52,247 nt of DNA. Origin: Halorubrum ezzemoulense DSM 17463. Its GTDB lineage: Archaea; Halobacteriota; Halobacteria; Halobacteriales; Haloferacaceae. The translations under genes were made by a program, and so were the position numbers. The notes below the pieces were generated by a model. That model saw nothing but the letters and a program-made list of their open reading frames with translations. It searched no databases and had not been told where the DNA came from. Numbering within the stretch: position 1 is the stretch's first letter; each line of letters starts with the position of its first letter. Shown here piece by piece: positions 1 to 52,247 of this stretch. Location: the NCBI RefSeq assembly GCF_002114285.1, contig NZ_NEDJ01000018.1, forward strand, positions 1 through 52,247, in the 5' to 3' direction.

Positions 1-427
1 CCCCGTCGTGGCTCTCCCCGTGAGAGTGGTTCCACTCGAGCAGATCGCCTTCGAGCCCGTCGAGCACGTCGACCGTGGCGACCGTGTCGTAGTCGCTCTC
101 CAGCGTCGCCGCCAGGTCCTGCGCCCACGCGAACTCCGGACTGTCGAGGTAGACGAACGCGTCCGTCGCCGCGACGTCCGCCGCGAGGGTCCCGTCGGGC
201 GTCCACCCGTGGCCGAGCTGGCCCACGTCGACCGGGTCCTCGAAGCTCGCGTTGTCGCCCGCGACCTCGTTGGCCCAGTCGTTGAGCGTGAAGAACGCGG
301 CGTACCCGGAGTCGAACCCCTCGGAGCCGCCGCCACCGTTCCCGGCACACCCCGCGAGCGACGCCGCCGTTCCCGCGACCGCCAACCCGGCACCGCGCCG
401 CAGCACCGACCGCCGTGAGTGAGTCAT
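1..427 (-). CDS. Metal (Zn/Mn-type) ABC transporter substrate-binding lipoprotein, N-terminal part
   Basis: Only the first 142 residues are in the window; the gene runs off the left edge. The N-terminus MTHSRRSVLRRGAG has a twin-arginine motif, then a hydrophobic stretch and a lipobox SLAGC, so the protein should be exported by Tat and anchored by lipid outside the membrane. The mature part contains FFTLNDWANEVAG and DVGQLGHGWTP; the His in the second motif and the later HSHGESH stretch fit the metal-ligand pattern of the TroA/ZnuA cluster-9 family. It would capture a divalent metal, probably zinc or manganese, for an ABC importer whose other subunits lie outside the window. Metal specificity cannot be read from this part. 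Confidence 0.85.
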   Translation of the reverse strand, partial: MTHSRRSVLRRGAGLAVAGTAASLAGCAGNGGGGSEGFDSGYAAFFTLNDWANEVAGDNASFEDPVDVGQLGHGWTPDGTLAADVAATDAFVYLDSPEFAWAQDLAATLESDYDTVATVDVLDGLEGDLLEWNHSHGESHDG

Positions 428-442
428 ACCGATCTGTAACGC

Positions 443-475
443 GGATTAATAGAAAAAAGTTATTATTTCATAACT
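443..475 (-). promoter_or_regulatory. Promoter and candidate operator of the metal-transporter gene
   Basis: Read on the minus strand, a TATA-like CTATTAAT lies about 20-25 bp before the ATG at 427, as expected for a leaderless haloarchaeal transcript. Just upstream is a perfect inverted repeat, AGTTAT-N6-ATAACT at 458-475, placed over the expected BRE position. That placement suits a repressor such as a DtxR/SirR-type metal regulator, but the regulator is inferred. Confidence 0.5.
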
Positions 476-560
476 CAGTCTTAATAATCTCGCCCCCGAA
501 ACCGACCGTCGATTAACAACGCCGGAGTCGGAGCGGCGTCGAGCCCGGCGCGACGCCGCC

Positions 561-1046
561 TCATTCGGTGAGGTCGACGACCGCGGCGTCCGCGAGGTCG
601 GCGAGCGTCTCGGGGTCGACCGCGAACACCGCGCTCGGCGTCCCGGCGGCGCCGTACACGGTGTCGTACTCGGTGAGCGTCGGGTCGAACACCGTCGGGA
701 GCGCGGCGTCGTGGCCGATGGGCGGCACGCCGCCGATGCTCCAGCCGACGACCTCGCGGATGCGCCCCGGGTCGCCCATCTCGGCGTCGTCGGCGTCGAA
801 GTGGTCAGCGACGGCGTCGAGGTCAAGCCGGTTCGCGCCGCTCGTGATCGCGGCGACGAGGCTTCCGTCTCGGTCGCCGCCGGAGAGCGAGACGACGATC
901 GTCGACGCGATCGCGCCCGTCTCGCGGTCGAGCGCGTCGGCCGCCGCGGCCGCCGTCTCCGTGCCGGCGTCGAACTCCAGCACGTCGATTTCGACGCCGT
1001 ACCGCTCCCGAGCCCGCCGTTCGAACTCCGCCGCGCGTGGGTGCAT
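561..1046 (-). CDS. YbaK/EbsC-family aminoacyl-tRNA deacylase-like protein
   Basis: This 161-residue protein matches the YbaK/prolyl-tRNA editing (INS-like) fold in length and layout: an N-terminal helix with RAAEFERRARERYGVEIDV, a central IASTIVVSLSGGDRDGSLVAAITSG segment, and a C-terminal VVGWSIGGVPPIGH loop, which corresponds to the conserved G-x-x-P-x-G-H signature of this family. Family members hydrolyse mischarged tRNA such as Cys-tRNA(Pro). The Lys usually found after the SGG-like loop (as in ..VxGxxKv..) is not obvious, so the exact substrate is uncertain. It stands alone between the metal transporter and SBDS, with about 160 bp of featureless GC-rich DNA on its upstream side. Confidence 0.85.
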   Translation of the reverse strand: MHPRAAEFERRARERYGVEIDVLEFDAGTETAAAAADALDRETGAIASTIVVSLSGGDRDGSLVAAITSGANRLDLDAVADHFDADDAEMGDPGRIREVVGWSIGGVPPIGHDAALPTVFDPTLTEYDTVYGAAGTPSAVFAVDPETLADLADAAVVDLTE

Positions 1047-1206
1047 GCGATACGAGACCGCGCCCCGCGGACATCAACCTCTCGGAGGCGGTGAAACTGC
1101 GGCGACGGGCAGAGTCGCGGTCCGCGTCGTGGTCGGTGTCGCGAGCGCGGTCGGCGTTGCAGTCGCTCTCCGGGCGCGGTCGCCGTCGCCGGGCCGTCAG
1201 GACCCG

Positions 1207-1932
1207 TTACCGGGTCCGGAGTTCGTCTTTGTCCTTGATCACGCGGGCGTCGCCCTCGCCCGAGGTGACCTCGTTGACGAGGTCGTAGAGGTCGTTCTGG
1301 AGCCCGGCCGGGAAGGTGAGTACCCCAACCCAGGAGCCGTCGTTCTGCCACTCCTCGCGCTCAAGGTCGCCGAACTCCCGGATCTGCGCCTGTCCGGACC
1401 CCGCGTAGTCGGCCGGGAGCTGGACCGCCATCGTCACCTCCTCGAACCGGATCGGGATCACCGGTCGCAGCGCGTCGAGCGCGTCGTCGACCTGGTTCTC
1501 TACCGCTTCCATCGGGTCGATCTGGAACCCGGCCTCATCCAGCGCGCGCTCGATCCGTTCGGGCGGGTGCGGCGAGTCGTCCATCTGCGGGTTCACGGCG
1601 TTGCGCGTGATGGTGGTCACCAGCTGATTGTGCTTCCGCTCTTGCATCTCCGCGCGCTGCTCGGCGGTGATCTGTATCTCCCCGCGCTCGACGACCTCCG
1701 GAATGATCGAGAGCGGATCAGTGGTGCCGAAGACGGTCTCTAAATCCTCCTCTGCCGGTCGGTCGCCCCGCGAGGCGTTCTCGAAGACGTCCTCCGCGGC
1801 GATGACCTCCTCTAAGTCACCGTCGAACTCGCCGCGCTTGATCGCGAGCGCGGCGTCGGGGTCGATCAGGACCTCGAAGCGCTCCCCGTGTGACTCCAGT
1901 CGGGCCGTCACGGCCTCGTCGAGCGATATCAT
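1207..1932 (-). CDS. Ribosome maturation factor SBDS homologue
   Basis: The 241-residue protein is the usual length of archaeal SBDS. It begins MISLDEAVTARLESHGERFEVLIDP and continues with an FYSH-domain stretch (AIKRGEFDGDLEEVIAAEDVFENASRGDRP), then the central helical domain (AEQRAEMQERKHNQLVTTITRNAVNPQ) and a ferredoxin-like C-terminal domain ending in VNEVTSGEGDARVIKD. SBDS works with EF-2-like GTPases to release aIF6 from the large ribosomal subunit. The start at 1932 gives the family N-terminus exactly; the longer reading frame upstream has Arg-rich, non-haloarchaeal composition and was rejected. Confidence 0.95.
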   Translation of the reverse strand: MISLDEAVTARLESHGERFEVLIDPDAALAIKRGEFDGDLEEVIAAEDVFENASRGDRPAEEDLETVFGTTDPLSIIPEVVERGEIQITAEQRAEMQERKHNQLVTTITRNAVNPQMDDSPHPPERIERALDEAGFQIDPMEAVENQVDDALDALRPVIPIRFEEVTMAVQLPADYAGSGQAQIREFGDLEREEWQNDGSWVGVLTFPAGLQNDLYDLVNEVTSGEGDARVIKDKDELRTR

Positions 1933-2030
1933 ACCGGACGCTACCACCCCCGCGGGCAAAAAGCCTCCCGCCGCCGTCTTCGCCGCAATGAACCGCGGTG
2001 TCCGGTCGCGGCGCCCCCGCGCCGACCCGG

Positions 2031-2231
2031 CTACCCTCCCGCAGACGGCCGCTCGTCGTCCCACTCCTCGCGGCACGACTCCGAGCAGAAGTGTCGGTGG
2101 ACGATGTCGTCGCCGTCGACCCACGTGATCGTTCGACGACCGCTCCCCAGCGCCGGCTGGCCGCACGTGGCGCACCCGGGCGCGGACTCCTCGTCGACGT
2201 CCTCCTCGAGGTCCGAGGTCGGATCTACCAT
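2031..2231 (-). CDS. Small zinc-finger protein (CxxC...CxxxC)
   Basis: A 66-residue acidic protein. CATCGQPALG near residue 20 supplies a CxxC pair and HRHFCSESCREEW near residue 47 supplies HxHxCxxxC, so the chain can fold around one zinc ion as a treble-clef or MYM/TRASH-like finger. Such small zinc proteins are common in haloarchaea and mostly have no known function. It is transcribed in the same direction as the CRTAC1-like gene upstream, about 90 bp apart, so co-transcription is possible. No function can be assigned. Confidence 0.75.
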   Translation of the reverse strand: MVDPTSDLEEDVDEESAPGCATCGQPALGSGRRTITWVDGDDIVHRHFCSESCREEWDDERPSAGG

Positions 2232-2323
2232 ACCTCCCCGTACGTCCGGGGGCACTTGAACCCGCGAAGGGCGGCAGTTCTGGCCACGACGACGCCCGAC
2301 CCTCGGCGGGACGGGTCCGGCAG

Positions 2324-3730
2324 CTACCGCCTCGTTCGCGCGTCGCGGGCGGTCGCCCTGCGCGACGGGTGTTCGACGGTGATCTCTCGGTCGGGGCTCG
2401 GCCCGACGACGGTCCGCTCGCGGCCGTCGGGCCACCGCACGTCCACGCGCAGCGGCTTCGCGCCGCCGAGCCCGAAGTGCGCGACTGGCTCCGTCTGACA
2501 GAGACAGCCGCCGCCCGCGTCGATCGCCCGCCGCTGGACGCCGTCGGCGGTCTCCAGCGTGACGACCGCGCCGCGCGCCGGCGCGCCCTGCCGCGTCGTC
2601 GGGCGCACGCGGAGCCAGCCGGCGTCGGGCGCGTCCGTGGCGCCGTACACCGTCACCGGCTGCGCGGCGACCTCGCCGTGGACGACGAGGAGTTCGAGGG
2701 CCCCGTCGCCGTCGACGTCGGCCGCGACCGCGCCGGTGCCGAACCCGTCCGGCTCCGCGGCCGCCCCGAGCGAGACGGGCTCCCACTCCGGCGGCTCGCC
2801 CGGGCGGTCGACGCGCTCGAACAGCCGGTTCTCCGCGCCGCAGACGTTGAAGAAGAGCTCCTCGCGCCCGTCGTTGTCGAAGTCCGCGGCGACGACCGTC
2901 CGGACCGCGCCCACCTCGCGGAGCGGAGCGGGGGCCACGTCGTCGTAGCCGCCCGCCGGCGAACAGCGCAGGAGGCGGCTGGGCGCGGCCTCGTTGCCGA
3001 CCGCGAGCGCGAACGTCCCGCCCTCGTCGACGACCGCCGCGCCGCGGGTGTCGCCGCTGGGATCGGAGAGGGCGGGACCGCCGTCCGTGCGGTCGTAGTG
3101 GCCGTCGCGGTTGCTGAACAGCCGGTTCGGTCCCCCCTCGACGCCCGCGAACAGGTCGCCCTCGCGGGAGCGGTACGGGACCGCGAGCAGCGACCGACAG
3201 CCGCCGTCGACCTCCAGCCCGACCGCCTCGGCCATGTCGGTCACCTCGCCGTCGTCGCCGAGCTCGTAGAACGCGAGCGGGGCGGCGTAGCCCGAGACCG
3301 CGACGCCGTACCGGCCGGTCCCCAGTCGGTCGAGCGCCGCGACCGACCGGCCCGCGCGGACGTCGAGGCGGTCGGCGTTCACCTCCCGCGCGAACACGTC
3401 GGTCCAGCGGTACCGGTCGGCCTCCAGTCGGCTCAAGAGGAGGTCGGGGTCGCCGCCGTCGACGCCGCGCGCGCAGTTGTGGACGTACACCTCCTCGCAG
3501 CCGTCGGCGTCGAGGTCGGCCGCGCACACGCCCATCCCATGGCGCGTCCCGTCGGCGACGATCCCGCAGGCGGTGTCGACGTAGCGGCCGTCCTTCCGGG
3601 CGTACAGCCGATTCGGCTCGCCGTAGCCGGCGACGCAGACGAGCGGTCCGTCGCGGCCGGGCGTCACCGCGACCCCGTATCCGCGCATCGGGCGTCCGTC
3701 GTCGAGGAGACCGGACCGCCCCGTGAACAT
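2324..3730 (-). CDS. CRTAC1-like FG-GAP/VCBS propeller protein with ASPIC/UnbV C-terminus
   Basis: 468 residues. The chain carries several FG-GAP/VCBS-type blades with calcium-binding loops: DLDADGCEEVYVHN (about residue 92), DFDNDGREELFFN (about 289) and DVDGDGALELLVVHG (about 348), separated by NRLY/NRLF segments typical of the CRTAC1 family. The C-terminal LRVDVRWPDGRERTVVGPSP is the ASPIC/UnbV signature. These proteins form beta-propellers that usually bind calcium and partner proteins or glycans outside the cell. Unusually for the family there is no signal peptide or lipobox at the chosen start, so the protein would stay in the cytoplasm unless the true start differs. Function unknown. 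Confidence 0.85.
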   Translation of the reverse strand: MFTGRSGLLDDGRPMRGYGVAVTPGRDGPLVCVAGYGEPNRLYARKDGRYVDTACGIVADGTRHGMGVCAADLDADGCEEVYVHNCARGVDGGDPDLLLSRLEADRYRWTDVFAREVNADRLDVRAGRSVAALDRLGTGRYGVAVSGYAAPLAFYELGDDGEVTDMAEAVGLEVDGGCRSLLAVPYRSREGDLFAGVEGGPNRLFSNRDGHYDRTDGGPALSDPSGDTRGAAVVDEGGTFALAVGNEAAPSRLLRCSPAGGYDDVAPAPLREVGAVRTVVAADFDNDGREELFFNVCGAENRLFERVDRPGEPPEWEPVSLGAAAEPDGFGTGAVAADVDGDGALELLVVHGEVAAQPVTVYGATDAPDAGWLRVRPTTRQGAPARGAVVTLETADGVQRRAIDAGGGCLCQTEPVAHFGLGGAKPLRVDVRWPDGRERTVVGPSPDREITVEHPSRRATARDARTRR

Positions 3731-3810
3731 GGCCGCCCGTCACCGCTCCGAGAATATGAACGCACGGGTTGGATACGAGCGGCTCCCGCGGTGAGAAATG
3801 GTAACCGAGG

Positions 3811-4803
3811 CTATAAGTTCCGCTCGATGTACCGGTTCACCCGCGATATCCGGTCGGCGTCGAACGTCCACAGCCCGCGCCAGACTCGCGGCTCCGTCTC
3901 GACCGCGAGGAGTCCGACGCCGCCCTCAACACCGCGCTTGAGGTCGCTACTCGGGTCGCTCGCGGCCGAGTGCGGTCCCTCCGGCGGCCGGTACACCACG
4001 AACCAGCTATCTGTGAAGTCCGGGTCGTTCCCGGCGTGGATCACGGCGTCGAGGTCCGCCGGGAGCCTGTCGGGGACCCCGTAGAGGTGCGTGTCGACGG
4101 CGGTCTCGGTGACGCGCTCGTAGACGTTCCGCGTGCCGACCTCGTCGTCGATCCGCGAGAGCCGCTGGAACGACGAGCGCAGGGTGCCGTCGCCGGCGGC
4201 CCACGCCGCGCGCTCGATGAACCGCGAGATGGTGATGAGGAGCAGCTTCTGTCGGTTCGATTCGGGATACCCGCGGAGCGTGAACGTCGCGTCGCCGAGG
4301 CCGCTTATCACCGACGGGAGATCGACGTCGCCGAGGGACCGGCTGCCGGTGACGTACAGGTCCGAGTTGACGAAGAGCACCGCGTCGCCGAGTTCGGCGA
4401 GCGTCGATCCGGCGACCACCTCGCCGCCCTCCATGAGCAGCACGAGGTTCTCGATCTCGTCGGGGTCGCCGCCGTCGAACGGAACGTCGTCGTGGCGGCG
4501 AAGCACCTCGACATCGAGGGAGGGGACGGTCCCGGTGTCATCGTCGAGCACGCCGGTCGTCGCCAGTTCTCGGGCGGTGAGACCGTGCGTCCGCTCGCCG
4601 CTCGCGGCTCCGGCTGGCCCCGCGCCGTCGGTGACTCGTCGATCGCCCGAGCCGGTGATCACGCGGCCGTCGACCACTCCCACCGCGTCGTCGCCGAACG
4701 TGTCCACGAGCATGTTCAGCACGGGGTCCGGGTCGGTCCGGTTGACGATGACGACGGAGCGCTCGGGGCCGTCGAAGCGATCGAGAAACTGTTCGAGTGT
4801 CAC
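3811..4803 (-). CDS. DICT sensory-domain protein
   Basis: 330 residues. The first 60 or so (MTLEQFLDRFDGPERSVVIVNRTDPDP) and the following LLMEGGEVVAGSTLAELGDAVLFVNSDLYVTGSR region match the haloarchaeal DICT (diguanylate cyclase and two-component system) sensory module, a predicted ligand- or redox-sensing domain. The C-terminal part contains RQKLLLITISRFIERAAWAAGDGTLRSSFQRLSRIDDEVGT and ends in WTFDADRISRVNRYIERNL. No kinase, wHTH or cyclase output domain follows, so the protein must act through a partner. It is monocistronic. The family call rests on remembered sequence similarity. Confidence 0.75.
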   Translation of the reverse strand: MTLEQFLDRFDGPERSVVIVNRTDPDPVLNMLVDTFGDDAVGVVDGRVITGSGDRRVTDGAGPAGAASGERTHGLTARELATTGVLDDDTGTVPSLDVEVLRRHDDVPFDGGDPDEIENLVLLMEGGEVVAGSTLAELGDAVLFVNSDLYVTGSRSLGDVDLPSVISGLGDATFTLRGYPESNRQKLLLITISRFIERAAWAAGDGTLRSSFQRLSRIDDEVGTRNVYERVTETAVDTHLYGVPDRLPADLDAVIHAGNDPDFTDSWFVVYRPPEGPHSAASDPSSDLKRGVEGGVGLLAVETEPRVWRGLWTFDADRISRVNRYIERNL

Positions 4804-4931
4804 GTGTACCGGTGTGGGCGTGTCCTCCTCATAAGGATTCTCGCACAGTTATCGCGTCCGATAACCACCGGTGAGCGGGGAAACCGCGACGTGCCGAGTC
4901 GGGTCCGGCGCGGGGGCGGAGCGACGGGACC

Positions 4932-6440
4932 TTACGCTCCCAGCGCGTCCTCAAGCAGCTGGAGCGGGTGTTCGATCTCGTAGCCGGTCCCGTGTTCCAT
5001 CTGCATCGCGCAGGTCGGGCACTCGGTCATCCCGACCTCGCCCTCGGCGTCCTCCATGTGCTCGAACATCTCCGCGCCGATCTCCATCGACTTCTCGTAC
5101 TTCTCCTCCTTCCAGCCGTAGGTGCCGGAGATGCCGGAACAGGAGTCGCCGACGTCCTCCATCTTCACGCCGTCGACGTCGCGGAACGTCTCGACTGCCT
5201 GCCGGGAGAGCCCCTGATTCCGGGCGTGACACGGCGCGTGATACGCGAAGGCGCGCTCGTCGTCGAGCCCGCCGGCCTCGTCGAGCGCCTCCTCTAGGTC
5301 CTCGTGGATGCGGAGGTACTCCAGCGCCTCGAAGGTGTGCTCGGCGACGTCGTCGATCCCGTGGAGGTCGAACAGCTCGGGGTACTCCTGGCGCAGCGAC
5401 AGCGAACAGGAGGTACAGGAGGCGATCACGTCCGCGCCGTCGGCGATGGCCTCGACGAGGTTCTCGACGTTCGTCTCCGCGTGGCGGCGGGCGTCCTTCA
5501 GCATCCCGTTCGCGAACATCGGCGTGCCCGAGCACTTCTGGGGCGGGACCATCACCTCGTAGCCGAAGTGCTCGTAGACTGAGACCAACGCCTTGCCGAC
5601 CTCGGGCGTGTTGTAGTTGGAGTAGCAGCCGTGGAAGTACGCCACGCGCTTGTCGGGGTTCTCCACCTGTGCGCCGCCGCGCGCCTTCCACCACTCGCGG
5701 AACGTCTCCGTGGCGAACTCGGGGAAGTCGCGCTCCTTCGGGATCCCCATAACCTTCTCCATCGCCCACCGCGCGGGGCCGAAGTTCATCGCGAACGATG
5801 CGGTCCGGGGGAACATACTCGCGAGGCTCGCCGAGGTGCGGTAGTTCGCTAACACCCGATTCCGGATGTACTCGACGGAGAGCTTCTCCATCTGGCGCTC
5901 GACGAACTGCCCGCGGGCCTCGTTGTGCATCTGGGAGAGCGGCACTCCCGAGGGGCAGGCGTCGTCACAGCGCATACAGTTCGAACAGGAGGTGATCGAC
6001 TCGTCGATGTCGTGGTCGTCCTTCCGTTTGAGCCGCCACTGCTCGGGGCCCTGGAACTTCGGCCCGGGGAACTCGTCGTCGACCTCAGCCACCGGGCAGG
6101 AGGTATCGCAGCTCGTACACTTGTAACAGGAGTCGGCCCCCTCGCGGAGGTCGAGGTCGCCGCCGGGGAACACGTCGACCGGGTCGTACGCGTCCGGGTC
6201 GAGCTCGGTCGAATCCGCTCCGGCCGAGGCGCTTTCGACGCCGCCGTCGGTTGCGGCGCGGTCGCCCGCGGTCGCGTCCGTCTCCGCGGCTTCCCCCTCG
6301 TCGGGGACGAACACCGACGGCTGCTCGTCGCGGCCGGACTCCGGGACGCCCGGCGTCGGCCCCTCGTAGCCGCCGTCGCTCGACTCGGTCGCCTCGTTCG
6401 ACTCCCCCGCGTCTCCGTCGTCGTCCGTGTGTCGTGTCAT
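4932..6440 (-). CDS. glpC: Anaerobic-type glycerol-3-phosphate dehydrogenase subunit C
   Basis: 502 residues. After an acidic, low-complexity N-terminal extension of about 100 residues come two ferredoxin [4Fe-4S] motifs, CYKCTSCDTSCP (105-115) and CSNCMRCDDACP (152-162), then two cysteine-rich CCG domains: one from YFHGCYSNYNTPEVG (about 268) through QKCSGTP (about 308), and one with SCSGISGTYGWK and CPTCAMQMEHGTG (about 476). GlpC is the iron-sulfur subunit that tethers GlpAB to the membrane and passes electrons to quinone. Its ATG overlaps the glpB stop (ATGA), so the two are translationally coupled. The long disordered acidic extension is not part of the bacterial family length. Confidence 0.95.
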   Translation of the reverse strand: MTRHTDDDGDAGESNEATESSDGGYEGPTPGVPESGRDEQPSVFVPDEGEAAETDATAGDRAATDGGVESASAGADSTELDPDAYDPVDVFPGGDLDLREGADSCYKCTSCDTSCPVAEVDDEFPGPKFQGPEQWRLKRKDDHDIDESITSCSNCMRCDDACPSGVPLSQMHNEARGQFVERQMEKLSVEYIRNRVLANYRTSASLASMFPRTASFAMNFGPARWAMEKVMGIPKERDFPEFATETFREWWKARGGAQVENPDKRVAYFHGCYSNYNTPEVGKALVSVYEHFGYEVMVPPQKCSGTPMFANGMLKDARRHAETNVENLVEAIADGADVIASCTSCSLSLRQEYPELFDLHGIDDVAEHTFEALEYLRIHEDLEEALDEAGGLDDERAFAYHAPCHARNQGLSRQAVETFRDVDGVKMEDVGDSCSGISGTYGWKEEKYEKSMEIGAEMFEHMEDAEGEVGMTECPTCAMQMEHGTGYEIEHPLQLLEDALGA

Positions 6441-7816
6441 TGGTTCGCCTCCGTCGCCGCCTGTCGCCCGGCCGCGAGGCCGGTCGCGAGCGACACCCCG
6501 CTCGCGGACTTCTCCCGCGCCGCGTCCGCGCCGCCGACGACGCCGCCGGCCGCGAACACGTTCTCGTACTGTACCGTTCCCTCGGCGTCCGTGGGGCGAC
6601 ACCGCTCGTCGGGCCGGACCCCGAACCGCGCGTACGGCTGGTCGCCGAACGCGTCGTCGACGAACCACTCGTACCGGTCGTCCGGCTGGTCGACGTGGAG
6701 GTCGAGGACGGGCTCCCGGACCCCCTCCCGGTCGGAGTCGAGCCCCTTCCCGACGAGCCCGCCGGTCGCTAGCACGAACGCGTCGGCGCCGTACGGCGCC
6801 GTGCGACCCTTCCGATCGACCGCGACCGTCTCCACGCGACCGTCGGTCGCGGACTCGACGCCGACGACGGGGTTCCCGGTCTCGAACCGGACGCCCTCGG
6901 CGTCGACCGCGTCGAACAGGCGGTCTTCGAGCCGCAGGCCGGGGAGGCTCGGCGGGCCCATCGGGATCTCGAACACGTCGGCGCCGAGCCGGTCAGCGAG
7001 TTCTTCGCGGACCTCCTCGCCCCGGTCGTCGCCCAGGAACGCGGGGAAGCCGACCCGCTCGACGCGGTCGACGCCGCCTGCCTCGTCGACCACGTCGTGG
7101 AGGTGCGGCGCGACCGCCTTCGCGAGCGCCTCGCGGGCGGGGACGCCGTCTATCTCCTCGTCGTGGTCGAGCGCCTTCGCGAGCCGGGTGATCTTCGCGT
7201 CGGCGCGGAACGCCTCCGCGAACTCGACCTCCGCGCCCGCGGCGTCGAACGGCACGCCCGCGGCCTCGAGCCGCCCCGCGAAGGCGCGCGCGTCGTACTC
7301 CGTGAGCGACCGGAACCCGACGACCAGCATCGGGCGATCGTCGCTCGCGAGCCCCGCCTCGGCGGCCGCGGGGTAGCGCGCCGTCGGCTTCACCGCGCCG
7401 CCGAACGTCGGGACGAGGGCGTTGCGGTCGGTGTGGCCGCCGCGGTACGCGTCGCCCGCGAGGTCGTCGAAGAGGTCGAGCCCCTCCCGGAGCGCGTCGC
7501 TCCCGACGACCCGATACGGGTGCGACTCGGGGAGCCGGTCGATCCCCTCAAACGGGTCGGCGAGCGGCCCCTCCGGGTCCGGCCACTCGTCGCGGTCGAG
7601 GTTCCGGCCCGCGGTCGGCGGCCCGTCCCGGAGCGGCTTCGCGGGCTCGGTCGCCGGGACGTAGCCGAGCGCGTCGATCAGCCCGGAGGCCTGCCGCAGC
7701 GTGCTCGACTTGTGCGAGACGAGCCGCACGTCCGCGCCCTCGCGGGCGGCCGAAACCGCGGCCGTGATCGCGGCGAGGCCGCCGCCGATCACGAGCACGT
7801 CGCTGTTTATCGCCAT
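6437..7816 (-). CDS. glpB: Anaerobic-type glycerol-3-phosphate dehydrogenase subunit B
   Basis: 459 residues. The N-terminal dinucleotide-binding motif VLVIGGGLAAITAAVSAAREGADVRLV and the C-terminal YENVFAAGGVVGGADAAREKSASGVSLATGLAAG block match GlpB, the second flavoprotein subunit of the GlpABC dehydrogenase. The complex oxidises sn-glycerol 3-phosphate to dihydroxyacetone phosphate and feeds the electrons to the respiratory chain. The start codon overlaps the glpA stop by one base (TGATG), and its stop overlaps glpC, so the three genes form one tightly coupled operon read leftward. Haloarchaea use this enzyme aerobically despite the anaerobic name. Confidence 0.95.
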   Translation of the reverse strand: MAINSDVLVIGGGLAAITAAVSAAREGADVRLVSHKSSTLRQASGLIDALGYVPATEPAKPLRDGPPTAGRNLDRDEWPDPEGPLADPFEGIDRLPESHPYRVVGSDALREGLDLFDDLAGDAYRGGHTDRNALVPTFGGAVKPTARYPAAAEAGLASDDRPMLVVGFRSLTEYDARAFAGRLEAAGVPFDAAGAEVEFAEAFRADAKITRLAKALDHDEEIDGVPAREALAKAVAPHLHDVVDEAGGVDRVERVGFPAFLGDDRGEEVREELADRLGADVFEIPMGPPSLPGLRLEDRLFDAVDAEGVRFETGNPVVGVESATDGRVETVAVDRKGRTAPYGADAFVLATGGLVGKGLDSDREGVREPVLDLHVDQPDDRYEWFVDDAFGDQPYARFGVRPDERCRPTDAEGTVQYENVFAAGGVVGGADAAREKSASGVSLATGLAAGRQAATEANQ

Positions 7817-9615
7817 CAGCGCCCTCCGTCGGTGGCCGCGTCGTCACTTGCGCGGCCCCCGTCGGTCGCCGCGTCGTCGCTTGCGCGGCCACCGTCCGCG
7901 GCCGCGGTCCCCGTGTCGCCGCCGGAGCCGTCGGCGCCCGGCGCGTCGGCGCCCGCGTCGAACGCGCCGAAGTCCACCTCGCCGTCGAGGTTCGCGGGGT
8001 CGCCGTCGCGGTTCATCGTGGTCGCGTGGAGCAGGTGGTTCAGCATCGCCTGCGAGAGCTGTTCGCCCCACAGCGCGTGGCGCTGGCCCTTCCAGCGCTC
8101 CTGGTACAGCTCGTCTTCCGCGTCGCGGACGACCGGCTCGGGGTACTCCTCGGCGAGCTCCGACGCGATGCGGTGCGTACAGAAGCCGCCCTGGCAGTTC
8201 CCCATCGAGGCGCGGGTCCGCAGCCGGACCGCGTTGAGGTCGGAGCCGGCGTCGTCGACAGCGTCCTGGACCTCCGCGCGGGTCACGCTCTCGCAGTTAC
8301 AGACGATCGGGTTCGGGTTGTACTCGTCGAGCACGTCGTCGGCCCGGGAGCCGAGCCGCTGGCCCGAGCGCCGCGCGACGGGCGACCGGAGCCCGAACTC
8401 GTCCATCAGCTCCTCCATGCGCGCCGGGTCTTCGGAGCCCGGCAGCGGCGCCTCGGCGGTGTCGCAGGTCGCCTCGTGGCCGAGCGTCTCGCAGACGTGG
8501 TCGGAGATGGACTCGGCCATCATCCGGTAGGTGGTGAGCTTCCCGCCGACGATGGTCGTCATCCCCGGAAGGTCGTCGCGGTCGCCGTGGTCGAGGAGGA
8601 AGTAGTCGCGCGTGATGTCGGTCGGGTCCTCGGTGCCGGTCCCCGGGGGTTCGTACAGCGGGCGGACCCCCCAGAACGAGCGGAGCGTGCGGGCGTCTTC
8701 GAGCGCCGGCACGAGCTCCGAGAGCGTCTCGATCATCAGGTCGACCTCCCAGTCCTCCTCGGGGTAGTCCTCGGGGTCGTCGACCTCCTCGTCGGTCGTG
8801 CCGAGGATACAGGCGGTCTCGTGGGGGACGATGATGTCGGCGTCGCCCTTCGGCCGACAGCGGTTGATCACGGTGTCGACCTGCCGGGTGTTCATCACCG
8901 TCATCACGCCCTTCGAGGGGCGCACCTCCACGTCGACGCCGGCCATCTCGCCGACGTTCCCCGCCCACGCGCCGGTCGCGTTGACGACGTGCCGCGCGCG
9001 GATCTCCTCGGTCGTCCCCGGCTCGCGGTGGACGCGCTTCCCCGGTCCCGTCTCGTGTTCGATCTCGACGCCGACGACCTCGCCGTCCTCGACGAGCACG
9101 TCGGTCACCGGTGCGTGGGTCTCGATTCGCGCGCCATGCTCGCGGGCGTCCGCGGCGTTCGACACGCAGAGCCGGAACGGGTCGATCGCGCCGTCTGGTA
9201 AGGCGATCGCCTTCTCGACGTCGCGCGCGAGGTACGGCTCGCGACGGCGCGCCTCCTCGCCGTCGATCACCTCGGCGGGAATGTTACACGCCTTACATCC
9301 CTCCAGCTTCTCCTGGAAGTACTCCTCGGAGTCCTCGGGTCGCTTGACGAACATTCCCCCCGTCTCCTCGACGCAGTGGGCCGCGATGTCGCGGAGAACT
9401 CGGTTCTCCTCGATACACTCCTCCGCGCTCTTCTGGTCCGAGACCGCGTAGCGGCCCCCGCTGTGGAGGAGCCCGTGCATCCGTCCGGTCGTGCCGTGCG
9501 TCAGGTTCCCCTTCTCGACGAGGACCGCGTCGAGCCCCCGTCGCGCCAGGTCCCTGACGACGCCGCACCCCGTCGAGCCCCCACCGACGACGACGACGTC
9601 CACTTGTCTGTCCAT
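7816..9615 (-). CDS. glpA: Anaerobic-type glycerol-3-phosphate dehydrogenase subunit A
   Basis: 599 residues. It starts [19 protein letters not shown], an FAD-binding Rossmann motif, and carries the DAO-family signature [26 protein letters not shown]-like [2Fe-2S] region lies at about 439-479, with CNC and the later CQGGFC. This is the catalytic subunit oxidising glycerol 3-phosphate. I chose ATG 9615 over an in-frame GTG at 9639, because the latter falls at the likely TATA (GTAAAGTAAAG, about 9640-9650) and the shorter start fits a leaderless message. The C-terminus ends in two exact copies of an 11-residue unit ([11 protein letters not shown]), giving a disordered tail not needed for catalysis. 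Confidence 0.95.
7819..7884. repeat. Tandem 33-bp repeat at the glpA 3' end
   Basis: Two adjacent 33-bp units encode [11 protein letters not shown] twice at the extreme C-terminus of GlpA; a partial third unit (AAADGGR) precedes them. The protein copies are identical while the DNA copies differ at a few synonymous sites, so this is not a very recent slippage. Confidence 0.85.
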
Positions 9616-9995
9616 GCGAGCCACTTGGACCCCGACCACTTTACTTTACCTCCCGAGGTGCCCCACCCATAACTATCACGGATATTCAAGTAGTGTAATC
9701 CCTGCCAGCGCCGATTTATTTATATACTAGACTTTTTCATTCGCGCCGATGTCCGGATTTCAACAGGAAGATTATTATGGTAGTACATTATGTTCACGAT
9801 CGGCGTGGTAGCTTCCGTGAAGATATGTCGCGGCGGCGGCGGTGCGTCTTCCGGCCGTTTCGGTCCGGCTCCGGACGGGTCGGCCTCGACGGTCGGACGC
9901 CGTGACGGCGAACGCGACCCCGGATTCGCCCTCGACGACGAGGCCGAGCCGGTCGCCGACGCACGCGGACCAGCGCCACAGGAGGGATCCACAAC
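9616..9995. promoter_or_regulatory. Divergent glpABC / glpK control region
   Basis: This 380-bp stretch separates the two glycerol operons. The part from 9660 to 9795 is strikingly AT-rich for this genome. It includes a strong AT block at 9714-9729 (TTTATTTATATACTA) that could serve as TATA in either direction. A second TATA-like GTAAAGTAAAG on the minus strand at about 9640-9650 suits a leaderless glpA. Downstream are a TTCACG...CGTGAA inverted repeat (9793-9798 and 9816-9821) and a GC-rich leader to glpK. A Shine-Dalgarno GGAGGG lies at 9981-9986. Glycerol-responsive control is expected, but I cannot name the regulator's site. Confidence 0.6.
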
Positions 9996-9999
9996 ATGA
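9790..9999 (+). CDS. Possible upstream ORF in the glpK leader
   Basis: A 69-codon frame begins with ATG at 9790 and ends in a TGA whose bases overlap the glpK ATG (ATGA at 9996-9999). That junction is the usual one for translationally coupled haloarchaeal genes. The product is Gly/Ala/Pro-rich, becomes acidic in its second half, and resembles nothing I recognise. Third-position GC is high in the second half but mixed in the first. It may be a coupled leader peptide or merely an open frame in a GC-rich 5' leader. Confidence 0.25.
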   Translation: MFTIGVVASVKICRGGGGASSGRFGPAPDGSASTVGRRDGERDPGFALDDEAEPVADARGPAPQEGSTT

Positions 10000-11534
10000 C
10001 ACAGTACGTCGGTGCGATAGACCAGGGGACGACCGGGACTCGATTCATGGTGTTCGACCATGAGGGCCAGGTCGTCGCGAACGCCTACGAACAGCACGAA
10101 CAGATCTACCCGAACCCGGGCTGGGTCGAACACGACCCGATCGAGATCTGGGAGAACACCCAAGAAGTCGTCCTCGACGGGCTCGCCGAGGCCGGGCTCG
10201 ACGCCGATCAGCTCGAGGCCATCGGCATCACCAATCAGCGCGAGACGACCATCGTCTGGGACAAAGACTCCGGACGGCCGGTCCACAACGCGCTGGTGTG
10301 GCAGGACCGTCGGACGACCGACCGCGTCGAGGAGCTACAAGAGGACGAGAAGGTCGAGGAGATCCGCGAGAAGACCGGCCTCGAGGCCGACGCGTACTTC
10401 TCGGCGACCAAGACCGAGTGGATCCTCGACAACGCGGAGCCGCTCAAGATGCAGAGCTCGCGCGGCGGCGACCTCCGCGACCGCGCTCGCGCAGGCGAAC
10501 TCGTGATGGGCACCATCGACTCGTGGCTCATCTACAACCTGACGGGCAACCACATCACGGACGTCACGAACGCCTCCCGGACGATGCTGTACAACATCCG
10601 GGAACTGGAGTGGGACGACGAGCTCTTAGACGAGTTCGACGTGCCCAAGGAGATGGTGCCCGAGGTACGCCCCTCCTCCGACGAGGACTACTACGGCCAC
10701 ACGGACGCCGACGGCTTCCTCGGCGAGGAGGTCCCGGTTGCCGGCGCGCTCGGTGACCAGCAGGCCGCGCTGTTCGGCCAGACCTGCTTCGACGAGGGCG
10801 ACGCGAAGAACACCTACGGCACCGGCTCGTTCTACCTGATGAACACCGGGACCGACGCCGTCGAGTCCGACCACGGACTGCTGACGACGATCGGGTTCCA
10901 GATGTCCGGCGAGCCCGTCCAGTACGCGCTCGAAGGGTCCATCTTCATCACCGGCGCCGCCATCGAGTGGCTCGAGGACGTCGACCTGATCAACAACGCG
11001 GCACAGACCGCGGAGCTGGCGCGCTCGGTCGACTCGACCGACGGCGTCTACATGGTCCCGGCGTTCACGGGACTCGGCGCGCCGCACTGGGACGGCCGCG
11101 CACGCGGGACCATCGTCGGGATGACCCGCGGCACGAGCAAGGAGCACATCGTCCGGGCGACGCTCGAATCGATCGCCTACCAGACCCGCGACATCGCTGA
11201 GGCCATGGAGGCCGACTCCGGCGTGGAGACCACGACGCTCCGCGTCGACGGCGGCGCGGTGAAGAACAACTTCCTCTGTCAGCTCCAGTCCGACATCATC
11301 CAGACCGACATCGCGCGGCCCGAGGTCGACGAGACCACCGCGCTCGGCTCGGCGTACGCCGCCGGGCTCGCGGTCGGCTACTGGGACAACGTCGACGAGC
11401 TGCGCGACAACTGGCAGATCGACCGCGAGTTCACGCCCGAGAAGGACCAGGCCGATGTCGACAAACTCTACGGCCGCTGGGACGACGCGGTCGAGCGCTC
11501 GAAGAACTGGGCGATCGACGAGGAGGACGAATAG
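9996..11534 (+). CDS. glpK: Glycerol kinase
   Basis: 512 residues, close to the usual 500. FGGY-kinase signatures are clear: QYVGAIDQGTTGTRFMVFD at the N-terminus (phosphate-binding loop), GITNQRETTIVWDKDSGRP and NALVWQDRRT near residue 95, GDQQAALFGQTCF near 253 and the C-terminal DGGAVKNNFLCQLQSD block. It phosphorylates glycerol to sn-glycerol 3-phosphate, the substrate of the GlpABC complex encoded divergently. Glycerol from halophilic algae such as Dunaliella is a main carbon source for haloarchaea. An SD-like GGAGGG stands 10 nt before the start. The next gene starts on the base after the stop codon, so the two form an operon. Confidence 0.97.
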   Translation: MTQYVGAIDQGTTGTRFMVFDHEGQVVANAYEQHEQIYPNPGWVEHDPIEIWENTQEVVLDGLAEAGLDADQLEAIGITNQRETTIVWDKDSGRPVHNALVWQDRRTTDRVEELQEDEKVEEIREKTGLEADAYFSATKTEWILDNAEPLKMQSSRGGDLRDRARAGELVMGTIDSWLIYNLTGNHITDVTNASRTMLYNIRELEWDDELLDEFDVPKEMVPEVRPSSDEDYYGHTDADGFLGEEVPVAGALGDQQAALFGQTCFDEGDAKNTYGTGSFYLMNTGTDAVESDHGLLTTIGFQMSGEPVQYALEGSIFITGAAIEWLEDVDLINNAAQTAELARSVDSTDGVYMVPAFTGLGAPHWDGRARGTIVGMTRGTSKEHIVRATLESIAYQTRDIAEAMEADSGVETTTLRVDGGAVKNNFLCQLQSDIIQTDIARPEVDETTALGSAYAAGLAVGYWDNVDELRDNWQIDREFTPEKDQADVDKLYGRWDDAVERSKNWAIDEEDE

Positions 11535-12701
11535 ATGAGCGTCGAACTGCTGCCGGAACTGGCCGTCGCGGCCGACACCGTGCTACAGGTCGGCTACGAC
11601 CCGGGCGCGCCGACCGACGTGATCCAGAGCCTGACCAATCCAGCGATCCTTCTCGGGGCGCTCGCGGGCGGCGCCTTCGGGGCGGCGCTCGGCGCCCTGC
11701 CGGCGTTCATCTTCACGGGCTTCCTCGTGATCGGCGGGTCGCTCGGCGGCGGTGGATTCGGCGTGGACGTCGGGTTCGGTCCCGTCTTCGGCCCGCATAT
11801 CTCCTTCGCGGGGGGTGTCGCGGCCGCCGGTTACGCTGCCAACAAGGGCTATATGGAGTCCGGATTCGACTACCACAACGCGAAGGACATCGGCTTCGCG
11901 CTGGGGAGTAAACCCGACATCCTCGCCGTGGGGGCCGTCTTCGGCGTCTTCGGCGTCCTCATCGAGCAGCTCTCCCGGCAGCTGGCGATCCCGGTCGACC
12001 CGATCCCGGTGAGCATCGTCATCAGCGCCCTCGTCGTTCGGGCGGTGTTCGGATACAGCATCGTCGGCAAGGTGAGCGACAAGGCGAACGGCTACTTCGA
12101 CATGGGGCCGTTCGAGCGCGAGCAGATGCGCGAGCCCGGCGAAGTGGTGGGCGACGGCGGCAAGGCCAGCGAGGACCGCCTCGCCGTCGAGCCGTGGCTG
12201 CCGAACATGTACAAGTGGTCGCACGTCGCGGCGATCGGCTTCTTCGCCGGTCTCGCCTCGGCCGTCATCACGTACAACATGATCACCGGCGGGCACGGCC
12301 TCATCGCCGTGTTCGCCGGCTTCGGGATCAGTGCCGGGTCGCTGCTGTTCCTGAACCTCGGCGTCGACCGGATCCCGGTCACCCACCACATGACGCTGGC
12401 GGGGTCGACCGCCTTCCTCTCCGTGTGGCAGGGAGGCATCACGACGCTCACGGACCTCTCGGCGGCCGACCTGACCGCGCCGCTGGCGTTCGGCGCCGCG
12501 CCCGCGCTGCTGTTCGGCGCGCTGTTCGGCGTGTTCGCCGCGGTCGTCGGTGAGGCGTCGCAGCGCGTGTTCTACGCGCACTCCGACACGCACTTCGACC
12601 CGCCGGCGGCCGCCATCGTGGTCTGGTCGCTGACGCTCGGCCTGCTCGTCATCGCCGGACTGCTCAACTGGGCCGTCTGGATCCCCGGCACGGGGATCTA
12701 A
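11535..12701 (+). CDS. Membrane protein co-transcribed with glpK, putative glycerol transporter
   Basis: 388 residues with roughly eight to nine hydrophobic segments and an acidic hydrophilic loop at about 190-225. Glycine-rich stretches include GGSLGGGGFGVDVGFGPVFGPH near residue 75. It directly abuts glpK (TAG then ATG), which strongly suggests a role in glycerol use. In Haloferax volcanii a similarly placed gene is annotated as a putative glycerol facilitator (glpX/glpF-like); that is from memory. It lacks the paired NPA half-helices of aquaglyceroporins, so it is not a classical GlpF; one NPA near residue 36 is probably chance. A ptsH (HPr) gene, which I recall following it in Haloferax, is absent here. 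Confidence 0.7.
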   Translation: MSVELLPELAVAADTVLQVGYDPGAPTDVIQSLTNPAILLGALAGGAFGAALGALPAFIFTGFLVIGGSLGGGGFGVDVGFGPVFGPHISFAGGVAAAGYAANKGYMESGFDYHNAKDIGFALGSKPDILAVGAVFGVFGVLIEQLSRQLAIPVDPIPVSIVISALVVRAVFGYSIVGKVSDKANGYFDMGPFEREQMREPGEVVGDGGKASEDRLAVEPWLPNMYKWSHVAAIGFFAGLASAVITYNMITGGHGLIAVFAGFGISAGSLLFLNLGVDRIPVTHHMTLAGSTAFLSVWQGGITTLTDLSAADLTAPLAFGAAPALLFGALFGVFAAVVGEASQRVFYAHSDTHFDPPAAAIVVWSLTLGLLVIAGLLNWAVWIPGTGI

Positions 12702-12814
12702 CGCGTCCTCACTTTCGGCAGGGGTCTTTTATTATGGCACATCGCTCATCCGCGGTCGGTCGGAATCGCCCGGACAGCGACCGGTGTCTCGGTGACGGCG
12801 CCCCGGTGCGACCG

Positions 12815-13213
12815 TCAGTCCGGGAGCAACGCGGAGAAGGCGAGGAACGCGCCGGCGGCGACCGCGGACGCGGCGACGGCGACCGTCGTCACCTCGACGC
12901 CGAGATACCGGGCGATCAGGGCGAGCGCGCCCGCCAGAACGAGCGCGACTCCGACCGCGCCGTGGTGGTAGCGCCCCGCGGTCGGCTGGTCGGCGACCGC
13001 CGCCGAGTCGCGGTCGACGAAGATCCGGGCGCCCCACCACACCGAGCCGAACCGGGCGCCGATCCCGATCGCGGCGGCGGCGATCGAGACGAACTCGATG
13101 TCGCCGACGGTGAACATGCCGGCACCGAACGCGGCCACGGTCGTCAGGACGGCGACAACTTTGCTCCGGTCGTCGACCGTGTGGAGCGCCTCCACGCCCG
13201 GGTCGTTCGACAT
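12815..13213 (-). CDS. Small membrane protein, unknown function
   Basis: 132 residues from ATG 13213 (MSNDPGVEALHTVDDRSK), chosen because the longer frame would start in a region without acidic composition. Four hydrophobic segments are visible: [58 protein letters not shown] and TTVAVAASAVAAGAFLAFSALL. The short loop between the second and third is polar (FVDRDSAAVADQPTAGRYHH). It is convergent with the glpK operon. I do not recognise the family. Confidence 0.7.
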   Translation of the reverse strand: MSNDPGVEALHTVDDRSKVVAVLTTVAAFGAGMFTVGDIEFVSIAAAAIGIGARFGSVWWGARIFVDRDSAAVADQPTAGRYHHGAVGVALVLAGALALIARYLGVEVTTVAVAASAVAAGAFLAFSALLPD

Positions 13214-13373
13214 ACCAGTCGTAGTTCGCCCGACGCTGGTATAGGTTTCCATCGGGCGAGTCCCGCGCTCGCTCCCGCGACCGCGGTCGGCGCCGTCGAG
13301 GGCGCGCGTCCGGTGAGCCCTCGCCGCGGAGCGAACGTGGGGTATTTAATCACCGCGCCGAGGAGGTGGTGGT

Positions 13374-13577
13374 ATGTTGGACCGGCTCGGGCTCGACCGG
13401 CGGGATCGGCGGAACCTCCTCGTCGTGATGGCAGTCGTCGCGGCCGTGACGGCGGTGGTCTCGGCGGGAACGATCTCCGTTCGGCTCGTCGTCGGCGTGA
13501 TAGCCGGCCTCATCAGCGGAGTCGTCTTTGTCGTCTCCACGGCGCTCATCAACCGATACAAACCCGAACACTGGTAA
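13374..13577 (+). CDS. Two-helix small membrane protein
   Basis: 67 residues. A basic start (MLDRLGLDRRDRRNLL) is followed by two hydrophobic helices (VVMAVVAAVTAVVSAGTISV and VVGVIAGLISGVVFVVSTALI) and a charged end NRYKPEHW. The charge pattern suggests that both ends face the cytoplasm. It has its own TATA-like TATTTAAT at 13353-13360 and is divergent from the gene at 12815-13213. No function is known to me. Confidence 0.75.
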   Translation: MLDRLGLDRRDRRNLLVVMAVVAAVTAVVSAGTISVRLVVGVIAGLISGVVFVVSTALINRYKPEHW

Positions 13578-13671
13578 CGGGCCGGTCGGCGCGCCGAACC
13601 CGCCCGACCGCGCCGCCGCGCGCGCTCCGCGAGTCGCGACAGTTTTGTTCGGCGATCACGGAGGGGGGCCC

Positions 13672-14844
13672 GTGAACATCGACGACCGGATCGAGCGACG
13701 GCTCGGCTACGACGCGGGCATGAGCGTTCTCGCCGACTTCGAGGCCGTCTCCCCGGTCACCCACGTCGACTCGCCGGTCGGTCGCGGCCCGGCCATCGAG
13801 CGCCTGCTCGACGTGTTCGAGCCCGCGTTCTCCGGGTCGCTCCCGCCGAGCGTCTACGTGTACGGCCCGAAGGGGAGCGGGAAGTCCGCCGTCGTCTCCT
13901 CGCTGTTCGACCGGCTCGCGGCGCACAGCGGCCCCCGTCGGGCCATCCAGACGACGACGCGGGCGGTCGAACCGACGATCCCCGGGTTCGTCTACGTCGA
14001 CGCCCGGCGGGCGTCGACCCGCTTCCGACTGTACCACGCGATGCTGGCCGCCATGAGCGACGACTCCGTTCCCGACCACGGGATCGGGACCGAGGAGCTG
14101 GCCGCCTCCCTGCGCGACGCGATGCGCACCGGTCCGGACCTCGTCGTCGCCGTCGACCACGCGAACGAGGCCGAGACGCCGACGGCGGCGACGCTGATCG
14201 ACTGGCTGAACGACGTGGGCGAGCGGCTCGTCCCCGCGTTCCTCGGCCGCGATCCGCCGGACGCGATCGGCTGGGAGCCGGAGACGACCGTCGAGTTCGC
14301 GAAGTACCGCCGACACGTGCTCGTCGAGCTGCTGACGAGCCGGTGCTCGACGGGGCTCGGCCGAGACGCGCTCAGCCACGACCAGATCCGCGAGGTCGTC
14401 GAGTGGGCCGCGGGCGACGCCCACGACGCCCTCGCCGCCGTGATGGGCGCGGCGGTCAACGCGGAGCGGTCGGGGGCGTCGACGATCCGATCCGGCGACG
14501 TCGACGCCGGCGTCGACGGCGTTCCCCGGCCCTGCGTGGCGCTGGGGCGTGTGCTCGCGCTCCCCGAGAGCCGCCAGCGGCTCCTCTACGAGCTCGCCGG
14601 GCTCTCCGAGGACGAGCGCTCGACCGTCGGCGTGGCGACGGAGACCATCGCGGCGCGCTCGGGCGTCGACCTCTCGGCGTCGACGGTCAGGCGCGTGCTC
14701 TACGAGCTGGCCGACGCCGGCCTGCTCGAACGAGTCACCGTCCGCGAGACCGACGGTAAGGGCCGACCGCCGAGCCGGCTCGTCCCGCTGTTCCCGACGG
14801 TCGTCTTCAGCGAGCTGTTCGACCGTCGCACCCGCTCCGGGTAG
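13672..14844 (+). CDS. Orc1/Cdc6-like AAA+ ATPase
   Basis: 390 residues from GTG 13672. The start gives VNIDDRIERRLGYDAGMSVLADFEAVSPVTHVDSPVGRGPAIERLL, the expected entry into a Cdc6-related AAA+ domain; ATG 13720 is the alternative. Walker A is VYGPKGSGKSAVV (about 65-77) and the Walker B-like segment is DLVVAVDHANEAE, in which the usual DE pair is replaced by DH. The C-terminal LYELADAGLLERVTVRETDGKGRPPSRLVPLFP is a winged-helix domain with RVLYELADAGLL as recognition region. True Orc1/Cdc6 initiators keep the DE, so this is probably one of the divergent Cdc6-related proteins of haloarchaea rather than an origin initiator. Confidence 0.85.
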   Translation: MNIDDRIERRLGYDAGMSVLADFEAVSPVTHVDSPVGRGPAIERLLDVFEPAFSGSLPPSVYVYGPKGSGKSAVVSSLFDRLAAHSGPRRAIQTTTRAVEPTIPGFVYVDARRASTRFRLYHAMLAAMSDDSVPDHGIGTEELAASLRDAMRTGPDLVVAVDHANEAETPTAATLIDWLNDVGERLVPAFLGRDPPDAIGWEPETTVEFAKYRRHVLVELLTSRCSTGLGRDALSHDQIREVVEWAAGDAHDALAAVMGAAVNAERSGASTIRSGDVDAGVDGVPRPCVALGRVLALPESRQRLLYELAGLSEDERSTVGVATETIAARSGVDLSASTVRRVLYELADAGLLERVTVRETDGKGRPPSRLVPLFPTVVFSELFDRRTRSG

Positions 14845-14928
14845 GCGCCGAGCGGGCGGCCGCCGTCCGGTCCGCCCTGCCTCCGTTCGAACGGAAGACA
14901 GTTGTCGCCGTGCCGCCGACCCGATGGT

Positions 14929-15612
14929 ATGGTTCCGCCCCTCGCGCTCGACATCGACGGTACGCTGACGACGCCGAGCGACCGGATCGATCCGCGAGTC
15001 TTCGAGTTGTTGCCCGGGTGGGACGCGCCGGTCGTGTTCGCCACCGGCAAGGCGTTCCCGTACCCGGTGGCGCTCGCGCACTTCCTCGGCCGCGAGGAGA
15101 CCGTGATCGCGGAGAACGGCGGCGTCGCGTACGTCGGCGGCGAGACGACGCTCGTCGGCGACCCGGACGCGGCGTGGGCCGTCGTCGAGGCGTTCCGCGA
15201 GCGCGGCGGAGCGATCGGCTGGGGCGACGGCGACACGGTGAACCGCTGGCGCGAGACGGAGGTCGCGCTCGGACCCGACGTCGACGCGGGGCTGCTCCGC
15301 GAGGTCGCCGCGGCCGCGGGCGACGACGTGGAGATCGTCGACACCGGCTACGCCTACCACGTGAAGTCGGTGGGGGTCAGCAAGGGTCGCGCGCTCCGCG
15401 CCGTCGCCGAGGCGCTCGGCGTCGACCCCGCCGCGTTCGTCGCGATCGGCGACAGCGAGAACGACGCGTCGACGTTCGGCGTCGCCGGCGAGTCGTACGC
15501 GGTCGCCAACGCCGACGCCGCCGCCCGCAATGCCGCCGACGAGGTGGTGGACGACGGGTACATGAACGGGACGGTCTCGGTGCTCGAACGGCTGCGCGAG
15601 CGCGCCGAGTAG
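14929..15612 (+). CDS. pgp: Phosphoglycolate phosphatase, archaeal HAD-IIB type
   Basis: 227 residues. HAD motif I is LALDIDGTLTTPSDRI at residues 5-20, motif II is the VVFATGKAF segment, motif III Lys lies in VKSVGVSKGRAL, and motif IV is IGDSENDASTF near residue 178. Between motifs II and III sits a type C2 cap. Length and layout match the archaeal phosphoglycolate phosphatase (TA0175-like) group, which dephosphorylates 2-phosphoglycolate. Three ATG codons lie close together; ATG 14929 gives the family N-terminus. Because HAD substrates vary, the substrate is likely but not certain. Confidence 0.88.
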   Translation: MVPPLALDIDGTLTTPSDRIDPRVFELLPGWDAPVVFATGKAFPYPVALAHFLGREETVIAENGGVAYVGGETTLVGDPDAAWAVVEAFRERGGAIGWGDGDTVNRWRETEVALGPDVDAGLLREVAAAAGDDVEIVDTGYAYHVKSVGVSKGRALRAVAEALGVDPAAFVAIGDSENDASTFGVAGESYAVANADAAARNAADEVVDDGYMNGTVSVLERLRERAE

Positions 15613-15727
15613 TCCGTATCCGGCGGCGGAGCGCGTCCGCTCTGCTCAGCTCGTCCCGGCGACTCCGGGGGACGCGTACGGGTCATCTGTTCGATTCGGG
15701 GGCATCGCCCTCGGGGTCGGTCTCCGC

Positions 15728-16390
15728 TCACGCGTCCGTCACGGCCGCGAGTTCGCGGAGCGAGTCGATTTCGTGGGTGGGCGCGACGGAGAGGGTCGTG
15801 TCCCGGCAATGTGGCCGTCGGACGAACGCCGAGTCCAGCCCGGCCCGGTGGGCCGCTCTCACGTCGCTCTCGCTGTCGCCGACGTAGAGCGCCGACTCGG
15901 CGCCGAGCTCCGCGAGCGCCCGGTCGAGATAGTGCGTGTTCGGCTTCTTCAGGTCCAGGCTCTCGACACTCTTCTCTCGGCCGTGATAGGCGTCGAACGC
16001 GTGCCGCAGGCCGAAGAAGTCCAACACGAACGCGACCGTGCTGTGGTGGTTGTTGCTCACGACGCCGCGGGGTCGATCGAGGTTCGTGACGCTCCGAACG
16101 TCGTCGTAGAGCGCCCGTGACCCCGACTCGAACTTCTCGAACTGAGACCGTTCGTCGAGCCGCTCTCGGGCTCGCCAGAACGCCTCCACGTCCACGTCGT
16201 AGACCGCGCACATCTCACGCAGTCTCTCGACGGTCGTCCCGCCTACGACGTCGTCGACGTGCGCTTGGTCCGGGTCCCGGACGCCTACCGCTTCGAACGC
16301 TTCCCGCGTCGCTTCGACCGCCGTCTCGTGGGCCGGCGGCTCGACCAAGACGCCGTCGTTGTCGAAGAGAACCGCGTCGTATCCGGTCAC
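15728..16390 (-). CDS. HAD-IA family phosphatase
   Basis: 220 residues. Motif I is YDAVLFDNDGVLVEPP with both nucleophile Asp residues (DND), followed by a helical C1 cap, motif II RGVVSNNHHST, a conserved Lys in DLKKPNTHYLDRAL and motif IV ALYVGDSESDVRAAHRAG. This resembles phosphoglycolate/beta-phosphoglucomutase-like hydrolases. It is convergent with the phosphoglycolate phosphatase gene, and the two are not otherwise related. Substrate unknown. Confidence 0.9.
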   Translation of the reverse strand: MTGYDAVLFDNDGVLVEPPAHETAVEATREAFEAVGVRDPDQAHVDDVVGGTTVERLREMCAVYDVDVEAFWRARERLDERSQFEKFESGSRALYDDVRSVTNLDRPRGVVSNNHHSTVAFVLDFFGLRHAFDAYHGREKSVESLDLKKPNTHYLDRALAELGAESALYVGDSESDVRAAHRAGLDSAFVRRPHCRDTTLSVAPTHEIDSLRELAAVTDA

Positions 16391-16498
16391 GTCTCCGTGT
16401 GTCCCGAAATTCGGATTAGTCGTTTCGGTGTCCCGGTTCGACCGGCCACACGGCGGCCGCGTCGAGAGGGTGGCGTCGTCGGCCAGCGACCGCTGCGA

Positions 16499-16783
16499 TC
16501 ACTCCTCACCGTACGGGTACCGCGCCGTCGACCCGCATTCCGTACACCGGACGACCACGCGCCCGGGTCGCGTCCGGACGCGGCTCGTCTTGCCGGGGCG
16601 GAGGTAGACGGCGCAGTCGTCGCAGGCGCGCCGTGAGAGCTCGGCGGGAACGCCGCAGCGGTTGCGCTCGGCGATCCGGCGGGCGCGGGCGACGTACTCG
16701 CGGGCGCGATCGTACTCGTCGTCGACGACGGCCTCGCGAGCGAGCGCGAACAGCCGCTCGATCCGCTCCGCCGGGATGCCCAT
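16499..16783 (-). CDS. rnp4: Ribonuclease P protein component 4
   Basis: 94 residues, the usual size of archaeal Rpp21. The N-terminal helices MGIPAERIERLFALAREAVVDDEYDRAREYVARARRIAERN are typical, and four cysteines (RACDDCAVY near residue 53 and VRCTECGSTARYPYGEE at the end) bind the structural zinc. It assembles with Rpp29 on the specificity domain of RNase P RNA and helps mature tRNA 5' ends. It is divergent from the Trm112 gene, so two RNA-related genes share the 142-bp intergenic region. Confidence 0.95.
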   Translation of the reverse strand: MGIPAERIERLFALAREAVVDDEYDRAREYVARARRIAERNRCGVPAELSRRACDDCAVYLRPGKTSRVRTRPGRVVVRCTECGSTARYPYGEE

Positions 16784-16894
16784 GTCACCGAGGGCGGCGC
16801 GCGGCGCCAAAGAGGTTGTTATCCGGGTCGGGCGGGGCGGCCGCCCGGACCGTGCCGACGCTCCGGACGCGGGGCGCCGGCCGGGACCCGCACG

Positions 16895-16904
16895 CTTTTT
16901 TATC
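16895..16904 (+). promoter_or_regulatory. TATA box of the Trm112-like gene
   Basis: CTTTTTTATC is centred 26 bp before the ATG at 16926 in otherwise GC-rich DNA, the spacing for a leaderless transcript. Confidence 0.6.
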
Positions 16905-16925
16905 GGTCCGACCCAACCGAGCGAT

Positions 16926-17120
16926 ATGAAAGAATCCCTGATGGACGTGATCTGCTGTCCGCTCGACAAGGCGACTCTCGAACTCGACGTCGACGACGCG
17001 GACGACGAGGAGGTCCTCGCCGGGACGCTCACCTGTACGGAGTGCGGCGAGACGTACCCCATCGAAGACGGGATCCCGAACCTCCGCCCGCCGGACATGC
17101 GCGAGGAGGCGGCTGCGTAG
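16926..17120 (+). CDS. Trm112 family methyltransferase activator
   Basis: 64 residues. MKESLMDVICCPLDKATLEL at the N-terminus and TCTECGETYPIEDGIPNLRPP at the C-terminus give the zinc-ribbon cysteines and the GIPxL motif of the Trm112/UPF0434 family. In archaea Trm112 is a small partner that stabilises and activates several SAM methyltransferases acting on tRNA, rRNA and release factors; work in Haloferax supports a hub role. It has its own leaderless promoter. Confidence 0.9.
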   Translation: MKESLMDVICCPLDKATLELDVDDADDEEVLAGTLTCTECGETYPIEDGIPNLRPPDMREEAAA

Positions 17121-17226
17121 GGGGTTCCGCTCCGGAGCGGCGGGAGCGGATCCGCCCCGAGGCGCCGACCGCGGCGACGGCCTCCGGCGGTCGACGCCGC
17201 CGCCCGAACTCCTCGCTCGTGTGAAT

Positions 17227-17236
17227 CTTTTTTTAG
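17227..17236 (+). promoter_or_regulatory. TATA box supporting the GTG start at 17258
   Basis: CTTTTTTTAG is centred about 26 bp upstream of the GTG at 17258. This spacing favours that start over the in-frame GTG at 17246. Confidence 0.55.
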
Positions 17237-17257
17237 TGCGGGGTCGTGGTTCCACCC

Positions 17258-17836
17258 GTGCCGACACTCGACGTCGAACTGAACGGGGAGGCGGTCCACG
17301 ACATCGACGCGCCGGACTCGTTCGTCACCGACGGGCCGTTCCCGGTCGTGCTCGAGAACAGCGGCCGCTCGACGCACGTCCACCTTCACTTCGACGACGA
17401 GCTGGACCGGGTGGCGACGCTCGACGAGGGGAACCACTTCGTCGCCGACGAGGCCACCCGTCACGTCCACGTGTCGACCGCCGACGTCGACGAGCGGGTC
17501 CGCGGCAAGCTGAAGATCGTCACCGGCTACGGGTCGAACACGCGCTACGTCGACGTGCGGGTCGATCCGTCGCCCGACTCCCCGAGCGAGCCCGTCGCCG
17601 TCGACGAGACGCTCTCCGCCCCCCCGGAGCAGACGGAGGTGCCGCCCGGGCAGCGCGCGGTGAACGCGCTCGACCGACTCGTTCGGCGCGGCGGGGTCGC
17701 GGGCGCGGCGTTCGGGCTGATCGCGGTCGTCGCCGCAGTGGGGGTCGCGCTCGCCGCCGACAGCGCCGTCGTCTGGCTCGCGGTGGGGGTCGCGCTGATG
17801 ACCGCGTTCGGCGCGGTGCTGCTCGCGGTGACGTGA
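17258..17836 (+). CDS. Uncharacterised haloarchaeal protein with two C-terminal membrane helices
   Basis: 192 residues from GTG 17258. Residues 1-110 form an all-beta-looking domain (TLDVELNGEAVHDIDAP, PFPVVLENSGRSTHVHLHFDDEL, GKLKIVTGYGSNTRYVDVRVDP). A proline-rich linker follows, and then two hydrophobic segments (VAGAAFGLIAVVAAVGVAL and AVVWLAVGVALMTAFGAVLLAV). The beta part recalls Ig-like or CARDB-like domains; with the C-terminal hairpin anchor it probably sits on the cytoplasmic face, since there is no signal peptide. I recall such proteins being widespread in haloarchaea under a DUF label, with no function. Confidence 0.75.
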   Translation: MPTLDVELNGEAVHDIDAPDSFVTDGPFPVVLENSGRSTHVHLHFDDELDRVATLDEGNHFVADEATRHVHVSTADVDERVRGKLKIVTGYGSNTRYVDVRVDPSPDSPSEPVAVDETLSAPPEQTEVPPGQRAVNALDRLVRRGGVAGAAFGLIAVVAAVGVALAADSAVVWLAVGVALMTAFGAVLLAVT

Positions 17837-17936
17837 GGCGACGCGGGTCGCCGTCCCGCCCGTTCCCCCGCGCGCGGTCCGCGTCCTCTCAGTCGGGATC
17901 CGCGCGCTTTTAACCGTCCCGGCGGAACGAAACGCC

Positions 17937-18125
17937 ATGAGCTTCGAGAAGGAAGACGAAGTCGTGCTCCACGACAAACACAGCGAGTACGACGGCGAGT
18001 CGGGCACGATCACGCAGGTGATGGAGACCATGTTCGGCGACGCGACGTACACGGTCAGCTTCGAGGACGGCCAGGAGACGGGCGTCCCCGAGGACGCGCT
18101 CGACGCCGTCGAGAGCGAGGAGTAA
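17937..18125 (+). CDS. Small acidic SH3/KOW-like protein
   Basis: 62 residues: EKEDEVVLHDKHSEYDGESG, then TITQVMETMFGDATYTVSFEDGQETGVPEDALD. The alternating strands around GxxGxI and YTVSFEDGQ resemble a single SH3-like or KOW barrel, as in DUF1918-type proteins. A TATA-like CTTTTAAC precedes it at about 17908. It lies only 21 bp upstream of the RNA-binding protein gene and may be co-transcribed with it. Function unknown. Confidence 0.75.
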   Translation: MSFEKEDEVVLHDKHSEYDGESGTITQVMETMFGDATYTVSFEDGQETGVPEDALDAVESEE

Positions 18126-18146
18126 CGCCGCCCCCACCCGTCCCGC

Positions 18147-18584
18147 ATGCCGAAAGTCCCCTTCCACTACGTCGACCTCCGCGCGTTCTCGTACGCCACC
18201 GAAGACGTCAAACGGGTCGAGCAGGCGCTGTACTCCCTCCTCCCCGACGAGGTCGAACTCGACCGCGTCGAGAACGTGGGGCACCACGGGGACCGCATCG
18301 TCGTGCTCTCGGCGCGGGTCGAGCGGGCCGACGAGATGCGACACGTGTTAGACCGGCTCGCAGAGCTGGAGGACCTCGACCGCGTCCTCGACGAGCTCGA
18401 CGAGCGGGTCGACGACAACTGCGCGCTGTTCCTCCGCCTCGACAAACAGGCGGCGTTCCGCGACGAGGTCCGCCTCGGCCCGGGTCTCACCGTCCGCACG
18501 AAGGTCGAGGCGTACCCGGCGAAGAAGGAGAAGGCGGTCGCGAACGCCCGCGAGACGCTCTCGCGGCTGGCCGACGACGGCTGA
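18147..18584 (+). CDS. RNA-binding protein, COG1325 type (predicted exosome-associated)
   Basis: 145 residues beginning MPKVPFHYVDLRAFSYATEDVKRVEQAL and continuing with VENVGHHGDRIVVLSARVERADEMRHVLDRLAEL and DDNCALFLRLDKQAAFRDEVRLG. These are the conserved blocks of the archaeal RNA_binding family (COG1325), often encoded near exosome or ribosomal genes and predicted to bind RNA. No enzymatic motif is present. The upstream SH3-like gene is 21 bp away. Confidence 0.88.
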   Translation: MPKVPFHYVDLRAFSYATEDVKRVEQALYSLLPDEVELDRVENVGHHGDRIVVLSARVERADEMRHVLDRLAELEDLDRVLDELDERVDDNCALFLRLDKQAAFRDEVRLGPGLTVRTKVEAYPAKKEKAVANARETLSRLADDG

Positions 18585-18706
18585 CAGACTACTGCTCGGC
18601 GACAACTGATCGACGACGGCCGCGCGATCGAGCCGCGCTCTCCCGGTCGCGTGCCCCGGCCGCACCCGCGGCGTGACTTTTTCACCCGTCCCGTCGATGT
18701 CACGTC

Positions 18707-20134
18707 ATGACCGATCCGTTCGTGGTCGTCGGCGCCGACGCGGCTGGATTGAGCGCGGCCAGCAAGTTCCGTCGCGAGGCGCCCGACCGAGAGGTCGTCG
18801 TCTTCGAGAAGGGTCGCTGGATCTCGTACGCCTACTGCGGGATGCCGTACTTCATCGCCCGCTACGTCGACCGCATGTCGGACCTCCTGTCGCTGTCGCC
18901 GAGCGAGGTCGACGAGCGGGGGATCGACCTCCGACGCGGCCGCGAGGTGGTCGCCGTCGACCCCGACGCGAAGCGCGTCACGGTCGAGACGGCCGACGGT
19001 GATCGAGTCGAGCAGGCGTACGGCGACCTCCTCGTCGCCACCGGCGCGCGCGCCGACTCCGGCCCCTTCGACGTGCGCGGCCTCGACGGCGCGTTCACGC
19101 TTCACGACATGGACGCGGCGGCCGCCATCGACGCGTACGTCGCGGACCCCGACGACTACGACTCGGACCGCGTCGACGTGAGCGCGGTCGACCGCGACCG
19201 CGTCGAGCGCAACGCGGCGATGCCGGCCCCCGAGACCGCCGCGGTCGTCGGCGGCGGGTACGTCGGCGTCGAGGTCGCCGAGGCGCTCTCGGAGCGCGGG
19301 GTCGACGTCCGCGTCTTCCACCGGTCCGGGCACCTCCTCTCGCCGTTCGGCGAGGCGGTCGGGAACCGCGTCGAAACCGCGCTCGAGGCCGAGGGCGTCA
19401 GCGTTCGCACCGACGCCCCGGTCGAGGCGCTCGTCGGCGACGAGCGGATCGAGGCGATCGACGTCGGCGGCGACCGCGTTCCGGTCGACATGGCCGTCGT
19501 CGGGGTCGGGATTCGACCGAACACCGAACTGCTCGACGGCACCGGGGTCGACCTCGGACCGGGCGGCGCGGTCCGGGTGGACGACCACGGCCGGACTAGC
19601 CTCCCGGACGTGTACGCGGCGGGCGACTGCGCGACCGCGCGCCACGCGGTGACGGGCGAGCCCGACTGGATGCCCCTCGGACTCACCGCGAACCGCGCCG
19701 GTCGCGCGATCGGTGCGACGGTCGCGGGGGATCCCGCGCCGGTCGGGGACATCGCGGGCACGGCGGCGGTGAAGGCGTTCGACACCGAGGGGGCCCGGGT
19801 CGGGATCCTCGACCCCGAGGCGGCCGAGGCGGCTGGGTTCGACCCGGTCAGCGAGACGGTGACCGCGGGGTCGCGCTCCGGCTACTACCCCGGTGCGGCC
19901 GAGACCGAGGTGACGCTCGTCGCCGACCGCGACACGGGGCGACTCCTCGGCGGGAGCGTCGTCGGCACCGACCGCGCGGCGATCCGGATCGACACGCTCG
20001 CGACCGCGATCGAGGCGGACATGACCGTTCCCGAGGTAGAGCGCCTCGACCTCGCGTACGCGCCGCCGTTCAGTCCGGTGTGGGACCCGATACTGGTCGC
20101 CGCGAAGGTGTTGAACGGAAAAATCGAGGACTGA
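18707..20134 (+). CDS. FAD-dependent CoA-disulfide reductase / NADH oxidase-like enzyme
   Basis: 475 residues. It starts FVVVGADAAGLSAASKFRR (FAD motif), has the single redox cysteine in SYAYCGMPYF near residue 44 as in CoA-disulfide reductase and NADH oxidase, an NAD(P)H motif AVVGGGYVGVEVAEALSERG near residue 181, the FAD-side VYAAGDCA motif near 302, and a dimerisation domain at the C-terminus. An acidic insert of about 25 residues after DMDAAAAIDAY is a haloadaptive feature. It likely reduces CoA disulfide or a similar low-molecular-weight disulfide with NAD(P)H. It is monocistronic. Confidence 0.9.
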   Translation: MTDPFVVVGADAAGLSAASKFRREAPDREVVVFEKGRWISYAYCGMPYFIARYVDRMSDLLSLSPSEVDERGIDLRRGREVVAVDPDAKRVTVETADGDRVEQAYGDLLVATGARADSGPFDVRGLDGAFTLHDMDAAAAIDAYVADPDDYDSDRVDVSAVDRDRVERNAAMPAPETAAVVGGGYVGVEVAEALSERGVDVRVFHRSGHLLSPFGEAVGNRVETALEAEGVSVRTDAPVEALVGDERIEAIDVGGDRVPVDMAVVGVGIRPNTELLDGTGVDLGPGGAVRVDDHGRTSLPDVYAAGDCATARHAVTGEPDWMPLGLTANRAGRAIGATVAGDPAPVGDIAGTAAVKAFDTEGARVGILDPEAAEAAGFDPVSETVTAGSRSGYYPGAAETEVTLVADRDTGRLLGGSVVGTDRAAIRIDTLATAIEADMTVPEVERLDLAYAPPFSPVWDPILVAAKVLNGKIED

Positions 20135-20170
20135 ACGGCGGCGACGGCGGTGCGGCCCGGACGAAGTCGC

Positions 20171-20638
20171 TCACTCCCGTATCCGACCGACGAGGAACCC
20201 GACCACCGCCGCCGCGAAGCCGACCGCGACCGCAGCGGCGGCGGCGAGCGCGAGCGGCGCGGTGACCGCCGAGAGGGGCGGGCCGCCGAGGCCGCCCGGG
20301 ACCGCGTACGGCGTCGGTCCGAGCCCCCGCAGCAGGGACCCTGCGAAGGGCCCGTACGCGAGGAGGGCCGTCGGGAGGGCGCCGCCTCCGGTCGCGGCGA
20401 ACGCGACCGCGCCGACCGCCGCCACCGCGGCGAGGACGCCGGTGGTCGCCGGGGCGCCGACGCCGACCGCCGCCGTCGCGTCGAAGGCGACGTACGACAG
20501 CGCGAGCCCGACCGCGCTCCACACCGTCGCTCGCTCGAAGCCCGTCTCGCCGAGCGCGATCCGCCGGAGCGCCGCGCGACCGGAAGTGGCACCATCGGCC
20601 CCGCTCGCGTCGCCCTCGGTCGCGTTCGCGTCGGTCAT
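20171..20638 (-). CDS. Membrane protein of unknown function, coupled to coaD
   Basis: 155 residues: a polar, acidic and Ala-rich N-terminus of about 35 residues, then four or so hydrophobic segments (VWSAVGLALSYVAFDATAAV, TGVLAAVAAVGAVAFAATGG, LPTALLAYGPFAGSLLRGL and the C-terminal LALAAAAAVAVGFAAAVVGFLVGRI). The ATG overlaps the coaD stop (ATGA), so it is translated with CoaD. I do not recognise the family and would not infer a CoA role from coupling alone. Confidence 0.7.
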   Translation of the reverse strand: MTDANATEGDASGADGATSGRAALRRIALGETGFERATVWSAVGLALSYVAFDATAAVGVGAPATTGVLAAVAAVGAVAFAATGGGALPTALLAYGPFAGSLLRGLGPTPYAVPGGLGGPPLSAVTAPLALAAAAAVAVGFAAAVVGFLVGRIRE

Positions 20639-21129
20639 TCCGGTCGCGTCGCCCCCCGCCCCTCGCGGTCCGGGGTGAGGTTGCCGTGTTCGTCTATCTC
20701 GCCCGCGACGATCCGCGTCGAGGAGATGCGCTCGCCGTCCTCGGCCGCGACGTGGTCGACGACGACTAAGTCGAGGGGATCGCGCCCGCGCTCGCGACGG
20801 ATCTCGTTGATCCGCTCGCCGCCCGCCTTCGTCTCCGGGGAGACGATTAGCGCGTCGAACTCCGGCTCGACCGCGATGCCGGTCGGCTCCGTCAGCTCAC
20901 GGACCTCGTAGTCGCGCCCGTGCGACTCGGCCAGCGGCGCCAACTCCGCTTCGAGGTCGCGCTCGCGCCGGTCGAACGGGCGGACGTACCGGTCGACGTG
21001 GCGGGTCTCCGGCGCCAGCTCGTCGGAGGTGAGACCGACGGTGACGTCACCCAGCTCGAACGCCCGCTCGAACAGCTTGCGGTGGCCGTCGTGAACGGGG
21101 TCGAACGTACCTCCCAGCGCGACGTTCAT
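20635..21129 (-). CDS. coaD: Phosphopantetheine adenylyltransferase, archaeal type
   Basis: 164 residues. The nucleotidyltransferase motif MNVALGGTFDPVHDGHRKLFERAF (with HxGH replaced by HDGH) and the ISSTRI motif (GERISSTRIVAGEID) near residue 137 are those of archaeal/eukaryal PPAT. The enzyme joins 4'-phosphopantetheine and ATP to dephospho-CoA, the penultimate step of coenzyme A synthesis. The downstream membrane protein gene overlaps its stop. Confidence 0.95.
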   Translation of the reverse strand: MNVALGGTFDPVHDGHRKLFERAFELGDVTVGLTSDELAPETRHVDRYVRPFDRRERDLEAELAPLAESHGRDYEVRELTEPTGIAVEPEFDALIVSPETKAGGERINEIRRERGRDPLDLVVVDHVAAEDGERISSTRIVAGEIDEHGNLTPDREGRGATRPE

Positions 21130-21219
21130 GCCTCTCCGTTGCGCGGGTCAAACTTAAAACGTCCCGAACCGCGTCCCGGCCCGGTGAAGTCGGGCGGCGG
21201 GGCCGAGTCGTCGACCGGC

Positions 21220-21819
21220 TCAGTTCTCCGTCTCGTCGTCCGCTCCGTCGCCCTCCGCGCCGTCGTCGGCTTCGCCCACGCTGGCGTCGCCGCCCTCGTC
21301 CCCGCCGTCGCTCTCGGCGTCGACGGATATCTGGACGGGTTCGGTGTCGCCGTCGGGCGACTCGCCGCCGAGCCGCCGGTCGAGATTGAAGACGGCGTTC
21401 AGCTCCGCCTGAACGTCGCCGACGACGCCGCGGACCAGCTCGCTCGGCGCGATGGCCTCGTACTCGTAGGGGTTGTTGCCCGCCCCCTCCGCCTTTCGCT
21501 TGCCGCGCTCGACGGTCCCCTCGTCGTGGAGTTCGGCGAGCGCCTCGCGGACGGTGCTGGGGTAGAGGCCGGTCCCGTCCGCGACCTCGTCGCTCGTGCT
21601 GTGGGGGTTATCGCGCAGGTAGACGTAGATGCGCGCCCGGGTCTCGGTGTCGAGCAGCCACGCGAGCAGGTCGACGACGTTGTCGTCGAACCCCTTCACC
21701 GCCTGGTCGGCGCCCTCGCTGAGCCGCTCTTTCGTCTTCCGAAGCTCCTCCCGCGTCCGGTCCGTCGGCGACTCCTCCGGGTCGTCGACCGGCTCGGCGG
21801 CTGTGTCGTCCGTGGTCAT
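21220..21819 (-). CDS. Winged-helix transcriptional regulator
   Basis: 199 residues from ATG 21819. An acidic, coiled N-terminus (EELRKTKERLSEGADQAVKGFDDNVVDLLAWLLDTETRARIYVYLR) leads into a wHTH: NPHSTSDEVADGTGLYPSTVREALAELHDEGTVERGKRKAEGAGNNPYEYEAI, in which YPSTVREALAELHD is the recognition helix. The last 60 residues are low-complexity and highly acidic. The layout is that of haloarchaeal ArsR/TrmB-like regulators without a visible ligand domain. It lies between coaD and gshA, and all three are on the minus strand, but its targets are unknown. Confidence 0.85.
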   Translation of the reverse strand: MTTDDTAAEPVDDPEESPTDRTREELRKTKERLSEGADQAVKGFDDNVVDLLAWLLDTETRARIYVYLRDNPHSTSDEVADGTGLYPSTVREALAELHDEGTVERGKRKAEGAGNNPYEYEAIAPSELVRGVVGDVQAELNAVFNLDRRLGGESPDGDTEPVQISVDAESDGGDEGGDASVGEADDGAEGDGADDETEN

Positions 21820-21907
21820 ATCCGAAACAGGGGGCCACGCGGGCAAAAGGGTTTCTCGTCGCTTTCGTTCCGACGAAACGCTTCGACGCCGATCGTCCTG
21901 AGCGTCG

Positions 21908-22987
21908 TCAGGGTCTCACGAGGAGGTCCGAACACAGCGCGTCCACGCCCGACTCCTCGCGGATCCGGCGCTGGCGCGCGGCGCCGCTCTCCGCCTCGTA
22001 GACCTCGCGGATCCCCGAAATCCCGAGCCGGTCGCACTCGGCGTCGACGACCTCGCCGAGCGCGGTCGTTTCCTCGCCGTCGCGGTCGACGAACGCGGCG
22101 TCGTGGCCGTGACGGATCGCGCGCCACTTGTTCTCGTCGAGGAGTTCGCGGCGCAGGGAGCGGGGCGACTCACCGTCCTCGTACCGCTCGGCGTAGTCGA
22201 CGACCAGCGCACGGACGTACTCCGCGAGCGCGAGGGTGATCGCCGGGTCGCGTTGTACATCGGGCGCGCGGACCTCCACGGTCCCGTGCCCGGTGTGGGG
22301 GCGCACGTCGAACCACAGCTCGCCGCGGTCCGCGATGGACTCCGTCTCGACCATCCGGCGCTCGTACCGCTGGAAGGCGTCGAAGTCCTCGAAGGCGGAG
22401 GGGATCCCGGTGTTCGGGAGGTTCTCGAACACCTTGGCGCGGGCCGAGGCGAGCCCGGTGTCGAACCCGTTCCAGAACGGGGAGTTGGCCGACAGCGCGA
22501 GCAGCACCGGGCAGTGCCACCGTAGCCGGTTCGCGACCCAGACCGCCTTGTCCGCGTCGTCGACGCCGACGTGGACGTGGAGCCCCGCGGTCACGTTGCG
22601 GTGCTGGGGATACTGGATGCGGTCCAGCTGTGCCTGATACCGCGGCTTCTGGACGTGGTCGAGCTCGCGCCACTTCGCTGTCGGGTGGAGCCCCGCGGCC
22701 GCGATCCGGTAGCCGTCGGCGGCGGCGTGGTCGACGAGCGCCTCGCGGACCGTCGCGAGCGCCTCGGCGGGGTCGTCACCCTCCTCGATCGTTTCGGTCT
22801 GGGCCTCTATCGTACACTCGAACAGCTCGTGGTCGAACCCCTCCGGCACCGCCGCGGGCGGGTCGCGACCGTACACGAGGTCGTCGGTCCCGGACGTCGG
22901 GCGGCCCTCGGCATCGACGATGTAGAACTCCTCCTCGATGCCGAGCGTCCCCATCCGGGAGAACGCGTCCCGCGAACCGAGTTCCAT
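21908..22987 (-). CDS. gshA: Glutamate-cysteine ligase
   Basis: 359 residues of the GCS2 family. Key blocks are [18 protein letters not shown] near residue 14, [29 protein letters not shown] near residue 133, [33 protein letters not shown], and [21 protein letters not shown]. It ligates glutamate and cysteine to gamma-glutamylcysteine, which haloarchaea use as their main thiol instead of glutathione; no glutathione synthetase is nearby, consistent with that. The ATG at 22987 gives the family start. A TATA-like CTTATAAG (23012-23019, minus strand) lies about 28 bp upstream. Confidence 0.95.
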
Positions 22988-23184
22988 TACCGCTCCGTAC
23001 CGGTCGCTCGCTCTTATAAGGATTGGAAGGCGGAAGGCGCGGCGCCGTCGCTCTCCGACGAGCGCTCGGGCAGGTGAATCGAGTGGGAAGATCGAATCGG
23101 CCGAACCGCACTCCGCGCGTCGAAAACGAGTCGGCGGCGCGCGTTCGCGCGCCGGGGGCTGCGACGCTCGGTCCCGCGTCCCGT

Positions 23185-23742
23185 TCAGCCGAGGACGTAC
23201 CGGAGCGCCGGGACCTTCTCGACGAGCGCCTGCCCGCCGACCTGAATCTGCTCGATGTAGGCGTCGAGGCCGAGGACGCGGCCCGCGCCGAACGCGGCGA
23301 CGGTGAGGAACACCATCGCGTACACTAGCGTCGAGTCGAACAGGGCGAGGAAGTCGCCGCTCCACCCGCCGAGGTAGAACAGCGTCATCTGTATCGCCCC
23401 GCCCAGCGCGGCCAGGCGGACGAACGCGCCGAGGATCAGCGCCGTGCCGATCAGCAGCTGCGTCGCGGGCACGAACACGTTCGCGAACTCGACGAACCAC
23501 GGCGTCGACCCCATCGCGGCGTACAGGCCGCTGACCGGGCTCGCCGCGTCGGGCGCGTGGACGAGGTAACCGCTGGCGTCGAACGGCCACTCCGAGACCT
23601 TTCCGAGGCCCGCGAACAGGATCATCCCGCCGATGGTCGCCCGCAGCAGGACGATGAACAGCGCCGACAGCGAGTGCGCCTTCCCCAGTAACGTGATTCC
23701 GCCGAACTCGCCGCCGAACTCGTTTGTGGTCTTCGTGGACAT
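23185..23742 (-). CDS. DoxX family membrane protein
   Basis: 185 residues. The chain has a short polar start, then membrane segments including [66 protein letters not shown] and [26 protein letters not shown], the DoxX/TQO small-subunit layout with four helices. Related proteins belong to thiosulfate:quinone oxidoreductase or act in redox and detoxification complexes; no partner is encoded beside it. I chose ATG 23742 because a Shine-Dalgarno GAGGAG stands 7 nt upstream and a strong TATA follows. Confidence 0.88.
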
Positions 23743-23749
23743 TGTGTCT

Positions 23750-23786
23750 CTCCTCACTTGCGAATACGCCGGACGAGTATATAAAC
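23750..23786 (-). promoter_or_regulatory. Promoter and Shine-Dalgarno site of the DoxX gene
   Basis: On the minus strand, GTTTATATAC (23777-23786) is a strong TATA box, and GAGGAG (23750-23755) lies 7 nt before the ATG. The expected RNA therefore has a short leader of about 15 nt, unlike the leaderless genes nearby. Confidence 0.65.
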
Positions 23787-23893
23787 CGGAAAGCGGGTTC
23801 CCCTTCGCCGAGACGAATTCGACCTGGCCCCCCATCTGTCGGGTCTTTAAATACAATCCCCGAACGTCATCGGATCGGACCGCTTCTCCGGGC

Positions 23894-24577
23894 TCACCAC
23901 GCCTCGCCGCTGGCGAGGTCGACCTCGGCGTCCCCCTTCTCTGAGGGACAGATGTCGGCGAGCACGCAGTCGGCGCAGTCGGGGTTGATCGCGGTACAGG
24001 TCGCGCGCCCGTGGTCGATCATGAGGTGAGTGAACTGCTGCCAGTCGCTCTCGGGGACGACGTCCAGCAGGTCCTGTTCGATCGCCTCTGGCCGTTCCTC
24101 CTCGGTGACCCCCAGCCGCCGCGTGAGCCGCTGGACGTGGGTGTCGACGACGATACCCTCGACCACGTCGTGGCCGTGCTGGAGGACGACGTTCGCGGTC
24201 TTGCGACCCACGCCCGCGAGGTCCGTCAGCTCGGACATCGTGTCCGGCACTTCGCCGTCGTGCTCCTCCGCGATGTCCGCGCACGCGGAGCGGATGTACT
24301 TCGCCTTGTTGTTGTAGTAGGTGATCGAGTTGATCGCCTCGGCCATCTCCTCTTGGGGCGCGTTCGCGTACTCCTCGGGCGTCTCGTACGTCTCGAACAG
24401 GTCTGCGCACACCTTGTTCACGCGCTCGTCCGTACACTGCGCGGAGAGGATCACCGCGATGAGCAGCTCCAGCCGATTCGAGTAGTTGAGCGAGATTGTC
24501 GAGTCGGGGTACTCCTCGTACAGCCGGTCGAGGACCTCGGCGACCTGCTCCTCACGCGGATCGAGTGGCGTTCCCAT
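23894..24577 (-). CDS. nth: Endonuclease III (DNA glycosylase/AP lyase)
   Basis: 227 residues, the family length. It contains LLIAVILSAQCTDERVNKVCADLF near residue 37, the helix-hairpin-helix LTDLAGVGRKTANVVL with catalytic Lys in GVGRKTANV, catalytic Asp in VVDTHVQRLTRRLGV, and the [4Fe-4S] ligands CTAINPDCADCVLADIC near residue 193. It removes oxidised pyrimidines and nicks the abasic site in base excision repair. The gene is divergent from pus10. Confidence 0.96.
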   Translation of the reverse strand: MGTPLDPREEQVAEVLDRLYEEYPDSTISLNYSNRLELLIAVILSAQCTDERVNKVCADLFETYETPEEYANAPQEEMAEAINSITYYNNKAKYIRSACADIAEEHDGEVPDTMSELTDLAGVGRKTANVVLQHGHDVVEGIVVDTHVQRLTRRLGVTEEERPEAIEQDLLDVVPESDWQQFTHLMIDHGRATCTAINPDCADCVLADICPSEKGDAEVDLASGEAW

Positions 24578-24698
24578 ACGAATCCCTCCGTCCGGGCGAC
24601 ATTGAACGATCCGACTGTGCGCCCCGCCGCGACGGATCGGCACGCCGCCCGCCCCGCCGAGTAGTAAGACAATTACCACGCGGCGCGCTGATGAGCGT

Positions 24699-25982
24699 AT
24701 GGACGTACTCGACGTCGCGGCCCGCGCGACAGAGACCGGGCCGGTGTGCGACGCCTGCCTCGGCCGGCTCGTCGCCGACCGGAGCTTCGGGTTGTCGAAC
24801 GCCGACCGGGGCTCGGCGCTCCGCGTGTCGCTGGCGTTGCGCGACGACGAGGACCACGAAGCGGTCGACACCGCGGACTGCTGGGTGTGCGAGGGTCGCT
24901 GCGCCGCGTTCGACGACTGGGCCGACCGCGCCGCCGAGGCGGTCGAGGGCGTCGAGTTCGCCACCTACAACGTCGGCACGCGCCCGCCACCGCTGATCGA
25001 GGAGAACGAGGCGCTGCTCCGCGCCGACGCCGGCCTCGACGAGGACGCGGGCGAGCCGTTCAAGTCGGAGTTCAACCGCGAGGTCGGCAAGCGGTTCGGG
25101 CGGCTCACGGGCGTCGAGGTCTCCTTCGACCGCCCCGACGTCCAGTTCACGATCGACTTGGCCGAAGACGAGATCGACGCGAAGGTGAACTCCACGTTCG
25201 TCTACGGCCGCTACAGGAAACTGGAGCGGGACATCCCCCAGACCGAGTGGCCCTGTCGCGAGTGTAAGGGCTCCGGGCGGCAAGGGGCCGACCCCTGCGA
25301 CCACTGCGGCGGCTCCGGCTACCTGTACGACGACAGCGTCGAGGAGTACACCGCGCCGGTCGTCGAGGACGTGATGGACGGGACGGAGGCGACGTTCCAC
25401 GGTGCGGGCCGCGAGGACGTCGACGCGCTCATGCTCGGCACCGGCCGCCCGTTCGTGGTCGAAGTGGAGGAGCCGCGCCGTCGCCGGGTCGACACCGACC
25501 GCCTCCAGTCGGACATCAACGCCTGCGCCGACGGCGCGGTCGAGGTGGAGGGGCTCCGCCTCGCGACCTACGAGATGGTCGAGCGCGTCAAGGAGCACGA
25601 CGCCGCGAAGCGGTACCGCGCCGCGCTGACGTTCGACGCCGACGTGGACGCCGACGCCCTCGCGGACGCGGTCGCCACGCTGGAGGGGGCGACCGTCGGG
25701 CAGTACACGCCGAACCGGGTCGACCACCGCCGCGCGAGCATCACGCGCGAGCGCGACGTGTACGAAGCGACGGCCGACCTCGACGACGCGCGTCACGCGA
25801 CCGTCGAGATCCGCGGCGAGGGGGGCCTCTACATCAAGGAGCTGATCTCCGGCGACGAGGGCCGGACCGAGCCGAGCCTCGCGGGCCTGCTCGGCGTCGG
25901 GGCCGAGGTGACCGCGCTCGACGTCCTCGCGGTGGAGGGCGAAGACGAGCCGTTCGAGCGCGACGAGTTCTTCCGGGAGTAG
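24699..25982 (+). CDS. pus10: tRNA pseudouridine(54/55) synthase Pus10
   Basis: 427 residues. The N-terminal zinc module has CDACLGRL and CWVCEGRC. A THUMP-like middle region follows, then the catalytic domain with ATFHGAGREDVDALMLGTGRPFVVEVEEP, where the Asp after RE is the catalytic aspartate. CRECKGSGRQGADPCDHCGGSG near residue 187 forms a second zinc site of the archaeal family. Pus10 makes pseudouridine at positions 54 and 55 of the tRNA T-loop in archaea, which lack TruB for this job. Confidence 0.95.
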   Translation: MDVLDVAARATETGPVCDACLGRLVADRSFGLSNADRGSALRVSLALRDDEDHEAVDTADCWVCEGRCAAFDDWADRAAEAVEGVEFATYNVGTRPPPLIEENEALLRADAGLDEDAGEPFKSEFNREVGKRFGRLTGVEVSFDRPDVQFTIDLAEDEIDAKVNSTFVYGRYRKLERDIPQTEWPCRECKGSGRQGADPCDHCGGSGYLYDDSVEEYTAPVVEDVMDGTEATFHGAGREDVDALMLGTGRPFVVEVEEPRRRRVDTDRLQSDINACADGAVEVEGLRLATYEMVERVKEHDAAKRYRAALTFDADVDADALADAVATLEGATVGQYTPNRVDHRRASITRERDVYEATADLDDARHATVEIRGEGGLYIKELISGDEGRTEPSLAGLLGVGAEVTALDVLAVEGEDEPFERDEFFRE

Positions 25983-26109
25983 CGCGCTCCGAGGCCCGGC
26001 CGATGCCGTCGCATCTCGTCCGGTCCGGTCGATCCGATCCGGCGCCGCCCGCTCCGGTCGGGGGCCCCGACGCACCGTACCGAGCCGGCCGCGGACGCGG
26101 AATCAACGG

Positions 26110-26119
26110 GATTTATCTG
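26110..26119 (+). promoter_or_regulatory. TATA box of the UspA-type gene
   Basis: GATTTATCTG is centred about 26 bp before ATG 26141 and supports a leaderless start there. Confidence 0.6.
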
Positions 26120-26140
26120 ACGAGCGTCAGACGTTCGAAT

Positions 26141-26839
26141 ATGAACGGGAGCGACGCCGACGGCGGAAACGCCCGAGAGGGTGGCACCCGAAACGGCGCC
26201 CCCGGCGGCGAGTCGAACGGTTCGACCGCGGCCGGCGACGCCGGTCGCGCGGGCTCGCCCGCGGTGGGCGACCCCGTGATCCGCCCCGCCGTCGACGACG
26301 CGGGGGCGGTTCCGACCGCCGCCGACGTATCGCTGAACGGTGCCGACCGCGCGGAGCGACCCGACCGGGTCTCTTCGGTCCTCGTCGCCGTCGGGCCCGG
26401 GCCGCACTCCGGAGCCACCGTCGACGTCGCCCGGGAGATCGCGGACGCCACGGACGCGTGGCTCGAACTGTTCCACGTCGTGCCCTCCGACGCGGCGCTC
26501 GCCGACGCGGCACCCGACGACGACGCCTCCGGGACCGTCGCCCCCGCCGGCGCGGCCGACGCCGACTACGCCGCGGCGGGGGAACGACTCCTCGACGCGG
26601 CCGAGGACCGGCTCACCGGGTTCGACCGCGCCGACCGGTGGCTCGTCGAGGACCGGACCGCGGCGGGCGCGGTCGTCGAGCAGTCCGCGTACTACGACCT
26701 GGTCGTCGTGGGCGCGCCGACGACGGGTACCGTCGGCCGGTTCGTGTTCGGCTCCACGACCGACACGGTCGTCGGCGACGCCGAGGTCCCCGTCGTCGTC
26801 GTCGAGGCCGACGGGTCGACCGCCCTCGACGCGGAGTAG
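26141..26839 (+). CDS. Universal stress protein (UspA) domain protein with long N-terminus
   Basis: 232 residues. The first 75 are disordered and rich in Gly, Asp and Ala. The UspA domain starts at SSVLVAVGPGPHSGATVDVAREIADATDAWLELFHVV and ends with YYDLVVVGAPTTGTVGRFVFGSTTDTVVGDAEVPVVVVEA. The GxPTxGxxxxxxFGSTTD portion corresponds to the ATP-binding G-2x-G-9x-G(S/T) motif of this family. Many such proteins bind ATP and modulate stress responses or transporter activity; no transporter is adjacent. The unusually long acidic N-terminus is the odd feature. Confidence 0.82.
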   Translation: MNGSDADGGNAREGGTRNGAPGGESNGSTAAGDAGRAGSPAVGDPVIRPAVDDAGAVPTAADVSLNGADRAERPDRVSSVLVAVGPGPHSGATVDVAREIADATDAWLELFHVVPSDAALADAAPDDDASGTVAPAGAADADYAAAGERLLDAAEDRLTGFDRADRWLVEDRTAAGAVVEQSAYYDLVVVGAPTTGTVGRFVFGSTTDTVVGDAEVPVVVVEADGSTALDAE

Positions 26840-26930
26840 GCGCCGACCGCCGTCGTTGCTACGACAAAGGCCCGTTTTCGCCGTTCTCGGCCCCGTTGAC
26901 TGCGTGTTACCGTCTCACGTCTCGGCGACA

Positions 26931-26960
26931 GCGTTAAAACAGTGTACATACTTGTACATC
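26931..26960 (+). promoter_or_regulatory. trp operon promoter with doubled TGTACA motif
   Basis: GTTAAAAC (26933-26940) is the likely TATA element. It is followed by two TGTACA hexamers at 26943-26948 and 26953-26958, exactly one helical turn apart, just before the expected start of transcription. Each hexamer is itself palindromic. A repressor there would block the promoter, which fits tryptophan-controlled expression, but the binding protein is unknown. Confidence 0.5.
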
Positions 26961-26990
26961 ATAACGCGGAATACCACATCGGTGGACACA

Positions 26991-28064
26991 ATGAATCTCA
27001 ACGACACGGTCGAGCGCGTGACGGACGGGGAGGATCTGACCGTAGAGGAGGCGCGCGAGGCCGCGCGGCTCGTCTTCGAGGAGGCGACGGAGGCCCAGAT
27101 CGGGGCGCTGCTCGCCGCGCTCCGGGCGAAGGGCGAGACCGAGGCCGAGATCGCCGGGTTCGCGCAGGGGATGCGCGACGCGGCGCGCACGATCGAGCCC
27201 GACCGCGAGCCGCTCGTCGACACCTGCGGCACCGGCGGCGACGACCACGACACGATCAACGTGTCGACGACCGCCGCCGTCGTCGCCGCGGGCGCGGGCG
27301 TCCCGATCGCCAAGCACGGCAACTACTCGGTCTCCTCCTCCTCGGGCAGCGCGGACGTGCTGGAGGTCGCGGGGGCCGACGTCGAGGCGGAGCCGCCAGC
27401 CGTCGAGGCGGCGATCGAGGACGACGGGATCGGCTTCATGCTCGCGCCCGTCTTCCACCCGGCGATGAAGGCCGTCATCGGTCCGCGCAAGGAACTGGGG
27501 ATGCGGACGATCTTCAACGTCCTCGGCCCGCTCACCAATCCCGCCGGCGCCGACGCGCAGGTGCTCGGCGTGTACGACCCCGACCTCGTCCCCGTCATCG
27601 CGCGGTCGCTGGCGCACATGCCCGTCGAGCGCGCGCTCGTCGTCCACGGCGCGGGCATGGATGAGATCGGAATCCATTCCGAGACGGTCGCGGCCGAGGT
27701 CGACGGCGAGGACGTGACGGAGTTCACGATCGAGCCCGCCGACCTCGGGCTCGACCGCGCCCCGATCGAGGCGGTCGCCGGCGGGACGCCCGCGGAGAAC
27801 GCCGCGGACCTGCGCGGGATCGTCGACGGCTCGGTCACCGGTCCGAAGCGCGACCTGATCCTCGCGAACGCGGGCGCGGCCGTCTACGTCGCTGGCGAGG
27901 CCGAGACCCTCGCCGCGGGCGTCGAGCGCGCCGCGGAGGCGATCGACTCCGGCGCGGCCGCCGAGAAGTTCGCGGCCCTCTGCGACGGCGACGAGGCGCC
28001 CCCGGCTGACGCGGGGACGAGCGGAGCGGCGGACGGCGCGACGACCGCGGAGGACGACGACTGA
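26991..28064 (+). CDS. trpD: Anthranilate phosphoribosyltransferase
   Basis: 357 residues. DTCGTGGDDHDTINVST near residue 73 is the PRPP-binding motif, followed by IAKHGNYSVSSSSGSADVLE, and RTIFNVLGPLTNPAGADAQVLGVYD near residue 170 is the second conserved block. It transfers phosphoribose from PRPP to anthranilate, the second step of tryptophan synthesis. A disordered acidic tail of about 30 residues ends the chain. First gene of trpDFEG; the stop overlaps the trpF start by one base. Confidence 0.97.
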   Translation: MNLNDTVERVTDGEDLTVEEAREAARLVFEEATEAQIGALLAALRAKGETEAEIAGFAQGMRDAARTIEPDREPLVDTCGTGGDDHDTINVSTTAAVVAAGAGVPIAKHGNYSVSSSSGSADVLEVAGADVEAEPPAVEAAIEDDGIGFMLAPVFHPAMKAVIGPRKELGMRTIFNVLGPLTNPAGADAQVLGVYDPDLVPVIARSLAHMPVERALVVHGAGMDEIGIHSETVAAEVDGEDVTEFTIEPADLGLDRAPIEAVAGGTPAENAADLRGIVDGSVTGPKRDLILANAGAAVYVAGEAETLAAGVERAAEAIDSGAAAEKFAALCDGDEAPPADAGTSGAADGATTAEDDD

Positions 28065-28708
28065 TGGCGCGGGTGAAGATCTGCGGGATCACGCGCGAGG
28101 CCGACCTCCGCGCCGCGGTCGACGCGGGGGCCGACGCGGTGGGCGTGATCACGGAGGTGCCGGTCGACTCGCCGCGCGAGGTCGACCCCGCCGAGGCGGC
28201 GGAGCTGCTCGCGGACGTGCCCGCGTTCGTCACCGCGACGCTCGTGACGATGCCCGAGTCCGCCGAGCGCGCGGTCGAGCTCGCCCGCACGACCGCGCCC
28301 GACGCGATCCAGCTCCACGGCGAGTGGACCGTCGACGAGCTCCGCTACATCCGGGCGGAGACGGAGCGCAAGGTGCTGCTCACGGTCGATGCCGACGACC
28401 CGGCCCGCGCCGAGGAGTTCGACAGCGCGGTCGACGCCTTCGTCGTCGACTCCACGGACGACTCGGGCGCGGGCGGCACCGGCGAGACGCACGACTGGCG
28501 CGCGACCGGCGAGCTCGCCGAGCGACTCACCACGCCCGTCGTGCTCGCTGGCGGGCTCACGGCAGACACCGTCGCCGAGGCGGTCCGCGTCGCCGACCCG
28601 TTCGCGGTCGACGTGGCGTCGGGCGTCGAGATCGAGGGCGGCCGGAAGGACCACAACGCGGTGGCCCGCTTCGTCGCCAACGCGGGCCGGGAGATGGAGC
28701 TGGCATGA
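28064..28708 (+). CDS. trpF: Phosphoribosylanthranilate isomerase
   Basis: 214 residues. The TIM-barrel starts MARVKICGITREADLRAAVDAGADAVGVI, which holds the catalytic Cys in KICGIT, and ends with VVLAGGLTADTVAEAV and FAVDVASGVEIEGGRKDH, including the catalytic Asp in VDVASGVE and the phosphate-binding loops. It converts N-(5-phosphoribosyl)anthranilate to CdRP. It overlaps trpD by one base and trpE by four (ATGA), so translation of the operon is coupled. Confidence 0.97.
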   Translation: MARVKICGITREADLRAAVDAGADAVGVITEVPVDSPREVDPAEAAELLADVPAFVTATLVTMPESAERAVELARTTAPDAIQLHGEWTVDELRYIRAETERKVLLTVDADDPARAEEFDSAVDAFVVDSTDDSGAGGTGETHDWRATGELAERLTTPVVLAGGLTADTVAEAVRVADPFAVDVASGVEIEGGRKDHNAVARFVANAGREMELA

Positions 28709-30396
28709 GCGACGCGACCCCCTCGCTCGACCGCTCGAAGGCCGAGTTCGTCGATCTGGCCGCCGATGCCGAGAAGCCGGTCGTCGTCCGCGCGTCCGCG
28801 TCGCTCGACGCCGACGTGACCCCGCTCGGCGCGTACGCGACCCTCGTCGGCGAGGGGCCGTACGGGTTCCTCCTGGAGTCCGGCGAGAAGGTCGCCTCCA
28901 GCGACCCTGACGGCGCGTTCACGAACGGCGGGAAGGCGGACCGGCACGCCCGCTACTCGTTCGTCGGCTACGACCCGGAGGCGGTCGTCTCCGTCCACCC
29001 GGATCGCACGGAGGTGACCGAGCTCGGCCCGGCGGCCGAGTTCCTCGGCGACGGGCTCGACGGCGACGCGGGGGCCGCGACGACCGCGCCCGGCCTCGGC
29101 CCGGACGAAGGCGACGCGGTCGACCGCGTCCGCGCCGCGTTCCCCGACGTGGCCCTGCGCGGCTTCCCCGACACCGACCGCCAGATCCTCTCGGGCGGGT
29201 TCGTCGGCTTCCTCGCGTACGAGGCGGTCTACGACCTCTGGTTAGAGGAGGTCGGTGTCGACCGCCCCGAGACCGAGTTCCCGGACGCGGAGTTCGCCCT
29301 CACGACCCGGACCGTCGTGTTCGACGAGCGGGAGGGCGGCGCCGAACTCGTGTTCACCCCGGTGATCGGCGTCGACGACGACCCGGCCGCGGTGTACGAC
29401 GACCTCCTCGCGGAGGCCGAGCGCGTCGCCGCCGAACTGCGAGAGGCCGCCCCGCCAGACCCCGACGGCGTGCGCGTCCGCGAGGAGTCCGCGGACCCGC
29501 GCGGGGAGTACGAGGAGGCCGTCCGCACGGCCAAGCGACACGTCCTCGACGGCGACATCTACCAGGGCGTGATCTCGCGCAGCCGCGAGCTCCGCGGCGA
29601 GGTGGACTCGCTCGGCCTGTACGCGGCGCTGCGCGACGTGAACCCCTCGCCATACATGTACGTGCTGCGCCACGACGACCGGAGCGTCGTCGGCGCGAGC
29701 CCCGAGACGCTCGTCTCCGTCCAGGGCGACCGCGTCGTCTCGAACCCGATCGCGGGGACCTGTCCGCGCGGGACCAGCCCGGTCGAGGACCGCCGGCTCG
29801 CGGGCGAGATGCTCGCCGACGGGAAGGAGCGCGCCGAGCACACGATGCTCGTCGACCTCGCGCGCAACGACGTGCGGCGCGTCTCGGAGCCCGGCTCCGT
29901 CCGGGTCGAGGAGTTCATGAACGTGCTGAAGTACAGTCACGTCCAGCACATCGAGTCGACCGTGACCGGGACGCTCGCGGCCGACGCGGACGCCTTCGAC
30001 GCGACGCGCGCGACGTTCCCCGCGGGGACGCTCACCGGCGCGCCGAAGGTGCGCGCGATGGAGATCATCGACGACTTAGAGACGACGCCGCGGGAGGCGT
30101 ACGGCGGCGGCGTCGGCTACTACTCGTGGACCGGCGACGCCGACTTCGCGATCGTGATCCGGACCGCGACGCTCGACGAGTCGGGCGACGAGTCGGTCGT
30201 GGGCGTCCGCGCGGGCGCGGGGCTCGTCGCCGACTCCGACCCGGCCGCGGAGTACGAGGAGACAGAACAGAAAATGGACGGCGTGTTGACCGCGATCGAC
30301 CGGATCCGCGAGGACGCAGCCGACGAGGGCGGCAACGCCGACCGGGAGCCCGGCGACGCCGACCCGATCGCCACCGGCTCGGAGGCGGAGCGATGA
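28705..30396 (+). CDS. trpE: Anthranilate synthase component I
   Basis: 563 residues. The N-terminal tryptophan-binding motif FLLESGEKVASSD near residue 53 shows that the enzyme is probably feedback-inhibited by tryptophan. The chorismate-binding domain contains GDIYQGVISRSRELRG, SPSPYMYVL, SNPIAGTCPRGTSPVEDR, EHTMLVDLARNDVRRV and FPAGTLTGAPKVRAMEIIDDLE. With TrpG it makes anthranilate from chorismate and glutamine or ammonia. A 25-residue acidic tail ends the protein. Its stop overlaps trpG. Confidence 0.97.
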   Translation: MSDATPSLDRSKAEFVDLAADAEKPVVVRASASLDADVTPLGAYATLVGEGPYGFLLESGEKVASSDPDGAFTNGGKADRHARYSFVGYDPEAVVSVHPDRTEVTELGPAAEFLGDGLDGDAGAATTAPGLGPDEGDAVDRVRAAFPDVALRGFPDTDRQILSGGFVGFLAYEAVYDLWLEEVGVDRPETEFPDAEFALTTRTVVFDEREGGAELVFTPVIGVDDDPAAVYDDLLAEAERVAAELREAAPPDPDGVRVREESADPRGEYEEAVRTAKRHVLDGDIYQGVISRSRELRGEVDSLGLYAALRDVNPSPYMYVLRHDDRSVVGASPETLVSVQGDRVVSNPIAGTCPRGTSPVEDRRLAGEMLADGKERAEHTMLVDLARNDVRRVSEPGSVRVEEFMNVLKYSHVQHIESTVTGTLAADADAFDATRATFPAGTLTGAPKVRAMEIIDDLETTPREAYGGGVGYYSWTGDADFAIVIRTATLDESGDESVVGVRAGAGLVADSDPAAEYEETEQKMDGVLTAIDRIREDAADEGGNADREPGDADPIATGSEAER

Positions 30397-30986
30397 AGGT
30401 CGTCGTCGTCGACAACTTCGACTCGTTCACCTACAACCTCGTCGAGTACGTCTCCGACCAGACGATCGACGGCGAGCCGGTCGGCGTCGAGGTGTTCAAG
30501 AACACCGCGTCGCTCGCCGAGGTCGAGGCCGCGGATCCGGACGCGGTGATCATCAGTCCCGGGCCGGGCCACCCGAAGAACGACCGCGACGTGGGCGTGA
30601 CGATGCCGGTGTTGCGCGACCTCTCGCCGACGGTGCCGACGCTGGGCGTGTGCCTCGGTCTGGAGGCCGCCGTGTACGAGTACGGCGGGACCGTCGGGCA
30701 CGCGCCGGAACCGGTTCACGGCAAGGCGTTCCCCGTCGACCACGACGGCGAGGGCGTGTTCTGCGGGCTCGACCAGGGGTTCCGGGGCGGCCGCTACCAC
30801 TCGCTCGCGGCGACCGAGGTCACCGACGCGTTCGCGGTGACGGCCACCACGGACCACGACGGCGAGTCGATCGTGATGGGGATCCGTCACCGCGAACACC
30901 CGATCGAGGCGGTCCAGTTCCACCCGGAGAGCGTGTTGACCGGGTCGGGCCACGACCTCGTCCGGAACTTCCTCACTTCGGTCTGA
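30393..30986 (+). CDS. trpG: Anthranilate synthase component II (glutamine amidotransferase)
   Basis: 197 residues. A class I glutamine amidotransferase: VVVVDNFDSFTYNLVEY at the start, oxyanion region ISPGPGHPKN, nucleophile in PTLGVCLGLEAAVYEYGG near residue 85, GRYHSLAATEV, and catalytic His-Glu in AVQFHPESVLTGSG. It releases ammonia from glutamine for TrpE. The usual HQ after CLG is LE here; this may be the haloarchaeal norm. Pairing with TrpE in one operon favours TrpG over PabA. The remaining trp genes (trpCBA) are elsewhere, as is usual in haloarchaea. Confidence 0.95.
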   Translation: MKVVVVDNFDSFTYNLVEYVSDQTIDGEPVGVEVFKNTASLAEVEAADPDAVIISPGPGHPKNDRDVGVTMPVLRDLSPTVPTLGVCLGLEAAVYEYGGTVGHAPEPVHGKAFPVDHDGEGVFCGLDQGFRGGRYHSLAATEVTDAFAVTATTDHDGESIVMGIRHREHPIEAVQFHPESVLTGSGHDLVRNFLTSV

Positions 30987-30997
30987 GGGTCCGGGCG

Positions 30998-31651
30998 TCA
31001 GGCCCCGTCGCTCGGCGAATCTTCGTCGCCGTCGGCTTGCCCGTCGGCGTCTTTCTCGTCACCTTCCTCGTCGAGGCCCCGCCCGGCGAGGCCGACGAGG
31101 TGGCCGACCTCGGCGAGTATGATCTCGTCGACGCCGAGCTGAACCGCGTTCTCCGAGCCCGGCAGACAGAACACCGGCGTGGCGGAGACGACCCCGGCGG
31201 TCGCGCGCGACCCGATCGTCCGCGTGCCGACCGCCTCGTGAGAGAGCCGGCGGAACAGCTCGCCGAACCCGGGGAGCCGCTTCGCGAACAGCCCTCGCAC
31301 GGCCTCCGGCGTGACGTCGTCCGGCGTGACGCCCGTCCCGCCGGTGGTCACCACCGCGTCGGTGTCCTTCCGGCGGGCGAGGCGGTCGACGGTGCCTTGG
31401 ACGCTGTCGTAGTCGTCGGGGATCAGCTCGCGGACAGCCACCTCGTGGCCCGCCTCCTCGAACGCGGCCGCGACGTAGTCGCCCGCCGGGTCCTCGTCCG
31501 CTGACCGCGAGGAGGACACGGTGACGACCGCGACCGCGACCGACTCGGCGTCGTGGTGGTGATGGTGGTCGCGGCCGTGGTCGTGGTCATGACCGTGACC
31601 GTGATCCTCTCGGTCGTCGTGGCTGTGGCCGTGGTCGTCGTGGTCGCTCAT
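30998..31651 (-). CDS. MoaB/MogA-type molybdenum cofactor protein with His-rich N-terminus
   Basis: 217 residues. The core (from AESVAVAVVTVSSSRSADEDPAGDY, about residue 35) has the MoCF signatures TDAVVTTGGTGVTPDDVTPEAVRGLF and PVFCLPGSENAVQLGVDEIILAEVGHLVGLA. Members adenylylate molybdopterin before metal insertion. Ahead of the core is a 34-residue segment with 14 His residues mixed with Asp, Gly and Arg, ending in five consecutive His. The C-terminus is another acidic tail. The His-rich piece could store or deliver a metal ion. It is convergent with trpG, with only 11 bp between the stops. Confidence 0.9.
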   Translation of the reverse strand: MSDHDDHGHSHDDREDHGHGHDHDHGRDHHHHHDAESVAVAVVTVSSSRSADEDPAGDYVAAAFEEAGHEVAVRELIPDDYDSVQGTVDRLARRKDTDAVVTTGGTGVTPDDVTPEAVRGLFAKRLPGFGELFRRLSHEAVGTRTIGSRATAGVVSATPVFCLPGSENAVQLGVDEIILAEVGHLVGLAGRGLDEEGDEKDADGQADGDEDSPSDGA

Positions 31652-31760
31652 GGACCGACGTTCGGCGCCCGCGTGAAAACATCTCCCGGTCGGCGAGCCG
31701 CGCGTGGCCGTTCCGGGCGACCACCGGAGGGCCGGAGTCCGCTCGGAGACCCGTCGCCGC

Positions 31761-32177
31761 TCAGGGCCAGTCGTCTCGGGCCTGCTCTTCCGGCGCCTCG
31801 TCGGTCTCGTCCTCGGTCGCGAGCGTCCACTCCGCGGCCTCGGCGGCGTCCTCGACGTGAAGGAACTCCCAGTCGGTCGCCTCGGCGACCGCCTCGTCCT
31901 CGTCGTCGATCCCGACGAAGACGTGGCGGTCCGTGTCGAACTGGCCGCTGATGTTCTCTAAGCTCTCCTCGACGCCGCGCGGCCCGGAGAAGAAGTCCTG
32001 TCGCACGCGGTGTTTCCGCGTGAAGTTCGTGACGACGTAGGTCGGCTTCTCGCTGACGACGCCGACGTACTCCGTCCACTGTCGGGCGTTGTTGAACACC
32101 GCGTTGGGGTCCGCGAGCGCTTTCAGCGCCTTCAGCTCGAACGCCAGCGTCATGTCTGTGGATCCGCCGCTGTCCAT
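31761..32177 (-). CDS. Unknown haloarchaeal protein, paralogue of 48755-49234
   Basis: 138 residues from ATG 32177 (ATG 32153, giving MTLAFELKALKALADP, is also possible). Shared with the protein at 48755-49234 are the start (TLAFELKALKALADP here, [15 protein letters not shown] there), DARQW or NARQW, a VGVV-E/VGIVAN segment, and the end VFVGIDDEDEAVAEATDWEFLHVEDAAEAAEW. I recall this family as a haloarchaeal DUF (perhaps DUF7124). The hydrophobic strand at the start and the VFVG-x5-A pattern vaguely recall HAD motifs I and IV, with the catalytic Asp missing. Function unknown; an acidic tail ends the protein. Confidence 0.8.
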   Translation of the reverse strand: MDSGGSTDMTLAFELKALKALADPNAVFNNARQWTEYVGVVSEKPTYVVTNFTRKHRVRQDFFSGPRGVEESLENISGQFDTDRHVFVGIDDEDEAVAEATDWEFLHVEDAAEAAEWTLATEDETDEAPEEQARDDWP

Positions 32178-32280
32178 GCGCCAGGTTACCCCCGCCCGGC
32201 GAAAACAACTTCGCTTCCGCGCAGCCACCCCCTCCGCCGCTCACCGACCGGTCGCGGTCCTCTCGGCGGCCGCGGGGGTC

Positions 32281-32496
32281 TCACCGCGCTCGCACCCGAT
32301 AGTAATCGGTGAACTTCACGACGTCGCCGTCGTCGAGGTCGCCGGTCTCCGGCGCCGTCTGCGGCTCGTCGGCTAGCTCCCGCACGATCTCCTGTTCGTC
32401 GTCGTCCAGTTCGTCGTAGTGCCGGACCCGCGCGTCGGCCGGGACGCGACCGGTGCGACGCAGCCGTAGCCGCCGTCCGGTGTCTCTAAGTGACAT
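32281..32496 (-). CDS. Small acidic protein, unknown function
   Basis: 71 residues: a basic N-terminus (MSLRDTGRRLRLRRTGRV) followed by an acidic part (RHYDELDDDEQEIVRELADEPQ) and DGDVVKFTDYYRVRAR. The last segment looks like a beta hairpin. I chose ATG 32496 because an AT-rich element (TTTATGATTA, minus strand, about 32516-32525) lies 25 bp upstream, which suits a leaderless transcript. Similar short proteins occur across haloarchaea; no function is known to me. Confidence 0.65.
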   Translation of the reverse strand: MSLRDTGRRLRLRRTGRVPADARVRHYDELDDDEQEIVRELADEPQTAPETGDLDDGDVVKFTDYYRVRAR

Positions 32497-32622
32497 GTGG
32501 TACCGTATGACATGGTTAATCATAAACGTTTCGCGGCGGTCGCTGACTCGACCGACGCCGTTCGCCCCGCGTCGCGGGCGCGACGTTCCACCGCCGTTGG
32601 CAGCGGTTCGATTGTCGGCGGC

Positions 32623-34833
32623 TCAGTCGTCCGCTCGGGGGAGCGTGAGCGTGATCGCCGTACCGCGGGGCTCCGCGCTCGCGACGGCGGCCGAGCCGCC
32701 CGACTGTCGAACGACCCAGTAGACGAGCCACAGCCCGAGGCCGCTGCCGTGGTACAGCGCGTCGACCGCCGTGCCGTCGACGAGGACGTCTCGGTCCATC
32801 CCGGTCAACCCCGGCCCGTCGTCCTCGACGCGGACCTCGACCGCGTCGGGCCGGGCCTCGACCGACACCGCGACGGTCGGCCGGTCGCGGTCGTGATGTT
32901 CGACCGCGTTTCGGACCAGTTCGTCGATCGCCCGCGAGATCCACGTCGTCGCGGACGCCGTCGCGTGCCCGTCGTCGGGCACCGAGACGCCGACCGTCGC
33001 GTTCGGGAACTCCTCGTCCCGCTCCGCGGCCACCTGTCGGGCGACGCGCCCGATGTCGACGGGTTCGGTCTCCGGCGCGTCGCTCAGCACCTCGGTGATG
33101 TGGTGGGACTTCTCGCTCGTCTCCAGCAGGTCGTCGGCCCGCGACACGATGTACTCGGCCGCGTCGGCGGGGTCGACGGCCCCCGCCGCGATCTGCTTCG
33201 CCCGTCCCCGGACGACCGTCAGCGCGTTCCGGAGGTTGTGCTGGAGGACTCTGTCGACGACCCTGAGCTGTCGCGCGCGGTTCTCGCTGTCGGTCACGTC
33301 CCGAAGCACGCCGACGACCCCGGCGGGCTCCTCGCTCTCGGGGCTGTCGAGGGGGTAGTACCGCACGTCCATCGTCCGCGTCCCGCGGGTCGGGTGCGTC
33401 CGGGTCGTCCGGTACTCCACCGACTCCCCCCGGAGCGCGCTCTCCACCTCACGCTCGACCCGCCGGTAGTCGTCGTCGGGGACGATGTCAGCGAGCGTCA
33501 CGTCCGTCACGTCGCCGTCGCCGAGGTCGTGATACTCGCGGTACTGGGGGTTCGCGAACAGGAGTCGACCCTCGCGGTCGACCGCGGCGATGAGGTCGGT
33601 CGCGCCGTTGATCGCGCGCTCGTACCGCTCCAAGTCGCGTTCGCGCTCCTTGCGCTCGGTGACGTCCCGACAGATGGCGAACGTGCCGGCCAGATCGCCG
33701 TCGGCGTCGTAGTAGGGGTACCGCTGCGTGCTGAACGTCGCCGCCCGGTCGCTCTCGGGGAACGTCGGCGATATCTCGTACTCGGTCATCGCCTCGGTTT
33801 CGAGCACCTCCCGCCGCCGCGCGTCGACCTCGGCGGCCGCCTCCGGGTCCATGAACGCGAACTCGTCGCCGCCGTACAGCTCCTCGCGGGGTATCCCGGC
33901 GAACTCGCTCACCGCCTCGTTGAGCAGCTCGAACTCGCCGTCGCGGTTCTGGAGGAGGACGGGGTCGTCGAGCTGCTCGACGATGTCCCGGTACTGCTTC
34001 AACCGCCCCGTTGCGGCCTTCCGTTCCGTGATGTCCGTCTGAATGGCGACGAACCGCGTGATCTCGCCGTCGTCGTCGACGACCGGCGCGATGGTCTGGT
34101 GGGCGTGGTACGGCGTGCCGTCGCGCCGCCGGTCGACGATCTCCTCTTCCCACACGTCCCCGGCCAAGAGCGTCGACCACAGCGCGTCGTAGTACTCGTC
34201 GGACATCTCGCCGGAGTTGAGTATCGCCGGCGTCTCCCCTAGAGCCTCCGCGGTCTCGTAGCCGGTGTTGTCCGTGAACGCCGGGTTGACGTACTCGATC
34301 GTCCCGTCGGTGTCGGTGACGTAGATCGCGTGCCCGGCGTGTTCGACGAGGTTGCGGAACGTCTCCGCCCGCTGCCCGCCGATCTCCTCGACGCCGTCGC
34401 GGAAGATCCCAGTGTACACCGCGTCGCAGTCGTCCGGACTCGGCTCGCCGTCGCCGCCCCCGCTGCCGTCGTCGTCTCCGTCGCCGTCGCGGCCCTCTCG
34501 ACCCGGGCCGTGTTCGTGAAAGCGGGCGGAGAACGTCACCGTGTGACCGTCGGCGTGCCGGATCGGCACCGAGACGCTCCCGCTCTCGTCGAGCCCCTCG
34601 GCCCGAGCGAGCCGGTCGCGAACCGACCTGCTACCCGCATCGCCCACGTCCGACACGACGACGGAGGCGAGGTCGCGCCCAAGTAGCTCGTCGGGCGCGT
34701 AGCCGAACGCCGCTTCGGTCGCGGGGTTGACGTAGACGACGGTCCCCTCGCGGTCGAGTGAGACCACCGGGTCCGAACACTCCGCGACGAAGGCGGCGAA
34801 GAACTCGTCGTCGGGGGACCGTCCGGAGCTCAT
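32623..34833 (-). CDS. Multi-PAS sensor histidine kinase
   Basis: 736 residues, no membrane segment, so a cytoplasmic sensor. Four PAS-type repeats are visible: DPVVSLDREGTVVYVNPATEAAFGY (about 20), HAIYVTDTDGTIEYVNPAFTDNTGY (about 175), DPVLLQNRDGEFELLNEAV (about 305), and DLIAAVDREGRLLFANPQYREYH (about 425). The phosphoacceptor is in VVDRVLQHNLRNALTVVRGR, and the ATPase has N-box ELVRNAVEHHD and DDGPGL and GSGLGLWLVYWVV. A Gly/Asp-rich linker near residue 130 is low-complexity. No response regulator is adjacent. The H-box family HNLRN is common in haloarchaeal kinases. Confidence 0.92.
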   Translation of the reverse strand: MSSGRSPDDEFFAAFVAECSDPVVSLDREGTVVYVNPATEAAFGYAPDELLGRDLASVVVSDVGDAGSRSVRDRLARAEGLDESGSVSVPIRHADGHTVTFSARFHEHGPGREGRDGDGDDDGSGGGDGEPSPDDCDAVYTGIFRDGVEEIGGQRAETFRNLVEHAGHAIYVTDTDGTIEYVNPAFTDNTGYETAEALGETPAILNSGEMSDEYYDALWSTLLAGDVWEEEIVDRRRDGTPYHAHQTIAPVVDDDGEITRFVAIQTDITERKAATGRLKQYRDIVEQLDDPVLLQNRDGEFELLNEAVSEFAGIPREELYGGDEFAFMDPEAAAEVDARRREVLETEAMTEYEISPTFPESDRAATFSTQRYPYYDADGDLAGTFAICRDVTERKERERDLERYERAINGATDLIAAVDREGRLLFANPQYREYHDLGDGDVTDVTLADIVPDDDYRRVEREVESALRGESVEYRTTRTHPTRGTRTMDVRYYPLDSPESEEPAGVVGVLRDVTDSENRARQLRVVDRVLQHNLRNALTVVRGRAKQIAAGAVDPADAAEYIVSRADDLLETSEKSHHITEVLSDAPETEPVDIGRVARQVAAERDEEFPNATVGVSVPDDGHATASATTWISRAIDELVRNAVEHHDRDRPTVAVSVEARPDAVEVRVEDDGPGLTGMDRDVLVDGTAVDALYHGSGLGLWLVYWVVRQSGGSAAVASAEPRGTAITLTLPRADD

Positions 34834-34894
34834 CGGTATGAGGAATACGCGCTCGCGGCCCAAAAGGTACCGGAACTCGCGGCGGTGCCGCGGT

Positions 34895-36133
34895 CTACTG
34901 CTCCGTCGTCGCCGCCAGGTCGTCGACTGAGAACCCGGGCTCCATGAGGAGGTCGGTCTGCCCGCTCACGTCGCGCCCCTCGCGCATCAGCTGCTTGAAG
35001 GCGGACTGCGGCGAGAGGTCGCCGATGAGCACGCCGCCCACGACCTTCCCGTCCTTCAGCGCGACGCGGCGCCACTCGTTCTCGCCGGTGGTCGCCTCCA
35101 CGGAGTCGTCGCCGAGCGTCGGGTGGCCGAACGAGAGGAACGGGAAGTCGAAGTGCGTGATCGAGTACGAGGAGACCCACTCGAACTCCTCGGCGCCGTA
35201 GTCGACCATGCTCCGGGCGGCGATCGTCCCCTGCTCTTTCGCGGACCCCCACGAGCCGTTCTTCGCGCGCTCGCCGAGGATGAGGTCGTTGAACGTCGTG
35301 ATGTCGCCCGCGGCGAACACGTTGTCGACGTTGGTTCGCATGAACTCGTCGACGACGATGCCGTCGTCGAGCTCCAGCGGCGTGTCTTGGAGGAGCTCGG
35401 TGTTGAAGTCGAGCCCGATGGCGACGCCCGCGAAGTCGCACTCGTAGCGCTCGCCGTTCGGGTCGACCGCGGCCTCGACGTGGCCGTCGTCGTCGACCTC
35501 GAAGTGGTCCACGCCCGAGCCGAAGACGGGCTCGACGCCGCGCTCGCGCATCGCCTCGTGCATGATCTCTGCGCCCTCCTCCGAGAGCGCGTAGCGCCAC
35601 CAGTTGTCGCCGCGCATGAGGTACTTCGCCTCGACGCCCTGCGCGCCGCAGATGGCCGCGAAGTCGATGCCGAGCAGTCCGGCGCCGACGATGACAGCCT
35701 GCTCGGCGCCCTCGACGCTCTCTTTGATCCGGCGGGCGTCCTGGAAGGTCCAGAAGTGGTGGATCCCCTCCGCGTCGGCGTTCTCGACCGGGAGCTGCTG
35801 GGGCGTGCCGCCGACGGCCAGCAGGAGGGAATCGTACTCGAACGTCTCGCCCTCGTGGGTGTGGACCGCGTCGTTCTCGATGTCGATGTCGACGACGACC
35901 GTGTTGAGCCGGAGGTCGACGTCGTGGTCGTCGTACCACGATTCCTGATGGATCGAGATCGGGGCCTCGGGGAGCTTCCCCTTCGCGTACTCCTTGATCA
36001 GGATCCGGTTGTAGAGGGACTCTCCCTCGTCCGTGAGAACCGTGATCTCGGCGTCGGGCACTTCATCGCGGAGGGTCTCGGCCGCGGACGCGCCCGCGAT
36101 ACCGTCACCGACGATCACGTACGAATCGCTCAT
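34895..36133 (-). CDS. NAD(P)/FAD-dependent oxidoreductase
   Basis: 412 residues. SYVIVGDGIAGASAAETLRDEVPD is the FAD motif, AVIVGAGLLGIDFAAICGAQGVEA near residue 147 the NAD(P)H motif, and VDNVFAAGDITTF near residue 270 the second FAD contact. This is the rubredoxin-reductase / nitrite-reductase-like branch of pyridine nucleotide oxidoreductases; no redox-active CxxC pair is present, so it probably passes electrons to a separate protein. The start at ATG 36133 puts the FAD motif at the N-terminus; an in-frame upstream ATG would add 13 residues (MTTHINRESERRD). Confidence 0.9.
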   Translation of the reverse strand: MSDSYVIVGDGIAGASAAETLRDEVPDAEITVLTDEGESLYNRILIKEYAKGKLPEAPISIHQESWYDDHDVDLRLNTVVVDIDIENDAVHTHEGETFEYDSLLLAVGGTPQQLPVENADAEGIHHFWTFQDARRIKESVEGAEQAVIVGAGLLGIDFAAICGAQGVEAKYLMRGDNWWRYALSEEGAEIMHEAMRERGVEPVFGSGVDHFEVDDDGHVEAAVDPNGERYECDFAGVAIGLDFNTELLQDTPLELDDGIVVDEFMRTNVDNVFAAGDITTFNDLILGERAKNGSWGSAKEQGTIAARSMVDYGAEEFEWVSSYSITHFDFPFLSFGHPTLGDDSVEATTGENEWRRVALKDGKVVGGVLIGDLSPQSAFKQLMREGRDVSGQTDLLMEPGFSVDDLAATTEQ

Positions 36134-36291
36134 ATCCCGGCGTTCGGATTCACGGTTAATGTGGGTTGTCATCCGCGCCCGCCACTGTGCGGCCGAGACG
36201 CACGCCCGCCGGAAACGCCGTACTCGGGGCCTTCTCGCGACGGGGCGAGGGCGGTCGATCGCGGACGCCCGCGGAAAAAGTCGCGTCCCGG

Positions 36292-36861
36292 TCAGTGGTC
36301 CGCGCCGGCCGGCTCCGCGGGGAAGTCCCGCTCGCCGGCCTCGATCGCGACGTCGAGCCAGTTCTCCGTCGGTACGAGCGGGCACTCGTAGGCGTGGTTG
36401 TACGCGCACGTCGGGTTGTACGCCAGGTTGAAGTCCACGATCCACTCGCCGTCGACGCGGTCGCGGTCGGGCTCCAGATCGAGGTAGCGACCGGCGCCGT
36501 ACGTCTCCTCGCCGCTGGTCGCGTCGCGGAACGGCACCCAGAACCGGTCCGCGCCGTCGGCCGGTCGGTACGCCTGAAGCGTCGCCTGCTCGCCGTCGAC
36601 CTCGAAGCGGAACTCGCCCCAGCGGCTGTACGTCTGCTCACCGTCGGCGGTCGTCTCGACGGTCACCGTCTCCTTCTCGTCGTGCTCGTGGAGCGGGACC
36701 ACGAACCGGAACGCCGGGTCCGGATCGAAGTACGCCAGTCCGGGGAACGCGTCGCCTCGCATCGAGACCGGCAGCGGCGACCGGGCCGAGTCGCGGAACT
36801 GCTCGACCTTCGCCGCTCGCTGCGCCTCCACCTGCGCCGCCCAGTCGTCAGCGTCGTCCAT
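36292..36861 (-). CDS. DUF1684 family protein
   Basis: 189 residues. It has GLAYFDPDPAFRFVVPL, GEFRFEVDGEQATLQAYRP, FWVPFRDATSGEETYGAGRYLDLEP and the C-terminal FNLAYNPTCAYNHAYECPLVPTENWLDVAIEAGER, all typical of the DUF1684 family (PF07920). The conserved block with YNPxCAYN is characteristic and may be a binding site. The biochemical function is unknown. The N-terminus here starts at ATG 36861. Confidence 0.88.
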   Translation of the reverse strand: MDDADDWAAQVEAQRAAKVEQFRDSARSPLPVSMRGDAFPGLAYFDPDPAFRFVVPLHEHDEKETVTVETTADGEQTYSRWGEFRFEVDGEQATLQAYRPADGADRFWVPFRDATSGEETYGAGRYLDLEPDRDRVDGEWIVDFNLAYNPTCAYNHAYECPLVPTENWLDVAIEAGERDFPAEPAGADH

Positions 36862-36937
36862 GATCGGCTTAGTATTGTGCTCCACACACAATAATAATTC
36901 CGACCACGGAAGCCTCGACCCCGCCGGCGACAGAAGG

Positions 36938-36949
36938 CACTTATAATCC
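36938..36949 (+). promoter_or_regulatory. TATA box of the PQQ-propeller gene
   Basis: CACTTATAATCC is centred about 25 bp before GTG 36968, supporting that start codon. Confidence 0.6.
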
Positions 36950-36967
36950 TCTCGGGGACGTTGCGGC

Positions 36968-38188
36968 GTGAACAGACGAACTGCCCTCTCCACCTTGGCG
37001 GTCGGTGGGTTCGTCGGAGTTGGTGGCTGTCTCGACAACGTGCGCGGCGGCGACGACGAGCGATCGGACAGCGACCGCCCGGACCCCGAACTGAACCGGG
37101 AGGTCGAGACGAACGGCGCCGAGGACAGCGCACGCTCGCAGTTCCAGTGGGGACCGGCGCACGGAGGACACCGCGAGGAGGCGGGACCGAAAGACGATGT
37201 CGACGTGTTCTGGCGCCGGACGCCGTACCGGTACGACCACTCACAGCCGGTCGTCGTGGGCGATCGGGTGTACGTCTCGTTCTCGGGGACCTTGTTTCGT
37301 CTCGGTCTCGCGACCGGCGAGGTACAGTGGTCGACGGAGGTCGGTCACGACGGGTCGTCGACGCCGGCGGTTCGCGACGGCATCGCATACGTGACGGTGT
37401 GGAACGGCGGAGGCGAGACAGACCGCGGACTGGCGGCCGTCGACGCCGAGAGCGGCGAGGTGCGGTGGCGGCGGCTGACCGACGCGGAGATCACGACGGC
37501 GCCGACCGTGACCACCGACGGCGTGTTCGTGGGAGGCGGCTACGAGACGCAGACCGTCGCGGCGTTCGACCGCGACGGGACCGAACGGTGGCGCAACGAC
37601 CTCGCTGAGTACGCTTCCGCGCCCGCCGTCGCCGACGGAACTGTCGTCTACAGCGCGGGCGGTCCTCGTGTCGTCGCCTACGACGCCGCCTCGGGAGCGG
37701 AACTGTGGACGACCGACGTCGACGGCGACGCGACCGCGACGCCGACCGTCGCCGACGGCCGCGTCCTGATCGGAACGCGGGCCGGGACCCTGTACGCGCT
37801 CGACCTCGGCGACGGAAGCGTTGAACGGACTGACGACTTCCCGGGGCCCGTCCGGCGATCGGTCGCCGTCACGGCCGACAGAGCGGTTGTTCCGACCGAA
37901 CTCGGCCTCGTCGCCGTCGGCGACGGCGGCGAGCGCCTGTGGAGCGACGAAAAGATCGCCGGCGCGACCGCGCCGATGGTCGCGGACGGGGTCGCGTACC
38001 TCGGCGACGGTCGGACCGTCCGCGCGATCGCGGTCGAAGACGGGACAGAGCGGTGGTCCTTCCGGAGTCGCGAGCGCTCTTACACCGACGTCCTCCTCCA
38101 GGGCGTCCGCGCCGCCCCGACCGTCGTCGACGGCGTCGTCCTCGCGGCGACCCATGCGGGTGATGTGTACGCGCTCGGCGAGAGCTGA
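36968..38188 (+). CDS. PQQ-like beta-propeller lipoprotein
   Basis: 406 residues from GTG 36968. The N-terminus MNRRTALSTLAVGGFVGVGGCLDN has a twin-arginine motif and a lipobox ending in GGC, so the protein is exported by Tat and lipid-anchored. The rest shows repeated PQQ-like blades, for example LATGEVQWSTEVG, DAESGEVRWRRLTD, DRDGTERWRNDL, DAASGAELWTTDVDGD and EDGTERWSFRSRE. No catalytic PQQ-dehydrogenase residues are recognisable, so it probably serves as a binding scaffold at the cell surface. It is divergent from the DUF1684 gene. Confidence 0.9.
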   Translation: MNRRTALSTLAVGGFVGVGGCLDNVRGGDDERSDSDRPDPELNREVETNGAEDSARSQFQWGPAHGGHREEAGPKDDVDVFWRRTPYRYDHSQPVVVGDRVYVSFSGTLFRLGLATGEVQWSTEVGHDGSSTPAVRDGIAYVTVWNGGGETDRGLAAVDAESGEVRWRRLTDAEITTAPTVTTDGVFVGGGYETQTVAAFDRDGTERWRNDLAEYASAPAVADGTVVYSAGGPRVVAYDAASGAELWTTDVDGDATATPTVADGRVLIGTRAGTLYALDLGDGSVERTDDFPGPVRRSVAVTADRAVVPTELGLVAVGDGGERLWSDEKIAGATAPMVADGVAYLGDGRTVRAIAVEDGTERWSFRSRERSYTDVLLQGVRAAPTVVDGVVLAATHAGDVYALGES

Positions 38189-38260
38189 AACGGTTGCCGG
38201 GTCGCGCTTCGACCCGATGAGACGCCACACATTCAAGAGCGTCCCGGCCCAATCGCGGAT

Positions 38261-38857
38261 ATGAAAATCCGGCAGAACATCCGTCATTGGGCCGCCAAGA
38301 AGGCGCTGACCACGCCGGTCGTCGGCGATGTCGCCAACGACAAGCTCGTCGACCTCCACACGAGCATCTTCCTCAACAAGGCGGACGAAGACCGGCGCGA
38401 GGAGCGCCGCGATCACCTCGACAGCTTCTTCGACGCGACGATGGACACCTACGTCGCCGCTTTGGAGGCCGGGTTCCCGGAGGCCGAGGCCCGCGAGATC
38501 ACCCACGTTCAGGCGAACTTCGACTTCTTCAACCACGGCTGGACGGAGATGATGGAGATCCCGGGCGACGAGCTCGAGGCGCACTACCGCCGGTACGAGT
38601 CCTTCTTCACCGACTTCGGGATCACCATCGACGACCCGCTGGGCGAGTTCCGCCCGCCCGAGGGTCTCGCCGAGGCCCCCGAGACGCCGGGGAAGCTCGA
38701 CGAGCCGGAGTACGAGAACGCGCTAGCCGGCTTCGCCGACGACGTGTACGTCGAGACCGACGACGGCGAGACGGTCGTGGGCGGCGGCGCAGAGGAGCCA
38801 GAGGAGGTAGACCCGGCGACCGCGCCCGGCCTCGACGAAGACGAAGCGAGCGCCTGA
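38261..38857 (+). CDS. DUF6149-like haloarchaeal protein
   Basis: 198 residues: a basic start (MKIRQNIRHWAAKKALTTPVVGDVANDKLVDLHTSIFLNKAD), then a helical region (REERRDHLDSFFDATMDTYVAALEAGFPEAEAREITHVQANFDFFNHGWTEMMEIPGDELEAHYRRYESFF), and a 60-residue acidic tail. No membrane helix or catalytic motif is visible. From memory, this pattern is an uncharacterised haloarchaeal family (DUF6149). Neighbours do not suggest a role. Confidence 0.75.
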   Translation: MKIRQNIRHWAAKKALTTPVVGDVANDKLVDLHTSIFLNKADEDRREERRDHLDSFFDATMDTYVAALEAGFPEAEAREITHVQANFDFFNHGWTEMMEIPGDELEAHYRRYESFFTDFGITIDDPLGEFRPPEGLAEAPETPGKLDEPEYENALAGFADDVYVETDDGETVVGGGAEEPEEVDPATAPGLDEDEASA

Positions 38858-38940
38858 TCGCCGTCACGGTCGGTCGGTAGATCCGCCTTCGCTCTCGCGT
38901 TCGCCGGCAGACCCGCCGACCGCGTCCGCCTGCCGGGCAC

Positions 38941-38950
38941 GTTTATAATC
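38941..38950 (+). promoter_or_regulatory. TATA box of the AI-2E family gene
   Basis: GTTTATAATC lies 21-30 bp before ATG 38971, the leaderless spacing. Confidence 0.6.
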
Positions 38951-38970
38951 CGCGGGGGACACCGTAGCGT

Positions 38971-39987
38971 ATGAACCGCGGGCAATCGTTCCTCCTCCTG
39001 CTCATGGGAGCGGTCTCGCTCCTCACGCTCTTCGTCATCCTCCCGTTCGTCGAGTACGTGATCGCGTCGGCGATCCTCGCGTTCATCCTCTACCCCTTCC
39101 ACCGGCGGCTCACGCGCCGGCTCCGCCGTCGCGTCTCGACGCGGTTCGGCGAGATGCTGTCGGCGTTGACGCTCATCCTCTCCGCCATCGTCGCCGTGAT
39201 CTTGCCGCTTGCGTACATCACGTTGGTGTTCGTCCGCGACCTCACCGCGATCGCGGCGGGCGAGACGTCGATAAACGTGGCCGCGATCGAAGCCGAAATC
39301 GCGACGCTCACGGGACAGGATCCCGAGATCGGCGATCTCCTCCAGACCGGCGGCGAACTACTCGTCCAGACGCTGTTCGGCGGGTTTAGCGGTGTTTTGA
39401 ACACGGCGATCCGAGCGTCGGTCGGCCTGTCGCTCGCGCTCTTTCTGGTGTACTACACCCTTATCGACGGTCCGGCGTTCGTCGGGTGGCTCCGAGAGAC
39501 GAGCCCGCTGCCGGCGGAGGTCACAGCCGACCTCGTCGACCGCGTCAACGTGATGACTCGGGGGGTCGTCATCGGCCACATCTCGGTCGCGCTGCTCCAA
39601 GCACTGGTCGCCGGGCTCGGCCTGTGGGCCGCCGGCATCCCCAACGTGGTGTTCTGGACGTTCGTGATGGCGGTGCTGGCGCTTTTACCCCTCATCGGGG
39701 CCTTCTTCGTGTGGGGGCCGGCGGCCGCCTACCTCGTGATCATCGACCAGGTGACCGCGGGCGTGTTCCTCGCCGTCTACGGCGTCGCGGTGATCGCGAT
39801 GGTTGACAACTACGCCCGACCGCTCGTCATCGACCAGCAGGCGCACCTCAACCCCGCGGTCATCCTCCTCGGCGTGTTCGGCGGCATCTACTCGGTCGGG
39901 TTCACCGGGCTCTTCGTCGGCCCCATCGTGATCGGCGTGCTCGCGGCCACGCTGGAGACGTTCCGGGAGGACTACGACGCGATCTGA
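38971..39987 (+). CDS. AI-2E family transporter (PerM/YdiK-like)
   Basis: 338 residues with about eight hydrophobic segments: two at the start (SFLLLLMGAVSLLTLFVILPF, YVIASAILAFILYPFHRRL), one near 65, an amphipathic loop at 90-130, and a C-terminal cluster containing LLPLIGAFFVWGPAAAYLVI and YARPLVIDQQAHLNPAVILLGVFGGIYSVGFTGLFVGPIVIG, the AI-2E signature. Members transport small molecules or ions (Na+/H+ antiport in some haloarchaea and bacteria); the substrate here is unknown. The gene is followed after 35 bp by a TspO gene. Confidence 0.92.
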   Translation: MNRGQSFLLLLMGAVSLLTLFVILPFVEYVIASAILAFILYPFHRRLTRRLRRRVSTRFGEMLSALTLILSAIVAVILPLAYITLVFVRDLTAIAAGETSINVAAIEAEIATLTGQDPEIGDLLQTGGELLVQTLFGGFSGVLNTAIRASVGLSLALFLVYYTLIDGPAFVGWLRETSPLPAEVTADLVDRVNVMTRGVVIGHISVALLQALVAGLGLWAAGIPNVVFWTFVMAVLALLPLIGAFFVWGPAAAYLVIIDQVTAGVFLAVYGVAVIAMVDNYARPLVIDQQAHLNPAVILLGVFGGIYSVGFTGLFVGPIVIGVLAATLETFREDYDAI

Positions 39988-40022
39988 GCGGGATTTAAGC
40001 CCGAGCGGGGTCGAGAACGCCC

Positions 40023-40535
40023 ATGGCGACGACCGCGACCTCTCGGCTTCCGGACCGACGCGACATCCTCCGCATCGCCGGCGCGGCGGTCGCCGTCAAC
40101 CTGATCGGCGCGCTCGGCGTCCCCTTCACCACGACACAGAGCGCGTGGTTCTCGGCGCTGGAGCTGCCCGCCTTCTACCCGCCCGGCTGGGCGTTCGGCG
40201 TCGTCTGGCCGATCCTGTACGCGCTGTGCGGCGCCGCGGCCGCCCTCGTCTCTCTCGCCGGACGCGACGGTGCGGCGTCGGCGGGCCGCGTTCGGACCGC
40301 GCTCGCGCTGTTCGGGATCCAGCTCGTCCTGAACGTCACGTGGTCGCCGGTCTTCTGGGGGCTCGAACGCCCCGACCTCGGGCTCGTCGTCCTCGCCGTC
40401 CTCCTCCCCTTGGTCGTCGCGACGGTCTGGGCGTTCGACCGCGTCGACCGGCGCGCGGCGGCGCTTCTCCTCCCCTACCTCGCGTGGGTCTGCTTCGCGA
40501 CCGCGCTCAATTACGCGATCTGGGCGCTCAACTAG
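40023..40535 (+). CDS. tspO: TspO/MBR family protein
   Basis: 170 residues with five membrane helices. The family motifs are visible: WFSALELPAFYPPGWAFGVVWPILYALCGAAA, LVLNVTWSPVFWGLERPDLGLVVLAVLL and LLPYLAWVCFATALNYAIWALN. TspO binds porphyrins and other tetrapyrroles and takes part in stress and light responses; in haloarchaea the role is open. It probably shares a transcript with the upstream AI-2E transporter. Its stop overlaps the tail end of the convergent GNAT gene. Confidence 0.93.
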   Translation: MATTATSRLPDRRDILRIAGAAVAVNLIGALGVPFTTTQSAWFSALELPAFYPPGWAFGVVWPILYALCGAAAALVSLAGRDGAASAGRVRTALALFGIQLVLNVTWSPVFWGLERPDLGLVVLAVLLPLVVATVWAFDRVDRRAAALLLPYLAWVCFATALNYAIWALN

Positions 40536-41161
40536 CCGCCGTCACGCGGGCTCCGGTCGAGTTCCGGAGGCCCGCGCTTCAGCCGCTCGGCGACGAATCG
40601 GCGCTCCGCTCGACTCAGTTCCCCGTCAGTCTCGCGAAACGCTTCCAGCCCCTCGCGGTACCGCTCTGGCTCTGCGTCCGCAGGCGCCGCCGCCGGTCGC
40701 GCCAGCTCCAACTCGGCGATACCCGTCTGCTCCCCCGTGTACGCGAAGCCGCACTTGTGGCACGCCTCGTATGCGAACGGGTTGTTCACGGCGATCTTCA
40801 CGCGCTCGAAGCCGGCGGCGGACAGGTCAGCGACGGTCTCGCCGATGAGCCGCGGGCCGACCCCCTCGCCGCGCCGCGCGGCGTGGACGGTGACGTAGCG
40901 GAGTCGACAGCAGGAGGGGTCGGTGCGGTCCGCGGAGAATGAGACGGCGGCGATCACGTCCTCGTCGAACGCGTCGGGGTTGACCGTTTCCGGCAGCGGT
41001 TCGTCGGGCTCCCACTCCGGCGCGGCCGGGCTCCCGTCCGGCGTCCGGATCACCGACTTCCCCGGCCCGCCGACGACGAACTTCCCGGCGTACGCGAAGG
41101 CCCGGTAATCGAGCCGCAGGGTGGTCCCCTCGTCCGGGGGACAGACGAGCGCGTACTCCAT
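40532..41161 (-). CDS. GNAT family acetyltransferase
   Basis: 209 residues. The acetyl-CoA pyrophosphate loop is VTVHAARRGEGVGPRLIGETVADL (RRGEGVG) near residue 93, followed by VKIAVNNPFAYEACHKCGFAYTGEQTG, where NNPFAYEACHKCGF is the motif B segment. The N-terminal part binds the substrate, and a C-terminal 60-residue acidic/basic extension follows (SRAERRFVAERLKRGPPELD). Substrate unknown. Confidence 0.85.
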   Translation of the reverse strand: MEYALVCPPDEGTTLRLDYRAFAYAGKFVVGGPGKSVIRTPDGSPAAPEWEPDEPLPETVNPDAFDEDVIAAVSFSADRTDPSCCRLRYVTVHAARRGEGVGPRLIGETVADLSAAGFERVKIAVNNPFAYEACHKCGFAYTGEQTGIAELELARPAAAPADAEPERYREGLEAFRETDGELSRAERRFVAERLKRGPPELDRSPRDGG

Positions 41162-41202
41162 GGGTCGTCGTACGGCGTCGAGCGGTTAAACACGGTCGGT
41201 GG

Positions 41203-41212
41203 CTCTTTATCC
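41203..41212 (+). promoter_or_regulatory. TATA box of the methyltransferase gene
   Basis: CTCTTTATCC is centred about 26 bp before ATG 41234, supporting a leaderless start. Confidence 0.6.
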
Positions 41213-41233
41213 GTCGCCGGGCTCATTCCGCTC

Positions 41234-41809
41234 ATGTACGGACTCGGCGACGTGGGCTTCTTCGACCGGGTAGCGCCGCTGTACGACCTCGCGATGCCGC
41301 CGGCGGACGGCGAGGCGCTCGCCGCGGGTCTCGCCCACGCCGAGTGTCCGATCGAGCGCCTCCTCGACGTCGGCGGCGGGTCCGGACGGGCGGCGGCCGC
41401 GCTGACCGGTCCCGACATCACGGTCGTCGACGCCTCCGTCGAGATGCTCTCACGGGCGCGGCGCGTCCGCGGACTCTCTGGCCTCGCCGGCGACGCGGGG
41501 CGACTCCCGTTCCGGGACGCCAGCGTCGACGCGGTCACGGTCGTCGACGCGTTCCACCACCTGCCCGATCAGGACGCCGCGCTCGCGGAGACAGCCCGCG
41601 CGCTCGTGCCCGGCGGCGCGCTCGTCGTCCGGGAGTTCGATCCGGACCACCCGCTCGGACGGCTCCTCGCCGTCGGCGAACGCGCGATCGGGATGGAGTC
41701 GCGGTTCCGCGCGCCGGACGACCTCGCGGCCGCGATGGACGACGCCGGCCTCGACCCGCGGATCGTCGATCGCGGGTTCGGCTATACGGTCGCCGGCGTT
41801 CGGCGCTGA
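41234..41809 (+). CDS. Class I SAM-dependent methyltransferase
   Basis: 191 residues. Motif I is LLDVGGGSGRAAAALTG near residue 43, the acidic end of strand 2 is VVDASVEMLSRAR, and motif IV/VI include AVTVVDAFHHLPDQDAALAETARALVPGGALVVREFD. This is the UbiE-like subgroup. The substrate is unknown; Trm112 is encoded 24 kb away and some archaeal methyltransferases depend on it. Confidence 0.9.
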   Translation: MYGLGDVGFFDRVAPLYDLAMPPADGEALAAGLAHAECPIERLLDVGGGSGRAAAALTGPDITVVDASVEMLSRARRVRGLSGLAGDAGRLPFRDASVDAVTVVDAFHHLPDQDAALAETARALVPGGALVVREFDPDHPLGRLLAVGERAIGMESRFRAPDDLAAAMDDAGLDPRIVDRGFGYTVAGVRR

Positions 41810-41860
41810 GTCGCCGCGAACTCGGCGTTCATACTTGACCGCAGAACCGAAGCCGACGCG

Positions 41861-43288
41861 TCAGTCCTGCGTCCGTCCCTGCGGCTCGGCGCCGCGGGCC
41901 GGGTCGGGTGACCCCTCGTCGGCGTGATCGTGGTCGTGATCCGCGTGGTCGTGGGCGTCGTTCGACCCCGTCTCGCCGAGGACTTCGGCGCCCTCCCCGT
42001 CGATCATATCCATGTTCTTGAGGTTGTCGCGCTCCTCGAAGTCCTCGACCGCCTCCATCACGTCCGCCTGCGTGATCGTCATCCGGTCCTCCGTGAGCGC
42101 GCCGAGGACGGCCTCGCGGAGCACCATCCGGAGGTCGGACCCGGTGAGGCCGGTGGTCCGGTCGGCGACCTCCTCGGGGTCGAAGTCCGCGATCTTCATC
42201 TCCTTGGTCACCACGCGGAGGATGTCCGCGCGCATGTCGCGGTCCGGCTTGGGGAAGTTGACGATCTCGTCGAAGCGGCGCCACGCGGCGGCGTCAAGCT
42301 GGTCCGGGTGGTTCGTCGCGCCGATGAGGAGGACCTCGTCGCGGACCAGCGACACCTCGTCGATCGACTTCAGCAGGGTGTTCACCGCGCGCTTCAGGGC
42401 GGCGTGCTCGTCCGAGCGGCGCGTCTTCGCCACCGAGTCGAACTCGTCGATGAAGAGGATACACGGCGAGAGCCGCTTGGCCACCTCGAAGCTCTTCTCG
42501 ACGTTCTTCGACGTCTCGCCCAGGTACTGGCTCGTGATCATCGAGAGCTTCACCTCGACGAACGGGAGCCCGAGCTCGTGAGCGAGCGCGCGCGACACGG
42601 TGGTCTTTCCGGTGCCGGGCGGGCCGACGAACAGCAGCTTTCCGATCTCGCGGAGGCCGATCTCCGCGAGGTACTCGCGGTGTTCGATCGCCTTGACGAT
42701 CTTCTGGATCTCGCCCTCCTGGTCGCCGGTCAGGACGAGGTCCGCCAGCGTCGTCTCGATCTCCTCGGGCGCGCGGACGTTGACGAGGTCGAGCATCTCC
42801 CCGTCCTCGTCCTCGTCGAAGTACTGCGAGAGCAGCGCGTCGATCCAGACGCGGTCGGCTTGGACCGGCCGCACGTCGTCTCTCGCCGCCTCGCGCGTCA
42901 CCGGCGCATCGAGGTCGTCCGCGGCCTCCAAGGCGGCGACGAGCGTCGGGTTCCCGGCGATCCGGTCGTCGTCGGCTTGGTCGCGGTACCACTCCAGTCC
43001 CATTCCGGGCTGCGTCAGCGATATCTCGCCGGAGAACTCCGTGCGTTGGGTGAAGAGGAGGTCGGAGACCGCGTCCCAAGGTCGCTCGACGCCCGTCGCG
43101 GTGCGGGTGGCCTCGTCGGTCGCCTTCAGCGGTCGCTCCACGCCGCCGGGGGCGTCCTCGGCGGCGTCGGCCGACCAGAACACCTGTCGGAACCGCGGGG
43201 GCAGGTCGTTCTCGTCGAGGTCGCGGTTCTGCGTGTAGAAGTGCGTCGTCAACACGAACTCGACGACGTCGAGCGCCGGGTCACTCAT
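41861..43288 (-). CDS. Cdc48-like AAA ATPase with His/Asp-rich tail
   Basis: 475 residues. The first 170 form a non-AAA N-domain (VVEFVLTTHFYTQNRDLDENDLPPRFRQVFWSAD...). The AAA module has Walker A LLFVGPPGTGKTTVSRAL near residue 219, Walker B CILFIDEFDSVAKTRRSDE, sensor 1 GATNHPDQLDAAAWRRFD, and a C-terminal helical lid up to VMEAVEDFEERDN. The last 35 residues include a His/Asp cluster (NDAHDHADHDHDHADEG), which may bind metal. It is a single-ring relative of the CDC48/FtsH-like branch; it probably remodels or unfolds proteins. No substrate adaptor is nearby. Confidence 0.9.
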   Translation of the reverse strand: MSDPALDVVEFVLTTHFYTQNRDLDENDLPPRFRQVFWSADAAEDAPGGVERPLKATDEATRTATGVERPWDAVSDLLFTQRTEFSGEISLTQPGMGLEWYRDQADDDRIAGNPTLVAALEAADDLDAPVTREAARDDVRPVQADRVWIDALLSQYFDEDEDGEMLDLVNVRAPEEIETTLADLVLTGDQEGEIQKIVKAIEHREYLAEIGLREIGKLLFVGPPGTGKTTVSRALAHELGLPFVEVKLSMITSQYLGETSKNVEKSFEVAKRLSPCILFIDEFDSVAKTRRSDEHAALKRAVNTLLKSIDEVSLVRDEVLLIGATNHPDQLDAAAWRRFDEIVNFPKPDRDMRADILRVVTKEMKIADFDPEEVADRTTGLTGSDLRMVLREAVLGALTEDRMTITQADVMEAVEDFEERDNLKNMDMIDGEGAEVLGETGSNDAHDHADHDHDHADEGSPDPARGAEPQGRTQD

Positions 43289-43414
43289 CCGCGGCTAGTA
43301 GCGCCGGGACGCGGTTAAGAGCGTCGAAGCGCCCCCGGGCGGCGGGCGGTAGCATCGGCGGATGGCGGGCCAAAGCGGAACGACCGGCGCGGCGAGGCGA
43401 CCGTCGTATCGAAC

Positions 43415-43424
43415 CCTTATTAGC
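43415..43424 (+). promoter_or_regulatory. TATA box of the NUDIX isomerase-like gene
   Basis: CCTTATTAGC is centred about 27 bp before ATG 43447. Confidence 0.55.
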
Positions 43425-43446
43425 CTTGGTCTGCGACGTACCGCGC

Positions 43447-44055
43447 ATGAGTTCCGAAGACGCGGCCGCGCCGGGGGATCCCGCCGGCGACGACGCGACC
43501 GGCGAGGCGAGCGACACCGACCACGAGAACGCGCTTCAGGACGTCATCGCCGTCGACCCGGACGACGTCGCGCAGGGCACGGTGAACCGACTCGACGCGC
43601 ACACCGGCGACGGGATCCGCCACCGCGCGTTCACCTGCCTGGTCTTCGACCGGGACGGCCGGATCCTGCTGGCCCAGCGCGCGCCGAACAAGCGCCTCTG
43701 GGACGGCCACTGGGACGGCACGGTCGCCTCCCACCCCGTCGAGGGACAATCTCAGGAGGACGCTACCGAGCAGCGCCTCGAAGAGGAGCTGGGCATCTCG
43801 CCCGACCAGTACGACGACCTCCGGGTGACGGACAAGTTCGAGTACAAGCGCTACTACCCGAACGAGGGCGTCGAGTGGGAGGTGTGTGCGGTGCTGAAGG
43901 TGACCCTCGACGACACCGCCTTGGACCCGGACGACGACGAGATCGGCGGGATGCTGTGGGCCGACTACGACCACCTCCACGAGAACCCCGAGCTGTACCG
44001 GCAGCTCCGCCTCTGCCCGTGGTTCGAGATCGCGATGCGCCGCGACTTCTCTTGA
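43447..44055 (+). CDS. NUDIX isopentenyl-diphosphate isomerase homologue (type I), catalytic Cys absent
   Basis: 202 residues. Several residues of type I IPP isomerase are kept: the metal His pair in DAHTGDGIRHRAF, the HP pair in DGTVASHPVEGQ, the NUDIX helix QEDATEQRLEEELGI, and the acidic pair in EGVEWEVCAVLKV. The catalytic cysteine of the E. coli enzyme (VCGHP segment) is replaced by Ala (VASHP). The role assignment in isoprenoid lipid and carotenoid synthesis therefore rests on overall fold and metal site; activity is not assured. An acidic N-terminus of about 45 residues precedes the domain. Confidence 0.82.
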   Translation: MSSEDAAAPGDPAGDDATGEASDTDHENALQDVIAVDPDDVAQGTVNRLDAHTGDGIRHRAFTCLVFDRDGRILLAQRAPNKRLWDGHWDGTVASHPVEGQSQEDATEQRLEEELGISPDQYDDLRVTDKFEYKRYYPNEGVEWEVCAVLKVTLDDTALDPDDDEIGGMLWADYDHLHENPELYRQLRLCPWFEIAMRRDFS

Positions 44056-44151
44056 CCGACCGCCGCATCTCCCAGATCGGTCCGCGCGTCCGGGCTCCCC
44101 TTCCTCGGACCGAAACGGCGACTTGAAGGCGCTCCCGCGCCGCGATCCCGT

Positions 44152-44907
44152 ATGACCGTCGTCGTCCTGCTGGCGAATCCGCCCCGCGAGGGGCTCGTCG
44201 GAACCGCGATCGCCGAGTCGACGCCGCTGTCCGCCGCCGAGGCGGCTGACCTCTACGAGGCGCAATTCCGTGACGCCGTCCTCGCGGTCGACCGCTCCGG
44301 CGGCGAGCTCCTCGTCAACTATCCCGACGACGAGGACCTCCCCGCCGAGCACCGGACGGAGACGAGTCCGGAGGCGGAGCTGCGGACGCTCGTCGCGGAC
44401 ACCCTCGGCGGCACCGACGAGGTCCGCTTCGAGCGGCAGGTCGGTTCGTCGTTCGGCGCGCGCGCCGGCAACACCGTCACCCACCTTTTGCGCGAGGAGG
44501 GCGCCGACTCCGTCGCGGTCGTCACCCCGACCGCGCCGTTGCTCTCGCGGACGAGCGTCGACTCCGCGGCGATGAAGCTCCGGACGACCGAAGTGGTCCT
44601 CGGGCCCTCGACGGACGGCCGGGCGTACTACGCCGGGTTCACGGAACCGATCGACTTCGACGGCGCTTTCGAGGCGCCCGCGCTGCCGACGCTCGCGGAG
44701 CGCGGCCGCGACGCCGACCGCTCCGTGGACTTCGTCGAGCCGTCCCCCTCGCTGGAGACCGGGGCGGACCTCCTCGACGTGGTCCCGATGCTCCGGGCGC
44801 GGTTCGCCGCGGAGCGCGTCGTGCCGGACTACACGGCCGCGTTCGTCCACGAGAAGGGGTTGGACGTGGTCGTCGAGGACGGCGAGCAACGATTGGTTCG
44901 GGACTGA
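44152..44907 (+). CDS. DUF2064/GT-A-like protein
   Basis: 251 residues. The start TVVVLLANPPREGLVGTAIAESTPLSAAEAADLYEAQFRDAVLAV resembles the nucleotidyltransferase/glycosyltransferase-A-like DUF2064 family, in which a lead strand is followed by a loop that binds nucleotide sugar. Later blocks are ADSVAVVTPTAPLLSRTSVDSAAMKLRTTEVVLGPSTDGRAYYAGFTEPIDFDGAF, where SVAVVTPTAPLLS stands in place of the family's DxDxP loop and VVLGPSTDGRAYYAG matches its GPxxDGGYxxxG motif. No membrane segment. Function unknown; a sugar transferase role is a guess. Confidence 0.75.
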   Translation: MTVVVLLANPPREGLVGTAIAESTPLSAAEAADLYEAQFRDAVLAVDRSGGELLVNYPDDEDLPAEHRTETSPEAELRTLVADTLGGTDEVRFERQVGSSFGARAGNTVTHLLREEGADSVAVVTPTAPLLSRTSVDSAAMKLRTTEVVLGPSTDGRAYYAGFTEPIDFDGAFEAPALPTLAERGRDADRSVDFVEPSPSLETGADLLDVVPMLRARFAAERVVPDYTAAFVHEKGLDVVVEDGEQRLVRD

Positions 44908-44985
44908 GCGTCTCGTGCGCGGCGGCGGGGCCCGGTGCGTCGGATCCGACACCACTTAGTCGTCCGACGCCGAGCAGTCACGTGT

Positions 44986-45069
44986 GGTGGGATGGCAGAG
45001 TGGCCCATTGCGCCTGCCTTGAAAGCAGGTAGCCTCACGGCTTCCTGGGTTCGAATCCCAGTCCCACCG
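44986..45069 (+). tRNA. tRNA-Ser, anticodon UGA
   Basis: The fold is complete: acceptor GGTGGGA (44986-44992) pairs with TCCCACC (45062-45068), the anticodon stem CCTGC/GCAGG encloses the loop CTTGAAA with anticodon TGA, and a long variable arm (AGCC...GGCT) marks it as class II, followed by T stem CTGGG/CCCAG around TTCGAAT. The discriminator base is G at 45069, as in serine tRNAs, and no CCA is encoded. The tRNA reads UCA codons. Confidence 0.96.
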
Positions 45070-45114
45070 TAGGTGCGCGGCGCATCTCGCGCCGCGCGCG
45101 TCTCGTGCGGGATT
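45048..45114 (+). repeat. Direct repeat copy 1: tRNA-Ser 3' end plus flank
   Basis: 67 bp that begin inside the T stem of tRNA-Ser and run past its end. They are repeated at 45168-45234 with four mismatches, exactly 120 bp downstream. The flanking part contains a perfect inverted repeat, GCGCGGCGC (45075-45083) and GCGCCGCGC (45089-45097), which could act as a terminator hairpin for the tRNA. Confidence 0.9.
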
Positions 45115-45453
45115 CGAAGCCTGTGAGTCGCAGCGCCAGAGCGGAGGGAGGGTGACCGTCTCACATCGGTTCGAATCCCAGTCCCACCGTAGGCGCGCGG
45201 CGCAGCTCGCGCTGCGCGCGTTTCGTGCGGGATTGAATCAGTGAGCGACCGCGAAACAGAATTCAGTTACTCGTTTCTCTCGACAGCCGATTCGGATCGG
45301 TCTCTCGTCTCGCGCTTTCGACCGCCGGAACCGCAATCACATCGCTGCTGGCCTGAAACGCCCGGTAACACTCACGTCCGGTGACGCGTGGTACCACGTG
45401 CCGCATTATCTTTAACAGGTTTCCGGCACATGTTCGTGATAGGTGATACAAGC
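45070..45453. other. Gene-free stretch between tRNA-Ser and sod
   Basis: It holds the rest of the first direct repeat, the 53-bp spacer (with the short inverted ends TGTGAG at 45122-45127 and CTCACA at 45160-45165), the second repeat, and then about 170 bp of lower GC ending in the sod promoter. A TATA-like ATTATCTTTAAC lies at 45405-45416, and AGGTGAT at 45441-45447 may serve as a weak Shine-Dalgarno site. I see no integrase, tRNA or protein gene in it. Confidence 0.7.
45168..45234 (+). repeat. Direct repeat copy 2: orphan tRNA-Ser 3' end
   Basis: This copy has the same T loop and acceptor strand (GGTTCGAATCCCAG then TCCCACC), but the sequence before it (TCTCACATC) cannot form the T stem or the rest of a tRNA, so it is not functional. 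Its hairpin has changed to GCGCAGC-TCGC-GCTGCGC. A repeated tRNA 3' end is the usual mark left by an integrative element; the 53 bp between the copies show no gene. Confidence 0.88.
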
Positions 45454-46053
45454 ATGAGTTACGAACTCGATCCGCTGCCGTACGATTACGACGCGCTGGA
45501 ACCGCACATCTCCGAACAGGTGCTCGAATGGCACCATGACACCCACCACCAGGGGTACGTCAACGGCTGGAACTCCGCCGAGGAGACGCTCGAGGCCAAC
45601 CGCGAGGACCACGACTTCTCCTCGTCGGCCGGGGCCATCCGCGACGTGACCCACAACTCGTCGGGCCACATCCTCCACGACCTGTTCTGGCAGAACATGT
45701 CGCCGGAGGGCGGCGACGAGCCCGAAGGAGACCTCGCCGACCGTATCGAGGAGGACTTCGGCTCGTACGAGGCCTGGAAGGGCGAGTTCGAAGCCGCCGC
45801 GGGCAGCGCGAGCGGCTGGGCCCTGCTGGTGTACGACACGTTCTCGAATCAGCTTCGCAACGTCGTGGTCGACAACCACGACGAGGGCGCGGTCTGGGGC
45901 GGTCACCCGATCCTCGCGCTCGACGTCTGGGAGCACTCCTACTACCACGACTACGGCCCGGCTCGCGGCGAGTTCGTCGACAACTTCTTCGAGGTCGTCG
46001 ACTGGGACGAGCCGTCCACCCGCTACGAGCAGGCCGTCGAGCTGTTCGAGTAA
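45454..46053 (+). CDS. sod: Fe/Mn superoxide dismutase
   Basis: 199 residues. The metal ligands and nearby motifs are clear: LEWHHDTHHQGYVNGWN near residue 27, SGHILHDLFWQNMSP near residue 70, and ALDVWEHSYYHDYGPARGEFVDNFF near residue 155, which supplies Asp and His. The protein converts superoxide to oxygen and hydrogen peroxide; Mn is the usual metal in haloarchaea. I chose ATG 45454 because MSYELDPLPYDYDALEPHI is the family N-terminus. A stem-loop plus T-run follows the stop. Confidence 0.96.
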   Translation: MSYELDPLPYDYDALEPHISEQVLEWHHDTHHQGYVNGWNSAEETLEANREDHDFSSSAGAIRDVTHNSSGHILHDLFWQNMSPEGGDEPEGDLADRIEEDFGSYEAWKGEFEAAAGSASGWALLVYDTFSNQLRNVVVDNHDEGAVWGGHPILALDVWEHSYYHDYGPARGEFVDNFFEVVDWDEPSTRYEQAVELFE

Positions 46054-46054
46054 G

Positions 46055-46097
46055 CGCGTCTCCGGACGCGTTACGCGCGTCGAGATCCGCATTTTTT
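46055..46097 (+). terminator. Probable sod terminator
   Basis: Just after the stop, CGCGTC-TCCG-GACGCG (46055-46070) can form a hairpin, and a six-T run follows at 46092-46097. Archaeal termination depends mainly on T-runs; the hairpin may be incidental. Confidence 0.45.
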
Positions 46098-46182
46098 CGC
46101 AGCGTGTTGCCCGGTGAGCGACGGGTTCGCGTAGGCGGTGTGAGTCATGACTGGTCGCCGGCGAAGCGATGACGAACGCCTC

Positions 46183-46429
46183 CGAAGCCCCAGCCGCGCT
46201 CGACTCCCACAGCTTCGCCGCGCTCCGCGGTCGTCCGCCGTGCTCACTCCCTGCGGTGCTTGCGTCGCTGGGATTCGGCGAGCGCGGCTGCCCGTTTGAG
46301 CCCCGTCCCGCACGGCACCGCACCTCTCACCGCCCCAGCCTCGTCGGCCTCCCTCCAGTCGGCCGACTCCCTCGCACGCGCTCCTCGCGGCCGCCTCCGG
46401 CGGCCACTCGAAGGCGCGCGCCACCCCAC
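46183..46429. repeat. Probable dispersed intergenic repeat
   Basis: This GC-rich stretch fills most of the 434-bp gap between sod and the gene at 46488. It contains motifs such as CGCGCTCGACTCCCACAGC and a perfect GGCCGCC-TCC-GGCGGCC hairpin at 46389-46405. Translations in several frames are Arg/Pro/Ala-rich and not acidic, unlike real haloarchaeal proteins. I recall very similar segments many times between genes in Halorubrum genomes, often wrongly called as hypothetical proteins. It occurs once in this window, so copy number cannot be shown here. Confidence 0.5.
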
Positions 46430-46487
46430 GGAATGAGGTTCGAACCGTATCGGCAGCGTTTACGGACGCCGTCGCGTACGCTCGCGC

Positions 46488-46829
46488 ATGCCCGAACCGA
46501 AGTCGGCGTTCGACGCCACCTACCCGTGCGACTTCTACGAGCCCGCGGAGCTGTTCGAGCCGGACCAGATGTACACGATCCCGGAGATCGGTCGCCTGCT
46601 TCAGGGGTTAGAACCGGACGCCGAGGTCGACCCCGACACCGAGGCCGTGCTGGTCGACTGGGCCGTCCCGTGGGTGATGGTCCACGCCGACGACATGGTC
46701 GTCGCCGAGCCCCTGACCGAGGACGGCCCGGGATACTACGGGCTCGCCACGGACGAGGACCACAGCGGGGCGTCCGACACCGACGCCGAGTCGGACGCTG
46801 ACTCCGACGAACTCGACGAGTCGGCGTGA
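46488..46829 (+). CDS. Small acidic protein, coupled to a P-loop ATPase
   Basis: 113 residues. The ordered part is about residues 1-88 (SAFDATYPCDFYEPAELFEPDQMYTIPEIGRLLQGLEPDAEVDPDTEAVLVDWAVPWVMVHADDMVVAEPLTEDGPGYYGLA), followed by an acidic Asp/Ser tail. I do not recognise the family. Its TGA overlaps the GTG start of the next gene (GTGA), so the two products are probably made together and may interact. Confidence 0.75.
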   Translation: MPEPKSAFDATYPCDFYEPAELFEPDQMYTIPEIGRLLQGLEPDAEVDPDTEAVLVDWAVPWVMVHADDMVVAEPLTEDGPGYYGLATDEDHSGASDTDAESDADSDELDESA

Positions 46830-47740
46830 CCGGGGACCGATCCGACCCGCCGACGTACCTCGTCGCCGGCGGCGCGCGCGTCGACGCCGGCAAGACCACC
46901 TTCTCGGCGGGGCTGGTCGCCCACCTCGCCGACCGCGCGGGCGACGCGGTCGGCGTCAAGCCCCGGGCCGGCAACGACCTCTGGTTCGACCACGACGACT
47001 ATTTGATCGCGACCGACGCGGCCCGACTCTACGGGAAGGACGCCCGCACCCTCGCGGCCGCGAACACCCGCGCGCTCGCGGCGGCCGACGACGGTTCCCC
47101 GTCGCCCTCGGCGGTCACGCCGGAATCGATCAACCCCGTCCACCGGCTCTGGCGACCGACGCCGGGACGGACGGGCATGCTCGGCGACGCAGAGCGCACG
47201 TTCCTCTGCGACCGCGTCACCACCGCGTCCGGCACGCGCTTCGTCGTCAACGGCGCGGCCGAGGAGGCGGGGCTGCTCCCCGACGCGCTGACCGACCGCC
47301 TCCCCCTCGCGGAGGCGACTCGCGTGCGCGACGTACCGGCGTTCAACGAGGTGATGGCCGAGGCGCACCTCCCCGCGATCGAGCGGCTCGCGGACCGCGT
47401 CGCGCGGACGCCGGTCCCGGTCGTCGTCGAGTCGTACGCCGACGTGGCCGGGACCCTTCCCCGCGACGGGCCGGTCGCGCCCGACGCGGTCGCCGTCGTC
47501 GACCCCGGCCGCGCGCGGCTATACGCCGGCGACCGCTACGCGAAGGCCCGCGCGGTCGCCGCCGGGAGCCCGCGGGAGGGGACCCGCGAGGAGCACGTCG
47601 ACGCGGTGACGGAGATGATCGAGCCGCTCGCGACCGTCTCGCTGCCGGCGCTGTCCGGCGACGTCCGCGGCGATCCCGACCGGATCGCGGCGGCGTACGA
47701 GCCGGCGTACGCGACGCTCACGGATTCGGTCGAGAACTGA
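46826..47740 (+). CDS. P-loop ATPase, dethiobiotin-synthetase-like
   Basis: 304 residues from GTG 46826. Walker A is in YLVAGGARVDAGKTTFSAGLVAHL near residue 12, and the following VGVKPRAGNDLWFDHDDY fits the switch region of SIMIBI-class P-loop proteins such as BioD and the cobyrinate synthases. Later blocks are NGAAEEAGLLPDALTDRLPLAEATRVRDVPAFNEVMAEAHLPAIERLAD and VVVESYADVAG, in which the ESY takes the place of the BioD-type EGAGG motif. It has no biotin gene nearby, and the DTB substrate residues are not evident. A haloarchaeal ATPase of unknown role. Confidence 0.75.
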   Translation: MTGDRSDPPTYLVAGGARVDAGKTTFSAGLVAHLADRAGDAVGVKPRAGNDLWFDHDDYLIATDAARLYGKDARTLAAANTRALAAADDGSPSPSAVTPESINPVHRLWRPTPGRTGMLGDAERTFLCDRVTTASGTRFVVNGAAEEAGLLPDALTDRLPLAEATRVRDVPAFNEVMAEAHLPAIERLADRVARTPVPVVVESYADVAGTLPRDGPVAPDAVAVVDPGRARLYAGDRYAKARAVAAGSPREGTREEHVDAVTEMIEPLATVSLPALSGDVRGDPDRIAAAYEPAYATLTDSVEN

Positions 47741-47772
47741 AGGAGCGACGGAGCGTCGCGTGCGGCCCGGGC

Positions 47773-48255
47773 TCAGGCGTTCCGCTTCGTGTAGTGTTCC
47801 AGCGCGGACTCGATCGACGAGAGGTCGGCGGTCACGCGGCTGTCGGCGACGCGCATGAAGCCGGGCGTGTACGACGACGAGTAGTCGAAGATCCGGTTGA
47901 CTGCGCGCTTGGGCGCGGCGACGGCGCCGAAGTCGGTGACCGTGTACACCCGCGTGGTGGGGAAGGCGGTCCAGAAGGTCCCGCTCACCCAGCGGTCCTC
48001 GTCCGCGAACGCCTCGCCGACGCGGCCGGTCGCGACGTACTCGTCGTCCGCGTAGAACAGCAGGAGGTCGCCCGACGCCATCTTCTCGAACGTCGACCCG
48101 TTGCCGCTGTCGTCGTCGACGGCCCACAGGCGCGTCTCGTCGAGGTCGGCGAGGGGTTCGGGGCGATCGGGGTAGTCGGTGAGATCGACCGGGGACCGGA
48201 CGGTCCGGTCGAAGTTCTCCGGGTCGATCGGGACCAGGAAGACGTTCTCGCTCAT
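47773..48255 (-). CDS. PUA/EVE-like domain protein
   Basis: 160 residues. MSENVFLVPIDPENFDRTVRSPVDL leads into RLWAVDDDSGNGSTFEKMASGDLLLFYADDEYVATGRVGEAF, and W-x-M/x-x-GD-x-x-x-F/Y-Y with a following xxGxV is the pattern of EVE and related PUA-like domains, which read modified bases or RNA. No nuclease or methyltransferase domain is fused. I rate the fold as likely, the ligand as unknown. The neighbours (P-loop ATPase and PCD) offer no clear link. Confidence 0.65.
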   Translation of the reverse strand: MSENVFLVPIDPENFDRTVRSPVDLTDYPDRPEPLADLDETRLWAVDDDSGNGSTFEKMASGDLLLFYADDEYVATGRVGEAFADEDRWVSGTFWTAFPTTRVYTVTDFGAVAAPKRAVNRIFDYSSSYTPGFMRVADSRVTADLSSIESALEHYTKRNA

Positions 48256-48321
48256 TACCCGTCGTTTCGCCGGGAGGGGTTTAAACCCGTTTGTTGATGT
48301 GTCAGGTCAGGACGGGTGCGG

Positions 48322-48669
48322 TCACTCGCCGTCGGCGGCGTACAGGCGGTCCATCCGCGCCGCCATCACGAAGTCGGCGCGGGTGAGGCCGCCGACCTCG
48401 TGGCTCCACATCTCGATCCCGACCTCGCCCCACGACAGCGAGATGTCCGGGTGGTGCCACTCCGCCTCGGCGAGCTCGCCCACGTCGTTCGTGAACGCGA
48501 GCGCCGTCTCGAAGTCGGGGAACTCGTAGCTCGCCTCCAGGTGGTGGTCGTTGACGACCTCCCACGCGTCGCCCAGTTCGTCGAGGTGGTCGGCGCACTC
48601 GTCTCCGTCGAGCGGCTCCGCGTCGTCGCCGGCCGGTTCGACCGGCTCGTCCGCGAGCGGTGAGGACAT
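48322..48669 (-). CDS. Pterin-4a-carbinolamine dehydratase
   Basis: 115 residues. The catalytic motif [38 protein letters not shown], with the paired His of WHHP and the later His of WSHEVGGLT, matches the PCD/DCoH family; the length matches too, after an acidic N-terminal piece of about 25 residues. It dehydrates 4a-hydroxytetrahydrobiopterin to recycle the pterin used by aromatic amino acid hydroxylases; in archaea without such hydroxylases the pterin target is unclear. Confidence 0.92.
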
Positions 48670-48754
48670 ACCCCACGTTAGGCGACGAACGGTTTGTACC
48701 TTCCGCGGTCGACCCCGGAGGACGACGGGCGACCGAAAAGCGCGGACCGAGGCC

Positions 48755-49234
48755 TTACCGGAGCCGCGAGATCGCCTCGCGTACCGCGCGCCGCAGCCGG
48801 CCGAGGCGCCCCCTCCCGCGCTCGTCGTCAGTGGCGCCCCCGTCCGCGCCGGTCGCGCTCGGGTCAGAGAGCTCCCAGCCGGCCTTTTCGGCGGCCTCGT
48901 CGACGCGCAAGAACTCGTAGCCCGTCTCGGTGGCGACGCGCTCGTCCGCGCGGGTCGTGCCGACGAACACGCACCGCGGGGCGGCGCTCTGCTCGCGGAT
49001 GTCCGCGAGGGTCCCCCACTTGTCCCACTTCGTGAGCGCGTAGTCGTTGTCAATCCCGTAGTCGCCCGCGAACTGCGCGGCCCGGTCCGCCTCGTTCGCG
49101 ACGATGCCGACGTGGCGGCTCCACTGGCGCGCGTCGGCGAACGCCGCGGCCGGGTCGGCGAGCGACCGCGCGGCGCCGAGCGAGAAGACGAGCGTCACGT
49201 CGCTGTCGCCGGTCGTCGTCGCGTCGATTCCCAT
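48755..49234 (-). CDS. Unknown haloarchaeal protein, paralogue of 31761-32177
   Basis: 159 residues. It aligns with the protein at 31761-32177 over most of its length: [34 protein letters not shown], then a middle part that differs ([19 protein letters not shown]), and [36 protein letters not shown] basic C-terminal extension ([19 protein letters not shown]) replaces the acidic tail of its relative. The CVFVG-x5-R/E-x-A run resembles HAD motif IV, but no motif I Asp is present. Function unknown. Confidence 0.82.
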
Positions 49235-49310
49235 CTCGACCGGATCCAGGTGGCCGGCGGCCTAAACGCTGTGGGGAGGCTTTTGTCCGAGGCCCTCCTC
49301 GTCTCCGAGA

Positions 49311-50138
49311 ATGGAGTTCGAATCCACCTTCGACACCGCTGCGCCGCTGCTCGGCATGGTCCACCTCCCGCCGCTTCCCGGTGCCCCGAACGCGCCCGAC
49401 GACGGCCGCGAGGCGATGCGCGCGGCGGTCGACCGGGCCGCGAGCGACGCGCGCGCGCTCGACAGCGGCGGCGTCGATGGGATCGTGATCGAGAACTTCG
49501 GCGACGCCCCCTTCTACCCCGACGAAGTCCCGCCGCACGTCGTCGCCGGCGTGACCCGCGCCGCGACCGCGGTCGCCGCCGAGACGGACCTCCCGCTCGG
49601 GGTCAACGTCCTCCGGAACGACGCCGAGGCCGCCCTCTCGGTCGCCGCCGCGGTCGGCGCCGACTTCGTCCGGGTGAACGTCCACACCGGCGCCCGCGTC
49701 ACCGACCAGGGGATCGTCCAGGGGCGCGCCCACGAGACGCTCCGCCTGCGCGACCGCCTCGGCGTCGACATCGGCGTCTTCGCCGACACCGACGTGAAAC
49801 ACTCCGCCCCGCTGACGCCCGCGGGGTACACGGCCGAGTCGTTCGCCGACACCGCCGAGCGCGGCCTCGCCGACGCCGTGATCGCCTCCGGGCCGGGGAC
49901 CGGCGAGGCGGTCGATACCGACGCCCTCGGGTCGGTCGTCGCCGAGCGCGAGCACCACGGCCTCGACACGCCCGTCCTCGTCGGCAGCGGCGTCACGCCG
50001 GAGACGGTCGCCGACCTGCTCGACGTCGCCGACGGCGCGATCGTCGGCACCGCGCTGAAACGGGGCGGCGAGACGACCGCCCCGGTCGACGCCGACCGCG
50101 TCGCGGACCTCGTCGACGCCGCCGACGCGGTTCGGTGA
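49311..50138 (+). CDS. BtpA/SgcQ family TIM-barrel protein
   Basis: 275 residues. LLGMVHLPPLPGAPN near residue 13, GVDGIVIENFGDAPFYPDEVPPHVVAGV, LGVNVLRNDAEAALSVAAAVGADFVRVNVHTGARVTDQGIVQGRAHETLRLR and LVGSGVTPETVADLL are the conserved blocks of the BtpA family. Members are TIM barrels found in photosystem assembly (cyanobacteria) and sugar operons; the enzymatic reaction is unknown. It is convergent with the deaminase-PfkB operon, and the stops are 30 bp apart. Confidence 0.92.
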   Translation: MEFESTFDTAAPLLGMVHLPPLPGAPNAPDDGREAMRAAVDRAASDARALDSGGVDGIVIENFGDAPFYPDEVPPHVVAGVTRAATAVAAETDLPLGVNVLRNDAEAALSVAAAVGADFVRVNVHTGARVTDQGIVQGRAHETLRLRDRLGVDIGVFADTDVKHSAPLTPAGYTAESFADTAERGLADAVIASGPGTGEAVDTDALGSVVAEREHHGLDTPVLVGSGVTPETVADLLDVADGAIVGTALKRGGETTAPVDADRVADLVDAADAVR

Positions 50139-50168
50139 GCGGGGCGCGGTGATCGGGGGGAGGGTCCC

Positions 50169-51272
50169 CTACCGGCCGACGTCGACGCCGCGGTCCGCGA
50201 GGAACGCCTCGACCTCGCTCCGCGTCGGGAGCCCGGGCTGCGTGAACCGGCTCGTACAGTTGATCGCGGCGATCGCGGCCGCGAACCGGACGCCGCCAGC
50301 GACGCCGTCACGGTCGGCGGACGGCCCCGCGGGGGCTCCAGCGATCCACCGGTCGATCAGCCCGGCGGTGAACGCGTCGCCGGCGCCGGTCGCGTCGACC
50401 GTCTCGACGTCGAACGCGTCGAACTCGGACACCTCGCCGCCCGCGATCGCCGTCATCCCGTCGGCGCCGTGCGTGAGGACGGCGCGGGGCCACGTCGGGC
50501 CACCCCGCGACCGCGACTCGGGCCCGGGTGAGGGCGCCGACTCGGCCGCTCGGGTATGCGCGCTCGCGACCCGCTTGACCGCGGCGTCCGCCGACCCGAA
50601 GAACGCTGGCGCGGCGACGCCGTCCGCGACGAACAGGTCGGCCTCATGGAGAAACCGGTGGACCGTCGCCGGCTCCGTGCCGCGCCCGACTAGCTCCTCG
50701 ACGGATCCCGAGAGGTCGAAGACGAGCGCGGGTGGGTCGCTCCCTGACTCGCCTGATTCGGCGGCTTCGCGGAGCGACCGAACCCGGTCGAGGGCCCGCC
50801 GCGCCACGCTGTCAGGCGTGTAGGCGGTGAGGAAGACCGCGTCGGCGTCGGCCATCGCGGCGAGCGCGTCGCCGTCGAGGCGGAGCCCGCGGAAGCTCTC
50901 GCCGGCGGTGACGATGGCGCGCTCCCCATCCGGGTCGCGGAGGATCAAGGACCGGGTGTGGGCGTCGTCGCCGACCGCGACGTGCGTCCCGTCCACGCCC
51001 GTCTCGCCGAGGTACTCCAGGGCTCTCCGGCCGTACTCGTCGTCGCCGACGCGGCTGACGAGCCCCGCGTCGCGGCCGAGGCGGTCGAGCGCGACCGCGA
51101 CGTTCGCGCCCACGCCGCCGAACGCGGACGTGACCTCCCGGGCGAACGCGCCGCCGTCCGGCTCCGGGAGGTTGCTGACCGCGTACCACTCGTCTATCGC
51201 GGCGGCCCCGACGCAGAGGACGGCCGGCGAACCACCGCTTCCGCCGTCGCTCGCATCTGACTCCGCCGTCAC
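50169..51272 (-). CDS. PfkB family carbohydrate/nucleoside kinase
   Basis: 367 residues from GTG 51272, whose bases overlap the deaminase stop (GTGA). The N-terminal PfkB signature is GGAFAREVTSAFGGVGANVAVALDRLG, and the C-terminal signature with the catalytic Asp is VETVDATGAGDAFTAGLIDRWI near residue 300. A His-rich/Pro-rich loop around residue 240 is low-complexity. Substrate is open: ribokinase, nucleoside kinase and ribose-1-phosphate kinase all fit; linkage to a nucleoside deaminase makes a nucleoside or its ribose product attractive. Confidence 0.92.
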   Translation of the reverse strand: MTAESDASDGGSGGSPAVLCVGAAAIDEWYAVSNLPEPDGGAFAREVTSAFGGVGANVAVALDRLGRDAGLVSRVGDDEYGRRALEYLGETGVDGTHVAVGDDAHTRSLILRDPDGERAIVTAGESFRGLRLDGDALAAMADADAVFLTAYTPDSVARRALDRVRSLREAAESGESGSDPPALVFDLSGSVEELVGRGTEPATVHRFLHEADLFVADGVAAPAFFGSADAAVKRVASAHTRAAESAPSPGPESRSRGGPTWPRAVLTHGADGMTAIAGGEVSEFDAFDVETVDATGAGDAFTAGLIDRWIAGAPAGPSADRDGVAGGVRFAAAIAAINCTSRFTQPGLPTRSEVEAFLADRGVDVGR

Positions 51273-51790
51273 GACTCGCCGAAGAAGGGGCGGTGAACGG
51301 CCATCGCGGCGTCGACGGCGATCGGTCCCTCGACGCTCGTCTCCCCGCCGCCGCGCCGGACCACTTCCTCGCAGGGGATTGGCACCACGCCGCCGGAGAG
51401 CTCGCCGAGCGTCTCGCCGTCGACGCCGAAGACGACCCGGTCGATCCCCGCGTAGTGGATCGCGGTCGAACACATCGGGCACGGCTCCGTGCTGGCGTAC
51501 ATGGTACAGTCCGCGAGCTCGTCGGCGTCGAGCTCCCGCGCGGCCCACCGCGCGAGCGTCAGCTCCGGGTGCGCCGTCACGTCGTCCTCGGTCCGCGTCT
51601 CGTTGCGCGCCTCGCTGACGACCTCGCCGTCGACCACGAGCAGGGCGCCGAACGGGGTGTTTCCGGCCTCGACCGCCTCCTTGGCGAGCCGGATCGTTCG
51701 CTCCACGTACTCCCGGTCGGTCGGGTCGTCCGGCAGGTCGTCGAGGTCACGGAACTCACTGGGATCGCCGGCGTCGTCCGCGTCGGTCAT
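51269..51790 (-). CDS. Nucleoside deaminase (cytidine/deoxycytidylate-like family)
   Basis: 173 residues. Zinc-dependent deaminase motifs are DVTAHPELTLARWAARELD (HPE in place of the commoner HAE, the Glu being the catalytic residue) and YASTEPCPMCSTAIHYAGIDRVVFG (PCxxC zinc ligands). This resembles the guanine-deaminase/TadA-like branch that acts on free bases or nucleosides rather than tRNA. An acidic leader of about 25 residues precedes the domain. First gene of a two-gene operon with the PfkB kinase. Confidence 0.92.
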   Translation of the reverse strand: MTDADDAGDPSEFRDLDDLPDDPTDREYVERTIRLAKEAVEAGNTPFGALLVVDGEVVSEARNETRTEDDVTAHPELTLARWAARELDADELADCTMYASTEPCPMCSTAIHYAGIDRVVFGVDGETLGELSGGVVPIPCEEVVRRGGGETSVEGPIAVDAAMAVHRPFFGES

Positions 51791-51984
51791 ACGTCCCCGT
51801 TCGCCTCCGGGAACCTAACGGTTGGTACCGCCGGCTGCGTGCGGTCGTCGTCCGGCGAGCTCGGTTCCCCGTCGAGGCGTCTCGGTCCGCGTCGCCTCCG
51901 TCGCCGACGCGCGTCGGGGTCACGCTCGGCGTTCGCGTCGGACGCTCCGCCACGCTCTTGACCGCCACGAGCGAAGCAAGAGTA

Positions 51985-52247
51985 ATGCTGGACAGGCTGC
52001 GAGCGAAACTCGGCGCCGCTCGCCGACGGGCACGTCGGATCGAACGCCGGGAGTTCGCGGAACTCCGGCAGTGGGCCGAGGACACGAGCAATCTGCTCCA
52101 CCTGACGACGCTGTTGCTCGTGCCGATGCTCATCGCGCTCGTCACTCAGATAACGAACCTGACCGACCTCTCGTTTCTCCTCTTCCCGCCGCTGGCGTCG
52201 GGAGCCTACACGCTCTTCTCCGACCCGCAGGGACAGTACTCCCTGTC
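51985..52247 (+). CDS. HPP family membrane protein, N-terminal part
   Basis: The first 87 residues before the right edge of the window. A basic, amphipathic start (MLDRLRAKLGAARRRARRIERREFAELRQWAEDTSN) is followed by LLHLTTLLLVPMLIALVTQITNLTDLSFLLFPPLASGAYTLFSDPQGQYS, and FLLFPPLASGAYTLFSDPQGQYS is the HPP family signature. HPP proteins are four-helix membrane proteins, some of which transport nitrite. The gene continues beyond the window. Confidence 0.85.
   Translation, partial: MLDRLRAKLGAARRRARRIERREFAELRQWAEDTSNLLHLTTLLLVPMLIALVTQITNLTDLSFLLFPPLASGAYTLFSDPQGQYSL

Follow-up and report, generated by a model that had tools for sequence, protein, structure and literature searches.

The DNA behind the tRNA-Ser(UGA) gene of Halorubrum ezzemoulense DSM 17463 holds members of an order-wide family of gene-less units of about 100 bp that stand immediately behind tRNA genes, either alone or as tandem arrays. 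Starting at the tRNA, a unit consists of a trailer hairpin (H), an inverted copy of the T arm, an inner hairpin and, farthest out, a direct copy of tRNA nucleotides 53-73, here called the tail. The explanation that we favour, to which we give a probability of roughly 0.45, is that these units carry no cargo, are made or moved through recombination at the T-loop/3'-end sequence, have in part been duplicated in tandem, and are in the course of being lost. This explanation starts from what was observed, namely the anatomy of the units, ends that are cognate to the adjoining tRNA, the limits of the copied block, a single orientation of the core, covariation in the stems, a spread throughout the order, and variable presence at an orthologous tRNA gene. 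Its main rival is a structured RNA of the tRNA trailer that is maintained by selection.

The tRNA-Ser(UGA) locus in the window and in the genus

Within the window, that is, the whole stretch of 52,247 nt that was analysed, the initial annotation had pointed to a 67-bp segment recurring 120 bp downstream with four mismatches, and to a hairpin behind the tRNA that was kept in both copies. Both observations hold. The direct repeat (45048-45114 and 45168-45234) is identical at 63 of 67 positions and is the sole pair of 67-mers in the window that matches at 54 or more of 67 positions at offsets of 30-1000, the best value in three shuffled windows, sampled at every fifth offset only, being at most 40/67. 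The part of the repeat that is linked to the tRNA is confined to nucleotides 53-73, which leaves a spacing of 99 bp between the two tails (Table 1), and the other 45 or so nucleotides of each copy are the trailer hairpin, which in this genome is duplicated along with the tail.

The 53 bp between the copies had been described as free of genes and viewed as what is left of an integrated element that was lost or reduced; the interval is not empty, being part of a hairpin. Positions 45109-45180, comprising the gap and the second T arm, fold into a structure (RNA fold -33.6 kcal/mol, z -2.85) in which the inverted T arm provides the 5' arm and the duplicated T arm the 3' arm, with a second stem, GTGAG/CTCAC, inside. 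A covariance model termed R1, built from 25 hairpins of which the window copy is itself one, scores this hairpin at 81.2 bits (E 8.6e-17). An Rfam search of positions 44800-45500 returned the tRNA family RF00005 and no other family at gathering score. Because a second H comes after the second tail, and after it a fragment resembling the start of a type B unit, the locus is best read as an array of a type A and a type B unit (the types are described below) from which most of the type B unit has been lost.

Table 1. Components of the array behind tRNA-Ser(UGA) and the gene that follows it; positions are those of the window.
Feature	Position	Strand	Basis
Intact tRNA-Ser(UGA), anchor of the array	44985..45070	+	ARAGORN; Rfam RF00005, 58.5 bits
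Tail 1, tRNA nt 53-73 (T loop, 3' T stem, 3' acceptor strand, discriminator)	45049..45069	+	Sequence; block limits from 138 copies
Trailer hairpin H, copy 1 (stem 45073-45083 / 45089-45099)	45070..45108	+	Fold
Inverted T arm GGGATTCGAAGCC, 5' outer arm of the hairpin	45109..45121	+	Fold, pairing with 45168-45179
Type A hairpin, 69 nt; core AGTCGCAGCG...GACCGTCT, stem GTGAG/CTCAC	45110..45178	+	Covariance model R1
Tail 2, exact copy (21/21) of tRNA nt 53-73; 3' outer arm of the hairpin	45169..45189	+	Sequence
Trailer hairpin H, copy 2	45190..45228	+	Direct repeat
Likely remnant of a type B unit, GGGATTGAATCAGTGAGCGACCGCG	45229..45253	+	By eye like type B unit starts at the Ser locus in L005, L006, L013 and L019
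Fe/Mn superoxide dismutase gene (sod), downstream; its start bounds the interval	45454..46053	+	Pfam PF00081, PF02777

The orthologous locus varies considerably within the genus. Among 49 Halorubrum genomes, the number of tail copies behind tRNA-Ser(UGA) is zero in 23, one in 22 and two in four, and the units present are of type A, enlarged type A, type B, or type A followed by type B; these 49 come from a set of 52, one locus (L020, in G044) having been dropped with its tRNA being Ser-GGA, and two genomes (G040 and G051) having no usable locus. The start of sod was located in 42 of the 49 loci. There, the interval between it and the tRNA tail measures 246-351 nt in loci that lack a copy (864 nt in L246), 339-467 nt with one copy and 480-542 nt with two, and 41 of the 42 values fall within 246-542 nt. 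On a sod tree of 40 rows the presence of the unit changes at least 12 times, a count that is only rough, as the tree, from which two rows were omitted, is weak, with 7 of its 37 inner branches starred. On visual inspection, the combination of H type with hairpin type differs between genomes, which speaks for recombination at T-arm sequences. Losses from an ancestral array of a type A and a type B unit would explain much of the pattern at this locus, and in several of the Ser loci the duplicated stretch includes H, for which local tandem duplication by itself would suffice.

Spread and anatomy of the units

When the 52 Halorubrum genomes were searched with the locus, the orthologous tRNA was recovered along with scattered matches, in many genomes, to the gap segment alone. 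A tRNA gene lies within 19 of 20 such stretches that were fetched, five of these being the Ser(UGA) locus and 14 involving tRNAs for Arg, Leu, Pro, Phe and Lys, and in all 14 of the non-Ser stretches the hairpin is followed by a copy of the cognate tRNA 3' end, imperfect in places. The twentieth stretch (L051) has a tRNA-Phe across its left edge, 2 kb upstream of the hairpin; what by eye is a transposase-like gene lies between the two. The exact core pattern was found in other genome records in 34 stretches carrying 35 cores, a set that includes MAGs and some Halorubrum genomes, and the taxa concerned are Haloferax, Halorubrum, Natronomonas, Natrinema, Natronococcus, Halosimplex, Halorientalis, Halobacterium, Halobaculum and others. 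All 35 cores share one orientation, and all lie 48-321 nt downstream of a tRNA gene except those of L059 and L069, which stand directly behind a readable tRNA 3' end without an ARAGORN call; the far tail is degraded in a few stretches (e.g. L057, L059 and L084). One unit, at tRNA-Arg(GCG), is common to Halorubrum and Natrinema.

Matches to R1 occur in all 51 of the 51 genomes of the genus that were searched (E 0.01), with 3-31 per genome, counts that include some matches to a separate long Halorubrum repeat, and, at E 1e-4, in 129 of the 146 genomes searched from the order. When genomes were drawn from the whole phylum, 51 of 294 gave a match, all of them from the same order, and none outside it among the genomes listed. 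The association with tRNA genes is close: of the 33 hits that reach 40 bits in three genomes, 31 are found on the strand of a tRNA gene and no more than 355 nt downstream of it. In the first of the two exceptions, a 5.2-kb element with an integrase gene separates the hairpin from the tRNA; the second is a unit with Arg-TCG ends (L123:6408-6475, in G000:C33) on a contig without a tRNA hit. The latter unit lies, by eye, between cobalamin-type genes and a transposase-like gene, and an intact Arg-TCG tRNA is found on contig C78.

The limits of the tail were taken from 138 copies found at 95 of 163 tRNA loci with 29 anticodons, the 163 loci being enriched for units in that some were fetched because they have copies. 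Identity to the tRNA climbs from 0.41 (nt 51) over 0.83 (nt 52) to 0.96 (nt 53), remains at 0.95-1.00 over nt 53-73, the only part to which the match threshold was applied, and drops to 0.67 at nt 74 and to 0.30-0.51 beyond. Included in the 138 copies are five full tandem tRNA-Asp copies, and Asp arrays enter the count once for each of the two tandem tRNAs. A match to a non-cognate tail was obtained in 2 of 3802 tests. In a survey with less selection, a cognate copy was present within 600 nt at 11 of 44 tRNAs of the source genome and at 15 of 37 tRNAs of G021. The former covered 44 of 56 tRNA matches, with a 12-gene tRNA cluster on C74 left out and some flanks cut by contig ends, the latter 37 of 45 tRNAs, and in both surveys two of the positives are a tandem tRNA-Asp pair with one array, where the nearest copy for the first gene is the second full tRNA. 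The cluster on C74 (G000:C74:4125-6980, L124) has 12 tRNA gene matches in less than 3 kb and is perhaps a virus- or plasmid-borne tRNA array.

The spacers that separate tail from tRNA have a median length of 102 nt (range 37-358). An inverted T arm is present at 8/10 or better in 118 of the 138 spacers, against 39 of 1380 shuffled spacers. With the five full tandem tRNA-Asp copies removed, 89 of 133 units have an inverted arm that matches their own tRNA at 9/10 or better, compared with a mean of 42.4 and a maximum of 53 for permuted tails. Tails and inverted arms are cognate to the adjoining tRNA, and are degraded in few units.

The paired structure is reflected in the 25-row alignment, where 93.8% of the cells are paired and 61 double changes are observed, against 19.6 in shuffled and at most 13 in slid alignments, with changes on both sides in 10 pairs; because the rows were found by the core pattern, the innermost stem is a biased test of this covariation, and the two outer stems are less so. 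Mismatches of the G-T and the A-C kind, counted in 83 of 92 hairpins, number 40 and 17 in nine outer-stem pairs and 4 and 7 in the second stem, with no consistent RNA-strand bias.

Simple patterns divide the inner hairpins of the 138 spacers into 60 of type A (GTCGCAGCG...CGACCGTCT), 24 of type C (GTCGCGCGC...GCACGTCT), 12 of type B (CAGAGAGCGACC...GACCGTG and relatives) and 42 others, among them the tandem tRNA-Asp copies, and an enlarged tip can bring the length of the hairpin to 121-122 nt. Hairpins of one type turn up behind different tRNAs and in several families, their arms nonetheless cognate to the adjoining tRNA, and this recurrence speaks against a plain local tandem duplication of flanks as the source of the units. 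A further form, type D, has been seen behind tRNAs at L289, L280, L291, L206 and L037; it has a spacer of about 60-80 nt, ends in the last 13-16 or so nucleotides of the tRNA only, and is sometimes tandem. By eye, some type D spacers contain an inverted acceptor end, and L042 holds an inverted version of the entire tail (nt 53-73).

Integrase elements and the origin of the units

The 5.2-kb element mentioned above is that of L121, with a tyrosine integrase. Among 30 integrase loci related to the L121 enzyme, identity to the tRNA starts at nt 53 in five, exactly over 21 nt in L256, L260 and L262 and with one mismatch in L257 and L258, where L256-L258 are one near-identical element family. The identity extends further in L259, L263 and L266 and amounts to 13-16 nt only in 14 loci; none was found in seven of the 30, matches having probably been missed because an exact 13-nt match to 44 tRNA 3' ends of two genomes was required, and L261 has 21-nt Phe tails that perhaps belong to its units. 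Taken together, the limits of the tails and of the integrase loci indicate that the block of the unit coincides with one integrase block size; the 13-nt tail in which the type D spacer ends is, for its part, like the 13-16-nt identities at the 14 loci.

A hairpin hit of more than 50 bits is present in five of the 30 integrase loci. The unit of L121 is found on the far side of the element's 21-nt att copy. The same integrase end is found in L257 and L258 (flank 60/60 and 59/60 identical), with no unit behind the att copy, which is followed by about 25 nt like the other end of the element and then by different sequence; the L121 unit thus looks host-side and not part of the element. The notion that the unit is the integrase element's own att arm is contradicted only by the L121 family with its two relatives without a unit. 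Integrase loci with a unit also include L286-L290, L261 and L265; in loci other than L121 the far tRNA was not seen, and the unit may belong there either to the element or to the host.

The initial annotation had suggested that relatives might carry an element at this very tRNA, and one does, but with a different break. In G020 (L127, G020:C50:1-11600) tRNA-Ser(UGA) is occupied by an element of 9.9 kb that encodes an Eco57I-like restriction-modification protein and a tyrosine integrase. At one end is a 5' tRNA fragment that stops just behind the anticodon arm, and at the other the full tRNA, behind which the hairpin unit is intact; the att site of this element differs from the block of the unit. 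Exchanges of this sort may be the source of the variant anticodon stems in other genomes. Short 5' fragments of tRNA-Ser(UGA) were also noted at G033:C1:104532 and G051:C77:40107.

A matching attP in viruses or plasmids, likewise envisaged at the outset, did not come to light: blastn against the phage and plasmid collections gave no match covering 80% of the hairpin, and a 41-nt partial match lies on a Natronorubrum plasmid. Eight core-pattern matches in viral contigs, which have no tRNA and no T arms at the core, were read as chance, and a viral source was set aside. Two further core-pattern scans, viral contigs among their targets, yielded no matches, no relatives of the L121 integrase were confirmed in viral contigs, and no full-length copy of the unit was found in the plasmids, phages and viral contigs searched.

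According to the favoured explanation, units would be laid down and removed through recombination at the T-loop/3'-end block that is used by some haloarchaeal tRNA-targeting tyrosine integrases. The units would be cargo-less integrative cassettes served in trans by a tyrosine recombinase and able to move between tRNAs, the inverted arm would become cognate, and local tandem duplication and deletion between tails would act on top of recombination. As a counterpoint, no test in this analysis ties a recombinase to the units. Moreover, since inner hairpin types are common to different tRNAs while the arms are cognate, a simple exchange of ready-made circles fails as an explanation. A double-stranded circle of about 100 bp is hard to bend, which counts against the cassette reading, as does the Arg(GCG) unit of Halorubrum and Natrinema, which looks like vertical inheritance and possibly selection.

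A selected trailer RNA is in our estimation a somewhat unlikely alternative, albeit the strongest one. The unit would be a host-beneficial structured RNA, serving 3' processing or acting as a decoy or small RNA, with the tail as the 3' strand of its hairpin and the copies generated by local duplication. The strong covariation (61 cells against 19.6 shuffled), the orientation of the core with the tRNA in 35/35 cases, the matches in 129 of 146 genomes of the order and the Arg(GCG) unit common to two genera would all be expected of such an RNA. It is harder to reconcile with the 23 of 49 genomes of the genus that have no tail copy at tRNA-Ser(UGA), with G-T and A-C mismatches that lack a consistent RNA-strand bias in the 83 of 92 hairpins counted, with a tail that runs past the pairing arm to nt 73, which is superfluous for a hairpin, and with the tRNA family being the only one at Rfam gathering level in 44800-45500.

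A more daring version of the favoured explanation, which strikes us as unlikely, is that the units are folded recombination sites comparable to those of integrons (attC). Here the inverted and the direct T arm, pairing in single-stranded DNA, would restore a double-stranded att site of the T-loop kind, and a haloarchaeal tyrosine recombinase might exchange this site with the T loop of a tRNA, giving rise to tRNA-anchored cassette arrays. If true, this would account for the inverted arm that matches the tRNA, the covariation of the inner stem, the variable length of the tip and the fixed orientation.

Two weaker rivals have been weighed. Target-site duplication, in which an enzyme cuts at nt 52/53 and 73/74, inserts a hairpin of about 80 nt and copies the 21-bp target in the manner of casposases and CRISPR integrases, would explain why tRNAs of 29 anticodons have a cognate 21-nt tail and why arrays alternate as tail-spacer-tail. 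It is nevertheless improbable, as the inverted arm is also cognate, something that a foreign insert would not supply, and the spacers vary widely in length (median 102, 37-358 nt). There is a slimmer chance still that replication template switching at stable mini-hairpins triplicated the tRNA 3' end, the middle tail being inverted, without dedicated machinery; the inverted whole tail of L042 and the inverted acceptor ends of some type D spacers, both seen by eye, would agree with it, and H and the core are both hairpins, but purely local events would not yield the same inner hairpin families at different tRNAs and in different families.

That the repeat represents attL and attR of one integrated element, lost or shrunk at the Ser locus, as had originally been proposed, is very improbable: the att-like extent of the block stands, running from the T loop to the mature 3' end as at five of the 30 integrase loci, but the lost gene-bearing element is rejected because of the orthologous loci (tail-copy units in 26 of 49 genomes, a tRNA-to-sod interval that leaves only 246-542 nt in 41 of 42 loci, and relatives in which such copies for the most part stand without an element, largely as the initial annotation had named for counter-evidence) and the order-wide spread, with cognate units behind many other tRNAs, hairpins of about 60-120 nt, and a gap that is structured sequence and not random residue.

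Known systems and a separate dispersed repeat

The attL and attR sites of elements with tRNA-targeting tyrosine integrases, such as the archaeal SNJ2-, pNOB8- and pTN3-like ones, likewise involve a duplication of the 3' part of the tRNA to the discriminator base, according to the relevant passages of PMC8371274. The units have the same block limits as some haloarchaeal integrase loci, whereas they lack an integrase and cargo, are about 100 bp long and tandem, contain a hairpin with an inverted T arm, and occur at many tRNAs. Partial tRNA genes without the 5' half are also left behind by mobile elements, and the fragments treated in the pertinent sections of PMC9897764 and, for Haloquadratum, of PMC3119063 flank kilobase elements, one case being in a CRISPR spacer. 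The unit differs in that its partner copy is only about 100 bp away, with structured sequence between.

With integron attC sites and cassettes the units share an imperfect palindrome, a tip of variable length, paired outer arms, a tandem array and a fixed orientation, but they have no cassette genes, to judge from a median spacer length of 102 nt, and their anchor is a tRNA gene, not attI. The R box of integron attC sites is GTTRRRY. The outer arm of the unit is GTTCRAN, with GTTCGAA or GTTCAAA in most aligned rows, and fails this motif because its fourth base is C. Archaeal integrons have been described from metagenome-assembled genomes of nine phyla (PMC9668308), in a report whose main text, as accessible, contains no word beginning with 'halobact' or 'haloarch'.

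No description of such units was found in the open-access literature searched. A structured unit attached to tRNA genes bears on the question of how these genes cope with being favourite integration sites, and such units can mislead the calling of att sites and provirus boundaries in haloarchaea. The gain and loss of arrays at a defined tRNA would moreover make a system in which either reading, a recombination unit without cargo or a new RNA of the tRNA trailer, could be tested.

MITEs and REP/REPIN-type repeats are short, dispersed, hairpin-forming and gene-less, and the units resemble them in these respects. They differ in that the inverted arms of the units match the adjoining tRNA and that nearly all strong hits (31 of 33 in three genomes) are at tRNA 3' ends. 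Terminal inverted repeats with a constant target duplication would be expected of a MITE; the units have inverted arms and a direct repeat of 21 bp, but the arms are cognate to the target.

Hits of R1 that are limited to model positions 14-55 and lie away from tRNAs were excluded from the units, as they belong to a different, long repeat of Halorubrum. This dispersed repeat is several hundred nucleotides long and G+C rich, has no tie to tRNAs, and includes a hairpin, GGAAGTCGCAGCCCGCGCAGCGAAGCGAGCAGGAACGTCTTCC, similar to the inner hairpin of type C in the tRNA units; it was encountered at L208-L213, L216-L219, L226 (G021, G042, G000:C11:45983-46025) and L122. In the window, CGAACGCCTCCGAAGCCCCAGCCGCG at 46140-46230, 3' of sod, appears by eye to be the end of a member of a dispersed Halorubrum repeat family.
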